A DNA stretch of 64,000 bases from Hyphomicrobiales bacterium. Its GTDB lineage: Bacteria; Pseudomonadota; Alphaproteobacteria; Rhizobiales; JAJFHB01. This document shows, in pieces, positions 1 to 64,000 of the stretch. The stretch covers positions 124,001-188,000 of the forward strand of contig JAJFHE010000033.1 in NCBI GenBank assembly GCA_021775755.1, in the 5' to 3' direction. Within the stretch, counting starts at the first letter, position 1. Each line of letters starts with the position of its first letter. The position numbers and the translations under genes are program-made. A model generated the notes under the pieces. It was not told the DNA's origin. It made no database searches and saw only the letters and a program-made list of their open reading frames with translations.

Positions 1-27
1 CGCGGCGTTCCTAGCCCCTGAGCCGTG

Positions 28-1122
28 TCAGCAGCCGGCACGGCGGCGTTCCCGCACCGCAAGGCTACGGATGGTTTCCGAGGCGTTCGGAAATTCCTGC
101 TGCACCTGAGCGAAACTCGCGCAGGCCTGCTGCTTCTGTCCGAGATTTTTCAGCGACATAGCGAGCTTCAACAGGCTGTCGGGTGCCTTCGCGCTGGAAT
201 GAAAATCCCGGTAGCCGATAAGGAATGCCGCGGCGGCCGCGCGATAATCGCCACGCGCATAGTGCGCCTCGCCAAGCCAGTACTGCGCGTTGCCGGCAAG
301 CTGATGGGTGCGGTAGCTTTGCAGGAATTGTTCGAAGCCCGACTGCGCACTCTCAAAGCGCCGGCGCAGGAGGTCGTCGTAGGACTGCTGATAAAGCGCA
401 TCCGCACCGCTCGTGGCGGCGTTGCCGAGAGCCGCCTGCTGCGAGGGCACGCTGCCATCGAGGGGCTGTGCTTCAACCGGCTCAGGCAGTGCCGAGGGCG
501 AAGGCTGGCTCGGCTGCAGTTCCGACAGGGGAAGCGTTCCGAGAACCTGTGTGCCGGTGGCATTGTTGAGATTGACCGGCCCGGAACCGCCCGCGCCGTC
601 GTCAATTCCTGGATACTGATTGAGGACGGAGAGGTCGCCATAGGGCGACAGCGCATCGTTCAGACCCGCAACCTGCGTACCGTTGTCGTTGCTCGCAGGC
701 GGTGCCGCATTGCCGGACCGGCCGTCCCGTACCCGGCTTTCAAGCTCCTGAAAGCGGAATTCCGCGTCCTCGGAAAACCGGCGAAGCTGCTCGCTCAGCT
801 GCTGCATTTGGAAATTCAGCTGCTGCACCTGGCCCAGAAGGTTGCGCAGTTCCCCTTCGACCCGGTCGATGCGCAGCGACAGTCCGGCAGCCGTTGCGGG
901 ATCGGACCCGTAGGCCGGCGCCGGCGCGGGCTGCTGATAAACCGTTCCGCCACCGCCCTGCTCAATGCCGCGCAAACGATGCTCAAGCCGGATAATGCGA
1001 TCGTAAAGAGAATCCCATTCCGTATTGCTTTGTGCGAGGCTCACGCCGCCGCTCCACAACAGCGCAGCGCACGACACCGCCAGCACAGGCGCGCGCCAGG
1101 GCACGCGGCATTTAAAAATCAT
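28..1122 (-). CDS. cpoB: Tol-Pal system coordinator CpoB (YbgF)
   Basis: Periplasmic protein of 364 residues that in the known family links the Tol-Pal machine to peptidoglycan synthesis during division. An N-terminal signal peptide of about 31 residues ends near VSLAQ. A predicted coiled coil follows (roughly residues 80-125, rich in RVEGEL and QLSEQL heptads), as in the trimerisation domain of YbgF. After a Pro/Ser/Gln-rich linker, a C-terminal TPR domain (about 235-355) contains ALYQQSYDDLLRRRFESA and YWLGEAHYARGDYRAA. It is the last gene of the minus-strand tolQRAB-pal-cpoB run, 229 bases after pal, which fits the usual order. The stop is at 28-30, so the gene is complete. Identification is firm from domains plus context. 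Confidence 0.93.
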   Translation of the reverse strand: MIFKCRVPWRAPVLAVSCAALLWSGGVSLAQSNTEWDSLYDRIIRLEHRLRGIEQGGGGTVYQQPAPAPAYGSDPATAAGLSLRIDRVEGELRNLLGQVQQLNFQMQQLSEQLRRFSEDAEFRFQELESRVRDGRSGNAAPPASNDNGTQVAGLNDALSPYGDLSVLNQYPGIDDGAGGSGPVNLNNATGTQVLGTLPLSELQPSQPSPSALPEPVEAQPLDGSVPSQQAALGNAATSGADALYQQSYDDLLRRRFESAQSGFEQFLQSYRTHQLAGNAQYWLGEAHYARGDYRAAAAAFLIGYRDFHSSAKAPDSLLKLAMSLKNLGQKQQACASFAQVQQEFPNASETIRSLAVRERRRAGC

Positions 1123-1351
1123 CTCAGATAGTCTCCCGCACCGGCAATCATCTCACACCAAGCTCGTGTCAGGCCACCGAATGGTTCGCAGCCCCGACCT
1201 CCCGGTCGGCACTATATCCCGAATGAGCCGTTCCGAACAGCCACGGCGCGCGTCATCGCATAGCGGCAAATCCGGTCAGAACTGAGGCAAGCCTGAGGGC
1301 ACGGCAACGTTCGGTTGCCGCGAAACACTTCGGTTCTGCCCGATTTTCAGA

Positions 1352-1840
1352 TCAGGACTGCGCGCCGGATGTAAGGAGCGTCACGGACCGCCGGTTCTGC
1401 GACCAGCACGATTCCGCATCGCAGAGCGCCACCGGGCGTTCCTTGCCGTAGGAAATTGTATCGACGCGCGCCGGATTGATGCCCTGGCTGACGAGGAACG
1501 CCTTCGTGGTGTTTCCCCGCCGTGCGGACAGCGCGATATTGTATTCCCGCGTGCCGCGTTCATCGGCATGGCCTTCGACCTGAATGCGCACATTCGGATA
1601 CAGCTTCAACCAGGCCGCCTGCCGCCGCAGCGTTTCGCGCGCCGCATCCGTCAAGGTTGCCGTGTCGGTCAGGAAAAACACGCGATCGCCGACATTGACG
1701 ATGAAATCCCGCTCCGAACCAGGTGTCGCCGGTTCCGCATTTACGGCCCCGGGTTGCTCCGTATTCGTCGATTCACATGCCACCAGCGCCACTAGCGCAA
1801 GCCCCACCACTACCGCACGAAGAGCCGTTAGACGAATCAT
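1352..1840 (-). CDS. pal: Peptidoglycan-associated lipoprotein Pal
   Basis: Outer-membrane lipoprotein of 162 residues that binds peptidoglycan and, through TolB, couples the outer membrane to the inner-membrane TolQRA motor. A short lipoprotein signal peptide ends in the lipobox LVAC, so the mature protein begins at Cys22. The C-terminal OmpA-like domain (about 50-158) carries the family core VEGHADERGTREYN followed by ALSARRGNTTKAFL, which supplies the Asp and Arg that contact diaminopimelate in characterised Pal proteins. It lies between tolB and cpoB on the same strand. About 170 bases separate it from tolB, so a separate promoter is possible. Confidence 0.96.
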   Translation of the reverse strand: MIRLTALRAVVVGLALVALVACESTNTEQPGAVNAEPATPGSERDFIVNVGDRVFFLTDTATLTDAARETLRRQAAWLKLYPNVRIQVEGHADERGTREYNIALSARRGNTTKAFLVSQGINPARVDTISYGKERPVALCDAESCWSQNRRSVTLLTSGAQS

Positions 1841-2011
1841 GCACTCATACTCCTTTCACAGCGATCTTCGCTATCTAGTATAGAAATCAGACACCTGAAG
1901 TGCGCAATCCTAGGGCATTCTGTCACAGTGATCAGAATTCCCGTAAATACGCGCAAATTGTACTGATTTATCTAGCCGTCACTGTGTATTACCCAACTTA
2001 CTGTGCCACGC

Positions 2012-3361
2012 TTAGTTCATCAAGGGCGACCAAGCGGGGTCAGACGCAAAGTTCGGTGTCTGAATTTGCCGCTCATTGTACCCGGTCAGGTCTACTGAAA
2101 AGAGGTTCGGCCCACCGCGCTCGCCGCGACTTTCCCGAAAAAATATCAGCACCCGACCGTTCGGTGCCCAAGTAGGCCCCTCATTGTGATAACCCTCGGT
2201 TAATATTCTCTCACCAGAACCGTCGGGACGCATGACACCGATAAGAAACTTGCCGCGCGACAACTTGGTGAAGGCGATGAGATCGCCGCGCGGCGACCAC
2301 ACGGGCGTAGAATACCGCCCTTCACCAAAGCTGATACGCCGCTGGTTCGAACCGTCCGAGCTCATCACGTAGATCTGCTGGTTGCCGCTGCGGTCCGAGG
2401 TGAAGGTCACCATTGAGCTGTCGGGCGCATAGGAAGGTGACGTATCGATTGCCGGCGTATTGGTAAGGCGCTGGGTGCGCCGCGTCTGCAGATCCATTGT
2501 ATAGATGTTGGCATTGCCGCCCTGCTGCAGCGACATGATGACCTGCCGGCCGTCCGGCGAAAAACGCGGTGCAAACGTCATGCCCGGAAAGTCGCCGACG
2601 ATCTGACGCTGGCCGGTCTCTATATTGTAGATGTAGACGCGCGCCTGGCCGCCCGCATAGGACATATAGGCGATCTCCTGAGCGCGCGGATTGAAGCGCG
2701 GCGTCAGCACGAGGTTTTCGCCGTTGGTCAGGCGCCTGAAATTGGCTCCGTCCTGATCCATCATGACCAGCCGCTTGATGCGCTGATCCTTGGGTCCGGA
2801 TTCTTCGATGAACACGACGCGCGAATCGAAATAGCCGGACTCCCCGGTTAGCCGCTCGTAAATGGCATCAGAGATCAGATGCCCGATGCGGCGCCAGTTG
2901 CGCGGTGTCGTGAAGAACTGAAAACCGGTCATCTGCTGTTGCGAGAGCACATCCCACAAGCGGAACTCCGCCTTGATGCGGCCATCGCTTTGCAGGGACA
3001 CCCGGCCCGTGACAAGTGCCTGCGCATTGATGATGCGCCAGTCGCCGAACCGGGGTTGGGCGTTAAAGTCGGTAATCCGCTCGATGAACGCTTCGCGTGC
3101 AATCGGCTTGAACAACCCCGATCTTGCGAGGTTGTTGGTGATGACACCGACAATGTCGGTTGCAAACTGGCGCTCGCGGTCGTCGCCGCCGAGAAAATCC
3201 GCCACCGCGACCGGCAAAGGCTCGACATTACCGCGCGTAATATCGATCTCGATCAGCGCGTAGGCCTTGTAAGGCCCCGCGAGCACGAGAGATACCGCCA
3301 GCACGAGAGTTGCCAGCAGCGCCTTTCCGGCACCTCCCAACTGTGTCGACATTGACCTCAT
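2012..3361 (-). CDS. tolB: Tol-Pal translocation protein TolB
   Basis: Periplasmic TolB, which binds Pal and TolA. A signal peptide (hydrophobic [21 protein letters not shown]) precedes the TolB N-terminal domain starting [17 protein letters not shown], and a six-bladed beta-propeller of PD40/WD-like repeats follows (for example [39 protein letters not shown]). Three in-frame ATGs are possible (3382, 3361, 3352). The 3382 start lies only five bases from the tolA stop and has no ribosome-binding site, whereas 3361 is preceded by AAGGATGAGG, so 3361 is preferred (449 residues); 3352 would also keep the signal peptide. It is closely linked to tolA, so co-transcription is likely. Confidence 0.96.
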
Positions 3362-3387
3362 TGCCTCATCCTTGATCCGCATTAGCC

Positions 3388-4251
3388 CTAGCTACGAAAC
3401 ATCTTGCTCGGGTCGAAATTGATGATGATTTCGCGCCACGCTCCGAATTTCTCCGCAGGCATATCATAAGGTTGGCACCGAATGACAGCCCGGCGTGCCG
3501 CTTCGGCCGCGGCACGGAACTGCGCGTTGGAACTGGTGTTGAGGAATTCCGGCGCCCCGTCGAGCCGGCCATCCTGGTGCAGATAGATCTTCAGCCTGAC
3601 GAGCAGAGATTCCGCACCGGAGACCCCGATCGGCGGGCTCCAGCACTTCTCGATCTGCCGGATCAACGCGCCACGTTCATCCGCACTCACCACCGCGTCC
3701 GTGCCAACCGGTGTCGGCGTCTGACTGTAATCGGGCTGGCCGGTTTCCTCCGGCTGCTCTACCGGTGCCGGCTCGTTTTCTTCCGGCAGCTTGTCGAGCA
3801 GCGCTGCAATGTTGTCCGGATCGAACCGGTCAGGCTCAGGATCCGGGCGCCGGGGCGGCGGCTCCGGCTTGGCCGGTGGCAGCGGATAGGAGATCTGTTC
3901 CTCTGCCGGTGCCTCCGGTTCAGGCTCTGGAACGGCTTCGGGCACAAGCTCAGGTTCCGGTGGCGGCGTTGGCGCTTCCGGCTCCGGCAGTGCTGCAACT
4001 TCCTCGGGCTCGGACGGCTCCGGCTCCGGCGGCAGCGGCTCGGCCTCCTCAACCGGTTCGGGCAGCTCTTCCGGCGGCACCTCGTCAGTGCTGGCGCGCA
4101 GCCGGTTGAAATCCTCGATCGTCAGAATGTCGACGGGCACCGACTCTTCGCCGGTCAGCTCGAACTCTTCAGGATCGGGCAGCGCCAGGGCCGCCGACAG
4201 AAGCAGCGCTGAATGCACAAAAACCGATACTGACAGGCTCCAACGCATCAA
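3388..4251 (-). CDS. tolA: Cell envelope integrity protein TolA
   Basis: Inner-membrane protein of 287 residues that spans the periplasm between TolQR and TolB/Pal. The N terminus has one transmembrane helix ([19 protein letters not shown]). Residues of about 50-170 form a long Pro/Glu-rich spacer (repeats such as [16 protein letters not shown]) instead of the Ala/Lys-rich helix of enterobacterial TolA. The C-terminal TolA domain III (about 190-287) includes [14 protein letters not shown] and [18 protein letters not shown], where two cysteines could form the usual disulfide. It sits between tolR and tolB. The acidic Pro-rich spacer is common in alphaproteobacterial TolA and probably makes an extended rod. 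Context makes the call reliable despite the divergent middle. Confidence 0.9.
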
Positions 4252-4274
4252 AATTCCATCAGGACATTCTTTGT

Positions 4275-4721
4275 CTACTCGGTATTTTCGAGATCGGTCA
4301 CCAGACCGATACGATTGAATCCGGCCGCGCTGATCGTTCCCATAACCTTCATCACAGTACCGTAGTCGACCCGCCTGTCGCCACGCACATAGATCCGTTG
4401 ATCATAGCCGTTCTCACTGATCGCAAGTAATTTCGGCACAATTTTGTCGATTTCTATCTCTGTTTCCTGCAGGAACACGCGGCCTTGCGTGTCTACCGTA
4501 ATGGTCAGCGGCTCCTTGTCGCCCTGCAGCGGATTGGCCTGCGTCTCCGGCAGTTCGATCGGCACGCCAACAGTCAGCAGCGGCGCGGCGATCATGAACA
4601 CGATGAGCAGCACCAGCATGACGTCGACGAACGGCGTGACGTTGATCTCCGCCATCGGCACATAACTCCGCCGTCGGCGGCGCCCGCCGCCCATGTCAGA
4701 TCCCGGCATCGACATGCCCAT
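4275..4721 (-). CDS. tolR: Biopolymer transport protein TolR (ExbD family)
   Basis: Inner-membrane component of the proton-driven TolQR motor, 148 residues. A glycine/arginine-rich cytoplasmic tail precedes a single transmembrane helix containing the functional aspartate in INVTPFVDVMLVLLIVFM. The periplasmic ExbD/TolR domain follows, with IELPETQANPL and the YDQRIYVRGDRRVDYGTV segment. It begins three bases after the tolQ stop and ends 23 bases before tolA, consistent with one operon. The conserved Asp in the helix indicates a functional proton path. Confidence 0.95.
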   Translation of the reverse strand: MGMSMPGSDMGGGRRRRRSYVPMAEINVTPFVDVMLVLLIVFMIAAPLLTVGVPIELPETQANPLQGDKEPLTITVDTQGRVFLQETEIEIDKIVPKLLAISENGYDQRIYVRGDRRVDYGTVMKVMGTISAAGFNRIGLVTDLENTE

Positions 4722-4724
4722 GGT

Positions 4725-5453
4725 CTATCCCCGTTCGTCGAGTTGCCGCGACACTATGGCGATAAATTCGTCGGCAAAGTTGTCCATACGCGCGCCGTGC
4801 CGCGTCAGGTCCGTGGAGAACTTGTTGTAGAATATCACCGCCGGAATGGCCGCAAGCAGCCCAAGCGCGGTGGCGAACAGTGCTTCCGCGATACCCGGCG
4901 CGACCACGGCAAGGTTGGTGTTTTCGCTGACCGCGATGGCCTGAAAGCTGGTCATGATTCCCCACACGGTTCCGAACAGGCCGATGAACGGCGCTGTGGC
5001 ACCGACGGTTGCAAGAAACAGGAGGCGACGCTCCAGCCGCCCCATCTCCTTTTGAATGGTGACATCCATGACCTTCTGGATACGCATCTGCAGGCCGGCA
5101 AAACCGCTCCGCGCGGCGCTGTCCTGGCTGCGCTTCCATTCGCGCATTGCCGCCATGAACAGCGACGACAGCGCGTGATTGGTATTAGGCCCGAGCGCCA
5201 GATAAAGCTCTTCCAGCGATTGGCCGGACCAAAACTGCTGTTCGAACTTGTCGGCGGCGCGTCGCATGCGCCGGAACGCGAACAGTTTTTCGAAAATGAT
5301 TGCCCAGGTCCATATCGACGACATCACAAGGCCGACGACAACGATCTTGACGACGATGTGCGCCTGCAGAAACAGCGAAAACAGCGAGATGTCGACCGCA
5401 GCCGCGTCGGGCACCCCGGCCGCAAGCTGGGCGGGTATTACTAAGGCGAGCAT
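4725..5453 (-). CDS. tolQ: Proton channel protein TolQ
   Basis: Inner-membrane MotA/TolQ/ExbB-family protein, 242 residues, forming the ion channel of the Tol-Pal motor with TolR. Three transmembrane segments are visible: an N-terminal one (IVVKIVVVGLVMSSIWTWAI), one after the cytoplasmic loop (LLFLATVGATAPFIGLFGTV) and one at about 165-190 (ALGLLAAIPAVIFYN). The signature GATAPFIGLFGTVWGIM is intact. It is the first gene of the minus-strand tol operon. In most relatives ybgC lies directly upstream; here ybgC is about 10.7 kb away (16125-16586) with unrelated genes between. Confidence 0.95.
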   Translation of the reverse strand: MLALVIPAQLAAGVPDAAAVDISLFSLFLQAHIVVKIVVVGLVMSSIWTWAIIFEKLFAFRRMRRAADKFEQQFWSGQSLEELYLALGPNTNHALSSLFMAAMREWKRSQDSAARSGFAGLQMRIQKVMDVTIQKEMGRLERRLLFLATVGATAPFIGLFGTVWGIMTSFQAIAVSENTNLAVVAPGIAEALFATALGLLAAIPAVIFYNKFSTDLTRHGARMDNFADEFIAIVSRQLDERG

Positions 5454-5914
5454 AATGTCTCTTCGCTAGAGATTGTCCGGTTACTGATCTGACTCGAGAT
5501 ACCAACACCCGGCGCCTCGCGTACCACACTCAAAACCCGTACACGCACCAGTAAATTCGGCGCATATGAGCCGCCAGAGTGTGTTGAAACTAGGGCATTT
5601 ACCCCAATGCCCGCAGACGATTCACGTCCCGGCGCCGCCGCAGGCTCTGTTGATCACATGTTCCGCCTGATGACAACCCACTGAACGTTAACGATTGGTT
5701 ACGAAGCACATGAAATCGCTGGCAGCGTGAGGCCGGACGTCAGGGGATATGCGCCCCTCAACGACGTCGTCATCGCCGCCTTTATCAAGCAGCCATGTCG
5801 CTACTCTCAACCGAACTCACGTCTACGCACGACTTGGTGAGCCGCCTTGCATCGGGATGCGCCCTGATCCATCTACGGTCGGACCCACTGTCGCAATCCA
5901 AAGGTATTCAAGCC
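5454..5914. promoter_or_regulatory. Divergent intergenic region upstream of tolQ and the DUF3179 gene
   Basis: About 460 bases lie between the tolQ start (minus) and the preferred start of the DUF3179 gene (plus). It must hold the tol operon promoter. TTAA-N7-TTAC at 5688-5702 resembles the alphaproteobacterial CtrA box (TTAA-N7-TTAA) with one mismatch, but such matches also occur by chance. The left copy of an imperfect direct repeat (5644-5701) overlaps this site. No convincing additional coding sequence was seen. Confidence 0.4.
5644..5701. repeat. Left copy of an imperfect direct repeat flanking the DUF3179 gene
   Basis: This stretch matches 7353-7409 with the same orientation. Both contain GCTCT, then GA(T/C)CACATGT, CTGA, CAACCCACTGA(A/G)CGTTA and CGA in the same order, about three quarters identical by eye. 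In the plus direction both also read as a short open C terminus ending in a Thr-His-stop (DHM..L...TH*), so they could be the 3' ends of two old gene copies. Confidence 0.6.
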
Positions 5915-7309
5915 GTGCACTTTGCCTCCATTCAGTTCCGTGAACTTTTCACGGCGTTGCTGATCGCCGCCACAATCGCCTTCGCACCCTCGCAGGCTTC
6001 CGCCGCCGACAGTGAGGCTGCCATTGCAAACCACAGCCGAAATCTGCTCTTCGGATCACCGCTGGAATTTCAAACATCTTTGGCAGCCTTGAATGCACGT
6101 GGCCAAACCGACGTGACGGCTATCATGATACTCGCCCTGCGTTACAGGGATAACGGCACATCCGAACTCACAGCTTCGCTCGCCGCGCTCACCGGCCACG
6201 CCGCCGGCAACTGGTTCGACTGGATGGTATGGCAGGAACAACATTCCGAACCGGCGCCACACTCAAGCTATGCCGACATCAAACTGGAACTTTTCCAACG
6301 CATTGATCCTGAGTTCCAGCGCTTCTTTCCCGATGCCGAGACCCTTGAAGAGATGCGGATCGATTTCACCGAAGTCACGTGGGGCGGTGTCAGGGTTGAC
6401 GGCATTCCGTCATTGGACAATCCGGAACTGATTTCCGGCCCCCAGGCATCCTATCTACAGGACGAAGACCTGGTGTTTGGCGTTGAGATAAACGGCGATA
6501 CCCGTGCCTATCCGTTGCGCATCATGGGCTGGCACGAAATGTTCAACGAGACTATCGGCGGTGTTCCGGTGGTGCTTGCCTACTGCACATTATGCGGTTC
6601 GGGAATATTATTCGAAACGGAAGTAGAGGGCCGTGCCGAACCGTTTGTATTCGGCTCATCCGGACTTCTTTATCGCTCAAACAAGCTGATGTTCGACCGC
6701 GAAACGAACAGTCTGTGGAACCAGTTCACCGGCCGCCCGGTATCGGGACCACTCGTCGGCAGCACCATCGAACTCAAAATACGGCCCGTCGCCATCACCA
6801 GTTGGGCAAACTGGTACACCGCACATCCAGATACCCGCGTCCTCTCTCATGAGACCGGCCACCGGCGCAACTATGGCTCAGGCGTGGTCTACCGCGATTA
6901 CTTCGCAAGCCCGGACCTGATGTTTCCCACCGTGGTTGACGAAACTCTTTTCAAGCAAAAGAGTTACGTGTTCGGTATCCGCAATGTCGCTGCGTCGAAA
7001 GCCTGGCCAATCTCCGCGTTTGCCGGCGGCGCGATCATTAATGACCGCGTGGGCGCGCGCCCGGTGGTGCTTATCGGTGACGCCGCAACGCGAACCGTGC
7101 GCGCCTACGACCGTGGAGACCGGGAGTTTTCGGCAACGGAAGATCCTCGCAGCCTTGCAAGCGATGGGGCAAGCTGGCGCATCGGCGAGGAAGCACTCGT
7201 AGGGCCGGACGGCACCACGCTTGCCCGCATTCCCGGGCATATCGCCTACTGGTTCGCGTGGAACGGTTATCTCGGTACGGAGAGCGAAATTTACCGCGTC
7301 GGCGAATAA
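5915..7309 (+). CDS. Secreted DUF3179 domain protein
   Basis: Predicted exported protein of unknown biochemical role, 464 residues from the chosen start. A GTG at 5915 with AAGG about ten bases upstream gives a clean signal peptide (FRELFTALLIAATIAFAPSQ, cleavage near ASA-AD); the longer reading from ATG 5795 would bury this peptide inside the protein. The DUF3179 domain fills the C-terminal two thirds. It includes FGVEINGDTRAYPLRIM, WHEMFNETIGG, the cysteine motif YCTLCGSG, and later SLWNQFTGRPVSGPLVG and HETGHRRNYG. The CxxC-like pair and conserved His/Glu suggest metal or redox chemistry, but none is established. It stands alone, flanked by imperfect direct repeats, in the block separating tolQ from ybgC. 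Confidence 0.85.
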   Translation: MHFASIQFRELFTALLIAATIAFAPSQASAADSEAAIANHSRNLLFGSPLEFQTSLAALNARGQTDVTAIMILALRYRDNGTSELTASLAALTGHAAGNWFDWMVWQEQHSEPAPHSSYADIKLELFQRIDPEFQRFFPDAETLEEMRIDFTEVTWGGVRVDGIPSLDNPELISGPQASYLQDEDLVFGVEINGDTRAYPLRIMGWHEMFNETIGGVPVVLAYCTLCGSGILFETEVEGRAEPFVFGSSGLLYRSNKLMFDRETNSLWNQFTGRPVSGPLVGSTIELKIRPVAITSWANWYTAHPDTRVLSHETGHRRNYGSGVVYRDYFASPDLMFPTVVDETLFKQKSYVFGIRNVAASKAWPISAFAGGAIINDRVGARPVVLIGDAATRTVRAYDRGDREFSATEDPRSLASDGASWRIGEEALVGPDGTTLARIPGHIAYWFAWNGYLGTESEIYRVGE

Positions 7310-7352
7310 CCCCGGCGGAGCCCCTTGAGCTCGGCTTCCAGCGCTGTGAGAC

Positions 7353-7409
7353 GCTCTTTGACCACATGTACGATCTGAACCCAACCCACTGAGCGTTATC
7401 GAAATGGTA
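7353..7409. repeat. Right copy of the imperfect direct repeat flanking the DUF3179 gene
   Basis: Counterpart of 5644-5701, located just beyond the DUF3179 stop and before the 3' end of the convergent ferredoxin gene. The longest shared run is CAACCCACTGA; the flanking CACATGT and CGTTA blocks are also shared at identical spacing. Confidence 0.6.
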
Positions 7410-7424
7410 CGGATCGGGCAAGCG

Positions 7425-7733
7425 TCACAGTTCGATGTACAACTGATCGCCCTCAAGCCTGACCGCATAAGTCTTGAGATCGAGGCAGACGGGCGCAGAC
7501 AGCGCCTTGCCGCTTGGGATGTCGAAACGCCCACCATGCAGCGGACATTCGATGACCATCCCCGTGACCAACCCCTCTTCCAGATGCTGGTCTTCGTGGG
7601 TGCACAATCCATCGGTCGCGAAATATCCTTTTTCGGTCCTGTAGACGGCGTATGTCCGGTCGTCATGATCGAAGCGGATGAGATCCTCGTCGTCGATGTC
7701 ATCTGCAGCACACACACGTACCCATTCGCTCAT
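7425..7733 (-). CDS. Rieske-type 2Fe-2S ferredoxin (MocE family)
   Basis: Small cytoplasmic Rieske ferredoxin of 102 residues. The two cluster motifs are present: CTHEDQHLEEG (Cys-X-His) and CPLHGGRFD (Cys-X2-His). The length and the start MSEWVRVCAADDIDDED fit stand-alone ferredoxins that feed electrons to non-haem iron oxygenases. It lies 36 bases downstream of a membrane desaturase gene on the same strand, the same pairing as mocE and mocD in rhizobial rhizopine catabolism. A ferredoxin reductase (MocF type) is not in the window. It most likely supplies electrons to the desaturase-like enzyme next door; the actual substrate is unknown. Confidence 0.88.
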   Translation of the reverse strand: MSEWVRVCAADDIDDEDLIRFDHDDRTYAVYRTEKGYFATDGLCTHEDQHLEEGLVTGMVIECPLHGGRFDIPSGKALSAPVCLDLKTYAVRLEGDQLYIEL

Positions 7734-7769
7734 GGCTCAAGCCCCCCCCTGGACAGCCTCAATTGACGG

Positions 7770-8798
7770 TCAACGCACCGACCGTTGGGCAACACGCTCA
7801 AACCCGCCTTCGGTGATCATGTGCGGCGCCTGACGGATCGTCGCGGCTTTCGTGCTCATGCCAAGCGAGCGGCGGATAACTACGGACAGCACTTCAACAT
7901 TGGTGCGAATAACGCCCGGGTCCGGGTCCGGCAACTGATCGGCAACCGCTTCACCTAACGCTTCAAGTCCGTAGAATGGAACCTGCGGGTAGAGGTGGTG
8001 CTCTACGTGATTGTTCATGTTCATGTAGAGGAACCGGCCAAGCCACGTCGTTTTGAACGAGCGGGTGCTTTCCAAAATGGAGGGCGAATCTTCTTGCATC
8101 TCCACATGCTGGATAAGCGTGAACAACATCATTACCGGCCCGCCAAGGAGACGTGGCAGGACCAAAAACCACAAGGGCCAGGTGACGTCCGCAATGATCA
8201 GCCCGGCAATCGCGCCATAAACGGCAAGAAAAATCCGCGCATTGCGCGTCATTTTCGCAAGCTCGCTTTCAGGCGTCACCGACCGCACGACGTCGGAGTA
8301 ACGGCCACAGGCCAACTTCGGCAAATGGCTAGCATGAAACCGCAATAGCGCCAGTCCCGATACCTCAATAAGCCAGCCTTTGAAGTCCATCGGCGTATCG
8401 AACGGCATCTGGCTGTCCTTGTTCGTGTGCCAGGTGTAGGTGTGATGGTTGGTGTGCGTGTAGCGGCGCCGGAGCGGTTCTTCCATATAGAGCAGCGATG
8501 TCAGCCAGAACACCACTTCATTGAGCCAGCGCGTCCGAAACGCCGTGCCATGCGCCGTTTCGTGACTGAACGAATAGCTCGGCACAGTCAAAAACACACC
8601 GTGAAGAAACATCGCCGGCCACAGCCACCAGGTATCTAGTGCAAGCCACACAAGCGTGGCCGTCGCGCCAAGGCTCAAGCCCCATTGCACCAGATAGACA
8701 ATCCCCGGCCGGTCGCTCCGGCGGGCAATCGCTTTCAGCTGCTTCTTGTCGATTTTGACGCCGCTCGATGCGGCATTCGTGGCCACAAATCCTGTCAT
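7770..8798 (-). CDS. Membrane fatty-acid desaturase/hydroxylase family protein (MocD-like)
   Basis: Integral membrane di-iron oxygenase of 342 residues. All three histidine boxes are visible: HETAHG, HTNHHTYTWH (HXXHH type) and NNHVEHHLYP (HXXHH). Hydrophobic pairs surround them (for example LSLGATATLVWLALDTWWLW). The ATG at 8798 is chosen because GAGGGAA lies six bases upstream; an upstream in-frame ATG at 8855 lacks a site. It forms a likely two-gene operon with the Rieske ferredoxin and is divergent from a LysR gene. Candidate substrates are fatty acids, alkanes or a small methylated compound as for MocD; sequence alone cannot choose. Confidence 0.87.
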   Translation of the reverse strand: MTGFVATNAASSGVKIDKKQLKAIARRSDRPGIVYLVQWGLSLGATATLVWLALDTWWLWPAMFLHGVFLTVPSYSFSHETAHGTAFRTRWLNEVVFWLTSLLYMEEPLRRRYTHTNHHTYTWHTNKDSQMPFDTPMDFKGWLIEVSGLALLRFHASHLPKLACGRYSDVVRSVTPESELAKMTRNARIFLAVYGAIAGLIIADVTWPLWFLVLPRLLGGPVMMLFTLIQHVEMQEDSPSILESTRSFKTTWLGRFLYMNMNNHVEHHLYPQVPFYGLEALGEAVADQLPDPDPGVIRTNVEVLSVVIRRSLGMSTKAATIRQAPHMITEGGFERVAQRSVR

Positions 8799-8915
8799 CG
8801 GGGTTCCCTCACCGTACAGTCCGGGCCGAAATTGACATGCACGGGAGGCCTCCACAAACGAAAAAAAAGAATCTATACATTAGCTACACTTATAGCTTCC
8901 TTTTGGAGAGAGATC
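8799..8915. promoter_or_regulatory. Divergent promoter region with LysR-type operator candidate
   Basis: Intergenic segment between the desaturase and LysR starts. CTATA (8873-8877) and TATAG (8891-8895) form an interrupted dyad with 13 bases between, close to the T-N11-A pattern bound by LysR regulators. A GGAGGCCTCC palindrome lies at 8844-8853. This arrangement suggests the LysR protein controls both its own gene and the desaturase-ferredoxin pair. Confidence 0.45.
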
Positions 8916-9809
8916 ATGCGCGGGAAAGCCCTGCCGCCCCTCAACTGGTTACGCGCGTTCGAGGCCTCCGCCCGCCATCTGTCATTTACCGGCGCCGCCC
9001 ACGAGCTGAACATGACCCAGTCGGCGGTCTCCCAGCACATCAAAAACCTGGAGCATTTTCTCGGGCGCGCCCTGTTCATCCGCCGCCCGCGCGCATTGTT
9101 GCTGACGGAAGACGGTTTCAACTATCTACCCATCGTGCAGGATGCCTTCGCCACTTTGACAGCAGGAACCCGCGCGCTCACCGGGTCGGACCGCGGCCGC
9201 ATCCTGACGGTTCAGAGCAATTTGGCGTGGTCGACATTCTGGCTCGCCCCGCGGCTGCCGGATCTCCTTGCCAAACACCCCTGGCTGACCCTCAATCTGG
9301 TGACGCCGATCTGGGACCCTGAACGCACCGCGCCCGAGGCCGAAGTCGAAATTCGCTTTGGCCGCAGTCTTGGAACGGGGGTCGTGTCACACCGCCTCAA
9401 CAACGACACCTCGTTTCCGGTTTGCAGCCCGAAGCTTGCGCGCGAAGACATCAGTTGGAGTGACACCACCTTGTTTGACTGCAGCGGCATTCTGGCGAAC
9501 TGGGAGGCATGGCTAGCCGATCAGGGCGAGCGTCTGCCGAAAGACAAGATGATCAATCTCGCTTCTACCTTCGTAATCACGCTCAACGCAGCCGCCGCGT
9601 CGGCCGGGTTCGCTATGGCGCATGAGACGCTTTCAGGCGACCTCATTGCGCGCGGCGTTCTCGTGCGCCCGTTCGAGCACGCAATCGATATGGCCGATGG
9701 TTATCACCTGATCCCGCCGGCCCGCCACGCCGAAACCCCGGCAAGCCGTGCCTTTGCAGGCTGGGTGCTCGAACAATTCGGCAACCCGCCCGTCACGCAA
9801 ACGCCGTGA
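8916..9809 (+). CDS. LysR-family transcriptional regulator (GcvA-like)
   Basis: DNA-binding regulator of 297 residues. The N-terminal winged helix-turn-helix (about 5-65) reads LNWLRAFEASARHLSFTGAA, then LNMTQSAVSQHIKNLE, typical of the GcvA/AmpR branch. The remainder is a LysR substrate-binding domain. ATG 8916 is preceded by GGAGAGAG, so the much longer reading from 8685 is not used. It is transcribed away from the desaturase-ferredoxin pair, the classical arrangement for a regulator and its target operon. The inducer cannot be inferred. Confidence 0.9.
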   Translation: MRGKALPPLNWLRAFEASARHLSFTGAAHELNMTQSAVSQHIKNLEHFLGRALFIRRPRALLLTEDGFNYLPIVQDAFATLTAGTRALTGSDRGRILTVQSNLAWSTFWLAPRLPDLLAKHPWLTLNLVTPIWDPERTAPEAEVEIRFGRSLGTGVVSHRLNNDTSFPVCSPKLAREDISWSDTTLFDCSGILANWEAWLADQGERLPKDKMINLASTFVITLNAAAASAGFAMAHETLSGDLIARGVLVRPFEHAIDMADGYHLIPPARHAETPASRAFAGWVLEQFGNPPVTQTP

Positions 9810-9935
9810 GACACAAGCCTGGATTTCATCAAATGGGCTTTGGGTCAGCCATCACGTTACCGTCAGCACCAGCGTTTAAGGTTTAGTCGCGTTCGACGCG
9901 AAGCTAGACTTCGATGAACGGTCATAAGGGGCGAC

Positions 9936-10379
9936 ATGGACTCGTGGATCTTTGCGGTTGTCGTGGCTTGCGCCGGATTGGCCCTGTTCTTCTTCCTCTT
10001 CAGACACTACAAACAAACTGCTTTCAAACGCCATCAAAGCACCAAACCGGGCTTCGATCTCTTTCCGAAATATGAAGCGGATATTCATTATTCGCCCGCT
10101 GCGCTCCGCCGTGCCCTGACGGCAATATCTGGCAGTTCGTCGAGAAGATCTTGCTGGCCGCCGGCAACCGGTAAGCTGATTGAGGCACCATCCCCGCCTG
10201 CACCGCGGCAATCGATTGCATTCAGCCGCGTCGTGACAGGCATGGCAACGCCGCGATTGCGAAGACAAGAAAGGACGCCCCATAGGCCATCGCCGATACC
10301 GCCGCAACGAGGCCGTATTGCGTTCGGCTGTCATAGATCAGCGTCAGCCGCAGTGCTGAAGGAAGCGAAGGGACAATGA
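9936..10379 (+). CDS. Possible small membrane protein, C-terminal part doubtful
   Basis: An open frame with AAGGGG upstream of ATG 9936 starts with a transmembrane helix (WIFAVVVACAGLALFFFLF) and a basic stretch, and looks plausible for about 60 residues. After about residue 62 the composition turns Ser/Arg/Pro-rich and looks non-coding. In the next frame the sequence after about 10115 reads NIWQFVEKILLAAGNR then a stop near 10170, so the original gene may have been about 75-80 residues and frameshifted. The downstream half overlaps an antisense transporter remnant. No family is recognised. Apart from this, 9810-10221 shows only a short dyad (TCGCGT-TCG-ACGCGA at 9887-9901). Confidence 0.3.
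   Translation: MDSWIFAVVVACAGLALFFFLFRHYKQTAFKRHQSTKPGFDLFPKYEADIHYSPAALRRALTAISGSSSRRSCWPPATGKLIEAPSPPAPRQSIAFSRVVTGMATPRLRRQERTPHRPSPIPPQRGRIAFGCHRSASAAVLKEAKGQ
10222..10376 (-). pseudogene. 3' remnant of a membrane transporter gene (MFS-like)
   Basis: Read on the minus strand, the segment encodes ALRLTLIYDSRTQYGLVAA followed by VSAMAYGASFLVFAIAALP and CLSRRG, then a TGA stop at 10222-10224. This looks like the last transmembrane helix and tail of a major-facilitator transporter. There is no start codon, and upstream the frame runs into the oppositely oriented gene at 10376. It is therefore read as the surviving 3' end of a deleted gene. The family assignment is by hydrophobicity and style only. 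Confidence 0.35.
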
Positions 10380-10666
10380 CAACGCTTGACGACCTGTGGC
10401 GAAATGAAACCTGGCGGCAAATTCCAAATTGCCCCGGGCGTTACAAGCTGAGCCGCCGCGAACCTGGCATGACCCCTGTTGATCTGGTGGGTGAAATCCC
10501 GGCGCTGCGCGAGTATAACGTGCCCGCCTGCCGCGATATCGTCATCGTCACCGAATTGTCCGGCGGCGGCCTCATCTCCTACCGCCGTGCCAACGGCACG
10601 TATCTGCACACGTTGAACACGCCGGAGGGTTTTGTGCGCAAGCTTGGGCAACTGGGCATCGGTTAG
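10376..10666 (+). CDS. Conserved-looking hypothetical protein
   Basis: A 96-residue soluble protein with GAAGGGA just upstream of its ATG. It begins MTTLDDLWRNETWRQIPNCPG and ends with GGGLISYRRANGTYLHTLNT and a Leu/Gly-rich tail. Balanced composition and the good ribosome-binding site support a real gene. No catalytic motif or known family was recognised, and there is no signal peptide or membrane segment. It is followed after 65 bases by a PaiB-like gene on the same strand, so the two may be co-transcribed. Confidence 0.6.
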   Translation: MTTLDDLWRNETWRQIPNCPGRYKLSRREPGMTPVDLVGEIPALREYNVPACRDIVIVTELSGGGLISYRRANGTYLHTLNTPEGFVRKLGQLGIG

Positions 10667-10731
10667 GGCGGTAGCGGGGCAGCAAAATCGGCGAACGGCC
10701 TCGTGAGCCGCCAGCAAGGGAATGAAAGAGA

Positions 10732-11355
10732 ATGCATCCAAATCCAGCGTTCCGAAAAACAAGCGAAAACAGAAACATCGAATTCGCCCGAGAACGGAGC
10801 TTTGGCGTTCTGGCCGTCAATGCGCAAGACGGGCCGTTGATCAGCCACGTTCCATTTCAGCTCTCCGAAGATGGCGCCAGTCTCGAGGCGCATCTGGTGC
10901 GCTCCAATCCGATTGTGCGGCTACTTCAAGAACCCGTCGCGGCGGTCATCGCGGTGTCGGACGGCGATGCATATATCTCGCCGGACTGGTATGGCGTTGA
11001 AAATCAAGTCCCGACCTGGAACTACGTCGCGGTACACCTGCGCGGCACGCTTTCACGCCTCGACGATGAAAAGCTGCACGGGGTCCTGGAGCGGCTGTCG
11101 GCCGCCATGGAAAGCCGGCTGGCGCCCAAGGCTCCGTGGAAGATCAGCAAAATGAATCGGGATATCTACACGAAGATGCAAAGGCAGATCGTCCCGCTCG
11201 CAATGCAGGTCGATGACATTCAGGGCACCTGGAAGCTGTCGCAGAACAAAAGCGCTGAAGCGCGCGAGGGCGCGGCGCAAGGTGTCAGAGGCGCCGGAGT
11301 AGGCTCTGAAACCGATAAAATGGCCAGCCTGATGGAACTCGTGCAGTCCGATTGA
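10732..11355 (+). CDS. FMN-binding negative transcriptional regulator, PaiB family
   Basis: A 207-residue protein of the PaiB/FMN-binding split-barrel family. Recognisable family blocks are MHPNPAFR at the start, FGVLAVNAQDGPLISHVPF, the AYISPDWYGVENQVPTWNY block with the conserved PTWNY, and the HGVLERLSAAMESR helix. Bacillus PaiB is described as a negative regulator of sporulation and degradative-enzyme genes; most homologues are uncharacterised flavin-binding proteins. About the last 25 residues are Ala/Gly-rich and look like a disordered tail. The neighbours give no further functional clue. Confidence 0.88.
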   Translation: MHPNPAFRKTSENRNIEFARERSFGVLAVNAQDGPLISHVPFQLSEDGASLEAHLVRSNPIVRLLQEPVAAVIAVSDGDAYISPDWYGVENQVPTWNYVAVHLRGTLSRLDDEKLHGVLERLSAAMESRLAPKAPWKISKMNRDIYTKMQRQIVPLAMQVDDIQGTWKLSQNKSAEAREGAAQGVRGAGVGSETDKMASLMELVQSD

Positions 11356-11407
11356 ACCTCAACCGGATGGTTCCAGCCCGCGCGTGCAACCAGCAAGGCA
11401 AGGGTCT

Positions 11408-13390
11408 TCAATTTCCCCGCGGCACGAAGTAGAGCGGCTCGCCTGACAGGGAGCCGTAGGTGAAGGGCTCCTGCGCCTGCCCGGTGAGCTGCACGACCGT
11501 GTCGCGCACCTGACGGAACATCAGGCCGAGTTCAAGGTTTTCCGATCTCAAGTGCTTCAGGAGCGCGGTCGCGTAGGGACTGTTGGCGCCGTCTCCGTCC
11601 TGCGCCAATTGGCCGTGCCGTGCCGCATAGGCGACAAGCGTTCCCGCCCCCGGCTCCACCCGGCCGAGACCGCGCCCAAGCGAGCGCGTCGATGCCACCT
11701 GCATGCGGTTGGCGAACGGGTTGTTGCGGCAGGCATCGAGGATCGCCAGCCTTAGCGTTTTGGCGCCGCCCATGGCGCCGAGAAAGTCATCGAGTTCAAG
11801 CGCCTCGAAGCGCACATGGCTGTCGCGCTGCAGCCTGGCATCCACCGGGATCAGGTAGTTGCGCCCGTCGATCTCCAGACCGTGGCCGGCGAAATAGACG
11901 ATCGCCCAGTCCGCCGTCGAGGCCTCGTCGGAGAACGCCCGCAAGGCATCGATGAGCGCATCGCGGCCAAGGTCGAGCTTCAGGGTTACGCTTGCAAACC
12001 CGACCTGCCTCAGCACATCGGCAACCGCGCGCGCATCGCTTTCAGGGTTGCGTAAGCGCGGTGCATTGGCATAGGCGGAGTTGCCAATGACGAGCGCCAC
12101 CCGGCGGCCGATATCGCCTGTGGGAATGACATCAGGCGTTGGCGTTACGGATTGACCGGCGAGACCTTCGACGGATGCGGCATTGTTCCGGTAGCGCTGC
12201 GAGGAAGGGTTCAGCCGCGCAGCTTCGCTGTAGTCGCTCAACGCACGGTCGTATTGACCGAGCGCCTTGTGCGAGTTGCCACGCCCGTTAAATGCCAGCG
12301 CGTTACCCGCATCACGCCGGATGGCCTCCGAGTAGTTCGTAATCGCGCGGTCATAGAGCTGCTTGTCGTAATACGCATTGGCGCGCCCGTTATAGGCATG
12401 GACGTAGTTCGGATTGAGCCGCAAGGCTTCCGTATAATCGGTGATGGCACGGTCAAGATCGCCGCGGCGGCGATAGGCAATGCCGCGCCCGTTATAGGGA
12501 TGATACAAGGTCGGGTTGAGCCGGATGGCATCGTTGTAGTCGGCAATCGCGCGGTCGAGATCGCCCTCATCGAGATAGGCGTTGCCGCGCCCGTTATAGG
12601 CGAGAGAATACCCCGGGCTGTGACGGATCGCTTCATTGTAATCTGCAATAGCGCGATCGTTGTCGCCCTTGCGCCGCCACGCGTTTCCGCGGCCGTTGTA
12701 GGCATAGTGGAAGCTCGGGCTGGCCTCGATCGCTGCATCGTAGTCGGCAATTGCGCGATCAACCTCGCCGAGATCGAGATAGGCGTTGGCGCGTCCGTTG
12801 AGAGCCTGATGGTATCGCGGATTGAGCCGGATGGCCTGGTTGTAGTCGGCGATCGCCTCCGCGTTCATGCCCTTGTCGCGATAGGTGTTGCCGCGTCCGT
12901 TGTAGGCCGTCGGATAATCGGGATCGAGGCGGATCGATTGCGTATAGTCGGCAATGGCAAGATCGTATTGCCGCTTCTTCTTGAACGCGTTGCCCCGCCC
13001 GTTGTAGGCATAGGCGTAGTTCGGATCGAGGCTTAGTGCCTGATTGTAGTCGGCAATGGCGCGGTCGTATTCGCCCATGGCGAGCAGCGCATTGCCGCGC
13101 CCGTTATAGCCAAAGACGTAGGACGGATCGAGCCGAATGGCCTTGGTGTAATCGGCGATCGCGTTGTCATACTGCCGCGTGTTTTTGTAGGCGTTGCCGC
13201 GGTTGTTATAGGCCCAGGCGAGATTGGCGCCGCTCCAGCGCCCGGACTCGATGGCGCGCGTACAGCCCGCAATCTTCGTCTCCCCGCGCCCCTTGACGCA
13301 GTCATCCGTATAATCCGCAAATACCGGCGCCGGCACACCCGCAAACAGCAGAAATGCGACGCCGAGGATAAGCATGACAACCCGTGCCAT
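11408..13390 (-). CDS. Secreted TPR-repeat protein with C-terminal caspase-like (peptidase C14) domain
   Basis: Exported protein of 660 residues combining a protein-binding array with a predicted cysteine protease. ATG 13390 is preceded by GGGAGAGGG and gives a signal peptide (VVMLILGVAFLLFAGVPAPV, then FADY). About residues 55-395 are ten consecutive 34-residue TPR units with a near-constant YNGRGNA turn and DRAIADYNEAIRL helices. The caspase-like domain (about 425-655) starts RRVALVIGNSAYANAPRLRN and carries both predicted catalytic residues: His in YFAGHGLEIDG and Cys in AILDACRNNPF. The order TPR then caspase is less usual than caspase first. The target is unknown. The gene is divergent from higBA. 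Confidence 0.9.
   Translation of the reverse strand: MARVVMLILGVAFLLFAGVPAPVFADYTDDCVKGRGETKIAGCTRAIESGRWSGANLAWAYNNRGNAYKNTRQYDNAIADYTKAIRLDPSYVFGYNGRGNALLAMGEYDRAIADYNQALSLDPNYAYAYNGRGNAFKKKRQYDLAIADYTQSIRLDPDYPTAYNGRGNTYRDKGMNAEAIADYNQAIRLNPRYHQALNGRANAYLDLGEVDRAIADYDAAIEASPSFHYAYNGRGNAWRRKGDNDRAIADYNEAIRHSPGYSLAYNGRGNAYLDEGDLDRAIADYNDAIRLNPTLYHPYNGRGIAYRRRGDLDRAITDYTEALRLNPNYVHAYNGRANAYYDKQLYDRAITNYSEAIRRDAGNALAFNGRGNSHKALGQYDRALSDYSEAARLNPSSQRYRNNAASVEGLAGQSVTPTPDVIPTGDIGRRVALVIGNSAYANAPRLRNPESDARAVADVLRQVGFASVTLKLDLGRDALIDALRAFSDEASTADWAIVYFAGHGLEIDGRNYLIPVDARLQRDSHVRFEALELDDFLGAMGGAKTLRLAILDACRNNPFANRMQVASTRSLGRGLGRVEPGAGTLVAYAARHGQLAQDGDGANSPYATALLKHLRSENLELGLMFRQVRDTVVQLTGQAQEPFTYGSLSGEPLYFVPRGN
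12180..13230. repeat. 102-bp tandem repeat array encoding ten TPR units
   Basis: The DNA encoding the TPR region repeats every 102 bases (34 codons), each unit beginning near a GCGTTGCCGCGCCCGTTATA-like block on the plus strand. Units differ at many positions, so this is an older duplicated array rather than a recent expansion, but shared blocks could still allow unequal recombination. Confidence 0.85.
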
Positions 13391-13475
13391 AAGCCCTCTC
13401 CCGCCTTTGGTTCCGGAGACAGGCAAACAGTGTAGCGCGGATCGGGCGGAGAGTCAGGGGGTGGGGAAATTGCAA

Positions 13476-13511
13476 GTTCTGTTTGACAGAACCCCTAAGG
13501 CGGAATACAAT
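13476..13511 (+). promoter_or_regulatory. Promoter and operator of the higBA toxin-antitoxin pair
   Basis: A perfect -35 TTGACA (13483-13488) and -10 TACAAT (13506-13511) are separated by exactly 17 bases, close to the sigma-70 consensus. The -35 lies inside a perfect dyad, GTTCTGT (13476-13482), TTG, ACAGAAC (13486-13492), well placed for repression by HigA. Transcription would start near 13518, one or two bases before the higB GTG at 13520. Confidence 0.75.
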
Positions 13512-13519
13512 ATTGAGTT

Positions 13520-13798
13520 GTGATCAGAAGTTTCGCAGCCAAAGACACCGAACGTTTGTTTTACGACAAGGCGGTGAAACGATTTTTGAGCTTCGAACGC
13601 CCAGCGCGCCGAAAGCTGCTACTCCTGGATGCCGCAACCTCGCTTGATGATCTGCGCGTTCCGCCCGGCAACCGGCTCGAAATTCTCACCGGCAAGCGCA
13701 AGGGGCAGCACAGCATACGTATCAATCGGCAGTGGCGCATTTGCTTTCGATGGCAGGACGGCGATGCCTGGGAGGCTGAAATTGTCGATTATCATTGA
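13520..13798 (+). CDS. higB: HigB-type toxin (RelE/ParE superfamily)
   Basis: Predicted ribosome-dependent mRNA interferase of a type II toxin-antitoxin system, 92 residues, the usual HigB length. The start MIRSFAAKDTERLFYDK and the blocks PPGNRLEILTGKRKGQHSI and INRQWRICFRWQDGDAWEAE match the family fold, including the conserved RI-F-W core near the C terminus. The start is GTG; the predicted transcription start is almost on it, so the message may be nearly leaderless. It is followed by higA, which has its own strong ribosome-binding site. The toxin-first order is typical of HigBA. Confidence 0.9.
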   Translation: MIRSFAAKDTERLFYDKAVKRFLSFERPARRKLLLLDAATSLDDLRVPPGNRLEILTGKRKGQHSIRINRQWRICFRWQDGDAWEAEIVDYH

Positions 13799-13815
13799 TC
13801 AGGAAAGGAGAGCCC

Positions 13816-14127
13816 ATGCCGGAAAGACTTGATCCGATTGCACCGGGCGAAATTCTGCTTGAAGAATTCCTGAGACCCCTCGGCGTAAGCCAGGAAAAGA
13901 TCGCCCGCGATATCGATGTTCCCAAAAGCCGTGTTTCCGGCATCGTCAAGGGAACCCGCGCGATCACCGCCGACACGGCCTTGCGTCTGGGCGCGTTTTT
14001 CGGCACCACCGCCGAAATGTGGCTGAACCTTCAAACCTCCTACGACCTGAGGCGCGCTCGCCAGACAAACTGGCCGAAGATCGAAGGACGCATCAGGAAA
14101 CTCGATGCGGCGGAAGTGACAGGGTAG
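13816..14127 (+). CDS. higA: HigA-type antitoxin (XRE-family HTH)
   Basis: Antitoxin and autorepressor of 103 residues. The helix-turn-helix (about 12-65) reads GEILLEEFLRPLGVSQEKIA, then RDIDVPKSRVSGIVKGTRAI. The family block FFGTTAEMWLNLQTSYDLR follows. ATG 13816 is chosen because AGGAAAGGAG lies just upstream; an in-frame TTG at 13795 would overlap the higB stop and has no such site. In characterised pairs HigA neutralises HigB and binds the promoter dyad; here the dyad at 13476-13492 is the likely operator. Confidence 0.9.
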   Translation: MPERLDPIAPGEILLEEFLRPLGVSQEKIARDIDVPKSRVSGIVKGTRAITADTALRLGAFFGTTAEMWLNLQTSYDLRRARQTNWPKIEGRIRKLDAAEVTG

Positions 14128-14271
14128 CCCTGCGGCTCCCCACAAGCACGCGATCCGCCGCTCCGGGATACTCGACGGCACGGGAAACTCCAGCGCTCTC
14201 TATCATGTGAGTTGTATCCGGCAAAATCCGTGTAAAATGCCTGTGTTCGGCAACAACGCACCGGGGGAGCG

Positions 14272-16001
14272 ATGGCCGGGGGCAACAATCCGACGACAGA
14301 CGCCTATCTGGCGTCCGCCTGGTGGCAGCGGCGCAAGGCCCGCGCTGCATCAGGAAATGCAAAAATGGGACGCTAGGGAAAGCCCTCTCCGGTCCGTCGT
14401 ATTTCAGTTGCGCCCAAGAGCACAGGTCTACGTCCATCGTGCGCGCTGGGTATTTGGCATGTTACTCATTGTCGCGGTCGCCGGACTGATTTTTTGTTTC
14501 TACATCCCGATTCTTCAGAACCAAAACGAGATTGAGCGGCAGACACACGAGCGAATCATTGAGCTGAAGCAGCGCGATCTCGACTTGCTTGACCGCCGCC
14601 GCGATTTGCTGCGCGACAATATCGCCGAACGTGTCGGTAAGATCTTCGTCGCAGTCAAGCTACCTGGCATCTCGGCACCCCTCGCCGACATCGGTATCGG
14701 GCCGCAGGGAGAAGCGGTGATCGTCGGGTGGGACGGCACCATACTCACGCGAGCACGCGGCGGAATAATCTGGACACCGCGCCCGGTCGAGGGGGTCACG
14801 GAACTCCTCTCCGCTATCGGCTTCGGACCCCAAGGAGAGGCGGTGATCGTCGGGTGGAACGGCACCATACTCACGCGCGCACCCGGCGGAACGAGCTGGA
14901 CACCGCGCCCGGTCGAGGGGGTCACGGAAATCCTCTCCGGCACCGGCTTCGGGCCCCATGGAGAGGCGGTGATCGTCGGGTACAACGGCACCATACTCAC
15001 ACGCGCACCCGGCGAAACGAGCTGGACACCACGCCCGGTCGAGAGGATCACGGCAGACCTTTACGAAATCCGCTTCGGACCCCAGGGAGAAGCGGTGATC
15101 GTCGGGGACAACGGCACCATCCTCACGCGTGCACCCGGCGAGACGAGCTGGACACCTCGCCCGGTCGAAGATGCATCGGCAGCCCTTTACGACACCCGCT
15201 TCGGGCCGCAGGGAGAGGCGGTGATCGTCGGACAGAGAAGCACCATCCTTACGCGCGCGCGGCGAAACGGAATGGACACTGCGCCCGATCGAGGGTGTCT
15301 CGGCATACTTCATCGCCCTCCAATTCGGACCGCGGGGCGAAGCAGTGATCCTCGGCGTGGCCGGCAACGTGATCGACTACACCTCGCGATTTTCCCACGC
15401 AATCTCTCTCGCGGAAACAGACAGTAAATTGCGTGCCATCTATGACACGCTGCCCACTCATGAAAAACAAGCGTTGGAGTCGGAGAAATTGTCGGCCATT
15501 GTCGCCGAGCGGGATCGCGCGCAAAAGGATATTATGCAAGCGCGCAACGACATTGCCGACGCCGATCTTGGCACGCTTTCGCTCCGCCTGCGCCTCAGGG
15601 AATACCAGGCCTATGTGGACGAATGCGCACCAGACAGCGCTGTAGCTGCCGACGTCACCGCGTGCGCCGATGCCTACGAAAAGATCATGGATCGGACGGA
15701 GGAACAGGTCTGGTGGCAGACTCTGGCAGAAACAGTTCCGCCTGCCGTCCTCCTGCTGTTCCTGCTGGCAACCTTTGGCGGACTTTACTGCTACAATCTC
15801 CGCGTGGCGAGATTCTATGGCGGGTGTGCCGATGCACTTGACCTCCGTGCAAAACCCTTCGACAAGGAAAGTTTCGATGAGATCGTCGCGGCACTTGCCA
15901 CCGACTAAGTCGAATTCCGCGTCACCAACACGCCGGTCGACAATGTTACGGAGATTGCGACAACCCTAATCTCGAAACCCAATTTGAAGCCTAGCGGGTA
16001 G
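14272..16001 (+). pseudogene. Decayed membrane-anchored beta-propeller protein gene
   Basis: A membrane protein with several independent lesions. An ATG at 14272 with GGGGGAG upstream encodes MAGGNNPTTDAYLASAWWQR but stops at 14374. The continuation is in another frame (ATG 14357 possible): RPRAQVYVHRARWVFG, a transmembrane helix (LLIVAVAGLIFCFYI), a charged coiled coil, then five 42-residue propeller-type repeats with FGPQGEAVIVG and NGTILTRAPGETSWTPRPVE. In the sixth repeat a 2-base deletion near 15260 shifts frame; the rest (coiled coil, second helix VLLLFLLATFGGLYCYN) continues to a TAA at 15906, beyond which the same frame stays coding-like to a TAG at 15999-16001. Function unknown; possibly a membrane sensor or scaffold. 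If the 2-base deletion were a sequencing error, two other lesions would remain. Confidence 0.65.
14695..15330. repeat. 126-bp tandem repeats within the propeller gene
   Basis: Equivalent positions of successive units fall at 14695, 14821, 14947, 15073 and 15199, a strict 126-base period (42 codons). The sixth falls at 15323, 124 bases on, which exposes a 2-base deletion. Units are highly similar at DNA level, suggesting recent amplification or gene conversion. Confidence 0.9.
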
Positions 16002-16054
16002 TTACGTCTGCGGCGATCTGCGATCGTATGACATACGAAACGGCGTTGCTGCAG

Positions 16055-16077
16055 ATGCGCGTGTCAAGCACGCGCAT
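16055..16077. other. Perfect hairpin between the propeller pseudogene and ybgC
   Basis: ATGCGCGTG (16055-16063), loop TCAAG, CACGCGCAT (16069-16077). It lies at the 3' ends of two convergent genes. No T-tract follows on either strand, so a rho-independent terminator is not supported; it may stabilise transcript ends. Confidence 0.4.
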
Positions 16078-16124
16078 GACGCAGGGAAGGATATCAAACA
16101 CCTCTCTCCGTCACGAATACCCGC

Positions 16125-16586
16125 TTACCCAAGATACTTTTCAAACCGCTTCAGGATATCGCGCGGAAAACGTTTCGGTCTCCCGTATCCATCAATCAGC
16201 GCGGCGGTGAGGGTAGCTTCGAACAGCACGTCGCCGTCGCGCTCGACACGCTGGTTCAGGTCGAACCGGGCGCCTCTGGCGGAGAGAAACCTTGTGCGCA
16301 CCTCGACCACGTCGTCGATGCGGGCGGGAGCACGGAACAGGCTTTCCATGCGTGTCACGGTGAAGCCGGTTTGCTCCGCCGGGTCCTCAGGGGCCGCGAG
16401 GTCCTTGTGGTGGACGCCGAGCAGCCGCAGGAAGTCGGAGCGGCCGCGCTCGCAGAATTTCAGATAGTTGGCGTGATAGACCATGCCGGAGAAGTCGGTG
16501 TCTTCGTAATAAACGCGCACGGGCAACACATGGCCGCCCTCTTCGAGCCGGCCGGCAAGGTCGGGCCAGCGCGGTGCGTCAGTCAT
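16125..16586 (-). CDS. ybgC: Tol-Pal associated acyl-CoA thioesterase YbgC
   Basis: Cytoplasmic 4-hydroxybenzoyl-CoA-type hotdog thioesterase of 153 residues, encoded with Tol-Pal in most proteobacteria. The family motif [19 protein letters not shown] with the catalytic Asp is present, followed by [13 protein letters not shown]. The preferred ATG at 16586 overlaps the last eight bases of ruvB; an upstream in-frame ATG at 16664 would lie deep within ruvB. It is co-directional with ruvCAB and normally followed by tolQ. Here the next 10.7 kb is unrelated and tolQ follows only at 5453. Confidence 0.92.
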
Positions 16587-17619
16587 CGCCGCCGTCTTCG
16601 AAAAGCTCGACCTGAGCGGCGGCAAACCCGCCAGGCGTTGCAAGCCCGAGATGTGCGAACGCACCGCCTGTGAGAACGCGGCCGCGCGGCGTGCGGTTCA
16701 CGAAACCCTGCTGAATGAGATAGGGCTCGATGATTTCCTCGATGGCATCGCGCGGCTCGGACAGGGAGGCGGCAATGGTTTCGATGCCGACAGGTCCGCC
16801 GCCGAAATTGACGGCAATGCATTTCAGATATCTGTGATCGAGCGCATCGAGACCGCGCGCATCAACCTCGAGATTGCCGAGCGCCCGGTCGGCAACTTGT
16901 TGGTCGATGAGGTCGGCGCCCTCGACGGCGGCGAAATCGCGCACCCGGCGCAGCAGCCTGCCGGCAATGCGTGGTGTGCCACGCGAGCGCCGGGCGATCT
17001 CGCGCGCACCGTCGTTCGACATCGCAACGCTCAGGACCCGCGCACCGCGCTCGACGATGGTGACGAGGTCTTTCTCGTCATAAAAATTGAGGCGCACCGG
17101 TATGCCGAAACGATCGCGCAGCGGCGTTGTCAAAAGCCCGGTGCGGGTCGTTGCCCCAACCAGCGTGAATCGCGCCAGATCGATGCGCACCGATCGCGCC
17201 GCCGGCCCCTCGCCGATGATGAGGTCGAGCTGGAAGTCCTCCATGGCCGGATAGAGGATTTCCTCAACCGCCGGATTGAGCCTGTGGATCTCGTCGATAA
17301 ACAGCACATCGCGGTCGTCGAGATTGGTGAGAATGGCGGCAAGATCGCCGGCCTTGGCGATGACCGGACCAGAGGTGGCGCGGAAACCGACACCCAGTTC
17401 GCGCGCAACGATCTGCGCCAGCGTCGTCTTGCCAAGCCCCGGCGGGCCGGCAAAGAGCACGTGGTCGAGCGCCTCGCCGCGCGAGCGCGCCGCTTCGATA
17501 AAGACCCGCAGGTTGGCGCGGGCGCGCTCCTGACCGATAAATTCATCGAGCGCCAGAGGCCGCAATGATGTATCGGCATCGTCTTCCGCCTCAACCCGGT
17601 CGACCAGCCGCTCGTTCAT
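16579..17619 (-). CDS. ruvB: Holliday junction branch-migration helicase RuvB
   Basis: AAA+ motor of the RuvAB complex, 346 residues, of standard length. Walker A ([12 protein letters not shown]), Walker B ([13 protein letters not shown]) and the arginine-finger region ([18 protein letters not shown]) are all intact, followed by the winged-helix domain ([20 protein letters not shown]). It overlaps ruvA by four bases (ATGA type) and ybgC by eight, so ruvC-ruvA-ruvB-ybgC are tightly coupled. Confidence 0.98.
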
Positions 17620-18230
17620 CTGGCCAGCTCCTTCAGGGCATCGCGGATCAGGGTTTCAGCCGGTGCGTCGTCGCCCAGCGACTTCATCGCCCGCGCCACC
17701 GCGGCACCGGCGTGGGTCTGCTGATAGCCGAGATTGACCAGTGCGGAGACCGCGTCGGCCACAGGCGTTGCCGCTGCCGACTCCAGGCTGCCCTGAACCA
17801 CGGCGAGAGACGGGTCCATGGCGCCCATCGAAGGCACCTTGTCTTTAAGTTCCGAGACGATGCGCTGTGCCACCTTCGGACCGACGCCCGGCGCGCGCGA
17901 CACCTGCGCCTTGTCCTGCAGGGCGACGGCGTTCATGAGCTCGCTCGGGCGTAGCGTCGACAGGATCGCCAGCGCAACGCGCGTGCCGACGCCTTGCACC
18001 GTGAGCAGAATGCGGAACCAGTCGCGCTCTGCGTCCGTGGCAAATCCGAACAGGCGGATCTGGTCTTCGCGCACATAGGTTTCGATCGCCAGCATCAGGC
18101 CTTCGCCGGGACTTGGAAGACCCGAAAGCGTGTGACCTGAACACTGCACGTGGTAGCCGACGCCGCCGACGTCGATGATCACCCAGTCATCGCCATAAGA
18201 ATCGACGAGGCCCTTGAGCTTGCCGATCAT
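17616..18230 (-). CDS. ruvA: Holliday junction DNA-binding subunit RuvA
   Basis: Tetrameric junction-binding subunit, 204 residues. The OB-fold start [20 protein letters not shown], tandem helix-hairpin-helix motifs ([16 protein letters not shown] and [19 protein letters not shown]) and the C-terminal domain that contacts RuvB ([19 protein letters not shown]) are present. It overlaps ruvC and ruvB by four bases each, indicating translational coupling. Confidence 0.98.
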
Positions 18231-18745
18231 GGCGCGGCGCTCCCCAGCGCCCGTATCAGGCTCGTGTGTTCGCGGTGGTGTGCATGGGTAATTGCGACAG
18301 CAAGGGCGTCGGCGCTGTCGGCGCTGTCAGGCGAACATCTCGGCAGCAGCGTCGTCACCATCGCATGGATCTGGCGCTTGTCCGCATGGCCCGAACCGAC
18401 CACCGATTTCTTGATGAGATTGGGCGCGTATTCGGCAACCTTCAGCCCGGCGCGCGCCGGCACCAGCAGCGCAATGCCGCGCGCCTGGCCAAGCTTGAGC
18501 GTCGCGGTAGCATCCTTGTTGACGAAAGTCTGCTCGACCGCCGCCTCGTCCGGCATCTGTGCATCGATCACCGCGCACAAACCCTCATGGAGCTGCACCA
18601 GGCGTTCGGCCAGCGAGAGATCCGCATCGGAGGACAGGGTTCCGTCGGCCACATAGCTAATCGACGTGCCCTGGCAGTCGATCACGCCCCATCCCGTCCG
18701 GCGCAGGCCGGGATCGATCCCGATGAGGCGTATCCTGGTGGACAT
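18227..18745 (-). CDS. ruvC: Holliday junction endonuclease RuvC
   Basis: Resolvase of 172 residues that cuts the junctions moved by RuvAB. The N-terminal acidic motif [15 protein letters not shown] with the first catalytic Asp, the [19 protein letters not shown] segment with Glu, and the C-terminal [15 protein letters not shown] with the last Asp/His cluster are all visible. It is the first gene of the ruvCAB-ybgC run and starts 32 bases after the end of yebC. Confidence 0.97.
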
Positions 18746-18777
18746 GTGGTGCGGCGGCTCCCGGTGCCGGTTTCGCG

Positions 18778-19527
18778 TCAGGCGGCGGTCAGTTTCGCCA
18801 GCACATCTTCCGACACTTCGAAGTTGGCATAGACACTTTGCACATCGTCATCGTCTTCAAGCAACGAAATGAGCTTCATGAGCGTCGCCGCTTTGTCCTC
18901 ATCGACCGGCGTCATGGTCTGAGGCCGCCACACGGCATTGACCGATTCGGGCGCACCCAGCGCCTTCTCAAGGCCGTTGGAAACATCCCCGAGATCTTCG
19001 AACGCGCAGGATATGATGTGCCCGCTTTCATCGGACTGCACATCCTCCGCACCCACCTCAATGGCGGCTTCGAACACCGTATCCGCATCGCCTGCACCGC
19101 CCTGGAACACAATCTCGCCGACCCGGTCGAAGCTAAAGGAAACCGATCCGGTTTCACCAAGGTTGCCGCCGTGTTTTGAAAACGTTGAGCGCACCGCACT
19201 TGCGGTTCGGTTGCGGTTGTCGGTCAGCGCCTCGACAATCACCGCGACGCCGCCGGGCCCGTAGCCTTCGTAGCGCACCTCTTCATAGGTGTCCGCATCG
19301 CCGGCTTCGGACTTTTTGATGGCGCGCTCGATATTGTCCTTCGGCATGTTCTGGCCGCGCGCGTTCTGGATTGCCAGCCGCAGCCTTGGATTCGAATCAA
19401 TATCCGATCCGCCGACCTTGGCGGCGATGGTAATTTCGCGCGAAAGCTTTGAAAACATCTTGGAGCGCTTTTTGTCCTGCGCGCCCTTGCGGTACATGAT
19501 GTTCTTGAATTGTGAGTGGCCAGCCAT
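18778..19527 (-). CDS. yebC: YebC/PmpR family regulatory or translation factor
   Basis: A 249-residue YebC-family protein. The signature start [20 protein letters not shown] and the internal [19 protein letters not shown] and GSVSFSFDR blocks are diagnostic. Family members have been described as DNA-binding regulators (PmpR); some more recent work assigns YebC-type proteins a role in relieving ribosome stalling at proline runs, the same problem that EF-P addresses. It is placed directly upstream of ruvC on the same strand, a common arrangement. Confidence 0.96.
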
Positions 19528-19719
19528 CCAGCCTCATCCTCCGGAAATTTCTCTGCCCGGCAGACGCTTGCACATACGCCCGCCCCGGCCTCGTTTGCCC
19601 CTTATAGGCCCGGGCATTGCGAAAATCCATAGGGGCCGCATCTCTCTTCCGCACGGTTAATTCAGCATTAAGGCTGCTCGGCGATGCTGGTGCGATCAGG
19701 CCTTGTAAAAAGTGAGTAA

Positions 19720-20085
19720 ATGAGTATGCCGGACACCCGAACGACCGACGACACGCTGGACCGCCTCGACTGGACGGTCGACCACCTGACATCAACGGCA
19801 AGCATCTCGGTGCTGCAGCAGATCCAGCGGCTTGCGAGATCGAATACATGCTCACGCGAGGTTGTCGATTTCGCGCAATCTATCACCGCCAGCTGCAACA
19901 ATGCCTACTCCGCGCTAATGGAGAGCTACGACAAGCTCATTCAGGACGACTGCGAAGATTCGGCCCGGCACCTGGAAAGCGCTCTGCAGCTGCTTGACGG
20001 TCTGTCACTGGAGGTCGAGGCCTATGATGTCGAAGCTGCCGTAAAATCCGCCGCAGCGGCCAAAGGTGCGCTTCAGGAAGCCTGA
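19720..20085 (+). CDS. Hypothetical acidic helical protein
   Basis: A 121-residue soluble protein read from ATG 19720 (a second ATG lies two codons later). It is Asp/Glu-rich and strongly helical in character, with LDWTVDHLTSTASISVLQQI and a C-terminal LLDGLSLEVEAYDVEAAVKS segment. Two cysteines occur mid-protein. No family was recognised. A weak GTGAG lies upstream. It stands alone between the divergent yebC and the convergent phosphoesterase gene. Composition favours a real gene over a shadow frame. Confidence 0.55.
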   Translation: MSMPDTRTTDDTLDRLDWTVDHLTSTASISVLQQIQRLARSNTCSREVVDFAQSITASCNNAYSALMESYDKLIQDDCEDSARHLESALQLLDGLSLEVEAYDVEAAVKSAAAAKGALQEA

Positions 20086-20092
20086 GCTCCCA

Positions 20093-20911
20093 TCACCAGA
20101 AATCCGGCATCTGCGGTTCCAAAGCGCCACCCATGCGGATCAATCCGATCCTGGCGGCCAGCCCTGTCTGATCGTCGATCTCGACAGCGATGCCGCACGC
20201 GGTTCCCTCGCCTGCCGACGGCTGCAGGCGCTGGCTGTTGATGCGCCGCACGAAACGCGAGATCGGTTCCGCGCGGTCCATGCCGAGCACCGAATCATAG
20301 TCGCCGCACATACCCGCATCGCTCACATAGGCCGTGCCGCCCGGCAGCACCCGGTGGTCGCAGGTCGGCACATGGGTGTGGGTTCCGACAACGACACTGA
20401 CGCGGCCATCGAGAAAATAGCCCATCGCCTGCTTTTCGGATGTCGCCTCGCCATGAAAGTCGACCAGCGTCACATCGCAGTCAGACTTCAGCGCGCAGGT
20501 CCCGACCTGGCGGTCGACCATGGCGAACGGGTCGTCGAGCGGGTCCATGAAGACGCGCGCCATGGCGTTGATGACCTGAACACGCATGCCGTTTCGCGCG
20601 CTGAACACATGCGCTCCCTTGCCAGGCGTGCTTCGGGGGTAATTGATCGGACGCAGCAGCGCCGGCTGAGCGGTGATAAAGTCGAGTGCCTCTTTTTGAT
20701 CCCACGCGTGGTTGCCGAGTGTCACCACATCCGCCCCCGCCTGCACGAAATCTTTGAAGATTGACTCGGTAATACCAAACCCGCCGGCGGCATTTTCGCC
20801 GTTGACGACCACGAAGTCCGGGTCATAGCGCTCTTTGAGCTGCGGCAAATAGGTGGTGACCGCGGTGCGGCCCGGCCGTCCGACCACGTCGCCCAGAAAA
20901 ATCAGTCGCAT
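20093..20911 (-). CDS. YmdB-type metallophosphoesterase (TIGR00282 family)
   Basis: Di-metal phosphoesterase of 272 residues. The metal-binding motifs are intact: IFLGDVVGRPGR, VVNGENAAGGFG, TLGNHAWDQKEAL, VDFHGEAT and GTHTHVPTCDHR. Bacillus YmdB hydrolyses cyclic nucleotides and affects biofilm and sporulation decisions; the role in alphaproteobacteria is not established. ATG 20911 has GGGAG upstream and overlaps the end of the formyl-THF cyclo-ligase gene by ten bases, so the longer reading to 20950 is not used. Co-expression with that gene is likely. Confidence 0.9.
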   Translation of the reverse strand: MRLIFLGDVVGRPGRTAVTTYLPQLKERYDPDFVVVNGENAAGGFGITESIFKDFVQAGADVVTLGNHAWDQKEALDFITAQPALLRPINYPRSTPGKGAHVFSARNGMRVQVINAMARVFMDPLDDPFAMVDRQVGTCALKSDCDVTLVDFHGEATSEKQAMGYFLDGRVSVVVGTHTHVPTCDHRVLPGGTAYVSDAGMCGDYDSVLGMDRAEPISRFVRRINSQRLQPSAGEGTACGIAVEIDDQTGLAARIGLIRMGGALEPQMPDFW

Positions 20912-21516
20912 ACACTCCCGCCTTCCATACGTTCGGCCCCCGCCATACACCGGAACGGCCCCTTTTCGGTAAGCATCCAGTCCAGCGGTTCATCATGCGC
21001 GTCACGCGCCACGCTTTCCACTTCCTGCGCCGAGAACGCAACGCCCACCGCGGTCACCGGACCTCGCCGTCTCAGGTGCTGCAGCGTGCGATCATAAAAG
21101 CCGCCGCCGTAGCCCAGCCTGTAGCCCGCACGGTCGAATGCGAGCAGGGGCACAAGCAGCACATCGGGTGTCACGCGCTTTGCGCCCTCGGTCGGGATCG
21201 GTATATCCCAGGTGTCCGGAACCAGCGGCTCGCCGGGCCGCCACGCACGAAACTCAAGCGGCGTCGCCGGTGCAAGCACAACCGGCAGCGCGGTAATCCA
21301 GCCCTCTTCCGCCAGCCGTTCCAGAAGACCGGTTGTATCGATTTCCTTCTGATAGGGATAAAACCCCGACACCGTGCCCGGCGTCCGCTGTCCGAGGAAC
21401 GCCAGACCGCCACTGCGCAGGTTTCCCCGCGCCGCACCGCCGAACGCCGCAAACGCATCGGCGCGTGCCGCACGTGCCTGTTTGCGCAAGGTCTTCTTGA
21501 CCGTGTCCGTGGTCAT
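20902..21516 (-). CDS. 5-formyltetrahydrofolate cyclo-ligase
   Basis: Folate enzyme of 204 residues that converts 5-formyl-THF to 5,10-methenyl-THF with ATP. The N-terminal KKTLRKQARAARADAFAAF helix and the signature RLGYGGGFYDRTLQHL identify the family (YgfA/Fau/MTHFS). Upstream on the same strand lies the predicted 6S RNA and then zapA; zapA, 6S RNA, cyclo-ligase is a widespread order in proteobacteria, where the cyclo-ligase is often transcribed together with 6S RNA. Confidence 0.94.
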   Translation of the reverse strand: MTTDTVKKTLRKQARAARADAFAAFGGAARGNLRSGGLAFLGQRTPGTVSGFYPYQKEIDTTGLLERLAEEGWITALPVVLAPATPLEFRAWRPGEPLVPDTWDIPIPTEGAKRVTPDVLLVPLLAFDRAGYRLGYGGGFYDRTLQHLRRRGPVTAVGVAFSAQEVESVARDAHDEPLDWMLTEKGPFRCMAGAERMEGGSVCD

Positions 21517-21566
21517 ATGCGGAACCTCGCGTGAGGGCGTGTTGATCAGGACGCGAAGCCGCCGCA

Positions 21567-21740
21567 GCCGGTGGAGAAATTCGATCCCGGGCGCCTACGA
21601 GTGTAGGTGGGCGCCGAGTGACTGAACCCACGGGTCCAGTCAGGGTCAGCTCCCGTAAGGATCGGTAAGGCCCCGGGGATACAGTCTCCTGTCGCGCCGG
21701 GCAGCTTCGCTGGGCGTGTTGTATGCCGGGTCCGGCAAAT
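21567..21740 (-). ncRNA. ssrS: 6S RNA (ssrS)
   Basis: Regulatory RNA that in known bacteria binds the housekeeping RNA polymerase holoenzyme and mimics an open promoter. The non-coding gap lies exactly between zapA and the formyl-THF cyclo-ligase gene, the typical 6S site. On the minus strand it contains CCTTACGGGAGCTGACC, the hairpin-forming GACTGGACCCGTGGGTTCAG and GGCGCCCACCTACAC, features I associate with alphaproteobacterial 6S RNAs. The ends could pair (GCCGG near the start with CCGGC near the end). An upstream CTTGGA-N16-ATTATT could be the promoter. Both ends are approximate to about 15 bases. Confidence 0.8.
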
Positions 21741-21815
21741 AATCCAGACCAACAATCATTCCAAGGGCAGCAAAATCTGACCCACAATATGCGTCAATAA
21801 TTTCTGCCCTTGGTA

Positions 21816-22181
21816 TCACTTGGCCGCGGAGTTCATCTCCTCGGTGATGTGCTCGATGCGTTCCGCCGTCGAAGTCACCTTTTCAACCAGCGCATGCTCC
21901 AGCCCGCGCATGCGCTCGACCGCGGCGTTGCGGGCATCTTTCTGGCCTTCGATATCGGCTTCGAGGGTTTCAATCCTGCTGGACGCCTCGGACAGTTTGT
22001 CGGCAACAACGAGTGCGGCCATCAACAGCAGCCGGCTGTCGCCGACCTGTCCGAAAGTACGTTTGAGTTTGACGACTTCCGCATCGATCATCGAAGTCAA
22101 CTCGATGAGATGCTCTTCCTCCCCTTCGTCGCACACCATATTGTAGGGCCGTTCATTAACGTGAACTATGACCTGAGGCAT
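21816..22181 (-). CDS. zapA: Cell division protein ZapA
   Basis: FtsZ-ring associated protein of 121 residues that cross-links FtsZ protofilaments. The family start MPQVIVHVNERPYNMVCDEG, the HLIELTSMIDAEVVKL helix and the SRLLLMAALVVADKL block are diagnostic, followed by a long coiled coil. ATG 22181 is preceded by GGGAGAGAGG, so a longer reading to 22268 is rejected. It lies directly downstream of a DUF4164 coiled-coil gene and upstream of 6S RNA. Confidence 0.92.
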   Translation of the reverse strand: MPQVIVHVNERPYNMVCDEGEEEHLIELTSMIDAEVVKLKRTFGQVGDSRLLLMAALVVADKLSEASSRIETLEADIEGQKDARNAAVERMRGLEHALVEKVTSTAERIEHITEEMNSAAK

Positions 22182-22245
22182 GTGGCTGGCCTCTCTCCCT
22201 TCATTCTTCTGTGTGACAAATGGCGCCGCGAACGCGGTTTGGCTG

Positions 22246-22521
22246 TCAGACCCCGCCGAGCAATGCACGGATGTTGTGCATAACTCCGTCGAGCCTCGCC
22301 GACACTTGTTCGTTCAGGTCGCCCAGCTGGCGCGCGTTTGACTTTACCGCATCAAGTTCATCGGCAAGCCTTGAGCGATCTTCTCTGAGAACATCCACTT
22401 CCCCTTGCAGGTTGCCATGCAGTTTGTTGCCATGTGCAGCGCGCACCGCCGCAGCTTCGAACGAATCCAAGGCCTTATCGAGGCGCGTCAGGGCCTGTTC
22501 GACATCTTTGTCCTCTGACAT
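22246..22521 (-). CDS. DUF4164 family coiled-coil protein
   Basis: Small protein of 91 residues, almost entirely coiled coil (VEQALTRLDKALDSFEAAAV, then VDVLREDRSRLADELDAVKS). Matching size and position next to zapA point to the alphaproteobacterial DUF4164 family, whose role is not established; a division-related function is an inference from the neighbour. ATG 22521 follows GGTGGATCGGAA. It is divergent from tkt, with about 265 bases of shared upstream region. Confidence 0.8.
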   Translation of the reverse strand: MSEDKDVEQALTRLDKALDSFEAAAVRAAHGNKLHGNLQGEVDVLREDRSRLADELDAVKSNARQLGDLNEQVSARLDGVMHNIRALLGGV

Positions 22522-22786
22522 TTCCGATCCACCGCTACCATTCCCTAGAGTCGTCCCTACCCCAGTTTGAAGCTCACAACCGTTATGTTTCAAGTCTTGA
22601 TTTGCGAGCGGCTGTGAGATTAGGCGCGGCCCCGTCCGCCCGTCAACCGGTCGAGAGCGCCCAATTGCAGGGCCTGTGCGCGAAATAGCCGCACGCTCTC
22701 GTGAACCCCGCTTCGCGGGTGCACCCATTGACACGCAAGGGGCAAGTGGTATTTGTGGCCGCGTTCAAATCGAGACCCAACCAGCA

Positions 22787-24853
22787 ATGACCCCAGCCAA
22801 GCCCGCGGTTTCCACCGCACAGGAGGAAGCGGCAGACACGCAGACCGCCGCTGATCTCGCAAAGCACAAAAAAATGGCCGACGCCATACGCGTTCTCGCC
22901 ATGGATGCCGTGCAGAATGCGAACTCCGGCCATCCCGGCATGCCCATGGGCATGGCCGATGTCGCGACGGTTCTGTTCACAAAGTTTTTGAAATTCGACC
23001 CGACGAGGCCCGAGTGGCCTGACCGCGACCGATTCGTATTGTCGGCGGGTCATGGCTCGATGCTGCTCTATGCATGCCTGCATCTGCTCGGCTGTGAAGA
23101 TTTCACGATCGCTGAGTTGAAGAATTTTCGCCAGCTTGGCTCCAAGACGGCGGGTCACCCCGAATACGGCGTCGCCGCCGGCATAGAGACAACGACCGGG
23201 CCGCTCGGCCAGGGCATTTCCACCGCCGTTGGCATGGCATTGGCAGAGCGCCTGATGAATGCCCGCTTCGGCGATACGGTGATCGATCACCACACATTCG
23301 TGATCGCCGGCGACGGCGACCTCATGGAAGGCATTTCGCACGAGGCGATATCGCTTGCCGGCCATCTCAATCTGAACAAGCTGATCGTCCTCTTCGACGA
23401 CAACGACATTTCAATCGACGGGCCTTTGTCGCTCGCCGAAAGCGGCGATCAGGTGCGCCGCTTCGAAGCGGCCGGCTGGGCGGCGGAACGCGTTGACGGT
23501 CATGATCCGCAGGCCATAGAGGCGGCCATATCCGCCGCGCGCAAATCGGACAAGCCAAGCCTCATTGCATGCAAGACCGTTATTGGCTACGGCGCGCCGA
23601 ACAAACAGGGCACGTCGAGCACGCATGGCGCACCGCTTGGCGACGACGAAATCGCAGCTGCCCGCAAGGAACTTGGCTGGACCGCGGAGCCGTTCGATAT
23701 ACCCGCCGATATACGCGACGCGTGGCGCATTGCCGGCGTGCGCGGGTGCAAGAAACGCAAGGCCTGGGAAGAACGCCACGAGGCCATGGAAAACGGCGAC
23801 CGTACGGAATTCGAACGCCGCCTTGCCGGCGAGCTTCCCGGCGGCCTCAATGCGGCCTTCACCGCCTTCAAGCGTCAACTCGCCGAAGACAAGCCCGCCC
23901 TTGCCACCCGCTCCGCATCGCAGAACGTGCTCGATGTCATTAATGCGATCGTGCCCGAAACGATCGGCGGCTCGGCTGATCTGACCGGCTCCAACAACAC
24001 CCGCTCCGCTGACATGGCCGCCATTTCGGCGGATGACTTTTCAGGCCGCTTTATCCATTACGGCGTGCGCGAACACGCAATGGCCGCGGCCATGAACGGC
24101 ATGGCGCTGCATGGCGGTGTGATCCCCTACAGCGGCACCTTCCTTGTGTTCTCCGACTATGCCCGCCCGGCCATGCGCCTGTCGGCACTCATGGAGCAAC
24201 GGGTCATCCATGTGATGACACACGATTCAATTGGGCTTGGCGAAGACGGGCCGACGCACCAGCCGGTCGAGCATCTGGCGGCTCTGCGCGCCATTCCCAA
24301 TCTTCAGGTGTTCCGCCCGGCTGACGCTACCGAGACGGCGGAATGCTGGCAGCTCGCGCTGGCATCGGCTGAAACACCGAGCGTGTTGGCGCTTACACGC
24401 CAAAAACTTCCCGCGGCGCGCACCGAATTCTCCGAGGAGAACCTGTGCGCGCGCGGAGCTTACGAGCTTGCGGCGGCAAGCGGCGGCGATGCCGAAGTCA
24501 CGGTATTTGCATCGGGCTCTGAAGTTGAGATCGCGATGGAGGCAAAAGCCCGCCTTGAAGAAGCCGGCCATCCGACGCGGGTTGTGTCGGTACCGTGTTT
24601 TGAACTCTTCGACAAACAGCCCGACGCCTACCGCGAAGACATTATCGGCGATGCGCCCGTGCGCATTGCGGTCGAAGCCGCGATCGGCATGGGATGGAAC
24701 CGGTTCATCGGCCCGGACGGGCACTTCATCGGCATGACCGGCTTTGGCGCAAGCGCTCCGGCGGCCGATCTCTACAAGCACTTCGGCATCACTGCCAAGG
24801 CAGTCGCCACGGCTGCCTCGGAACATCTTGAACGAATTTCCGGGCAGGAATGA
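22787..24853 (+). CDS. tkt: Transketolase
   Basis: Thiamine-diphosphate enzyme of the pentose phosphate and, where present, Calvin pathways, 688 residues. Motifs include [27 protein letters not shown], the ThDP/Mg motif [14 protein letters not shown] with a following [16 protein letters not shown], and [18 protein letters not shown] 22787 is preferred over an in-frame start at 22676, which would add 37 residues of atypical sequence; a start at the Met of [11 protein letters not shown] is also possible. It heads a run with gap, pgk and fba on the same strand. Confidence 0.96.
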
Positions 24854-24969
24854 GCCATTTGCCCTGGAGCGCATCCGGGCGGCCACGGCACATTTGGGGT
24901 GGCAGGTCCGAGCGGGCCGCAAACGCCCGGGTTTGAGAATTCGACAGGTTTACAAGAAGGAGAAACAGT

Positions 24970-25974
24970 ATGGCTGTTCGCGTCGCAATCAACGGATTTG
25001 GCCGCATTGGCCGCCACATCCTGCGCGCCATTGCGGAATCGAAACGCAACGACATCGAGGTTGTCGCGATCAACGACCTGACCTCGTTCGAAATGTCGGG
25101 CTATCTCTTGCAGCACGACACCGTTCACGGACCGTTCGATGGCACGGTCACCGTCGCCGACAATGGTATCGACATCGGCTACGGCAAGATCAACTGCTAC
25201 TCAGAACGCAATCCGGCGGACCTGCCATGGGGCGATCTTGGCATTGACGTGGCGCTCGAATGTACCGGTGTTTTCGCCAGCAAGGAAAAGGCGTCCGCCC
25301 ATCTCGATGCCGGCGCCAAGCGGGTTCTCGTATCGGCTCCCGCCACAGGCGCGGATCTGACCGTTGTATACGGCGTCAACCACGATCAGCTCGAAGCCAG
25401 CCACACGGTTGTGTCCAACGCATCGTGCACCACCAATTGCCTGGCACCTGTCGCCAAGATACTGCACGATCTGTGCGGCATCGAACGCGGTTTCATGACG
25501 ACCATCCATGCTTATACCGGCGACCAGCGTCTCGTTGACACCGAGCATTCCGACAGCCGCCGCGCCCGCGCCGCCGCTCTCAACATGATCCCGACCTCCA
25601 CTGGTGCCGCCCGGGCGATCGGACTCGTTCTTCCCGAACTCGCCGGCAAGCTCGATGGCACCTCGATCCGCGTGCCGACGCCGAATGTTTCGCTCGTCGA
25701 TCTCGTTTTCGTGCCCGGCAAGCCGGTAACGGTCGAGCAGGTCAACGATGCGATGAGCGCAGCGGCCACCGGCCCCTTGAGCGGCATCGTTGACGTAAAC
25801 TCGCTTGAGCTCGTATCGAGCGACTTCAATCACCGTGCGGCCTCATCGACATTCGATTTGACACAGACCCAGATTGTCGATGGCGGGTTGGTCCGCATCG
25901 TCAGCTGGTATGACAACGAATGGGGCTTCTCCAACCGCATGAGCGATACCGCTGTCCATCTGGGCGGACTCTAG
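24970..25974 (+). CDS. gap: Glyceraldehyde-3-phosphate dehydrogenase (type I)
   Basis: Glycolytic/gluconeogenic NAD(P)-dependent enzyme, 334 residues. The Rossmann start [17 protein letters not shown], the active site [13 protein letters not shown] with catalytic Cys153, and the C-terminal [14 protein letters not shown] are intact. A strong site (AAGAAGGAGA) precedes the ATG. It lies 116 bases after tkt and 30 before pgk, so a central-carbon operon is likely. Confidence 0.98.
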
Positions 25975-26004
25975 AGCAGCACTCCTCGTAGAAGGAATGG
26001 CGAC

Positions 26005-27207
26005 GTGACCGCATACCGGACACTCGATGACCTGGACGCACCGGGCCAGCGCGTGCTTGTGCGCGCCGATCTCAACGTGCCGGTGAGCGGGGGTAAGGTT
26101 TCCGACCTCACGCGCATGGAGCGCTTGGCGCCGACGGTGCAAGAGCTCGCCGACGCAGGAGCGGTGGTTGTGTTGCTGTCGCATTTTGCGCGACCCGAAG
26201 GGAGGGTTGTGCCGGATATGTCGCTGGCGCAGGTGGTGGGCGCCCTTTCAGACGTGCTGGGCAGACCTGTGACCTTCGTCGCCACCGACTGGAGCGACGG
26301 TGCTGCTGCGGAGGCGGTTGCCAAAGCAGATCCAGGCACAATCTTGCTAATGGAAAATACGCGCTTTCACGCCGGCGAAGAGGCCAACGACGCGGAGTTT
26401 GTATCGCATCTGGCGAGCCTCGGCGATGCCTTCGTCAATGATGCGTTCTCCACCGCGCACCGCGCACACGCTTCGACCGAAGGCATTGCACACCGCCTGC
26501 CTTCTTATGCGGGCCGCGCCATGCAGACCGAGCTGGATGCTCTCGGCCGCGCGCTCGGCGATCCCGAACACCCGGTTACAGCAGTCGTCGGCGGCGCCAA
26601 GATTTCCACGAAGCTCGATCTGCTCGGATCTCTGAGTGCCAAGGTCGACACACTGATCATCGGCGGCGGTATGGCCAACACATTTCTCGCCGCGCAGGGC
26701 ACGGGCGTCGGTAAGTCCTTGTGCGAGCATGATCTGCTGGACACCGCCCGCGGCATCCTTGAAGAGGCCGCCCGCAATAGCTGCCGCATCCTTCTGCCGC
26801 ACGATGTTGTTGTTGCGCACGAGTTCAAAGCGGGCGCAAAATGGCGCACGGCATCCGTTGACGAGGTTATGGACGACGAAATGATCCTCGACACCGGCCC
26901 CGCTACGGGAGCTAAAATCGAGAGCATTTTCGAAGCATCGAAAACCCTTGTCTGGAACGGTCCGCTGGGCGCGTTCGAGATCGATCCTTTCGATGCAGCA
27001 ACGAATCGCGCCGCCCGGTGCGCCGCAAATCTGACCCGAAGCGGTCGGCTGCTAACGGTCGCAGGTGGGGGCGACACGGTAGCGGCGCTCGCAAATGCAG
27101 GTGCCAGCGAGGATTTTTCCTATATATCCACAGCTGGCGGGGCTTTTCTCGAATGGCTGGAAGGCAAGGCCCTTCCTGGCGTAGAAATACTGCAACAGGC
27201 AGCATGA
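26005..27207 (+). CDS. pgk: Phosphoglycerate kinase
   Basis: Glycolytic kinase of 400 residues, normal length. Recognisable motifs are [37 protein letters not shown], the [14 protein letters not shown] block and the nucleotide-binding [15 protein letters not shown]. The start is GTG at 26005, with AGAAGGA ten bases upstream; a nearby ATG at 25998 is out of frame. It is 30 bases downstream of gap and 39 upstream of fba. Confidence 0.97.
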
Positions 27208-27246
27208 GCTACAACCACACGACGACGAAGACATGAGGCGGGTTAG

Positions 27247-28266
27247 ATGACCGACAAACTTCAAGACATCGCGCAAGCCATGGTGGCGCAGGGAAAGGGC
27301 ATTCTCGCAGCCGATGAAAGCTCAGGCACCATCAAAAAGCGATTCGATACCATTGGCGTGGACTCCACCGAAGACAACCGCCGCGACTATCGCGAAATGC
27401 TGTTCAGATGTACCGACGCGATGCGCGACCACATTTCCGGTGTCATCCTGTTTGACGAGACACTGCGCCAGAACGGTGCCGATGGCACGCCGCTGGCAGA
27501 AATCATAAGTGCAGCGGGCTCCATTCCCGGCATCAAGGTGGATGCCGGCGCCAAGGATCTGGCCGGCTGCCCCGGTGAAAAGGTGACCGAGGGGCTCGAT
27601 GGTTTGCGCGAGCGGTTCCGCGAGTATCACGCGCTTGGCGCACGGTTCGCCAAGTGGCGCGCCGTCATCACCATTGCCGACGGTATTCCCAGCCGCACCT
27701 GCATTTCCGCCAACGCCCACGCCCTCGCCCGATATGCGGCGCTGTCGCAGGAAAACGGAATTGTGCCGATCGTCGAGCCGGAAGTCCTGATGGACGGTCC
27801 GCATACGATCGAGCGCTGCTATGAGGTGACCCAGGAGGTTCTGGAAACCGTCTACGCGGATCTTTACGACCAGCGTGTTGAGCTTGAAGGCACAATTCTC
27901 AAACCCAACATGATTCTGTCCGGCACCGAATGCGGCCGGCAGGCAGGCGTCGATGAGGTCGCCGAGCGTACTGTGTCGGTTCTTAAGCGCTGCGTTCCCG
28001 CCGCGGTACCGGGCATCTGTTTCCTCTCCGGCGGTCAGTCCGACGAGGATGCAACCGCGCATCTCTCCGCCATGAACGCCATGTACGATCTGCCGTGGCG
28101 ATTGAGCTTCTCCTACGGCCGCGCCCTTCAGGCGGCACCGCTTAAGGCATGGCAAGGCAAGACGGAAAACGTAGCTTCCGCGCAATCGGCATTCGCACAC
28201 CGCGCCCGTATGAACGGGCTCGCGGCAACCGGCTCCTGGTCGGCGCAGCTCGAACAGGCTGCCTGA
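27247..28266 (+). CDS. fba: Class I fructose-bisphosphate aldolase
   Basis: Schiff-base (metal-independent) aldolase of 339 residues. The class I hallmarks are AQGKGILAADESSGTIKKRF, VEPEVLMDGPH, the Schiff-base lysine motif GTILKPNMILSG, and PGICFLSGGQSDEDAT. Presence of class I aldolase in a tkt-gap-pgk-fba run is typical of rhizobia. A short GC-rich hairpin follows at 28322-28338. Confidence 0.96.
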   Translation: MTDKLQDIAQAMVAQGKGILAADESSGTIKKRFDTIGVDSTEDNRRDYREMLFRCTDAMRDHISGVILFDETLRQNGADGTPLAEIISAAGSIPGIKVDAGAKDLAGCPGEKVTEGLDGLRERFREYHALGARFAKWRAVITIADGIPSRTCISANAHALARYAALSQENGIVPIVEPEVLMDGPHTIERCYEVTQEVLETVYADLYDQRVELEGTILKPNMILSGTECGRQAGVDEVAERTVSVLKRCVPAAVPGICFLSGGQSDEDATAHLSAMNAMYDLPWRLSFSYGRALQAAPLKAWQGKTENVASAQSAFAHRARMNGLAATGSWSAQLEQAA

Positions 28267-28321
28267 CGGGAATATCAACCTGGCAACCGTCGCAGCACGG
28301 CGGCGGCGAACAATAATCAGG

Positions 28322-28338
28322 CGGCGCCGGAGGCGCCG
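28322..28338. terminator. Possible weak terminator or attenuator after fba
   Basis: CGGCGCC, loop GGA, GGCGCCG, then TCAATAAATT. The stem is perfect but the following T content is poor, so termination would be partial; downstream genes may be partly co-transcribed. Confidence 0.35.
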
Positions 28339-28406
28339 TCAATAAATTGCCAAATACATGCGTTAGCAGCCTGTGCAAAACGCCAGCCATGGGCAGGAAA
28401 CGAACG

Positions 28407-29039
28407 ATGACGAACGGCCGTTCAAGGCTATTTCTTGTGAGTCCGCCTAACCCGGACCCTGCCACGTTCCCCGCGGTCTTCGAAGCCGCGGCGGCGGCGG
28501 GCGACGTCGCCTCGCTGCTGCTGCGTTTCACCGACACAGCGGAGGCAACGCTCGATCTCATCGCCTCGATCATGCCGAGCGGCTACGATCACAATGTCGC
28601 GATTATCGTTGAGGGCGACGCCGAGCTTGCCGCCAACAGTGGCGCCGATGGCGTGCACATTGCCGCAAGCGCGGATGCTTATTCGGCAGCCCGCACGCTT
28701 TTGGGCTCCGACCGCGTGGTGGGCGCCCTGTCGAATGGGTCGCGGCATGCGGCCATGGAGCTTGGCGAGCTCGGCGTCGACTACATTGCCTTCGATCAGA
28801 CGACACAGCTCGAAGTCGGATCGGTGCCCGGCGGCGAGACAGTCAATCCGTTGACCTGGTGGTCACAGCTGTTTGAGGTTCCTTGCGTCGGCTTCGATCC
28901 CGTTGAATGCGCGGACATCGCGCCCACCATCGCTGCGGGCGCGGATTTTATCCGGCCACCCGACGCCATGTGGTCATCGGCTGATCGCGCATCTGAAACC
29001 GTCCGGCGTTACAATACGCAAATCGATGCAACACAGTAG
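28407..29039 (+). CDS. Thiamine-phosphate synthase-like protein (ThiE/TenI family)
   Basis: TIM-barrel protein of 210 residues resembling thiamine-phosphate synthase: SRLFLVSPPNPDPATFP at the start, ANSGADGVHIAASADAYSAA as the LGADGVHLG equivalent, and GELGVDYIAFD as the GADYIAFG equivalent. Several catalytic residues of true ThiE look altered, and rhizobia often carry such a ThiE-like copy after fba, so real ThiE activity is uncertain. ATG 28407 has AGGA upstream. The last 14 bases overlap the start of the next gene. Confidence 0.75.
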   Translation: MTNGRSRLFLVSPPNPDPATFPAVFEAAAAAGDVASLLLRFTDTAEATLDLIASIMPSGYDHNVAIIVEGDAELAANSGADGVHIAASADAYSAARTLLGSDRVVGALSNGSRHAAMELGELGVDYIAFDQTTQLEVGSVPGGETVNPLTWWSQLFEVPCVGFDPVECADIAPTIAAGADFIRPPDAMWSSADRASETVRRYNTQIDATQ

Positions 29040-29967
29040 CCGGCTGAAGCTTCTGTTTGCCGCACTGCTGACCGCGGTGCTTGTCTTCTGCGGTACAGTA
29101 CCGCCCGCATCCGCCAACTATGACGGTGCATTCGAAGCCTATGTCGCCCGCGACTACGACACGGCCTTCAGGCTTGCCCACGATGCTGCCAACGCCGGCG
29201 ACGCCCGCGCCCAGACCATGCTGGGCTCATTGTATGCGCAAGGCCGCGGCGTCGCCCGCAACAAGCAAGAAGCGATAAGGTGGTATGAAACCGCATCGGG
29301 CCAGGGGCACGCAGGCGCCGATTTCGAGCTCGCTCTGCTCTATCTCGACGGCAGCTCTGGCGAAGCTGATCTTGCCCGCGCCATTGAGTTTTTTACCCGC
29401 GCTGCGGAAAAGAACCACGCGGTTGCGCAATTCAACCTGGCCCTGATTTATGCCGGCGCCGACGGCCGCCAGCCGAACTGGGAAAAGACCCACGAATGGC
29501 TTGCGCGTTCCGCCGAGCAGGGCTTCGCCGAAGCGCAATACAATCTCGGCGTACTGTACGCCCAGGGCAAGGGCGTTGAGGAAAATCAGGTGACCTCCGC
29601 GCACTGGATCGGTCTGGCGGCCCAGCAGGGTCTCTCCGACGCGGCTCTCGATTACGGCTTCATGGTGTTTCGTGGCCAGGGCGTACAAAAAAACGAACAG
29701 CTTGGTGCGCGCTGGCTGCTCTTCGCAGCGGAAAAAGGCAATGTCGTTGCGCAGAACCGCATGGCACGGCTTTACCGCGCCGGTGTCGCGGTTCAGACAG
29801 ATCCGGTCGAAGCCGCCAAATGGCATATCCTGGCGCGCGAAGGCGGCCGCGTCGACGATAATCTCGATGAGTTCCTGGAAACTCTGACGCCTGAACAGCG
29901 TCAATCGGCGGACGAGCGCGTCAATGCCTGGCGCACTCAGTTTGCCGCTCAGGCGGCGGAGAACTAG
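29026..29967 (+). CDS. Exported Sel1-like repeat protein
   Basis: Periplasmic or envelope protein of 313 residues. A signal peptide (LKLLFAALLTAVLVFCGTVP, cleavage near ASA-NY) is followed by about six Sel1/TPR-like repeats (for example AQTMLGSLYAQGRGVARNKQ, AQYNLGVLYAQGKGVEENQ, AQNRMARLYRAGVAVQTDP). Such repeats usually mediate protein contacts. ATG 29026 overlaps the end of the ThiE-like gene; a longer reading from 28873 would place the signal peptide internally. The same gene occurs between fba and efp in related genomes. Confidence 0.85.
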   Translation: MQHSSRLKLLFAALLTAVLVFCGTVPPASANYDGAFEAYVARDYDTAFRLAHDAANAGDARAQTMLGSLYAQGRGVARNKQEAIRWYETASGQGHAGADFELALLYLDGSSGEADLARAIEFFTRAAEKNHAVAQFNLALIYAGADGRQPNWEKTHEWLARSAEQGFAEAQYNLGVLYAQGKGVEENQVTSAHWIGLAAQQGLSDAALDYGFMVFRGQGVQKNEQLGARWLLFAAEKGNVVAQNRMARLYRAGVAVQTDPVEAAKWHILAREGGRVDDNLDEFLETLTPEQRQSADERVNAWRTQFAAQAAEN

Positions 29968-30093
29968 TCCGCAAACTGGAGCGCTATGTCGCTTCACACT
30001 TGACATACCGGTGCGCGGCCAGACATACCGCGCGTGAAAACCGCGCGCCGCAATCGCATCGAGCCGGCCGCGCCAACCCGAACAGAGACCGCA

Positions 30094-30657
30094 ATGAAGA
30101 TCAATGGCAACGAAATCCGGCACGGAAACGTGCTGTCCCACAAGGGCGGCCTCTGGGTCGCCGTAAAAACCAATCATGTGAAACCCGGCAAGGGCGGTGC
30201 CTATGCCCAGGTTGAATTGAAAAACCTGGTTGATGGCACAAAGCTCAACGAACGGTTCCGCTCGTCGGAAACCGTGGAACGCATCCGCCTCGAACAGAAG
30301 GACTACCAGTTCCTGTTCGCCGAGGCCGACATGCTCACCTTCATGGACACTGAATCCTACGAGCAAATAGAACTGGCATCCGAATTTGTCGGCGAACGCG
30401 CACAGTTTCTGCAGGACGGCATGAAAGTCACGGTGGAGAGCTACGAAGGCAAACCGCTCGGCATATCCCTGCCCGAGCATGTGACCCTTGAGGTGACGGA
30501 AACCGAACCCACAATCAAAGGACAGACGGCATCATCGTCCTACAAGCCGGCGATCCTTGAAAACGGTGTGAGGGTCATGGTGCCGCCGTTTGTCACGACA
30601 GGCGAGAAAATCATCGTCGACACCAATGAAGTAACCTATGTCCGCCGTGCCGACTAG
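30094..30657 (+). CDS. efp: Translation elongation factor P
   Basis: EF-P of 187 residues, which relieves ribosomes stalled at polyproline. The N-terminal KOW-like domain holds the tip loop [18 protein letters not shown] with Lys33 as the expected modification site. Two OB domains follow, with the C-terminal [18 protein letters not shown] and [16 protein letters not shown] 30094 matches the family N terminus ([13 protein letters not shown]); the 20 residues read upstream from 30034 are atypical. Modification enzymes (EpmA/B) are not in the window. Confidence 0.96.
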
Positions 30658-30695
30658 CAACGCGCACGCGCACTCTCACCGGAAGCTTCCCTGAA

Positions 30696-31502
30696 ATGGC
30701 CCGATCTGCGATCCTCAATGTAATGTTCGGTGCGGCGCGCAAGGCCGCGCGCGGCCTGCAGCGCGACTTCGGCGAAGTTGAAAACCTCCAGGTGTCGCGC
30801 AAGGGGCCGGCCGACTTCGTCTCCGCCGCCGACCGCAAAGCGGAGGCGACTCTGGTTGAAGAGCTCGAACGCGTGCGCCCGGGCTATGGATTTTTGCTCG
30901 AGGAAGCCGGCTCCCGCCCGGGCCGGGACGCCACGCACCGGTGGATTATCGATCCACTCGACGGCACAACGAATTTTCTTCACGGCATCCCGCTGTTTGC
31001 CATTTCGATTGCGCTGGAACGCGGCGGAGAAGTCATCGCCGGGCTGGTTTACAACCCGATATCGGACGAGCTTTTCGCCGCCGAGAAGGGTCAGGGCGCG
31101 TTCTTCAACGACCGGCGCATGCGTGTCGCCGCACGCGAACATCTGGCAGACTCCGTTGTCTGTTGCGGCATCCCCCACCTCGCCCACGGCGATGCAACAC
31201 TGTTTGCGCGCGAACTCACAGCTGTGCAGTCAAAAGTCGCCGGCATCCGCCGCACCGGAGCCGCCGCGCTCGATCTCGCATGGGTCGCGACCGGCCGCTT
31301 CGATGGCTTTTGGGAACGCGGGCTGCATATCTGGGATACCGCAGCCGGCTTGCTTCTGGTGCGCGAAGCCGGCGGCATGGCCGGCGACCTCGACAGGAAG
31401 GCCAACGTCGCAGAAACCGGCAACGTGCTTGCCGCCAACACAACGCTCTATGATTTGCTTGAACGCGAGCTCCGCAATGCCGCCAAAGAGCCGGTTGCCT
31501 GA
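30696..31502 (+). CDS. Inositol monophosphatase family protein (SuhB-like)
   Basis: Mg-dependent phosphatase of 268 residues, 38 bases after efp. Metal-binding motifs are intact: GFLLEEAGS, WIIDPLDGTTNFLHGIP and the C-terminal GLHIWDTAAGLLLVREAGG. Inositol-1-phosphate is the family substrate, but related enzymes act on other phosphomonoesters, and in enterobacteria SuhB also works in ribosomal RNA transcription. Which applies here cannot be read from the sequence. Confidence 0.9.
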   Translation: MARSAILNVMFGAARKAARGLQRDFGEVENLQVSRKGPADFVSAADRKAEATLVEELERVRPGYGFLLEEAGSRPGRDATHRWIIDPLDGTTNFLHGIPLFAISIALERGGEVIAGLVYNPISDELFAAEKGQGAFFNDRRMRVAAREHLADSVVCCGIPHLAHGDATLFARELTAVQSKVAGIRRTGAAALDLAWVATGRFDGFWERGLHIWDTAAGLLLVREAGGMAGDLDRKANVAETGNVLAANTTLYDLLERELRNAAKEPVA

Positions 31503-31665
31503 TCGCGCCGGCGGGTCTGGCATCGTTTCGACAAATTTCAGTGCAAGCTGCAGCTTCCCGGACGTATCACGCGCAAGCCGGACAACCCATACCAATCGTG
31601 TGCAGTTTGCGCGACAATCGGGTAATCTTTGATTCTCGTCCGGATGCGGCAAATGGACTGCGATA

Positions 31666-32715
31666 ATGGTGACCGAACCAGAGCAAACTGTCCTCACATC
31701 ACCAAGACTGTATTTCGCGCGAATGATCATCTTTTTGATCCTCGCCGCCTTTATCATCGCGATACTCTATATGCCGATACAGCGGGCATTTCTCGCCAAT
31801 CCGGCATTGAACGGCCTGATCGTCGGCGTTCTTGTGCTGGGCATTGCCTATGCGTTCCGCCAGATCTTCCGGCTGTTTCCGGAAGTCAACTGGGTCAACA
31901 GTTTCCGCATCGCCGACCCGGGCCTTGAAATCCCCCATACGCCGGTGCTGCTCGGACCCATGTCGACGCTGCTCCGCGACCGCCAGGGCAGAATGCTCTT
32001 GTCGACACAGTCGATGCGCTCCCTGCTCGATTCCCTTGCCAGCCGGCTCGATGAGGCTCGCGACATTTCCCGCTACATGATCGGTCTTCTGATCTTTCTC
32101 GGCCTGCTCGGCACTTTCTGGGGTCTGCTTGAAACGGTAACCGCGGTCGGCAGCACGATCCGTTCGCTGGACATTTCGCAGACGGAAAGCGGCGTCGTGT
32201 TCGAGGAACTGAAAAACGGCCTCCAGGCGCCGCTGCAAGGCATGGGCACGGCGTTTTCATCATCGCTGTTCGGCCTCGCCGGCTCTCTGGTCCTGGGCTT
32301 TCTCGATCTCCAGGCAAGCCAGGCGCAAAACCGGTTTTACAACGATCTGGAAGACTGGCTCTCCTCCGTTACCGATATCGGCGCCGATGACGGCATGGGT
32401 TCCATCCCGCATCACTTGCGCATGGACCTGCGGGAAATGCAGCAGAATATCGAGCAGATAGACCAGACCCTGCACGACAATCTGGGGGGTGAGGGCGATG
32501 CGACTTCCGATATGGAATCCATCGAACTGCTTGCGGACGCCGTACACGGCCTTGTCAAACAAATGCGCGACGAACAGAAAGTGGTTCGCGAGTGGGCCCA
32601 GTCGCAAGCCGACCAGCAGACGGAAATGAAGGATGCGCTGCAGAAGCTGATCGAAGTCCAGAGCGCCCCGGCCCCGCGGCCCTCAAGATCGCGCGCGAAG
32701 AAAGGGGATAGTTGA
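31666..32715 (+). CDS. MotA/TolQ/ExbB-family proton-channel-like protein
   Basis: Membrane protein of 349 residues. Two N-terminal transmembrane helices (MIIFLILAAFIIAILYMPI and LIVGVLVLGIAYAF) are followed by a cytoplasmic region with YMIGLLIFLGLLGTFWGLLE, and LQGMGTAFSSSLFGLAGSLV as the channel-forming pair, then a long Gln/Glu-rich C-terminal tail (about 240-349). It is three bases upstream of an OmpA/MotB-like gene, giving a stator-like pair outside a flagellar locus. It is conserved in position in rhizobia; the role is unknown and may be envelope-linked energy transduction. Confidence 0.82.
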   Translation: MVTEPEQTVLTSPRLYFARMIIFLILAAFIIAILYMPIQRAFLANPALNGLIVGVLVLGIAYAFRQIFRLFPEVNWVNSFRIADPGLEIPHTPVLLGPMSTLLRDRQGRMLLSTQSMRSLLDSLASRLDEARDISRYMIGLLIFLGLLGTFWGLLETVTAVGSTIRSLDISQTESGVVFEELKNGLQAPLQGMGTAFSSSLFGLAGSLVLGFLDLQASQAQNRFYNDLEDWLSSVTDIGADDGMGSIPHHLRMDLREMQQNIEQIDQTLHDNLGGEGDATSDMESIELLADAVHGLVKQMRDEQKVVREWAQSQADQQTEMKDALQKLIEVQSAPAPRPSRSRAKKGDS

Positions 32716-32718
32716 TCC

Positions 32719-33747
32719 ATGCCCGCGCTGGCGCGCCGATCACGGCAGCAGGACTCGCTCTACTGGCCCGGCTTTGTCGATGCCATGGCGACGCTGTTGC
32801 TGGTCATCATCTTTCTGTTGTCGATCTTCATGATCGTACAGTTTCTGCTGGCACGGGATATCTCCGGTCAGGATACCGTGCTTGGCAGGTTGCGTTCGCA
32901 AATCGCCGGGTTATCGGAACTTCTGGCGCTGGAAAAGTCGAATACCGCCGAGCTTGAATCAACGCTTGCCGGCTTGACCGACAGCCTCACCGATTCCGAT
33001 GCTGAAATTGTCCGGCTTCAGGGCCTGATCGAGAGCGAACGCGGCGAGGCATCGGCTGCCGGCGGGCGCATCAGCGCCCTGGAAGGGGAACTCGACGAAG
33101 AACGCGTCATTCGCGATCAGGCGCTGGCGCAGGTTGAACTCCTCAATCAACAGATCTCCGCCTTGCGCCGCCAGCTTGCCGCCCTTCAGGAGGCGCTCGA
33201 CTCCTCCGAAGCGTCCGAGGAGCAAAACCAGGCTCAAATCGCCGATCTTGGCCGGCGTCTCAACGCGGCGCTGGCGCAACGCGTACAGCAGCTTGCCCGC
33301 TACCGCTCCGAATTCTTCGGCAAGTTGCGCGAAGTGCTGTCGGAGCGCTCCGACATCGAAATCGTCGGCGACCGGTTCGTATTTCAGGCGGAGGTGTTCT
33401 TCGCCAAGGGCGAGGCCACGCTCAATGAGCAGGGTCAGGGCGAACTGACACAACTGGCGCTCGCCCTGCTTGAGCTTGAATCGATCATTCCCCCGGAAAT
33501 CAACTGGGTGCTGCGGGTCGATGGCCATACCGATTCCGACCCGATCCGTACCGCCCCGTTCCCCTCCAACTGGGAACTTTCCACCGCGCGCGCAATTTCG
33601 GTGGTGCGCTTCCTGATGTCCAATCAGGTGCCGCCAACCCGGGTAGTCGCCGCGGGCTTTGCGGAATTCCAGCCACTTGACCCTTCAGACACCGAAGACG
33701 CCAAACGCCGCAACCGCCGTATCGAGCTCAAGCTGACGGAGCGTTAG
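32719..33747 (+). CDS. MotB-like protein with OmpA-family peptidoglycan-binding domain
   Basis: Inner-membrane anchored protein of 342 residues. One N-terminal helix (FVDAMATLLLVIIFLLSIF, including a potential proton-carrying Asp as in MotB) precedes a coiled coil (about 55-190; ELLNQQISALRRQLAALQEA-like heptads) and a C-terminal OmpA domain (about 205-340) with WVLRVDGHTDSDPI and NWELSTARAISVVRFL. This layout places the OmpA domain on peptidoglycan while the helix joins the MotA/ExbB-like partner encoded just upstream. Confidence 0.85.
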   Translation: MPALARRSRQQDSLYWPGFVDAMATLLLVIIFLLSIFMIVQFLLARDISGQDTVLGRLRSQIAGLSELLALEKSNTAELESTLAGLTDSLTDSDAEIVRLQGLIESERGEASAAGGRISALEGELDEERVIRDQALAQVELLNQQISALRRQLAALQEALDSSEASEEQNQAQIADLGRRLNAALAQRVQQLARYRSEFFGKLREVLSERSDIEIVGDRFVFQAEVFFAKGEATLNEQGQGELTQLALALLELESIIPPEINWVLRVDGHTDSDPIRTAPFPSNWELSTARAISVVRFLMSNQVPPTRVVAAGFAEFQPLDPSDTEDAKRRNRRIELKLTER

Positions 33748-33753
33748 AGGGTT

Positions 33754-35580
33754 CTAATCATTGGCGAACTGCAATTCCGCCAGGCGCGCATAAAGCCCGT
33801 CTTCGCGCATGAGATCGTCGTGCGTTCCTTCCGCCGCTACCTTGCCGCCGTCCAGCACGACAATGCGGTCGGCGTTGCGCACGGTTGCAAGACGGTGCGC
33901 GATGACGAGCGTGGTGCGCCCCTCCATCAGATGATCGAGCGCGGTTTGCACCTTGCGCTCCGACTCCGCATCGAGCGCACTCGTTGCCTCGTCAAGGAGC
34001 AGGATGGGCGCATCCTTCAACAGTGCCCGCGCAACGGATATGCGCTGGCGCTGACCGCCCGAAAGCGTAACGCCGCGTTCTCCGAACACTGTGTCATAAC
34101 CAAGCGGCAGGTCGCGGATAAAACCGTCCGCAAGTGCTGCCTCGGCAGCCCTGGTAACGGCGGCGTCCTCCGCATCCGGCCGGCCATAGCGGATATTGTC
34201 GCGTGCCGTTTCGGAAAAAATTACCGAATCCTGCGGCACGATCGAGCATCGCAGTCGCACTGCGTCCGGATCAGCCTGCGCAGTGTCGACGCCGTCAACG
34301 GAAATGCTCCCTGACGTCAGATTGTAGAACCTGAGAAGGAGGTTGAAGAGCGTCGTTTTTCCCGCCCCGGACGGCCCCACGATGGCAATGGTCTCGCCCT
34401 GGCGCACTTTGAGCGAAAAGCCGTTCAGCGCCGGGCTGTCCGGGCGCGAGGGATAGTGAAACACGACAGTGTCGAACACGATTTCGCCAAGCGGCGGCTC
34501 GGGCAGGTCGACCGGGTTTTCCGGCACGGCAATGGCCGGCTCCGTCGCCAGCAGTTCCGCAAGCCGTTCCGAAGCGCCGGCGGCCGACTGAAGTTGGCCC
34601 CAGATTTCGCTCAGTGCTCCCATAGCGCCGGCAGCGAACGCGGCGTAAAGCACGAACTGCGAGAGCTCGCCCGGCGAAATCCGCCCATCCAGCACATCGC
34701 GCGCGCCGTACCACAAAACTCCCACTACGCTCGCAAACGTGACGAAGATGATGCATGCGGTCAGCAGCGCCCGTGCACCCGTGCGCTGGCGCGCCGTATC
34801 GAACGCCTCTTCCGCCGCCACACCGAAACGCATCACGTCGGCGGTCTGACGCACGAACGCCTGCACCGTCTGGATGGCAGTCAGGCGTTCGGTCGCGAAT
34901 GCCGCCGTATCGGCAAGCGAATCCTGCGCGCGCCGTGACAGCCGCCTTACCCAGCGGCCGAACACGACGAGCGGCAGGACGATGAACGGCAGTGCCAGCA
35001 GGACCAGTCCGCTCAACTTAATGCTGGTGATCACCATCATGGTGACCGCGCCGATGAGCAGGACCAGGTTTCTCAGCGCGATCGAAACCGACGACCCGAA
35101 TGTTTCCTTGATCTGCGTCGTATCGGCGGTAAGCCTCGACAGAACCTCGCCTGTCCGCGTGGTTTCGTAAAACTCCGCGCTCAGGTCAGTCAGTTTCCGA
35201 AACACTGCGATCCGCAGATCCGCGACAACGCGCTCACCGATCCATGTGACGAAATAAAACCGTGCCGAGCTTGCCACCGCAAGTATCAGGGCGACGAGGA
35301 TCATCATGCCGAAATACTGGTCGATGAAGGCGACGTTTTCCTGACTGAACCCGTTATCGATCATGCGCCGCACGGCGAGCGGAACCGCCAGCGTCGCCCC
35401 CGCCGCGATAATGAGCGCGACAAGTGCCGCGGTCACACGGCCGCGATAAGGGCGCAGAAACGGAACAATGCTCGCAAGCGGCCCGAGGCGCGCCATCCGG
35501 CCACGGCCGCCGGGCGCCTCTCCCGAACCCCCTCCGGCTCCCTCGCGTGTGGGATTTGTTTCAATACTCGTGTCAGCCAC
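33754..35580 (-). CDS. ABC exporter, transmembrane-ATPase half transporter (MsbA/BmrA type)
   Basis: A 608-residue half transporter. About residues 45-325 hold six transmembrane helices of an ABC type-1 exporter. The ATPase domain (about 360-600) has Walker A ([11 protein letters not shown]), signature [15 protein letters not shown], Walker B ([14 protein letters not shown]) and the H-loop VIAHRLATV. The first 30 residues are Gly/Pro-rich and disordered. It is convergent with the MotB-like gene, only six bases apart. Substrate is unknown; lipid or drug export is usual for this group. Confidence 0.92.
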
Positions 35581-35772
35581 GCAAGCGTCCTTTTCGCCAG
35601 ATCATCGCCATCGGTAATTCTCCGCCCGCTTATAGCAGAGTCAGCTTGGTTTACGATGCGAACATCGTTCCTCTTGCATCATCCGCCAGCCTTGCGTATA
35701 TCCTGCGCCAAACCATTCGCCCGCACGGCTGACGATACGCGGCACGGGCTTGCAGGACACGAAGGACCGGCC

Positions 35773-35994
35773 ATGAAAAAGGAAACCCATCCCGACTATC
35801 ACACCATCAAGGTGGTGATGACGGACGGCACCGAGTTCGAGACCCGCTCGACCTGGGGCGCGGAAGGCGAAACCATGACGCTCGACATCGATCCGGCGAC
35901 GCATCCGGCCTGGACCGGCGGCGGACAGCACCTGATCGACCGCGGCGGCCGGGTTTCCAAGTTCAAGAAGAAATTCGAAGGTTTTCTGGGCTGA
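35773..35994 (+). CDS. rpmE: 50S ribosomal protein L31
   Basis: Ribosomal protein of 73 residues: [20 protein letters not shown] through [16 protein letters not shown]. There is no cysteine, so this is the zinc-free form even though no second copy is seen here; cysteine-free L31 is usual in rhizobia. ATG 35773 matches the family N terminus. A good terminator follows at 36028-36059. Confidence 0.96.
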
Positions 35995-36027
35995 CCAAAG
36001 GTCAGACAACCTCTCACCGGAATACAG

Positions 36028-36059
36028 CGCCGCCTGTCAGAACGACCGGCGGCGTTTTT
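36028..36059 (+). terminator. Rho-independent terminator of rpmE
   Basis: CGCCGCC (36028-36034) pairs with GGCGGCG (36048-36054), followed by TTTTT (36055-36059). Confidence 0.85.
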
Positions 36060-36069
36060 GCATTCGGGC

Positions 36070-36615
36070 TCAGCGCCCGCCGCCGTTCGGGCCGAACGCG
36101 GCGTGCAGAATGGACATCTGGTCGGAGACCGGATTCTGGGGCGCATCGGCTGGAGCACAGCTGTTCAACATCTCGTCGAGATGCTTGATCCTCTCGAATA
36201 GACGCTGAGAGCGCGTGATGAGATCGTTCAAAGACGCCGGCAGTTCCTCGCTGACATCGGCACGCGCAGCATCGGAGGCTTCAGCCAGGTTGATGCGGTA
36301 TTTCTCGTCCTGCGCTTCTTTCGGCGTCATTTCACCGTCTTTTACCGCGCGCTGCAAAAGCAGCCACGAGGCGAGCTGCATGAGGCGCGTGGTAAGCCGC
36401 ATGCTCTCCGTCGCATAAGCCATTGCGGCATTGCGGCCGAGCGCCCGGCTTTCCTGCCGCCCGGGCCCGTCGAGATAGGACGCGGTGAGCTCCACCAGTC
36501 CCATGCCATCCTGGAAAATTTCACTGAAAAGTTCGGATTCGGCAAATCTCGAACCGAAATCCACAGTTACGTCTTGGTGGACAGTTTCATTTCTGTTTTT
36601 TGACTCTGACATCAC
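36070..36615 (-). CDS. rcdA: DUF1465 family protein, regulator of CtrA degradation RcdA
   Basis: A 181-residue helical protein matching the DUF1465/RcdA family: FAESELFSEIFQDGMGLVEL, AYATESMRLTTRLMQLASWL and ERIKHLDEMLNS. In Caulobacter RcdA is an adaptor that helps ClpXP degrade CtrA and other cell-cycle proteins at the pole. An N-terminal polar stretch and C-terminal tail are flexible. It lies close to rpmE and upstream of DUF1192 as in rhizobia. The upstream region contains a predicted small RNA with a CtrA-like box. The assignment relies on family recall rather than a search. Confidence 0.8.
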   Translation of the reverse strand: MMSESKNRNETVHQDVTVDFGSRFAESELFSEIFQDGMGLVELTASYLDGPGRQESRALGRNAAMAYATESMRLTTRLMQLASWLLLQRAVKDGEMTPKEAQDEKYRINLAEASDAARADVSEELPASLNDLITRSQRLFERIKHLDEMLNSCAPADAPQNPVSDQMSILHAAFGPNGGGR

Positions 36616-36841
36616 TCACTCGACCACTTGCTCACATTTAACGCTTCCAGTCCGGTCCGAACTCCAAGTGCACCACAAATGCCACGGCAGATCAACGCCG
36701 TGTTATGGGTTCGGTGGCTGGCGCCATACCTCACCAAGCGCAAGAAGAATGCCAAATATACACAAGGCACAGACGCACGCAGCGACATTCCACCGTCGTG
36801 CTTAACGGTTCGAAACACAATGAAAAATGGGTGCTGGACAG

Positions 36842-36870
36842 AAAAAAGGAGCCGCGGGGGGCGCGGCTCC
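36842..36870 (-). terminator. Strong terminator of the predicted small RNA
   Basis: On the minus strand GGAGCCGCG (36870-36862), a five-base C loop, CGCGGCTCC (36856-36848) and then TTTTTT (36847-36842). Confidence 0.88.
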
Positions 36871-36940
36871 AAGGTATAACAGGGAGGCGTCAAACAGAGT
36901 GGACAGGAGCCACTCAGAAAATCCAGATGACTGGATTACG
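36842..36940 (-). ncRNA. Predicted trans-acting small RNA next to rcdA
   Basis: In a 635-base gap (36616-37250) without protein genes, the minus strand shows an ordered set of RNA elements: hairpin 1, AATCCAG-TCAT-CTGGATT (36937-36920); hairpin 2, GAGTGG-CTCCTGT-CCACTC (36915-36897), whose loop exposes CTCCT; a single-stranded GCCTCCC (within 36877-36892); and a strong terminator (36870-36842). Exposed CTCC motifs able to pair with ribosome-binding sites are a hallmark of rhizobial Hfq-dependent small RNAs. A CtrA-like box lies just upstream (36965-36979). The 5' end is approximate. The rest of the gap, 36616-36841, shows nothing recognisable. Confidence 0.6.
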
Positions 36941-36964
36941 CATGGTTAAGATAAGGAAAACTCA

Positions 36965-36979
36965 CTAACAAAAGGTTAA
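36965..36979 (-). promoter_or_regulatory. CtrA-like box upstream of the predicted small RNA
   Basis: The minus strand reads TTAA-CCTTTTG-TTAG, one mismatch from the CtrA consensus TTAA-N7-TTAA. It would lie about 25-40 bases upstream of the predicted RNA start, overlapping a -35 position. A further TTAA lies a few bases upstream. Chance occurrence is possible in this AT-rich stretch. Confidence 0.4.
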
Positions 36980-37088
36980 CCGCATACTTAACACGGTTTC
37001 TTTTTTGCAAACGCTCACGTCAAGAATGTCCCACAACGCGACAAATGAGCTGTTTATCAACTACCTTGCGTAAACGTAAGTTCATGAC

Positions 37089-37254
37089 CTAGAACCCCTT
37101 TGATGAGTTCGGATTCACTTTGATGGATCAAATCAGTTCGACCGGTAAGGCGCGGTGCGCAGCGCGTTGCGGGGCATCGGGCAAGCGGCGCAACGTTGCC
37201 GGCGGACTGATTTGATCCACCAAAGTGAATCCGAACTCATCAAAGGAGTTCTAG
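37089..37254. repeat. Inverted-repeat element with 49-bp arms (MITE-like)
   Basis: Left arm 37089-37137 and right arm 37206-37254 are reverse complements with only two mismatches in 49 bases; both ends carry CTAG and the core TTCGGATTCACTTTG. The 68-base centre is GC-rich and non-coding. The right end overlaps the TAG stop of the DUF1192 gene. Size, long terminal inverted repeats and lack of coding content fit a non-autonomous mobile element; a very large hairpin at a transcript end is the alternative. No second copy was seen in the window. Confidence 0.8.
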
Positions 37255-37445
37255 TTACGGAAAAAGGTATCGGCGGCGCTCTTGACGTCCTGTTTAGTGT
37301 CGATCGCGACACGTAACCTGGCAATTTCCACTTCGAGAATTCCGATTCGCTCTTCAAGTTCGTCGACTGAGAGTTTATCAAGGTCTTCACCGATAACGAT
37401 GTCAGCTTTCCGTTTGGCGCCGTCGTCTTCATTGTTCGCCATCAC
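37251..37445 (-). CDS. DUF1192 family small protein
   Basis: A 64-residue protein with DELEERIGILEVEIARLRVA, a short coiled coil typical of DUF1192, a small alphaproteobacterial family with unknown role. It is located between rcdA and the quinone oxidoreductase gene, as in rhizobia. The stop codon lies inside the terminal CTAG of the inverted-repeat element, so the element either ends exactly there or replaced the original tail. Confidence 0.8.
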   Translation of the reverse strand: MMANNEDDGAKRKADIVIGEDLDKLSVDELEERIGILEVEIARLRVAIDTKQDVKSAADTFFRN

Positions 37446-37644
37446 CGTCCTCCACTCGTTCAGCCGTAATCCAGCGCGCGATCATAAGTGATCCGCCAGC
37501 ATCTGCAAATTGTTGCGGCGACCCAGCAGCAAAGCCATGAATTCGCCTCCAAACACTCCCATCTCGTTCTGAAATGTTCTACATAAGCGGCACCGGGAGC
37601 TGGCGAAGCATCCGGGCCAGACAGCACGCAATGAGAGAAACCAG

Positions 37645-38646
37645 ATGCCCGCAGACCTGCCCGATGAAATGACCGCAATCGAGATTACCGCCCCCGGCAA
37701 TGCGGAGGTGTTGCAGGCGCACACCATGCGGCGCCCCTATCCGGAAGAAGGCGAGTTGCTCATCAAGGTCGAGGCCGCGGGCGTCAACCGCCCCGACGTG
37801 CTGCAACGCATGGGACTTTACCCGCCACCGCCCGGCGCGCCTGAAACCCCGGGCCTTGAGATTGCCGGAACGGTTGCCGTGGCAGGCCGCGGCACCAGCC
37901 GCTACAACGAGGGCGATCGCGTGTGCGCGCTCGTTCCAGGCGGCGGCTATGCGGAATATTGCATTGCCGCGGAAGACAATGCCCTGCCCGTCCCGCACGG
38001 ATTCTCCATGCCGGAAGCCGCCGGACTACCGGAAACCTTCTTCACCGTGTGGACCAACGTCTTCCAGCGCGGCCGCCTGCAAAGCGGCGAAACGCTTCTC
38101 ATCCATGGCGGCTCGAGCGGTATCGGCACAACCGCGATCATGCTCGCCAAGGCTTTCGGCGCCACGGTTTTTGCGACCGCAGGCTCACAGGAAAAGTGCG
38201 ACGCCTGCGTGAAGCTCGGTGCCGACCGTGCGATCAACTATCTGGAGGAGGATTATGTTGACGTGATCAAGGCGGAAGCTCCCGCCCGCGGTGCCAATGT
38301 CATCCTTGATATGGTCGGCGGCGATTACATTGAGCGCAACCTCAAGGCCGCCGCGCCCGACGGCCGCGTCGTCAGCATCGCCTTCCTCAACGGCTCAACG
38401 GCGGAGGTCAATTTTATGCCGATGATGCTGAAGCGCCTGACGCTCACAGGCTCCACGCTGCGCGCCCGGTCCGTCGCCGACAAAGCCGTTATCGCGCGCG
38501 AGCTCGAGGAAAAGGTCTGGCCACTGCTCAACGATGGTGCGTTCAAGCCCGTCATCGACAGTACGTTTGCGCTTGCCGATGCCGCCGCCGCCCATGCACG
38601 AATGGAAACCAGCAAGCACATCGGCAAGATCATTCTCACCGCGTGA
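37645..38646 (+). CDS. NAD(P)H quinone oxidoreductase (zinc-free MDR family, PIG3-like)
   Basis: Medium-chain reductase of 333 residues. GroES-like N-terminal half (AAGVNRPDVLQRMGLYPPPP, GLEIAGTVA) and Rossmann half with LIHGGSSGIGTTAIMLAKAF are intact; there are no structural-zinc cysteines, as in quinone oxidoreductases. The TP53I3/PIG3-like start ITAPGNAEVLQ is clear. The physiological substrate is unknown. It is followed by trcR on the same strand after about 120 bases. Confidence 0.9.
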   Translation: MPADLPDEMTAIEITAPGNAEVLQAHTMRRPYPEEGELLIKVEAAGVNRPDVLQRMGLYPPPPGAPETPGLEIAGTVAVAGRGTSRYNEGDRVCALVPGGGYAEYCIAAEDNALPVPHGFSMPEAAGLPETFFTVWTNVFQRGRLQSGETLLIHGGSSGIGTTAIMLAKAFGATVFATAGSQEKCDACVKLGADRAINYLEEDYVDVIKAEAPARGANVILDMVGGDYIERNLKAAAPDGRVVSIAFLNGSTAEVNFMPMMLKRLTLTGSTLRARSVADKAVIARELEEKVWPLLNDGAFKPVIDSTFALADAAAAHARMETSKHIGKIILTA

Positions 38647-38728
38647 GCAAGAAAGTCATTTGCAGACGCCGCATTTCGACATATACAGACGGCATTCCCA
38701 GTTAAATCGCGGTGATTACGGGACTCGT

Positions 38729-38743
38729 GGCCCTTCGAGGGCC
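38729..38743. other. Short perfect dyad in the trcR leader
   Basis: GGCCCT-TCG-AGGGCC lies 25-40 bases upstream of the trcR ATG and just before its GGAGG. It could hide or expose the ribosome-binding site, or be an operator. The stem is only six base pairs. Confidence 0.35.
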
Positions 38744-38767
38744 CGGTGGTCTGGAGGTTATGAATCT

Positions 38768-39640
38768 ATGGCTCAAGCGCCCCTTATGCCCAAGGCGACA
38801 GCCGTCTGGCTTGTCGACAACACATCCCTGACATTCGAGCAGATTGCCGATTTCTGTCAGCTTCACGAGCTTGAGGTCAAAGGCATCGCCGATGGTGATG
38901 TCGCTCAGGGCATCCGCGGCATGGACCCGCTTGCCAACGGCCAGTTGAATCGCGACGAGTTGGAAAATGCGCAGGCCGACGCCGCTTACCGCATGAAAGT
39001 AGCGGAAAGCAAGGTCGAAATCCCTGTCGTCACCACCAAGCGGGGCCCACGCTACACGCCGGTGTCACGGCGCCAGGATCGTCCCGACGCGATTTCCTGG
39101 TTGCTGCGCAATCACCCCGAGCTTACCGATTCGCAGGTCATGAAGCTGGTCGGCACAACCAAGCCGACGATCCAGGCGATTCGCGACCGCACACACTGGA
39201 ATTCCGCAAACATCACGCCGAAAGATCCTGTGACGCTTGGACTGTGTTCGCAGACCGATCTCGACAAAGCGGTTCAGAAGGCCGCCGACAAGGCCGCGCG
39301 CGAGCGCGAAAAACTCGAGAAGGAAGCGCGCAAGGCCGGCACCCTGCTTCCCACGGCTGAAACCGTGGCGGAAGAGGTTGCAGCGGAAGAACCGCAGAGC
39401 GGACATTCCACGCTGCTGACCGCCGAATCCATGGCGGCCTCCGCAGCAGCTGCTGCTGGGGAACCGACCCGCGCGCAGGAAGCAGAAGCCGCCTTTGCGA
39501 CGGATACCAATGCCGCGGCGCAAACCGAAAGCGCGCCCGAGGAAGCCGAAGACGAGACTTACGATGTCGATTCCGTCTTTGCCAAACTTCAGGACCTGAA
39601 GCTCGATGAAACCGAAGAGGATGCCGACGACAAGGCGTGA
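38768..39640 (+). CDS. trcR: DUF1013 family cell-cycle transcriptional regulator TrcR
   Basis: A 290-residue protein. The conserved DUF1013 part (about 1-165) includes KATAVWLVDNTSLTFEQIAD, RQDRPDAISWLLRNHPELTD and VGTTKPTIQAIRDRTHWNS, which read as two helix-turn-helix-like units. The rest is a charged coiled coil followed by an Ala/Glu-rich disordered tail ending DETEEDADDKA. Annotated in related genomes as the cell-cycle regulator TrcR; that name is recalled, not tested. ATG 38768 follows GGAGG; much longer readings are rejected. Confidence 0.85.
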   Translation: MAQAPLMPKATAVWLVDNTSLTFEQIADFCQLHELEVKGIADGDVAQGIRGMDPLANGQLNRDELENAQADAAYRMKVAESKVEIPVVTTKRGPRYTPVSRRQDRPDAISWLLRNHPELTDSQVMKLVGTTKPTIQAIRDRTHWNSANITPKDPVTLGLCSQTDLDKAVQKAADKAAREREKLEKEARKAGTLLPTAETVAEEVAAEEPQSGHSTLLTAESMAASAAAAAGEPTRAQEAEAAFATDTNAAAQTESAPEEAEDETYDVDSVFAKLQDLKLDETEEDADDKA

Positions 39641-39646
39641 AGGCGC

Positions 39647-40435
39647 TTAGTCTGCGACAGGCACCGTGTAATTGAGCGGAAGCCGGCCACCATCGGGATA
39701 AATTGTCTGGCCGGAGATGTAGCTGGCATCGTCGGAGGCCAGGAACGACGCCACGGCGCCGATTTCATCCGGTTCCCCGAGCCGCCCGAGTGGCGTGCGC
39801 GACATGATCTTGCGCCGCGCCTCATCGTCCGTCATGACATTCTTCAAAAGCTCGGTGTTGATGCTGCCGGGTCCGATGGCGTTTACGCGAATGCCGTGCG
39901 GTGCCAGCGACAGCGCCATAACCTTGGTGAGCTGATTGACCCCGCCCTTCGACACCGAATACGGCACTTGATTGGGGATGGCAAAGACCGCGTTTACCGA
40001 CGACATGTTGATGATCGCCCCGGGCGCGCGGCCCTCGCCGACCTGTTCGACCATCTGACGCGCCACGGCTTGTCCGACGAGAAACACGCCTTTGAGATTG
40101 ACGCGCAGGACGCGGTCAAAATCCTCTTCCGAAATATCGAGAAACTCCGCTGAGTGAATAATACCGGCATTGTTGACCAGGATATCGACACTGCCAAAAG
40201 CATCGACCGTCTCGGCAACCATGTTGCGGACATCAAGCCGTTCGCCCACGTCGCAGGCAATGAACATCGCCTCGGTTCCCGCTTCCTTGACCTCCTCGGC
40301 CGCCTTGGCGCCCGCTGTTTCTTCAACATCGGCAAGCACGACCTTTGCGCCGTCCTGCGCCATTCGGCGCGCGCAGGCCAGTCCGATTCCATTCGCGGCG
40401 CCCGTGACAATGGCAACCTTGTTGGCGAGCTTCAT
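39647..40435 (-). CDS. Short-chain dehydrogenase/reductase
   Basis: Classical SDR of 262 residues. NAD(P)-binding VTGAANGIGLACARRMA, the NNAG motif in DILVNNAGIIHSAEF, catalytic Ser in IINMSSVNAV, and the YSVSKGGV active-site Tyr/Lys are present; VVLADVEE after strand 2 suggests NAD preference. ATG 40435 has GAGGGGAAAG upstream; a longer reading to 40519 is not used. It is convergent with trcR. Substrate unknown. Confidence 0.92.
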   Translation of the reverse strand: MKLANKVAIVTGAANGIGLACARRMAQDGAKVVLADVEETAGAKAAEEVKEAGTEAMFIACDVGERLDVRNMVAETVDAFGSVDILVNNAGIIHSAEFLDISEEDFDRVLRVNLKGVFLVGQAVARQMVEQVGEGRAPGAIINMSSVNAVFAIPNQVPYSVSKGGVNQLTKVMALSLAPHGIRVNAIGPGSINTELLKNVMTDDEARRKIMSRTPLGRLGEPDEIGAVASFLASDDASYISGQTIYPDGGRLPLNYTVPVAD

Positions 40436-40631
40436 ATCTTTCCCCTCAAGAACTTTACCGCCGGCACCGGCTCCGGCGCGCAGCGGGCGCACTTTGCAAC
40501 GCTTCGCGGCTGTCATCAAGGATTGTGACGGCCATATCTACCAGCGGCAAAGACTTTACGGTTTTCAAACGACTTTGTGATTTGCTGGCACGAAAGCCGG
40601 AACAACGCGGCGGACGGCAGGCGGCAAGTCA

Positions 40632-41597
40632 ATGAGCACAAATTCAATCCCGGTTCTTCCCTCGCCCCTTTTGTGGCTGGCCTTGGGGGGAATCTGCGCT
40701 GTCGATTTCGTTTGGATCGTCATTTCCGGATTTTCAGTAAACTTCACTGGCGGGAGCGCAATTGCCATTGTGGCAGCAATTCTCGCGGCCGTGGCAGTGT
40801 TCTACACTTTGCTCCGTCCCATACCGCAGATCAGCGGCTTGTGCACATCGCTGTTGTTTCTGATTGTCCTGCCGAACGCCATCGCAACATTCAGCTATCT
40901 GACGACAAGCCTCAATTTCCCGCTTCTCGATTCCACATATGCTTCGGTAGACCGGGCCATGGGTTTCGATTGGCCGGCGTTTCTTGCATGGACCAATGAC
41001 CACCCGTTGATCGGCAAGATCCTGATACTCGCCTATCACAGCTCGACATTTCAGATGCTGGCGGTAGTGGTGATACTTTCCGCAACTGGGCGGCTCGCCC
41101 ATCTCAACGAATTTCTTTCGCTTTTCCTGGTTACCGTCTCCGTCGTCATTGTGCTGGCAGGCCTTTTTCCGGCTGCTGGCGCATATGCCTTTTACATGCC
41201 CGCGCCGGAAGCATTTGCAAATCTCAACCCCGAAGCCGGCATGTGGCACTACGAGCACTTCAACGGGTTGCGCGACGGGTCCCTCCGGCATCTCGATCTG
41301 GCAACTGCGGAAGGACTGGTAACATTCCCGTCATTCCACACCTGCCTGGCCATCATTACGGCCTGGTCGCTACGCGAAATGCGATGGCTGTTCATTCCTG
41401 CTATCGCTTTGAATACAGTGGTCATCGTCTCCACATTGCCGGAAGGCGGGCATCACCTGATCGATGTGATCGTCGGCGCGGGAATTGCCCTGACCGTGCT
41501 TGCAGTTGCGTCAGCATGGCGCCGGAAACTGCGGACACGTTCGCAATCACAAGAGAACGTTGCCATCGCGGCAGCCACAAGCCCGGTCACGCAGTAA
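40632..41597 (+). CDS. PAP2-family phosphatase / inositolphosphotransferase-like membrane protein
   Basis: Polytopic membrane protein of 321 residues with six or more hydrophobic helices. The PAP2 catalytic blocks are FPSFHTCLAIITAWSLREM (SFH with the catalytic His) and EGGHHLIDVIVGAGIAL (with the second His and Asp). This arrangement matches the PAP2_3 (Aur1/Ipt1-like) subgroup. The enzyme probably acts on a lipid or polyprenol phosphate at the membrane; the precise substrate cannot be told. GGCGGCAAG precedes the ATG. Confidence 0.85.
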   Translation: MSTNSIPVLPSPLLWLALGGICAVDFVWIVISGFSVNFTGGSAIAIVAAILAAVAVFYTLLRPIPQISGLCTSLLFLIVLPNAIATFSYLTTSLNFPLLDSTYASVDRAMGFDWPAFLAWTNDHPLIGKILILAYHSSTFQMLAVVVILSATGRLAHLNEFLSLFLVTVSVVIVLAGLFPAAGAYAFYMPAPEAFANLNPEAGMWHYEHFNGLRDGSLRHLDLATAEGLVTFPSFHTCLAIITAWSLREMRWLFIPAIALNTVVIVSTLPEGGHHLIDVIVGAGIALTVLAVASAWRRKLRTRSQSQENVAIAAATSPVTQ

Positions 41598-41690
41598 ACC
41601 CGTTTGGTTCGCAATGCGTTGCGTACGGCGCGTTCATTTGCTTATTTGAGCGCCGCAACCTTAACGCCCTCCAGATGCCAGGCGCAGATC

Positions 41691-43319
41691 ATGACCGCAA
41701 ATCCCTACGAAACCGACCTCGACAAGACGGCCGCGAACTACCAGCCGTTGTCGCCACTGACATTTCTGGACCGTGCCGCAAAAGTCTTTCCCGATCATTG
41801 CGCCATCATCCACGGCAGTCAGCGCATCGATTATGCGGAATTTTACAAGCGCTCCAGGCGGCTTGCCTCGGCGCTCGCCGCATACGGCATCGGCAAGGGC
41901 GATACCGTATCGGTCATGCTTTCAAACACGCCGCCAATGCTCGAGGCGCACTATGGCGTGCCAATGACCGGCGGGATCCTCAACAGTCTCAACACGCGCC
42001 TCGACGCCGCGGCGCTCGCCTTCATTCTCGATCATGCCGAGGCGAAGGTGCTGATCACCGACCGCGAATTCGCCCCGGCAGTGAAGGAGGCGTTGAGCCT
42101 GTGCGAGGCATCGCCACTTGTCATCGACTATGACGATCCGCAGTTTCCGCAGACCGGTGAGCATCTGGGCGACATCGAGTACGAAGACTTCATCGCCGGA
42201 GGCGACGAAAATTACGCCTGGTCGTTGCCTGACGATGAATGGCAGTCGATTTCGCTCAATTACACATCCGGCACGACCGGCAACCCCAAGGGCGTCGTCT
42301 ATCACCACCGCGGCGCCTACCTTATGGGGCAAACCAACACGGTTTCGGTCGAACTTGGCCGGCATCCCGTCTATCTGTGGACCCTGCCAATGTTCCACTG
42401 CAACGGCTGGTGCTATCCCTGGACCCTGTCCATGGTCGCGGGCACGCATGTGTGCCTGCGCTGGGTGCGTGCCGACGCCATATACAAAGCGCTTGCCGAT
42501 CACAAGGTTTCGCATCTGTGCGGCGCGCCGATTGTCATGTCGACGATACTCAACGCACCGGCCGATGAGCGGTGCGAGCTGTCACATCGCGTCCGCTTCG
42601 TCACCGCCGCTGCACCGCCGCCCGAAGCGGTGCTGGCGGGAATGGCCGATGCCGGCTTCGATGTCGTGCACGTTTACGGCCTCACCGAAAGCTATGGACC
42701 GGCGGTCGTCAACGAATGGCGCGCTGAATGGGACGAACTGCCACCGGACGAGCGCGCATCGTTCAAGGCACGTCAGGGCGTCACCACGCCGTCGCTTGAG
42801 GACATCGCCATCTGTGATCCCGAAACCATGCAGCCTGTGCCCCGCGATGGCGAAACCATCGGCGAGGTGATGCTGCGCGGCAACATCGTCATGAAGGGCT
42901 ATCTCAAGAACCCTTCCGCAACGAAGGAGGCGTTTGGCGGCGGCTGGTTCCACACCGGCGATCTCGGCGTCTGGCATGCCGATGGCTATATTCAGCTAAA
43001 GGACCGCTCCAAGGACATCATCATTTCCGGCGGCGAAAACATTTCGTCGATCGAAGTCGAGGACACACTCTACAAGCATCCTGCGGTTCAGGCCGTTGCG
43101 GTCGTGGCCAAGCCCGATGACAAATGGGGCGAAACGCCTTGTGCCTTTGTCGAGCTGAAGCCGGGAACGGAGGCAACCGCGGAGGAATTAATCGAATTCG
43201 CCCGCGCCAATCTTGCGCGTTTCAAATGTCCGCGCCATGTCGTTTTTGCAGAGCTTCCGAAGACCTCAACAGGCAAGATTCAGAAGTTCAAACTGCGCAC
43301 CATCGCATCAGGCACCTGA
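41691..43319 (+). CDS. Acyl-CoA synthetase (AMP-forming, medium-chain type)
   Basis: ANL-superfamily ligase of 542 residues that activates a carboxylic acid to its CoA ester. Motifs: P-loop YTSGTTGNPKGVVYHHRG, VYGLTESYGP, the GWFHTGDLGVWHADGY block, SKDIIISGGENISSIEVED, and the C-terminal catalytic Lys in KTSTGKIQKFKLR. The start MTANPYETDLDKTAANYQPL suits the AlkK-like medium-chain group. ATG 41691 is chosen over a longer frame from 41604. It lies 94 bases after the PAP2 gene and may be co-transcribed. Confidence 0.92.
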   Translation: MTANPYETDLDKTAANYQPLSPLTFLDRAAKVFPDHCAIIHGSQRIDYAEFYKRSRRLASALAAYGIGKGDTVSVMLSNTPPMLEAHYGVPMTGGILNSLNTRLDAAALAFILDHAEAKVLITDREFAPAVKEALSLCEASPLVIDYDDPQFPQTGEHLGDIEYEDFIAGGDENYAWSLPDDEWQSISLNYTSGTTGNPKGVVYHHRGAYLMGQTNTVSVELGRHPVYLWTLPMFHCNGWCYPWTLSMVAGTHVCLRWVRADAIYKALADHKVSHLCGAPIVMSTILNAPADERCELSHRVRFVTAAAPPPEAVLAGMADAGFDVVHVYGLTESYGPAVVNEWRAEWDELPPDERASFKARQGVTTPSLEDIAICDPETMQPVPRDGETIGEVMLRGNIVMKGYLKNPSATKEAFGGGWFHTGDLGVWHADGYIQLKDRSKDIIISGGENISSIEVEDTLYKHPAVQAVAVVAKPDDKWGETPCAFVELKPGTEATAEELIEFARANLARFKCPRHVVFAELPKTSTGKIQKFKLRTIASGT

Positions 43320-43343
43320 CACTGCCATCATCGGCAAGACGCG

Positions 43344-43380
43344 AAAAAAAGACCGCGCCGCCCCGGAAGGGCGCGCGGCC
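43344..43380 (-). terminator. Terminator of the DUF465 gene
   Basis: On the minus strand a GC-rich hairpin (CCGCGC and GCCC arms around TTCC, complemented by GGGGC and GGCGCGG with a small bulge; 43380-43352) is followed by TCTTTTTTT (43352-43344). Confidence 0.75.
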
Positions 43381-43408
43381 TACTTGATTCTGCTTATCCT
43401 GACGTCTG

Positions 43409-43591
43409 TCAGGCGACCTGCTCGTCGGTGTTTTCGAGATTAGCAATCTCGTCCTTGATGCGAAGCTTCTGACGCTTGAGATCCGAAATCCGGAGACTGT
43501 CTGACGTCCCCAATTTCATTTCTTCTTCGATCGCTGCTTCCAACGCATGATGCTGTTCAGTCAATTCCGCAAGATGCGCATCTGTCGACAT
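43409..43591 (-). CDS. DUF465 (YdcH) family protein, copy 1
   Basis: A 60-residue coiled-coil protein: HLAELTEQHHALEAAIEEEM and LRISDLKRQKLRIKDEIANL, the DUF465/YdcH pattern ending in the conserved LK-QKL-KDEI. Function unknown for the family. ATG 43591 is preferred since GGAGG lies nine bases upstream; an ATG two codons earlier (43597) is only three bases from it. A second copy lies divergently at 43796. Confidence 0.85.
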   Translation of the reverse strand: MSTDAHLAELTEQHHALEAAIEEEMKLGTSDSLRISDLKRQKLRIKDEIANLENTDEQVA

Positions 43592-43795
43592 GAGCATCGT
43601 CCTCCATTTGTCCGTGGGCTACATAGCCAAGTTTGACACAACGATGACAGTTTGTCGACGCGCCGGGCCCCTGATCGTGGACAAACTGTTACCTGAAACC
43701 GGCAACCCCCGATGCAAACCGGGCAGACACTTGATGTCGACGTAATTTCCAGCGACACTTGGCCTCGCATGCTTGAACATGCGCGAGGATATTTC

Positions 43796-44002
43796 ATGGC
43801 CGACATCGACAAAGATGAATTGCGCGGCCGCCTGGAGGAGCTCAGGCAGCAGCACCGCGATCTCGATGGTGCGATTGCAAGCCTTGAGGTGTCAGGTATC
43901 GGGGACCAGCTCCAACTGCGCCGCCTGAAAAAACAGAAACTTATGCTGAAGGATGAAATGCAGCAGGTGGAAGACCGGCTGCTGCCAGATATTATCGCTT
44001 AA
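43796..44002 (+). CDS. DUF465 (YdcH) family protein, copy 2
   Basis: A 68-residue coiled-coil protein: MADIDKDELRGRLEELRQQH and LQLRRLKKQKLMLKDEMQQV. It shares the LK-QKL-LKDE end with the divergent copy at 43409-43591, so the two are probably an old inverted duplication. The short form from ATG 43796 fits the family; a longer reading from 43712 adds unrelated sequence. Function unknown. Confidence 0.82.
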   Translation: MADIDKDELRGRLEELRQQHRDLDGAIASLEVSGIGDQLQLRRLKKQKLMLKDEMQQVEDRLLPDIIA

Positions 44003-44045
44003 GTGATCGGCATTATCGCTTAGCCGACCAGGATTGCGGGGCGAA

Positions 44046-44765
44046 TCAGCCGCCGTTTTTCGCCTTGTGCTCATACATCGCAAGATCGGCGCGTGCGAGC
44101 GCGGTTGCGATGTCCGGAGTCTCGTCGACGGATGACGTACCCGCCGATGCCGACATAGATAACTCGGCGCCTTCGAACTCAACCGGTGTGCCGGCCAGGA
44201 CCTCAAGCAGGGAGGCCGCTTTCTGCTCCGCCATCTCCACGCCGGTCTGCATGAGTATTAGCCCGAACTCGTCGCCGCCCAGACGGCCGACCACATCCGA
44301 CTGGCGCACGTTTTCGATCAGCAGCAGCGCCACACGTTTCAGTACCGCGTCGCCGGCCGCATGGCCATAAACGTCATTGACCTCTTTGAAGCCGTCCAGA
44401 TCGATGAATACCAGGCTCGCCTTGGCTCCGTAGCGCTTGGTGTAGGATTGCGTGCGGGCGAGCTCGCGCTCAAACGCGCGCCGGTTCAACATGGGCACCA
44501 GGGGATCCTGATCCGCCACGTCTTCCATTTCACGCAAGCGCTTGCGGCTCTGTTCGAGATCGCGCTTCAGACGGTCAACCTCGCCCATCAGCGTCATTAC
44601 CGCCGAGCGCACCTGAGGCGACAGTTCCTCAGCCGGTATACCCATTACGGATGCGGTATCGCGCGGCGCCGTGCCGGCGCGCTCAGGCGCGGGAACACCG
44701 TCGCGGGCAGCATGCTCCCGCGGCGCTACTGCACCGGTTACCGGCTGGGTTTCTCCGATCTTCAT
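44046..44765 (-). CDS. GGDEF-domain diguanylate cyclase
   Basis: Soluble 239-residue protein predicted to make cyclic di-GMP. The N-terminal about 60 residues are Pro/Ala-rich, a coiled-coil linker (VMTLMGEVDRLKRDLEQSRK) follows, then the GGDEF domain (about 80-239) with DQDPLVPMLNRRAFERELA, VFIDLDGFKEVNDVYGHAAG and the intact active site VVGRLGGDEFGLIL. The I-site RXXD is not apparent. No EAL domain or membrane segment is present. ATG 44765 follows GGGAAG; longer readings are rejected. Confidence 0.9.
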   Translation of the reverse strand: MKIGETQPVTGAVAPREHAARDGVPAPERAGTAPRDTASVMGIPAEELSPQVRSAVMTLMGEVDRLKRDLEQSRKRLREMEDVADQDPLVPMLNRRAFERELARTQSYTKRYGAKASLVFIDLDGFKEVNDVYGHAAGDAVLKRVALLLIENVRQSDVVGRLGGDEFGLILMQTGVEMAEQKAASLLEVLAGTPVEFEGAELSMSASAGTSSVDETPDIATALARADLAMYEHKAKNGG

Positions 44766-44949
44766 GTATCTTCCCGGGTCCTGCGAGTTTGGACCGGCTA
44801 CGACCGAATCACCAAGGAGTATATCGCGAAAGTAGTAACTTGGCATGTCTGCCGCAAACCTTGGCCGGTGGCGGCGGCGCGTTGACGCTTGCCGGGCCGC
44901 GCAGGACAGGACAATATGAACCCCGGGTGCACCAGCGGGGAAGCGCAAG

Positions 44950-45786
44950 ATGACACGGACTGCGGCGTCGCAAATCAGTGAAAACTACGCACGGGACGGC
45001 TACTACTTCCCTTTGCGCGCAATGAGCTCCGATGAAGCGGCGGGCTATGTTGCGAAGCTGGAAGCGCACGAGGCGAGGCACGACGGCCCGCTGCAGTCCA
45101 ACAGGCGCCACCAGATGCATCTGATCTTCACCTGGGCAAACGAGCTTGTGCGTCATCCAGCGATCCTCGATGCGGTCGAGGAGGTCATCGGGCCGAACAT
45201 CTTGTGCTGGGTAACGAACTTCTTCATCAAGGAACCGCAAGACGGCGGCTTCGTTTCCTGGCACCAGGACGCAACCTACTGGGGCCTCGAGCCGCACGAC
45301 CAGATCATTACTGCATGGCTGGCGCTTTCCGATGCCCCGATCGAAAGTGGTGCGATGAAGTTTCTCGCCGGCAGTCACCGCGACGGCCCGATCGAGCACC
45401 AAGACACGTTCCACGAAAAGAACCTGCTCACCCGCGGCCAGGAAATCACCGTCAACGTTGATGAGAGCCAGACAACCGACGTGCCGCTAGGGGCGGGCGA
45501 GTTCTCGTTGCACCACGTACTCCTGACGCACGGATCGCATCCCAATCTGACCGGAAACCGCCGTATCGGTTTGGCCATCCGCTACATCCCCACAACGGTT
45601 CGCCAAACCAAGATACGCGATACGGCAATGCTGGTGCGCGGCGTCGACGACAACGGTCATTTCGATTTGCTCCCCGACCCCAAATCGGATCTGGATGAAG
45701 CGTCCCTTGCGGTTCACGCCGATGCCACGCAGCGGCTCGTCGCGGCGCTTTATTCCGGCACCGACAGGACCGAGATGCGCGCCTGA
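44950..45786 (+). CDS. Phytanoyl-CoA dioxygenase (PhyH) family protein
   Basis: Fe(II)/2-oxoglutarate-dependent oxygenase of 278 residues. The iron ligands are visible as HxD in FVSWHQDATYWGLEP and the distal His in LLTHGSHPNLTGNRRIGLAI, which also holds the Arg for 2-oxoglutarate. This family hydroxylates diverse small molecules (phytanoyl-CoA, ectoine, other natural products). Start MTRTAASQISENYARDGYYF matches relatives. It lies 23 bases before a CoA-ester lyase on the same strand, suggesting a linked catabolic step. Confidence 0.88.
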   Translation: MTRTAASQISENYARDGYYFPLRAMSSDEAAGYVAKLEAHEARHDGPLQSNRRHQMHLIFTWANELVRHPAILDAVEEVIGPNILCWVTNFFIKEPQDGGFVSWHQDATYWGLEPHDQIITAWLALSDAPIESGAMKFLAGSHRDGPIEHQDTFHEKNLLTRGQEITVNVDESQTTDVPLGAGEFSLHHVLLTHGSHPNLTGNRRIGLAIRYIPTTVRQTKIRDTAMLVRGVDDNGHFDLLPDPKSDLDEASLAVHADATQRLVAALYSGTDRTEMRA

Positions 45787-45809
45787 ACGCGGCACCTGAC
45801 AGGAACTCC

Positions 45810-46682
45810 ATGAACACCTTGCCTCAACGAGCGGTGCGTCCGCGCCGCAGCTTCATATTCTCGCCGGGACTGAAGCCGGACATGTTTCCGAAAGCTCTCG
45901 CCTCCGGCGCCGATATTGTCTGTGTCGAACTGGAAGACGGCATCGCGCCGAAAGACAAGGACGCTGCACGCAGCCACGCCCTGGCGCTGTTTGAAACGCC
46001 TCAGGCAGACGACGGCGTTGAGAGGATAGTGCGCATCAATTGTCTTAGAACGGCGTTCGGACTGGCCGATGTGCAGGCGTTGCTTGCAACCGGCACGCCG
46101 CCTCCCGCCATCATGATGCCCAAGGTCATGACGCCCGATGAGGTTGTCTGGCTCGATGATGTTCTTACCGAACGCGGCCACGATACGCGCCTGCACATCA
46201 TCATTGAAACGAATGCGGGGCTTGAAGCAGCGCATGACATCGCCCGCGCCAGCAAACGCATCGACGCCCTGTTCTTCGGCGGCGTCGACATGGCCGCCGA
46301 GCTTGGCTGCAAAAACGCCTGGGAGCCGCTGCTTTATGCCCGCTCGCGCGTCGTTCATGCCGCGGCGAGCGCCGGCATAGACGCCATCGACGTGCCCTAT
46401 CTGGACCTTGAAGACCTGCCGGGCATGGAGCGCGAGGCCCGGCTCGCCCGCGATCTTGGTTTCTGCGGCAAGGGCTCGATCCATCCAAAGCAGATTGCAA
46501 TCCTGAATGGCGTCTTCACGCCCGGGGAAACTGAAGTCGCCCAGGCACGAAAGATCCTGCAGGCGTTTAATGCCGCGGACACCGGACTCGTCGTTGTCGA
46601 TGGCAAGCTCATTGAAAAACCCGTGCTGCGCGAAATGACCCGCATCGTATCGATAGCGGAGCGCGTAACTTCGCAGATGTGA
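45810..46682 (+). CDS. HpcH/HpaI aldolase/CitE-like CoA-ester lyase
   Basis: TIM-barrel lyase of 290 residues related to citrate lyase beta subunit and malyl-CoA lyase. Blocks include [34 protein letters not shown] with the metal-binding Glu/Asp, [31 protein letters not shown] and [14 protein letters not shown]. The probable reaction is carbon-carbon cleavage or formation on a beta-hydroxyacyl-CoA. Coupled to the upstream oxygenase, and possibly to the acyl-CoA synthetase 2.5 kb away, it may take part in breakdown of an unidentified acid. Confidence 0.87.
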
Positions 46683-46764
46683 GCATGGACGAACCCTTCC
46701 GCATCGGCTATCGGTAGGCGCTTCCGAAGCGGCATTGTGTACCGCTTCCGCGCAGGAGCTTGAG

Positions 46765-47265
46765 ATGACGACATCGAGCGCGACACCACTCGTCGGCGTA
46801 ATCATGGGCAGCCAGTCCGACTGGGAAACCATGCGCCATACCGCCGACACTCTCGATGCGCTTGGCGTCGCCTTTGAGACGCGTATCGTGTCTGCGCACC
46901 GCACGCCTGACCGCCTTTACGACTATGCAAAGAGTGCCCAGAACCGGGGACTGAAAGTGATTGTTGCGGGCGCCGGAGGCGCCGCCCATCTGCCCGGCAT
47001 GACCGCTTCCCTCACCACGCTTCCCGTTTTCGGCGTCCCCATCCAGTCGAACGCGTTGAGCGGCAAGGACAGCCTGCTTTCGATTGTGCAAATGCCGGCG
47101 GGCGTCCCCGTCGGCACACTTGCCATCGGCCGTGCCGGCGCCGTCAATGCCGCATTGCTTGCCGCATCGGTTCTCGCTCTCGGCGACACGGACCTCGATA
47201 CGCGCCTCAAAGCCTGGCGCGCAAGCCAGACCGACGCGGTTGCCGACGCCCCTTCCGGCACATGA
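46765..47265 (+). CDS. purE: N5-carboxyaminoimidazole ribonucleotide mutase PurE
   Basis: Purine biosynthesis enzyme of 166 residues. Class I PurE motifs [29 protein letters not shown] and [18 protein letters not shown] are intact. ATG 46765 is preceded by CAGGAG. It overlaps purK by four bases, so the two successive steps of AIR carboxylation are translated together. Confidence 0.97.
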
Positions 47266-48362
47266 GCGCTCCGTCTTCCAAATCCGCGCTGCCTCCCGGC
47301 GGCACGATCGGCATTCTCGGCGGCGGACAGCTTGGCCGAATGCTGGCACTCGCGGCGGCACGGCTTGGCCTCAAATGCCACATCTATGCCCCTGAGGGCG
47401 ATACCCCGGCAGCCCAGGTATCCGATGCCATTACTTACGCCGAATATGACGACACGTCGGCGCTTGAGCTTTTTGCGCGCTCAATCGATGTGGTCACCTA
47501 CGAATTCGAAAACGTACCCCGCGATGCCGCGGAAACTCTGGCACGCCATGTCCCGGTGCGCCCTTCCGCCCGCGCCCTGGAAGTTTGCCAGGACCGGGTC
47601 GTGGAGAAAACGTTTCTCAATGATGCCGGCATCCGCACCGCCCGTTTCGCCGCCGTCGCAACGCTTCAGGACCTTGAGACCGCAGCGGCCAGGATCGGCC
47701 TGCCCGCAATCTTGAAAACGCGGCGCTTCGGCTATGACGGCAAGGGGCAAACCCAGTTGCACGGCGATAGCGGCATTGCCGACGCCCGGCGGAGTGTCGG
47801 CGAAGCCCCGGCCATTCTGGAGGCGCTCGTGCCCTTCGATGCTGAACTTTCCATTATCATTGCACGCGGGCTCGATGGCACGACCGCCTGCTACGATCCG
47901 GCCCGCAACGTGCATGAAAATCACATCCTGGCACGCAGCGAGGTTCCCGCGGGCATTTCCGATGCACTCGCCGCCGATGCGCGCGCGATCGCGGAAAACA
48001 TCGTCAACCGGCTCGATTATGTCGGCGTCATGGGCGTGGAGCTGTTCTTCATCGGCGCCAATGGTGGCGAGCTTTACGTCAATGAACTGGCCCCGCGCGT
48101 CCACAACTCTGGTCACTGGACGATGGATGCCTGCGGTGTCGATCAGTTCGAGCAACACATCCGGGCTGTCGCGGGCTGGCCGCTTGGTTCGCCCGAGCGT
48201 CACCACAACGCCGTCATGCAAAACCTTCTGGGCTCGGACATCGACGCCTGGCAAAAACTCGCGTCGGAACCGGGCACCGCCATCCACCTATACGGCAAAG
48301 GCGAAACACGGCTCGGCCGCAAGATGGGTCACGTCAACCGCCTGTCTCCCCTTGGCGGATAG
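47262..48362 (+). CDS. purK: 5-(carboxyamino)imidazole ribonucleotide synthase PurK
   Basis: ATP-grasp enzyme of 366 residues. Start [19 protein letters not shown], the [15 protein letters not shown] segment, [16 protein letters not shown] and [18 protein letters not shown] are diagnostic. It starts within the last codons of purE. Confidence 0.97.
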
Positions 48363-48387
48363 GCGTCGGACAACTACAGTTGCGGAT

Positions 48388-49341
48388 ATGGAGCCCACAG
48401 CAACTGCACCCGACCGCAAGCTCCCCGAAACGGCCATCACCCAGACAGGCTCACCCAAACCGCCTGACTGGAAATCCGTTACGCAGGCTCTCTCGCGGGT
48501 TCTTGGGACCGTCCCTCCAACCGGCCTTCTATTGCTCGCGATCTTGTCCGTTCAGCTCGGCTCGGTCCTCGCGATCGGTCTGTTTTCAACTCTTGGACCG
48601 AGCGGCACGGTGTTCCTGCGCGTCGCCTTCGGCGCTATTCTGGTGACCATCGCGGCACGGCCGGCATTCGATGAGACCTTGCGAAAACATGCCGGCCTCA
48701 TCGTGCTCTTCGGCGCCGTCATGGCAGTACAATATCTCTGCTTCTTCCACGCCATTGCCCGCATACCGCTCGGCATCGCGGTCACCATAGAATTTCTCGG
48801 TCCACTCGGGGTCGCTGTGTTTACCTCACGCCGTCCAGTCGACTTTCTGTGGACTGCACTGGCGGCCCTTGGCATCGCCTTGCTGGCGCCTAAGTTCGGC
48901 GGCGAACTCGACCCTCTCGGCGTTCTTTTCGCCGGCATAACGGGATGCGCCTGGGCCAGTTTCATTCTCCTGAGCCGCCGCGCCGGGCGCATATTCCCCG
49001 GCGGCACCGGTCTGTCGCTGGGCATGATCTGTGCCGCCATCTTTCTTGCGCCGCTCGCCGCGTTCAGCACGGAGGTTTTCGCGATTGCCCCCGCCACGCT
49101 TTTCATCGTGCTGGCGGTTGCCCTTCTGTCGACGACGATACCAACCGTGCTTGAGTACGAAGCTCTGAAAACCATGCCGCCGCGCAACTACGGCATCGTG
49201 CTCTCCATTGAGCCCGTCGTCGCCATGATGATCGGTGCGGCACTGCTTGCGGACACCATCGAAACCCGCGGCCTGATCGCCGCGGCGGCAGTGATGACCG
49301 CCGCCATCGGCGCGACGTTCACGGGCAGGAAGGGTTCGTGA
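48388..49341 (+). CDS. EamA-family exporter (RhtA-like)
   Basis: Ten-helix drug/metabolite exporter of 317 residues. Two EamA halves are visible: LLLLAILSVQLGSVLAIGLF to LGIALLAPKF, and GVLFAGITGCAWASFILLSR to MTAAIGATFTG; the LKTMPPRNYGIVLSIEPVVA segment is characteristic. RhtA exports threonine and homoserine; the substrate here is inferred only by similarity of style. The first 45 residues are polar. It is 25 bases after purK. Confidence 0.87.
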   Translation: MEPTATAPDRKLPETAITQTGSPKPPDWKSVTQALSRVLGTVPPTGLLLLAILSVQLGSVLAIGLFSTLGPSGTVFLRVAFGAILVTIAARPAFDETLRKHAGLIVLFGAVMAVQYLCFFHAIARIPLGIAVTIEFLGPLGVAVFTSRRPVDFLWTALAALGIALLAPKFGGELDPLGVLFAGITGCAWASFILLSRRAGRIFPGGTGLSLGMICAAIFLAPLAAFSTEVFAIAPATLFIVLAVALLSTTIPTVLEYEALKTMPPRNYGIVLSIEPVVAMMIGAALLADTIETRGLIAAAAVMTAAIGATFTGRKGS

Positions 49342-49369
49342 GAACGGCAGCCGGTTTTCTACTGCCGCC

Positions 49370-50359
49370 TCAATACCCCAGTGCAGGATCGACCCGGTTG
49401 CGCAAACGTCTGCCACCAAGCAGCCGTCCGATATTCTCAAACACCAGATCCAGCGTGCGCGGCACATAGGTCACATCGTCGTCCGACGACACATGCGGTG
49501 TCAGAATGAGGTTCGGGACAGACCAGATGGCGGCGGATTCGGGGATCGGCTCCAGATCATGCACATCGAGAATGGCGCCGCCCAGATGGCCGCTGCGCAG
49601 GCGCGCCGCAAGCGCTGCGTGATCGATCACCGGCCCGCGGCCCATATTGATCAGCCCGGCGCCAGACTTCATGTGGTCAAGCATCGCACCGTCCAGCAGG
49701 TGTTCCGTTTCCTCCGTCAACGGCGCAGTCACGGCGACGAAGTCGGCTCGCTTCAAGACCTGACGCAGCTTGCCGGGGGGATAAACATCGCGCACAACAC
49801 GGGTCGGCCGACCGCAACGGCGAACACCGGTCACTTTCAGCCCGAGGCTCTTTCCCGCCCGGGCAACGGCGGTGCCCATTGCACCCAGACCGACCACCGC
49901 CAGCGTCTTGCCGGCAATCTCGGTTGCAAACACCGGTGCCCACTTTTTGTGGCGCTGATCGCTGACATATTTCGGCATGTTGTTATTCAACATGGCAAGA
50001 GCCATACGGGCATAGTCTTCCGCCTTGTCGGCGTGCACACCGGAATTGTTTGTTACCGTCAGCCCTCGCGGCAGCCAGTCAAACGGTGCCAGATGCTCAA
50101 CGCCTGCCCCGATGATGTGGACGTTTTTCAAGTTTGGCGCCCGCTCGGCGATGACGGATTTCGGAAAGTCCCAGGTCACCAGCAAGTCCGCGGTCGCCAT
50201 GGCATCATCGAAATTGTCCAGGTCCCAGTCGATCGTGACACGGATATGCTTGGCAATGTCTGGATGGCGGCGCGCGGCCGACCGGTAAAGCGCCGGCGTG
50301 GATCGGAACACTTCCTCCCCGGCCCGGTTGTTCTTGATGTGAAGGTGCAGTTTTTTCAT
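49370..50359 (-). CDS. D-2-hydroxyacid dehydrogenase
   Basis: NAD(P)-dependent dehydrogenase of 329 residues in the phosphoglycerate/glyoxylate reductase superfamily. The Rossmann motif is GKTLAVVGLGAMGTAVARAG; catalytic Arg, Glu and His lie in GAGLINMGRGPVIDH, LGGAILDVHDLEPIPESAAI and LTPHVSSDD. ATG 50359 (MKKLHLHIKNN) is preferred over a longer reading to 50455. It is convergent with the EamA gene. Physiological substrate unknown; hydroxypyruvate or glyoxylate reduction are candidates. Confidence 0.9.
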   Translation of the reverse strand: MKKLHLHIKNNRAGEEVFRSTPALYRSAARRHPDIAKHIRVTIDWDLDNFDDAMATADLLVTWDFPKSVIAERAPNLKNVHIIGAGVEHLAPFDWLPRGLTVTNNSGVHADKAEDYARMALAMLNNNMPKYVSDQRHKKWAPVFATEIAGKTLAVVGLGAMGTAVARAGKSLGLKVTGVRRCGRPTRVVRDVYPPGKLRQVLKRADFVAVTAPLTEETEHLLDGAMLDHMKSGAGLINMGRGPVIDHAALAARLRSGHLGGAILDVHDLEPIPESAAIWSVPNLILTPHVSSDDDVTYVPRTLDLVFENIGRLLGGRRLRNRVDPALGY

Positions 50360-50630
50360 GGCGTCGTCCGCGATATCCCCGCTCACAAATGCACCAATAG
50401 CACGCATTCCATGCCCGCGCTGAGCAGGTTGGCCCGGCAAGTGCCGGCCAAACAATTTGCAGCCTATTTGCGTTCTGAGATGGACAAGGCGACACGGTTT
50501 TGTTACAGCAGGGCAGATTTTCCCGCCGTCTACGCGGCCGGGAGGGGGATGTGTTGCATCAACTCATGCCCCGGGCCGCAAGGCCAATAATCATTATTTG
50601 ATAGCACCGCCTGGAAGGAGTGAACCCCTC

Positions 50631-50852
50631 GTGCAGGTACTGGTTCGTGACAACAATGTCGATCAAGCGCTCAAGGCGCTGAAAAAGAAGATGCAGCGGG
50701 AAGGTATTTTCCGCGAGATGAAGCTTCGTAATCACTACGAAAAACCGTCGGAAAAGCGCGCCCGCGAAAAAGCGGAAGCAGTGCGCCGCGCCCGCAAGCT
50801 TGCGCGCAAACGCGCTCAGCGCGAAGGCCTGGCCCCAGGCGGACGGCGCTGA
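50631..50852 (+). CDS. rpsU: 30S ribosomal protein S21
   Basis: Ribosomal protein of 73 residues: [20 protein letters not shown] through [20 protein letters not shown] and a basic tail. The start is GTG 50631 with GGAAGGAG eleven bases upstream; no ATG is available at the family N terminus. The strong terminator at 50888-50918 follows. The 271 bases upstream (50360-50630) hold its promoter; nothing else was recognised there. Confidence 0.95.
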
Positions 50853-50887
50853 CACGCTGACTTCAGCTTCTTACTGACCAATCGATG

Positions 50888-50918
50888 CCACGTTTGCATA
50901 GGGCAGGCGTGGTTTTTT
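50888..50918 (+). terminator. Rho-independent terminator of rpsU
   Basis: CCACG (50888-50892) pairs with CGTGG (50908-50912), with possible inner pairs TGC/GCA, followed by TTTTTT (50913-50918). Confidence 0.75.
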
Positions 50919-50991
50919 GCGTGGCTGCGATATTTATTTCAAAAAAATATTGGGCGCCGGCTTGAACTTTTCACACCTCGGCCCATATTCA

Positions 50992-51086
50992 GTACTGAGA
51001 CGCAAATCAGTACTCCCCTTATTCAAGACCCAAGTTGAATACCCCCAAGACTTTCAAAAGCCCCGGCCTCCCCTCCGGGGCTTTTT
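50992..51086 (+). ncRNA. Candidate small RNA between rpsU and the hydrolase gene
   Basis: Beyond the rpsU terminator, TTGAAC-N17-ATATTC resembles a promoter, with a start near 50995-51000. A perfect dyad AGTACTGA (50991-50998) / TCAGTACT (51007-51014) covers this start. Downstream are the hairpin TATTCAA (51020-51026) / TTGAATA (51035-51041) and a terminator whose loop displays CCTCCC. Together they outline an RNA of about 90 bases. The alternative is that the last hairpin only terminates the convergent hydrolase gene and the dyads are operators. Confidence 0.4.
51056..51086. terminator. Bidirectional terminator
   Basis: AAAAGCCCCGG (51056-51066) pairs with CCGGGGCTTTTT (51075-51086) around a CT-rich loop. 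It has T-rich ends in both directions and lies one base after the stop of the minus-strand hydrolase gene. Confidence 0.88.
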
Positions 51087-51087
51087 G

Positions 51088-51912
51088 CTATTCGGACGCC
51101 AGCGAGCGGGCGATGAATGCTTCGACGCGCGCTCGAAGTTCCGGCCCGTCGAGATCGTTGTGACCGGCACTGGGCAGTTCCAGAAACTCTTTCGGCTCGT
51201 TTGCGGCTTCGAAAAGCGCCCGGCCATGGGCCACTGGAATGATCCGGTCCTGGGTGCCATGTGCGATCAGGAGCGGTGCATCCACGTCACCGATGAGGCG
51301 TATCGATTCATAGCGGTCCTTGAGCAGCCAGCGTACCGGCAGAAACGGATAGGCCGCCGCCGCGATATCGGTGGCCGAGGTGAACGGCGCCTCGAGGATC
51401 ACGGCGCCCACATCGCGCCGCGCCGCAATCGGAACAGCAATCCCCGAGCCGAGCGACTCGCCAAATAGCACTACCGTCTCCTCCGCGATGCCGCGCGCCA
51501 CCAGCGCATCGAGTGCCGCCTCTCCATCCGCCACAAGTGCGGCCTCGCTCGGCGAGCCGGTGCTGCCGCCATAGCCGCGGTAGTCCGGAAACAGAATGCC
51601 GTATCCCCGGCTGGTGAAGTACAGAACCCTGGCGGCCCGTGTCGCGACGGATCCTGCATTGCCGTGAAAATAGAGCACTGTCGCACGGCCGGGTTCGGGC
51701 GCGGCAAACCAGCTGACCAGTCGTGCCCCGTCGGGCCGCTCGAGGATCACTTCCTCAACGCCCGAAAGCCCCATTTCCTGAGGCGCCACCCGCCTTGTAT
51801 CTGGAAAATACATGAGCCGGCGCTGCATCAGATAGGCGCCGGCCCCAACCAGCGCATAGATCACCACAACGAAGACGATCCCGTTTACGATCATGCGCCA
51901 CCGCCGGGCCAT
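51088..51912 (-). CDS. Alpha/beta hydrolase, membrane-anchored (BEM46/ABHD13-like)
   Basis: A 274-residue hydrolase. An N-terminal transmembrane helix (MIVNGIVFVVVIYALVGAGA) is followed by the hydrolase fold: LYFHGNAGSVATRAARVLYF oxyanion region, nucleophile Ser in VLFGESLGSGIAVPIA, Asp in LIAHGTQDRIIPVAHG and His in LPSAGHNDLDGPE. It is predicted to sit on the outer face of the inner membrane. Substrate unknown. It is 23 bases downstream of an mscS-type gene on the same strand. Confidence 0.9.
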   Translation of the reverse strand: MARRWRMIVNGIVFVVVIYALVGAGAYLMQRRLMYFPDTRRVAPQEMGLSGVEEVILERPDGARLVSWFAAPEPGRATVLYFHGNAGSVATRAARVLYFTSRGYGILFPDYRGYGGSTGSPSEAALVADGEAALDALVARGIAEETVVLFGESLGSGIAVPIAARRDVGAVILEAPFTSATDIAAAAYPFLPVRWLLKDRYESIRLIGDVDAPLLIAHGTQDRIIPVAHGRALFEAANEPKEFLELPSAGHNDLDGPELRARVEAFIARSLASE

Positions 51913-51935
51913 GGGCCGTTATCCAAAATTGCAAC

Positions 51936-52766
51936 TCAGCCGGATTTCATTTCATACATATGCACATCGCTCTGCGGGAAGGGAATGGACAGCCCCGCCT
52001 TGTCGAAGTTTTCCTTGGCGTGTTTCGTCATGTCGAAGGTGAGGCCCCAGAAGTCGTCGGTCCGCGTCCACGCCCTCACGGCGACGGAAACGGCGCTGTC
52101 GTCGAGCGACTTGACGACGGCAACCGGATCGGGATCTTTCAGCACACGCTCATCCGCATTGACCAGATCGAGCAGCGTCTTGAGCGCCTTGTCGATGTCG
52201 TCCCCGTACCCGATGCCGACAACCAGCTCCATGCGCCGCGTGTTGTTGCGCGAATAGTTGGTAATGACGGAATTCCAGAGCTGGTTGTTCGGTGCCATGA
52301 TGAAGACACCGTCGGCGGTTCTGAGCTGCGTGACGAAGAGGCCGATCACCTCGACCGTGCCGCCGACGCCACCCGCGTCGACATAGTCGCCGACATTGAA
52401 GGGCCGCAGAACCAGCAGCATGATGCCGGCTGCAATGTTGGCAAGCGTGCCCTGCAACGCGAGGCCGATGGCAAGGCCCGCGGCACCGAGCGCTGCGATG
52501 ATGCTTGTCGTCTGCACGCCAAATTGCGCCAGCACCGCAACGAAAACCAGGATCATGATGACGTATTTGGCGGCGCGCGCGATGAACAGGCGCACCGTGT
52601 CGTCAAGCCCGCGCACCCGCCCGAGCGCAACGCGGATCCAGCGCTGCGCGAGGCCCGCCATGATCAACCCGATCAGCAGCACGGCGATGGCGGAACCGAA
52701 TGTAATCAGATATTCAAAGCCGAGATCTGCAAATTTCTCCGCCATGGCGGCGTAGTTCGTGTCCAT
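51936..52766 (-). CDS. Small-conductance mechanosensitive channel (MscS family)
   Basis: A 276-residue MscS-type channel that releases solutes on osmotic downshock. Three transmembrane helices are visible; the pore helix GAAGLAIGLALQGTLANIAAG is well conserved, followed by the beta domain RPFNVGDYVDAGGVGGTVEV and the IMAPNNQLWNSVITNYSR loop. The length is typical of the minimal MscS form. Confidence 0.93.
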   Translation of the reverse strand: MDTNYAAMAEKFADLGFEYLITFGSAIAVLLIGLIMAGLAQRWIRVALGRVRGLDDTVRLFIARAAKYVIMILVFVAVLAQFGVQTTSIIAALGAAGLAIGLALQGTLANIAAGIMLLVLRPFNVGDYVDAGGVGGTVEVIGLFVTQLRTADGVFIMAPNNQLWNSVITNYSRNNTRRMELVVGIGYGDDIDKALKTLLDLVNADERVLKDPDPVAVVKSLDDSAVSVAVRAWTRTDDFWGLTFDMTKHAKENFDKAGLSIPFPQSDVHMYEMKSG

Positions 52767-52860
52767 GCTCTTCGTCCGTGCGTGGTTGTAGCCAGATCAC
52801 GGAGAATAGGCTGATTCGCCTGTCACGATGAGGATGGTGAAGCGGTTTAGAATCCTGGCG

Positions 52861-53115
52861 TTAGGCGCGGGAAAGATCGCCTTGTGCGTTGGCGGCCGCA
52901 TGGCGGCGCCGCTCGGTCATGTCGTCATGCATGCGGATAATCGTATCGCTTGCCGTTTTCACGCACAGAAACGGAAACAGCGCGTGTACCAGTGCGGCTC
53001 CGGCTGCCCGAAACAGGCTGAAGGACGCACCGAGCGCAAACGCAAAATGCTCCCCATAGGTTTCATCGACCGATGCCGGGTGTTCCTGGAACAGATCTTT
53101 GATCGAATTTGCCAT
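52861..53115 (-). CDS. DUF6356-type small protein
   Basis: An 84-residue protein with NSIKDLFQEHPASVDETYGE and a hydrophobic ALVHALFPFLCVKTASDT stretch, resembling DUF6356 proteins (recalled, not searched). One membrane-associated segment is likely. ATG 53115 (MANSIKDL) is favoured because it matches such proteins; a longer reading to 53175 is possible. It is divergent from an Lrp-type regulator that may control it. Confidence 0.65.
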   Translation of the reverse strand: MANSIKDLFQEHPASVDETYGEHFAFALGASFSLFRAAGAALVHALFPFLCVKTASDTIIRMHDDMTERRRHAAANAQGDLSRA

Positions 53116-53218
53116 GGGATATTCCTTTTGCCGTGCTGCAAGGTGTTGACGCTTTGATGCTATCCCTAGGCGCATCGAAAAAGGTCCTTTTGTTTGCCGC
53201 CGAATGCCACTATTGTGG

Positions 53219-53240
53219 GAAATAATTCGAAAATATTCGT
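53219..53240. promoter_or_regulatory. AT-rich operator candidate in front of the Lrp-type gene
   Basis: The segment around AATAATTCGAAAATATT (53221-53237) is AT-rich with partial dyad symmetry in an otherwise GC-rich region, 15-30 bases before the regulator start. Lrp/AsnC proteins favour such sequences and often autoregulate, so it may control both divergent genes. Confidence 0.35.
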
Positions 53241-53253
53241 CACTGATTGGAAT

Positions 53254-53712
53254 ATGGACGATACAGATCGCAGATTACTGAAACTCCTGCAGCGTGATTC
53301 GAGCGCCAGCCTCAACACCCTTTCAGAGACCGTGCACCTGTCGCGCAACGCCTGCTGGAACCGCATCCGGCAACTGGAAGAGCGCGGCGTCATTAAAGGC
53401 CGCGTCGCTCTGCTGGACCGCGAAGCGCTCAATCTGAGCCTTACCGTGTTCATGGCCGTGCGCACGAACCGTCATGACGTGGACTGGCTTTCAAACTTCA
53501 AGTCAGCGGTGCGCGACATCCCCGAAATCACCGCCATTTACCGTACAAGCGGTGAGACCGACTACCTGCTGCAGGCCGTCGTGCCCAACATGAAAGCCTA
53601 TGACGCGCTCTATCAGCGCATCATCGACAAGGTCGAGCTGTCCGATGTCAGTGCCAGCTTCGTCATGGAGGAAATCAAACAGACGACCGAACTGCCGCTC
53701 GGCTATGCGTGA
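53254..53712 (+). CDS. Lrp/AsnC-family transcriptional regulator
   Basis: A 152-residue regulator. The N-terminal HTH (about 3-60) reads DDTDRRLLKLLQRDSSASLN, then LSRNACWNRIRQLEERGVIK. The RAM effector domain follows, with AIYRTSGETDYLLQAVVPNM. ATG 53254 matches the family start. Effector is probably an amino acid. The divergent DUF6356 gene is a candidate target. Confidence 0.92.
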   Translation: MDDTDRRLLKLLQRDSSASLNTLSETVHLSRNACWNRIRQLEERGVIKGRVALLDREALNLSLTVFMAVRTNRHDVDWLSNFKSAVRDIPEITAIYRTSGETDYLLQAVVPNMKAYDALYQRIIDKVELSDVSASFVMEEIKQTTELPLGYA

Positions 53713-53752
53713 GTGGAGACCGGCCGCGCGCCAGCGCCGGTCATAGTGATGG

Positions 53753-54046
53753 ATTCCAGCGCGCGCCATCACCATCAGCCGTATTCAAAGCGGCGCTCAT
53801 GAGGCGGCACCGCAAGCTGCCCACCAAACGTTTCAGTCAAACCCCTATTGGAGTTCCGCGCAATTTGCTCTTGCGGCGGCCAACGCAAATCTTCGCCGAC
53901 TTGACGAGGCAAAGGCCGCCGCCGCGCGTGTCCTCGAACTTCAGCCGGACTTTACCATCTCGGGCTTGTGCACGAGTTTCGACATGCAGCCTTCGGTCAC
54001 CGGACCCTTAAGCGAGGCGCCCGAATTGGCGGGGCTACCGGAGTAA
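53753..54046 (+). pseudogene. 3' remnant of a TPR-type (cyclase/TolB-like) gene, copy 1
   Basis: Without a start codon, one frame remains open and coding-like to TAA 54044-54046: NPYWSSAQFALAAANANL, RRLDEAKAAAARVLELQPDF, TISGLC, then GPLSEAPELAGLPE. This looks like the C-terminal TPR and end of the cyclase/TolB-like TPR family, to which the intact gene at 59966-61402 also belongs (it ends in KAGLPE). It matches the remnant at 56940-57115. Most of the gene is missing. The remaining bases to 54223 show nothing recognisable. Confidence 0.6.
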
Positions 54047-54223
54047 GTCTGAGAAGGTCTGGGGCGTGACAGCCCGTTTTTCGAAAACCCAGATTGTCCT
54101 CCCGAATCTACGCCAAAACAGTGCGTGCGGCGATACTGCTCCTCTCTCAAACGCTGTTCTCCCGCGGTGAATGATGCATGTCTGACGGGCAACAATGCGT
54201 TTACCGTTTTCGTTTATTGATAC

Positions 54224-56878
54224 GTGAACGAACGATTTAACGCCTACTTCGAGAGCAAAATGTCCCTGAAAGACATTGCACGCCAATGCAACAGTGGTTC
54301 GCACGACCGCGATCCGACCACTGAAGTTGAAGCGCTCAAGGCGCGCATCAGCGAGTTGGAAGCGAAACAACATGCCCACGCTCGCGTCGAAGCAGAACTG
54401 AGAAACACCGAAACCCGCTACCGCAGCCTGTTCGACGAGGCCGGCGTGTCGATCTGGGAACTTGACTGGTCGGCGACGAAGGCTCGGGTCGACAGTTTGC
54501 GCAAGAGCGGGGTTGAGGATCTGCGCAGCTATCTTCAAGCCCGGCCGGACGTTGTTGACGAGCTCATCAACGGCATCGATGTCATCGACTTCAACAAGGC
54601 GACCGTCGACGTCTATCGTGCTCCCGATCGTGAAACCCTGTGGAAAAGCCTGGATGATTTCTCAGACAACACGATCTGGGATGATTTGCCGATCGCCATC
54701 GAAGCATTGGAGAGTGGCAACTCCCGCCATGTAATGGAGTGCCCTGAGATCGCTCTCGATGGCACGGAAATTTTCATTCGCATCGTGCGCTGGGTGCCAG
54801 AGGGCTATCAGGACACCTGGGGCCGCGTTATCGAGGTCGTCGAAGACATCACCGATCGCAAACGTGCGGAAGATCTGAGCGTACGTTTGGGCCGAATTGT
54901 CGAGGCTTCCCACGACGAGGTCTACTTCTTCGACAAAAAGGATCTGCATTTCGTACAAGTCAACCAAGGCGCACTGAGAAATCTCGGTTACTCGATCGAT
55001 GAACTGCACCGGCTGACGCCGCTCGACATCACACCAGGCCTCACCAAGGAGGGCTTCGAAGAGCTGCTGGTGCCGCTCCGCAGCGGCGAAAAGGATCACA
55101 TCGTGTGTTCGGCGAGACCCCGCCGAAAAGACGGCTCACGGTATGAGGCGGAGGTGCGGTTGCAGCTCTCTCACGCCGATACGCCGCCGGTCTTCGTTGC
55201 CATGATCCAGGATGTCACCGAGCGCAATCGTGCCCAGGACGCTCAACGCAAAGTCCTGTCCCATCTGGACCGCGCACAAAAGGTCGCCAAGTTGGGGCAC
55301 TGGGAATGGGACCTTGGCTCAAAACAACTCACGCCATCTCAGGGCATGGCCGAAATTTTTGGCATATCGGAAGATGAACTTCAAATCTCAGATGAGGACT
55401 ACCTTGCGTTCGTACATCCATCCGATCGTGAGCCAGTGGAAGAAACATTCGGCAGTCCCGATGTAGTCGGCGATGGCTACGAAACCGAATATCGGATTGT
55501 GCGCCCTGACGGAGAAGAAAGGGTTTTGCTCGAAATCGGCGAACCGGCGTTCGATGCGGCCGGAAAGCCCATTGGCATGTTCGGCACCGTGCAGGACATT
55601 ACCGAGCGCAAGCAGGTGGAGATCGAACTGCATTCGGCTCAACAGAGCGCCCATGCGGCCAATGAAGCAAAATCCGTGTTTCTTGCCACTATGAGCCATG
55701 AAATTCGCACGCCGTTGAACGGCATTCTCGGCATGGCGCAGGTTTTGTCGTCGAGCAGACTGCCGGAGCATCAGGCCGAACAGGTTGGAGCCATTCTTGA
55801 CTCCGGAAAATCCCTGCTGGCTGTCGTCAACGATGTCCTTGATCTGTCGAAGATTGAAGCCGGACGGGTTGAGATCGCCCCGAGCGAGGGAGATCTGGCC
55901 CATGTCATGAGAGGTATGAAGAGACTGTGGAACCCGCTTGCTGCCGAAAAAGGTCTGGAGCTCACCGTTGACGTAGCGAATTCGGTACCTGACCTCTCCA
56001 TGTTCGACCCGCTGCGGGTGCGCCAATGCATCTCCAACCTGTTGTCCAACGCAATCAAGTTCACCGAAGCCGGTGAAATCCGAGTTGAAGTGACCAGTAA
56101 AACCATTGAACAAGATTGCCAACAGGTAACGATCTGCGTCTCCGATACCGGCATCGGCATGAGCGGCGACGTTCTTGAGAAAATATTCCAGCCATTTGCC
56201 CAGGCCGAACGATCCACGTCCCGCGACTTCGGTGGCACAGGGCTGGGACTATCGATATCGCGCAAGCTTTCCCAGCTGATGGGAGGGAACCTCGTCGTTC
56301 AAAGCGAGCTCGGACGCGGTTCAGAGTTCACGTTGACATTCCGACTGGACGCCGTTCGGCGTGATGCTGACAGGCCCGTTGAATTGACGTCGAACCCGAC
56401 CGACAGCTTACGGGTTTCCGCAGACTGCCCGCAGCTGAAAGTTTTGATCGTCGATGACCGACCATTGAACCTGATGATCGTGCGCCTGTTCCTCGAACCC
56501 TACCAGGTCGACGTGACCGAGGCAGATGGCGGGCAGGCGGCACTGGATCTCCTGGGGGCCAATCCGTTCGATCTCGTCCTTCTCGACATGCACATGCCCG
56601 ATATTGACGGTCCCGAGACGTTCGCCCGCATTCGTGCGAGCGGCGAAACGTGGAGCGACGTTCCAGTGATCGCCCTCACTGCCGATGCGATGAGCGGTGA
56701 CCGGGAGAACTATCTCGCACTCGGCATGAGTGGATATGTTTCGAAACCGATCGATCAGACGGAACTGATGGGTGAGATCAACCGTGTATCCGGCGTGGTG
56801 CCCGGCAAATCAGCCAAAAAAGGCCCTCACTCCAAGGGAGCAGACGGCGAAAGCGACTCGCTCAACAAAGTTGGCTGA
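54224..56878 (+). CDS. Hybrid sensor histidine kinase with three PAS domains
   Basis: Cytoplasmic hybrid kinase of 884 residues; no transmembrane helix is visible. Order: coiled coil (about 34-60), PAS (about 65-215), PAS (about 222-335), PAS with PAC (about 350-470, ending GTVQDITERKQ), HisKA with phospho-acceptor His492 in MSHEIRTPLNG, HATPase (FGGTGLGLSISRKL, about 600-715), and a receiver domain (about 735-860) with Asp788 in LVLLDMHMPD. The start is uncertain: GTG 54224 has no clear site, while ATG 54260 has GAGAG upstream. No histidine phosphotransferase or partner regulator is adjacent. It sits between two remnants of one TPR-type family. Confidence 0.92.
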   Translation: MNERFNAYFESKMSLKDIARQCNSGSHDRDPTTEVEALKARISELEAKQHAHARVEAELRNTETRYRSLFDEAGVSIWELDWSATKARVDSLRKSGVEDLRSYLQARPDVVDELINGIDVIDFNKATVDVYRAPDRETLWKSLDDFSDNTIWDDLPIAIEALESGNSRHVMECPEIALDGTEIFIRIVRWVPEGYQDTWGRVIEVVEDITDRKRAEDLSVRLGRIVEASHDEVYFFDKKDLHFVQVNQGALRNLGYSIDELHRLTPLDITPGLTKEGFEELLVPLRSGEKDHIVCSARPRRKDGSRYEAEVRLQLSHADTPPVFVAMIQDVTERNRAQDAQRKVLSHLDRAQKVAKLGHWEWDLGSKQLTPSQGMAEIFGISEDELQISDEDYLAFVHPSDREPVEETFGSPDVVGDGYETEYRIVRPDGEERVLLEIGEPAFDAAGKPIGMFGTVQDITERKQVEIELHSAQQSAHAANEAKSVFLATMSHEIRTPLNGILGMAQVLSSSRLPEHQAEQVGAILDSGKSLLAVVNDVLDLSKIEAGRVEIAPSEGDLAHVMRGMKRLWNPLAAEKGLELTVDVANSVPDLSMFDPLRVRQCISNLLSNAIKFTEAGEIRVEVTSKTIEQDCQQVTICVSDTGIGMSGDVLEKIFQPFAQAERSTSRDFGGTGLGLSISRKLSQLMGGNLVVQSELGRGSEFTLTFRLDAVRRDADRPVELTSNPTDSLRVSADCPQLKVLIVDDRPLNLMIVRLFLEPYQVDVTEADGGQAALDLLGANPFDLVLLDMHMPDIDGPETFARIRASGETWSDVPVIALTADAMSGDRENYLALGMSGYVSKPIDQTELMGEINRVSGVVPGKSAKKGPHSKGADGESDSLNKVG

Positions 56879-56939
56879 AAACCGGTGGTTGGTGATCCTG
56901 ATGATGCCGGTCTCTTAAACCCAACGGACGAACTGGCGC

Positions 56940-57115
56940 ATGGATGACGCAAAGCTCGGTCGGGCCGAAGAGGCCAACGCCGCCGCACGCGTTCTCGAAC
57001 TCCAACATGACTTTACGATCTCCGGCCTGTGTTCAAGCTTCGGCATGCACGCATGCCTCGCCGGCCCCTTAAGCGAGGCGTTCAAAATCGCGCGCAGCGG
57101 CAGAAGAAGACGATG
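56940..57115 (+). pseudogene. 3' remnant of a TPR-type (cyclase/TolB-like) gene, copy 2
   Basis: One frame reads DDAKLGRAEEANAAARVLEL, QHDFTISGLCSSFGM and LAGPLSEAFKIA before a TGA at 57113-57115. It parallels the remnant at 53753-54046 (shared ARVLELQ.DFTISGLC and GPLSEA; identical DNA run CCCTTAAGCGAGGCG). It has no proper start and its 3' end overlaps the convergent MFS gene. Confidence 0.55.
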
Positions 57116-58265
57116 ACATATCTTTCCGCTGTGCCAGTCGGAACCACGCGTTGGTGACGATCACCAGCCCGAAAAGCACAATGCCAAAAATGATGGGCAT
57201 GAACGGATCGCCCGACGTGTCATTGAGCCATCCGGCGATGGGAGGAACAATTGCGTTGATCAGAAAATAGACGGAAAGGAATACACCCATGCCGAAGGCG
57301 CGCCGTTCGGGGCTCATGGCCTCACCGGTCAGCGCCATGATCACGCCCGCCGGCGCCATACCGATCAGGCCGAAGGCGAGACTTGCCGCGACACCGGCGC
57401 CACTTACCGCCAGCAAGGCGAGCGAGATCATTGCACAGATCATGCAGACCGCGAGGATAAGGTTTGGCCGCGCGGTCCGATCCGATACAAGACCGCAGGC
57501 AGTACCGGAGACGATCATAACCCAGCTGCCGAGGCTGATGACGGTGGCGGCCTCGATCGGCCCCAGGCCGTCCGCTTCCAGCATCACAGGACCAAAGGTC
57601 AGGTACACGACGTAGCCGGCATTGAACACGCCCCAGACCAAAGCCGCAATGAGCGTCAGATGCAGTTCCCGGCGGCTCAACCGGGACATCGCGACTGGGC
57701 GGGAGCCCACAAGTTCAGGAGGCGCACGATAAAGAACGAACAGGGCCACAGCACCTGCCGCGCAATAAATTGACGCGGCAAAGAATGTCCATCGCCAGCC
57801 GACCGTTTCGACGATCCATTCGTGTCCGATTTGTCCTACCGCGATGCCGAGCGGCCAGCTCATGACCAGGATACTCATTGCGGTCGCCATCTCCTTGCCG
57901 GAGAACCAGTCCGCTGTCATCTTGGTGAAATAGAGTGTGGAAAGCAGAAAACCTGCACCGCTCACCGCACGGCCGAAGCCAATCAGCCACGGATCGCCGG
58001 CCAGTCCCGACATCAAGCCGCCGAGCGCCAGCAACAGCATTCCCAGACTGCTCCATGCACGGTCGGAGCAGTATCCGCCGAAAAACCCGGCCGGGATTGC
58101 AAGAAACAACCCCGGCGCCATGAACATACCCACGAGCAAACCGATGTCGGCATAGTCGAGTCCGAACGCGACGACGAGATCGTTGCTCACCGACCCCAGG
58201 GTCTGGAACTGGAATCCGAGGCCGATGCGCACGGCAAACAACATCGCAACGATCCGCCATCTCAT
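57069..58265 (-). CDS. MFS transporter
   Basis: A 398-residue major-facilitator protein with about twelve hydrophobic helices. The loop-2/3 area is GLLVGMFMAPGLFLAIPAGF followed by GGYCSDRAWSSLGMLLLALG; the second half holds GTACGLVSDRTARPNLILAV. It resembles anion/cyanate- or nitrate-like MFS carriers (NarK/CynX style), but the substrate is unknown. Its 3' end overlaps the TPR remnant. It is transcribed after the SnoaL-like gene on the same strand. Confidence 0.88.
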   Translation of the reverse strand: MRWRIVAMLFAVRIGLGFQFQTLGSVSNDLVVAFGLDYADIGLLVGMFMAPGLFLAIPAGFFGGYCSDRAWSSLGMLLLALGGLMSGLAGDPWLIGFGRAVSGAGFLLSTLYFTKMTADWFSGKEMATAMSILVMSWPLGIAVGQIGHEWIVETVGWRWTFFAASIYCAAGAVALFVLYRAPPELVGSRPVAMSRLSRRELHLTLIAALVWGVFNAGYVVYLTFGPVMLEADGLGPIEAATVISLGSWVMIVSGTACGLVSDRTARPNLILAVCMICAMISLALLAVSGAGVAASLAFGLIGMAPAGVIMALTGEAMSPERRAFGMGVFLSVYFLINAIVPPIAGWLNDTSGDPFMPIIFGIVLFGLVIVTNAWFRLAQRKDMSSSSSAAARDFERLA

Positions 58266-58319
58266 TTCACTATCCGCCTCGCCGACACTCGCCGAATGAC
58301 CGGCCTTTAGGGGTTCCGG

Positions 58320-58733
58320 TCACGCCCATCCAAGCGCGCGCAACGCCGGGACATCGTTCCAGATCTTTGTCATGTGGCGGATTTTCGAGCCATCGAATTG
58401 CATGACATAGACGTAGTCTGTCGCGACCGTCTTGCCCGTCGGCGGATTGGGCCCGCCATCGCCGCTGTTGGTGCCGTGGAAGATACCGGCCGCGACAACC
58501 GCGCCGCGTTCCTCGTCGCTCGCGAAGGCCTTCAGCTCATAATGACCGTCGGGAACCGGGCCGAGCAGCCCCTTCATCCATTCGGTGTAACCATCGAGGC
58601 TGCCGACGTCCGCAAGCGCATCGGCCTGACAGGAAAAGGTTGCGCCGTCATGGCACCACGCCTTGCAGACGTCCCACCCCTTGCCCGTTTCGCAGGCTTC
58701 GAAAAACTCTCGCGCGGTTTCGGAAACGGTCAT
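58320..58733 (-). CDS. SnoaL/NTF2-like protein
   Basis: A 137-residue protein of the NTF2-like fold: ETAREFFEACETGKGWDVCK at the start, the pocket-forming DGYTEWMKGLLGPVPDGHYE segment, and YVYVMQFDGSKIRHMTKIWND. Members include small isomerases and cyclases as well as non-catalytic binding proteins. ATG 58733 is preferred because GGAGG lies eight bases upstream; an ATG at 58748 overlaps that site. It is divergent from the LuxR-GAF gene and shares its upstream region. Confidence 0.82.
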   Translation of the reverse strand: MTVSETAREFFEACETGKGWDVCKAWCHDGATFSCQADALADVGSLDGYTEWMKGLLGPVPDGHYELKAFASDEERGAVVAAGIFHGTNSGDGGPNPPTGKTVATDYVYVMQFDGSKIRHMTKIWNDVPALRALGWA

Positions 58734-58824
58734 CGTTCGGTCCTCCATTGATTGGTTTCGCTGTATACGTCGTTAGTCCGAAACGGAGGCTAGCCCGCAC
58801 CTGGTAGTAGCGGTATCGGCCACA

Positions 58825-58881
58825 TGCTGTATTTTGCCTGTGCCATCTGCAGTATTTGGCCTACTGCATTTGCAGTATTGC
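58825..58881 (+). promoter_or_regulatory. Three operator-like boxes at 23-bp spacing upstream of the LuxR-GAF gene
   Basis: TGCTGTATTTT (58825), TGCAGTATTTG (58848) and TGCAGTATTGC (58871) start exactly 23 bases apart, about two DNA turns, so proteins would line up on one face. The last box is part of a perfect dyad TACTGCA-TT-TGCAGTA (58862-58877). Related boxes at the same spacing lie before the second LuxR gene. Confidence 0.6.
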
Positions 58882-58917
58882 CTGTTGAACAGGCCGCCGC
58901 TTAGAGGGGAGCTGTCG

Positions 58918-59724
58918 TTGCACGAGGATCGCCTTAGTCCGAGGGAGCTCGAGATCGCCCGCGCCTATGCGGGCGGAGATAACTACCACCGGATCGCCGA
59001 GCAGCTGTTCATTGCACCGTCCACGGTGCGCACGCATCTGACGGCGATTTACCGCAAGCTCGAAGTGTCCTCGAAACTCGAGCTGCACAGGTTGCTGGAG
59101 GGGGAAGGCCCGCTACAAAGATCTCAAACCGACCAGGCCGCGATAATTTCAGAACTGGCACTCAGCCTGGAGGAAGCCATCAGCCGCGAGCGCGCGCTCA
59201 GCGAGGTCCTTCGGATTATCAGCAGCTCCGAGGGCAACATCTCGGAAGTCATCGCATCGCTGCTCGGTTACACGCTCGAACTCTGTGACGCTGAGTTCGG
59301 TATCCTCCTTGAACCCCGGCCGCGCGACACGTTCACGGCCACGTACTCCAGAGGCATTCCGCAGGCCTTTCAGGACTGGTTTGCCGAGCAGGGCGAGTTT
59401 CGTGCCGGCCCCCAAACCGGCCTTGGCCGCATGGCAGCCAGCCGTAACGTCGTGAACATCGTTGACGTGCGGGCTGAAGAAGTTTCCCGAACCGGCGATC
59501 CGTTAAGACAGGCAACAATAGATTTAGGCGGTGCACGCTCTTTCACAGCCGTTCCGATGACGGCCGGAAAGCGCCTGATCGGTGCGTTCACTATCTACCG
59601 CCAGCAACTGCGCCCCTTCGATGAAAAGACCCTGCAGCTTGCGCAGATGTTCGCGGACCAGAGCGCAATCGCCCTGGAAAACGCACGCATGATGAGTGAA
59701 TTGCGCTCAAAGGTCGGGCACTAG
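58918..59724 (+). CDS. LuxR-type HTH regulator with C-terminal GAF domain
   Basis: A 268-residue regulator. The LuxR HTH is N-terminal (about 6-62): LSPRELEIARAYAGGDNYHR and IAPSTVRTHLTAIYRKLEVS. After a linker, a GAF domain (about 105-260) includes ELCDAEFGILLEPRPRDTFT and MFADQSAIALENARMMSEL. TTG 58918 is chosen because AGAGGGGAG lies nine bases upstream; another TTG at 58834 lies within the operator-like boxes. HTH-first order is unusual for this class. Its HTH is about 70 percent identical, by eye, to that of the next gene. Confidence 0.85.
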   Translation: MHEDRLSPRELEIARAYAGGDNYHRIAEQLFIAPSTVRTHLTAIYRKLEVSSKLELHRLLEGEGPLQRSQTDQAAIISELALSLEEAISRERALSEVLRIISSSEGNISEVIASLLGYTLELCDAEFGILLEPRPRDTFTATYSRGIPQAFQDWFAEQGEFRAGPQTGLGRMAASRNVVNIVDVRAEEVSRTGDPLRQATIDLGGARSFTAVPMTAGKRLIGAFTIYRQQLRPFDEKTLQLAQMFADQSAIALENARMMSELRSKVGH

Positions 59725-59864
59725 TAATAGGGTCGGGCAGCTGTTTGAACGACATTCCCAAACGCAGCGCCAGGCGGAATCAATTCCGCTAATCCACCCT
59801 TACCAGGGAGAGCCATCACCCCAAGGTTCGCCGCACCGGCCTCGCGTGACGAAAATCCGCCACC

Positions 59865-59898
59865 TACTGTGTTTTCATACCGTCAATTGTAGTATTTT
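59865..59898 (+). promoter_or_regulatory. Two operator-like boxes at 23-bp spacing upstream of the LuxR-TPR gene
   Basis: TACTGTGTTTT (59865) and TGTAGTATTTT (59888) resemble the boxes of the upstream LuxR-GAF gene and have the same 23-base spacing. Both are AT-rich against a GC-rich background. A separate dyad GCGGAAT-CA-ATTCCGC lies at 59774-59789. Confidence 0.5.
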
Positions 59899-59965
59899 TT
59901 GAAATGGCGTTCGCGCTGAACACGGCCCTGCGGCCTGGAACGCCGAACGGCTCCTGGAGTTAAAC

Positions 59966-61402
59966 TTGAACAAGCCCACGTCGCAGATTGAGCAGTTGAG
60001 CTCCAGAGAGCTAGAGATCGCGGAGGCGTTCTCGGGCGGGGAAAGCTACCATCAGATTGCCGACAGACTCTGCATCGCACCGTCCACGGTCCGCACGCAT
60101 CTGTCGACCGTATACCGCAAGCTTGGGGTGTCGACGAAGCTGGAACTCCACAAACTTCTCGAAGACAGCCAGCGGTTTTCCGTAAGCCAAAGCGGCCCGC
60201 CGACGCCGCTTCCCGACAAGCCCTCCATAGCCGTGCTCGCCTTTGAAAACATGTCCAACGATCCCGAGCAGGAGTATTTCTCCGACGGTATTACGGACGA
60301 CATCATAACCGCGCTTTCACGCTCGCCCTGGCTCTTCATCATCGCTCGCAACACGACCTTTACTTACAAAGGCGAAAACGTCGATGTGAAACGCGTCGCC
60401 GACGACCTGGGTGTCAGATACGTGCTAGAGGGCAGCGTCCGCAGAGCCGGCGAGCGGATAAGAGTGACCGCGCAGTTGATCGACGGCACGACCGGCGGTC
60501 ACGTCTGGTCGGAACGCTATGACGGCCAACTCGCCGACGTCTTTGATCTGCAGGACGAGATCACCCGAAACGTTGTTGCTTCAATTCAGACGCGGGTACA
60601 TCTCACCGCGAGCGAACCGGCCGGGCGCACTACGCGCCCCGACTTGACGGTGTGGGAGTTGACGATGCGCGGTTGGCACCTCCTCTACGATTTCACACCG
60701 GAAAGTTTTGATACCGCCGAAGCCCTGCTCGGTCAGGCGCTTGCACACGATCCCGACAGCGCGGAAGCCAATCTGGTTCTCGCCCTCATCCGTCATCACA
60801 AGGCAATACTGGGATATGCCGACGACCGCCTCGCAGCGGCTACGTCCGCCCGCGAACTGTCGCGCCGTGCAACGTTGCTCGACGACCGCAACGAGTATGC
60901 ACACTGGGCTCTCGGTATAAGTTGCATGCCTCTCGCCAGGCACGAAGAGTCCATCGCCGCTCTTGAGCGGGCGGTCGAGTTGAACCCGAATTGCTCGCTC
61001 GCATACGGCAGTCTTGGAACAGCTTTAAGCCTCGTTGGACGCGTCGACGAGGCGATCGCCAACCAGGAAATCGCGATCCGTTCCAATCCGCGCGACCCGA
61101 GCATTTTCTTCCGCTTTACCGGAACCGGGTTGGCACACTATCTGGCCGGGCGCTACGACACCGCGGCCGAATGGGCGGGCAAGGCGGTACACCGCATGCC
61201 AAGGTGGTACTTCGGCCACTTCCTTCTTGTAGCCGCCCACATGCAGGCGGGCCGCGAGACCGAGGCCACAGCAGCGGTCAACAGCTGTCGCGAAGCGTTA
61301 CCCGACGCCGCGGTATCGCAACTTGACCGCTTGCCCCTGAAGGACGCTGCGGAGATGGAGCAGTTCCGTGAGTGTCTGCGCAAGGCGGGGCTGCCGGAGT
61401 GA
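59966..61402 (+). CDS. LuxR-type HTH fused to TolB-like/TPR domain
   Basis: A 478-residue protein. The LuxR HTH (about 11-66) reads LSSRELEIAEAFSGGESYHQ and IAPSTVRTHLSTVYRKLGVS. A TolB-N-like domain (about 77-205) follows: KPSIAVLAFENMSNDPEQEY, YVLEGSVRRAGERIRVTAQL and GGHVWSERYDGQLADVF. TPR repeats occupy about 215-475 (for example SIAALERAVELNPNCSLAYG). In most relatives this TolB-TPR module is joined to an adenylate cyclase or an OmpR/CadC-type HTH; here a LuxR HTH takes that place. Start is TTG 59966 with CTGGAG upstream. A transcription-control role is inferred; the signal is unknown. Confidence 0.85.
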   Translation: MNKPTSQIEQLSSRELEIAEAFSGGESYHQIADRLCIAPSTVRTHLSTVYRKLGVSTKLELHKLLEDSQRFSVSQSGPPTPLPDKPSIAVLAFENMSNDPEQEYFSDGITDDIITALSRSPWLFIIARNTTFTYKGENVDVKRVADDLGVRYVLEGSVRRAGERIRVTAQLIDGTTGGHVWSERYDGQLADVFDLQDEITRNVVASIQTRVHLTASEPAGRTTRPDLTVWELTMRGWHLLYDFTPESFDTAEALLGQALAHDPDSAEANLVLALIRHHKAILGYADDRLAAATSARELSRRATLLDDRNEYAHWALGISCMPLARHEESIAALERAVELNPNCSLAYGSLGTALSLVGRVDEAIANQEIAIRSNPRDPSIFFRFTGTGLAHYLAGRYDTAAEWAGKAVHRMPRWYFGHFLLVAAHMQAGRETEATAAVNSCREALPDAAVSQLDRLPLKDAAEMEQFRECLRKAGLPE

Positions 61403-61432
61403 CCGGTGGTGTCGCCCGTTTACCGGGCAGCG

Positions 61433-62221
61433 TCACTCCTCCAGCGCGCCCAGCATGCGCGGAAGATTTCCGAAAATTGCAATAAGACCGAAAATTACGA
61501 CATTGACGACCAGAAACAGGACGGCAATCGACGCAATCACCGGGGTGTAACCGTATCGGATCGCATTGAAAATCTTGATCGGCAGAGTTTCGTAGGTGAA
61601 CCCGACGGTCATGAGCGCAATGATGTATTCGTTAAGGCTGAGCACGAAGCAAAACGCAAATCCCGCAATTGCGTACGGCAGCGCCATGGGCAGAATAATT
61701 GTCCTGAACACCGTGCGGTCGTCCGCGCCGAGCGTATGGCTTGCTTCGATAAGGTTGCGGTCGATGCTTTCAAGCCCAAGCGAAATCGTCACCAGGGGCA
61801 GCGCCAGCAGGAACATCGTGTGCGAGATGACAACGCTGACGAACCAGCCATACATGCCCGTGGTAGTGAAGAACAACAGGAAGGCAAGCGCCATGATGAC
61901 CGGCGGCAGAATGAACGGTGCTATGCCGAGGCTGAGCAAGACTTTGGCGTAGCGGATGCCGTAACGCCAGGCGGCATAGGCCACGGGCAGGGCAACGGCG
62001 ACGGCCAGCAATGACGCGCTGAAGGCGATAACCACACTGTTGGTCAGCGCCGAAAACCATTCCTCGTTTGCAAAGATCTCAACAAACCAGCGGAAGGAAA
62101 ACCCTTTGGGCGGGAAGGAGAGAAAGTTCCTCGAGTTGAACGACACCGAAGAAATAACAATGATCGGACCGACCAGAAACAGCGCCACGAGCGCCAGATA
62201 GGCATTGCGCACAACGTTCAT
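61433..62221 (-). CDS. ABC transporter permease (PotC type)
   Basis: Inner-membrane permease of 262 residues with about six helices. The EAA loop that contacts the ATPase is SLGLESIDRNLIEASHTLGA then DDRTVFRTIILP. Order and family match spermidine/putrescine-type importers, though related systems import other small organic cations, iron or phosphonates. It overlaps the upstream permease gene by four bases. Confidence 0.9.
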   Translation of the reverse strand: MNVVRNAYLALVALFLVGPIIVISSVSFNSRNFLSFPPKGFSFRWFVEIFANEEWFSALTNSVVIAFSASLLAVAVALPVAYAAWRYGIRYAKVLLSLGIAPFILPPVIMALAFLLFFTTTGMYGWFVSVVISHTMFLLALPLVTISLGLESIDRNLIEASHTLGADDRTVFRTIILPMALPYAIAGFAFCFVLSLNEYIIALMTVGFTYETLPIKIFNAIRYGYTPVIASIAVLFLVVNVVIFGLIAIFGNLPRMLGALEE

Positions 62222-63072
62222 TTGCCGCTCCCCCGATTGAGCCAGCCAACAACGCCGATCACCGCGCCACTCATCAACAGGAGAATGACGGCAAGCGCGG
62301 AAGCGAACGGCATGTTGGAGTTGTAGATCGCCTGATCGGTAATCAGCACTGACAGGGTCCAGTGGCCGGGCCGGCCCAGCACCTGCGGCACAATGATGGC
62401 TCCCAGCGTCAGCACAAACACCGTAACGCCGCCGGAGATAAGCGCCGGGCGGGAAACCGGAAGCACAACCGTGAAGAACGTGCGCACCGGCGAGGCCCCC
62501 AATGTCTGCGACGCTTCGATCAGGCTACGGTCGAGCCGGCTGAGCGCGGGAAACAGCAGCAGAACGGCGAACGGCAGTGCGAGATAGACGAGCCCCACCA
62601 AAACCGCCAGAGCCGATGGTGCCAGTGAAAAGGGTTTGTCGAGCACCCCCAGCCAGACCGCCAGATTGGTGATGCCTGCGGTGCGCGAGAACAGTATCTG
62701 CCAACTGAACGCGATGAGCACCTCAGATAGCGATAGCTGCGCGAGTATGTAGACCAGCCAGATGGTGCGCGTGCGCTTGGAAAATCCGGTCAGGACGTAG
62801 GTGAACGGAAACGCGATCAACAAACTGATGACGGCGATCGAAAAGGACAAGATGGCGGAGTAGACAGCCCGTCCAATAAAGATCGAGGTGAAGAATCTTT
62901 CATAGTGGGCGGTATCGAAGCCGAATACGAAATCACCGCTCTGCAGTTGATGCGCAACACTCGACAGCACGATCAGCGAAAACGGAATGACAAAGAAAAG
63001 CCCAATGGCAATGGAAGGCGGCACAAGCGTGAGCAGGCGCCCGAAGCTTGCCGATGAAGGTTGGTCGCTCAT
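62218..63072 (-). CDS. ABC transporter permease (PotB type)
   Basis: Inner-membrane permease of 284 residues with six helices (for example LVPPSIAIGLFFVIPFSLIV). The EAA loop reads SRLDRSLIEASQTLGASPVR. ATG 63072 is taken as start (MSDQPSSASFGRLL), eight bases after the ATPase stop at 63081; a start at 63102 would overlap that gene. It pairs with the permease at 61433-62221. Confidence 0.9.
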   Translation of the reverse strand: MSDQPSSASFGRLLTLVPPSIAIGLFFVIPFSLIVLSSVAHQLQSGDFVFGFDTAHYERFFTSIFIGRAVYSAILSFSIAVISLLIAFPFTYVLTGFSKRTRTIWLVYILAQLSLSEVLIAFSWQILFSRTAGITNLAVWLGVLDKPFSLAPSALAVLVGLVYLALPFAVLLLFPALSRLDRSLIEASQTLGASPVRTFFTVVLPVSRPALISGGVTVFVLTLGAIIVPQVLGRPGHWTLSVLITDQAIYNSNMPFASALAVILLLMSGAVIGVVGWLNRGSGK

Positions 63073-63080
63073 CTCACCCC

Positions 63081-64000
63081 TCACACGGCCAGGACGGAAC
63101 ATGCCTCAACCGGCATTTCGACATAAACCTCCATCCCCGCCTCAACGTTTGGCGAATCCTTCGGCGTCAGCATGGATATGACTTCCTGGCCCTGACAGTC
63201 GACGAGAATCTCGATCGTTGCCCCGATATCGCGCACGAACGAAACCGTGCCGGGTATCGAGTTGGATGGCTTCTTTTGACCCCTATTGCGCACCATCACT
63301 TCTTCCGGCCGGTTCAGAAGCAAAACTTCCGTGCCGGCGGCGAAGTCGCCGGTATTCGTTGCTATTTTCAACGTTTCGCCGTGGAGTTCGATCTGGTCGG
63401 GCGCAACCATTTTCGCGGGCAACAGGTTACTGGTGCCGATGAAGTCCGCGACAAACCGGTTCACCGGATTCTTGTAAATGTCCTGCGGCTCACCCACCTG
63501 GTGCACATTGGCATGTCCCATGACGACGATTTCATCGGCCATGGTCATTGCTTCGGTCTGGTCGTGGGTCACTACGATGGTGGTGATGCCGAGCCTTTGT
63601 TGCAGCAGGCGCAGCTCGATCTGCATGGATTCGCGCAAGTTTGCATCCAGCGCCGACATCGGTTCGTCGAGCAGGAAGATCTTCGGATCAAGCGCCAGCG
63701 CCCGGGCAATCGCAACGCGTTGGCGCTGGCCGCCCGACAGTTGTGAAATTCTGCGGTCTTCGACGCCGGGCAAGTGAATCAGCTCAAGCAACTCTTTTGT
63801 ACGTTCCGCACATTCCGCCTTTGACGCCCCGCGAATGCGCATCCCGTATGCGATGTTCTCGCCGACACTCAGATGCGGAAACAGCGCAAAGGATTGAAAA
63901 ACCATGCCGATATCGCGTTTGTGCGGAGGCACGCTGGTCATGTCGGCGCCGTCGAACGATATCCGCCCGTTTGTAGGAAGATCGAGACCCGCAATCATGC
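63081..64000 (-). CDS. ABC transporter ATP-binding protein (PotA type), 5' end outside window
   Basis: ATPase of a Pot-type importer; the visible part is 305 codons and continues beyond position 64000, so the Walker A region is missing. Present are GLDLPTNGRISFDGADMTSV, the Q-loop VFQSFALFPHLSV, signature [15 protein letters not shown], Walker B (IFLLDEPMSALDANLRES), the H-loop VVTHDQTEAMTMAD, and a C-terminal TOBE domain ending PVEACSVLAV. The internal Met at 63998 is not the start. A substrate-binding protein gene is expected further upstream. Confidence 0.92.
   Translation of the reverse strand, partial: MIAGLDLPTNGRISFDGADMTSVPPHKRDIGMVFQSFALFPHLSVGENIAYGMRIRGASKAECAERTKELLELIHLPGVEDRRISQLSGGQRQRVAIARALALDPKIFLLDEPMSALDANLRESMQIELRLLQQRLGITTIVVTHDQTEAMTMADEIVVMGHANVHQVGEPQDIYKNPVNRFVADFIGTSNLLPAKMVAPDQIELHGETLKIATNTGDFAAGTEVLLLNRPEEVMVRNRGQKKPSNSIPGTVSFVRDIGATIEILVDCQGQEVISMLTPKDSPNVEAGMEVYVEMPVEACSVLAV

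Follow-up and report, generated by a model that had tools for sequence, protein, structure and literature searches.

A small RNA of the RF02356 family upstream of rcdA in Hyphomicrobiales is coupled to a CtrA-type box and likely controlled by CtrA

The minus strand of a 64,000-nucleotide stretch of DNA from a Hyphomicrobiales bacterium (hereafter the window) contains, just upstream of rcdA, a small RNA (sRNA) gene that is, judged by sequence comparison, a member of the already known family RF02356 and that is likely controlled by CtrA. The segment 36842-36987 was identified by cmscan as RF02356 BjrC1505 with 86.4 bits against a gathering cut-off of 50, is covered end to end by the model (positions 1-140 of 140) and is the only RF02356 match in its own genome. 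A small RNA gene had been predicted here in the initial annotation, which also proposed a comparison with Rfam and a search across the order, and the prediction is backed by the family match together with the covariation of the hairpins. RF02356 is present in 50 of 61 relatives (53 matches in these 50 genomes). Among genomes sampled from the order, 331 of 397 carry it, and among those sampled from the class 30 of 289, with 27 of these 30 outside the order; all three counts were made with strict filters, by which weak matches are lost. What appears to be new is that the RF02356 RNA and a CtrA-type box are tightly coupled across the class, even where the RNA does not lie beside rcdA. The founding paper of BjrC1505 is reportedly that of Madhugiri in 2012. 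A literature search confined mostly to journals outside subscription gave neither a function nor a regulator for RF02356 and no tie of BjrC1505 to CtrA or rcdA; it is possible that the RNA has been published under a different name, e.g., as an S. meliloti transcript number. The features of the locus are as follows.

36965..36979, minus strand: CtrA-type box TTAACCTTTTGTTAG (TTAA-N7-TTAA with one mismatch, reading TTAA-N7-TTAG), placed by motif position
36949..36954, minus strand: putative -10-like A+T-rich element TTATCT, suggested by weak A/T enrichment in 50 homologues
36842..36943, minus strand: predicted mature RNA of about 100 nt, from the box/-10 spacing, the fold and the terminator end
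36842..36987, minus strand: full-length RF02356 BjrC1505 match (cmscan)
36921..36936, minus strand: hairpin 1, ATCCAG-TCAT-CTGGAT, 5 of 6 pairs changed on both sides
36897..36915, minus strand: hairpin 2, GAGTGG-CTCCTGT-CCACTC, 5 of 6 pairs changed on both sides
36871..36896, minus strand: linker TGTTTGACGCCTCCCTGTTATACCTT, proposed seed region, contains GCCTCCC; CTCCCTG in 48 of 52 homologues
36842..36870, minus strand: Rho-independent terminator, with its stem at 36870-36848 and a run of T down to 36842; both sides changed in 6 of 9 stem pairs
36070..36615, minus strand: rcdA (DUF1465, Pfam E 5e-58), the next gene downstream, context outside the RNA
37251..37445, minus strand: DUF1192 gene (Pfam), the upstream neighbour, context

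The order of elements given in the initial annotation, i.e., the box, two perfect 6-bp hairpins, the GCCTCCC linker and a strong terminator, was found on the minus strand exactly as described, and the downstream neighbour is identified as RcdA also by its sole match to a solved structure, PDB 3CTW “RcdA” (E 2e-45). We infer that the locus is transcribed in this organism and that the 5′ end of the mature RNA lies near 36943-36938, as deduced from the spacing of box and -10-like element, the fold and the terminator end. The 5′ part of the RF02356 match includes the box and therefore probably contains promoter DNA. From the start of the box to hairpin 1 the median distance is 40 bases (rough pattern, 46 of 50 rows), and the weak, -10-like A/T enrichment of the 50 homologues lies about 26-32 bases after the box start, a spacing that would fit a promoter activated at -35. 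Several other elements were observed in the surroundings of the gene. The stretch that separates the DUF1192 gene from the promoter of the sRNA holds a 52-nt inverted repeat of 94% identity (37089-37140 and 37203-37254). This repeat has a MITE- or REP-like look and 36 genomic matches, full or partial, a number in which its own site is counted in both orientations. Another cell-cycle gene, about 1.5 kb from the sRNA, is the open reading frame 38534-39640 on the plus strand, which has the domain PF06242 (TrcR, “transcriptional cell cycle regulator”), and the window also contains a 6S RNA (RF00013, 79.8 bits; 21552-21710, minus strand). The best CtrA match of the genome (G000:C27:23099-23770) is located on the same contig as the sRNA, about 137 kb away.

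The structure of the RNA is established by comparison with its relatives. The 146-nt segment 36842-36987 folds with -45.4 kcal/mol compared to a mean of -27.4 kcal/mol for shuffled sequences (z -6.0, reached by 0 of 200 shuffles). In an alignment of 48 homologues, 16 of 21 pairs are changed on both sides, a number reached in 0 of 500 shuffles; counted as pairs and cells, the both-side changes amount to 16 pairs and 59 cells versus 5.2 pairs and 16.8 cells in the shuffles. Pairing is retained in 92.0% of the cells of the 48 homologues, compared to 36-50% when the partners are slid by 1-3 columns, and these slid controls have only 3-7 pairs with both-side changes. Compensatory changes in both hairpins, the absence of which among relatives had been set beforehand as a refutation test, are present, with 5 of 6 pairs in each, and in the terminator stem 92.1% of the cells are paired. 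The terminator loop CCCCCC of the window, in turn, is not conserved among the homologues. In the extra RF02356 copy of one genome (L071, G027:C439) the second hairpin is rebuilt with other bases.

Outside the stems, no stretch is as constant as the linker; besides CTCCCTG, GACGCCTCC is found in 46 of 52 homologues, and TCTCCCTGTTTTACCTTGAGAGCCGC is common to 94 of 96 loci that were chosen by their RcdA. Because alignment A1 leaves out the four matches without CTCCCTG (two of G020, one of G030 and the second of G051), this motif is invariant there. According to the partition function, the CUCCCUGUUAUACC part of the linker is mostly unpaired and the GACGC part is partly paired. Exposure of CTCCT at hairpin 2, to which the initial annotation had drawn attention, is seen in the window; it is no conserved element, as no more than 26 of 52 copies have a CTCCT at hairpin 2 or ahead of it.

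Concerning the CtrA-type box, the window taken alone says little, as four matches with at most one mismatch compare with 3.8 expected, which is not beyond chance, and therefore the significance of the box rests on the comparison between genomes. With the tighter pattern TTAA-N7-TTAR, two places were found (three listed matches, one being a both-strand palindrome) against 0.37 expected, and an exact TTAA-N7-TTAA occurs as a second CtrA-type box of the window at 19657-19671. Thus, the box proposed in the initial annotation is present and is significant across relatives, but not in the window by itself. Within the 61-genome set, 50 of 52 copies have TTAA-N7-TTAA with no more than one mismatch, compared to 6-22 for other spacings (N2 to N13 were compared) and a mean of 6.4 and maximum of 11 in shuffles, and the exact box occurs at 22 of 52 copies, compared to 0-4 for other spacings and a mean of 0.49 and maximum of 3 in shuffles. 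These counts use 52 of the 53 matches, with the match of G040, which is cut by a contig end, dropped, that of G025 oriented by hand, and the second match of G051 (32 bits, without box and probably spurious) kept; no box is present at the match of G004 (58 bits). Outside the order, the box is found with at most one mismatch at 19 of 20 loci, nine of them exact, while other spacings occur at 0-2 (exact) and 0-10 (one mismatch); these 20 loci were taken by rank from 29 matches listed, with the second match of G804 passed over and the nine omitted being mostly the weakest.

As the RF02356 model spans the columns of the box, copies found with it are biased toward the box, and for this reason loci chosen by RcdA were used as well. 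Among these, the box is present with at most one mismatch in 80 of 80 loci (61 exact) and in 16 of 16 Ensifer-like loci, all exact, although the 80 contigs are mostly named Rhizobiaceae and all 96 loci, being close relatives, do not count as independent. The Ensifer-like genus (g207) is probably Ensifer, as indicated by about 80% identity to pSymB of S. meliloti. Other exact TTAA spacings are found in the 80 loci as N12 in 25 and as N3 in 14 loci. Over their 967 kb there are 143 exact N7 boxes, the next spacing being N12 with 27, and 139 of the 143 (with both boxes counted) form two clusters within locus positions 5500-5899, shortly ahead of rcdA, which begins at 6001; some of the other four may be accounted for by L108, which has rcdA at another position. 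Moreover, a box-free model (R1) was run on the seven genomes of the 61-genome set that have rcdA and no RF02356 match, and gave convincing RNAs of 40-45 bits at three of the seven loci, a doubtful one of 18 bits at another and none at three. Two of the convincing RNAs have an exact box, and the third has one with two mismatches. Conservation of the box in relatives and outside the order lends comparative support to the control by CtrA that had been suggested at the outset.

It is therefore rather likely, in our view, that the RNA is a CtrA-controlled trans-acting sRNA, encoded by a stand-alone gene of the RF02356 family and pairing through its conserved linker UGACGCCUCCCUGUU. According to this model, CtrA would bind the TTAA-N7-TTA(A/G) box at the -35 position and control, most likely activate, transcription of the stand-alone gene to a trans-acting sRNA of about 100 nt, which would terminate at its own terminator, ahead of rcdA. 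The two short hairpins would present the linker UGACGCCUCCCUGUU, which may then lower the translation of target mRNAs by pairing with their purine-rich ribosome-binding regions. In this respect, the linker resembles the anti-Shine-Dalgarno segments described for other rhizobial sRNAs (PMC7143759).

The neighbourhood of rcdA offers a different reading, namely that the RNA is a cis-acting leader of rcdA, with CtrA driving rcdA from this promoter and the terminator attenuating read-through. The association with rcdA noticed in the initial annotation is indeed a real synteny, since 45 of 50 carrier genomes have a match (45 in total) on the same strand as the DUF1465 (RcdA) domain and only 160-338 bases ahead of it, and in Caulobacter rcdA is reported to be a direct CtrA target (PMC4433202). 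We nevertheless regard a leader as unlikely, as copies of RNA and box persist without an adjacent rcdA. Eight matches of the 61-genome set have no rcdA after them and seven of these carry the box (two in G020 and one each in G052, G012, G019 and G010, and the extra copy of G027), the eighth being the 32-bit match of G051. The set includes two genomes with a match and without DUF1465, and four with neither; the former are G020 (L068, L069) and G052. Beside one of the G020 copies, reading frames of rpmE and of an ABC transporter were recognised by eye. Of the 20 loci outside the order, ten have an RcdA match downstream and ten have none in the stretch read (about 1 kb each, with L254 ending 165 bases past the RNA), and the box is present at all ten of the latter, whereas L244 (G836) has rcdA, yet no box. 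Since boxes are found at copies without rcdA both in the order and outside of it, the presence of the box is tied to the RNA rather than to rcdA. A leader is also disfavoured by a separate, second exact TTAA-N7-TTAA between the terminator and rcdA in all 96 RcdA-chosen, Rhizobiaceae-type loci (L080-L175; 80 of 80 and 16 of 16), to which the second of the two clusters corresponds. In the 61-genome set, only 2 of 52 matches have an exact box in the 200 bases that follow the RNA. Because of this second box, published CtrA binding near rcdA is not assignable to the sRNA. In S. meliloti, ChIP-seq of CtrA is reported to show binding of the rcdA promoter region, and rcdA expression is given as unchanged on CtrA depletion (PMC4433202), which speaks against a leader as well. 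For S. meliloti, a CtrA motif ahead of rcdA has been described before, together with the consensus TAA-N7-TTAAC (PMC3616915), and several start sites and possible CtrA sites are described for rcdA (atu3742) of three agrobacteria (PMC10469942).

With the sRNA itself taken as real, TTAA-N7-TTAA might be used by another regulator or be a mere promoter element, as it is A/T-rich and in promoter position. We consider this improbable, as there is a strong preference for the N7 spacing, which is also that of the CtrA consensus (PMC3616915), and as each of the 14 genomes tested has a close match to CtrA. For the targets, in turn, it could be imagined that the RNA corresponds, in Rhizobiales, to CcnA, a Caulobacter noncoding RNA acting on ctrA and gcrA, of which a homologue in S. 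meliloti is described as not clearly detected (PMC8959179), and that it acts on ctrA mRNA and closes a feedback loop. GGGG stands before the start codon in all 13 ctrA leaders read (the fourteenth was not located), which would fit such an action. However, the linker and the own-genome ctrA leader (G000) pair with -14.7 kcal/mol compared to a shuffled mean of -18.2 kcal/mol, which is no better than with simple shuffles; together with the lack of conservation of the CCCCCC terminator loop of the window this makes a CcnA counterpart a quite doubtful proposal. For the own-genome rcdA leader the values are -17.2 and -18.0 kcal/mol (shuffled mean), again no better than simple shuffles. The closed cell-cycle loop through targets that was envisaged in the initial annotation is therefore not borne out, as linker pairing with both leaders does not exceed that with shuffled ones. 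Complements of the linker (CAGGGAGGCGTC, at most one mismatch) occur at 294 places in six genomes; among the 30 of these that were read by eye, six are the RNA gene itself, and no target shared before the same start codon was seen.

Returning to the CtrA-controlled trans-acting sRNA, the persistence of the box with the RNA across many families, outside the order and without rcdA points to the core cell-cycle regulon, and the RF02356 RNA is a good candidate for a missing RNA part of the CtrA cell-cycle circuit. Its promoter would offer a testable answer to the oddity that in S. meliloti CtrA is reported as bound at rcdA with rcdA unaffected (PMC4433202), and the RNA is also a candidate for the one that, in the wording of the CcnA authors, was not clearly detected in S. 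meliloti (PMC8959179). Going beyond this, we tentatively propose, with slightly less for it than against it, that RF02356 is an ancient sRNA under CtrA control that belongs to the whole class Alphaproteobacteria and mostly lies beside rcdA, yet is independent of it. Some of the CtrA occupancy published for rcdA promoters, namely occupancy without effect on rcdA, would then belong to the promoter of the RNA, and the RNA would form the RNA arm of the Rhizobiales CtrA circuit, as CcnA does in Caulobacter.

Among known sRNAs, suhB/MmgR (RF00519) likewise has CCUCCCU before the terminator, but the RNA described here reaches only 26.0 bits versus a cut-off of 41, and the 77-position model of RF00519 covers only its 3′ half. 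GspR of S. meliloti is described as an RNA of about 144 nt with three predicted stem-loops that represses ctrA (PMC5928217). It was taken at first, from its position, as an orthologue and is set apart by its locus, as it lies between SMc03844 and SMc03845, the latter being srlA, a thioredoxin-fold gene, and not between DUF1192 and rcdA. EcpR1 of S. meliloti is similar in being a broadly conserved sRNA acting on the cell cycle (PMC4414408). Identity with EcpR1 was rejected, as EcpR1 adjoins divK-pleD and has the loop UCCGCCGCAUCU, a motif that is absent from 36842-36987, the neighbours of which are rcdA and DUF1192. CcnA differs in being encoded at the replication origin, whereas the RF02356 RNA is beside rcdA, and the pairing of CcnA with the ctrA leader has no parallel in the one ctrA leader analysed here (G000), where the linker did no better than shuffles. 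Nevertheless, CcnA is, like the RF02356 RNA in the model proposed here, a noncoding RNA tied to CtrA with a C-rich contact with mRNA leaders (PMC8959179), a likeness that was judged from the described features.
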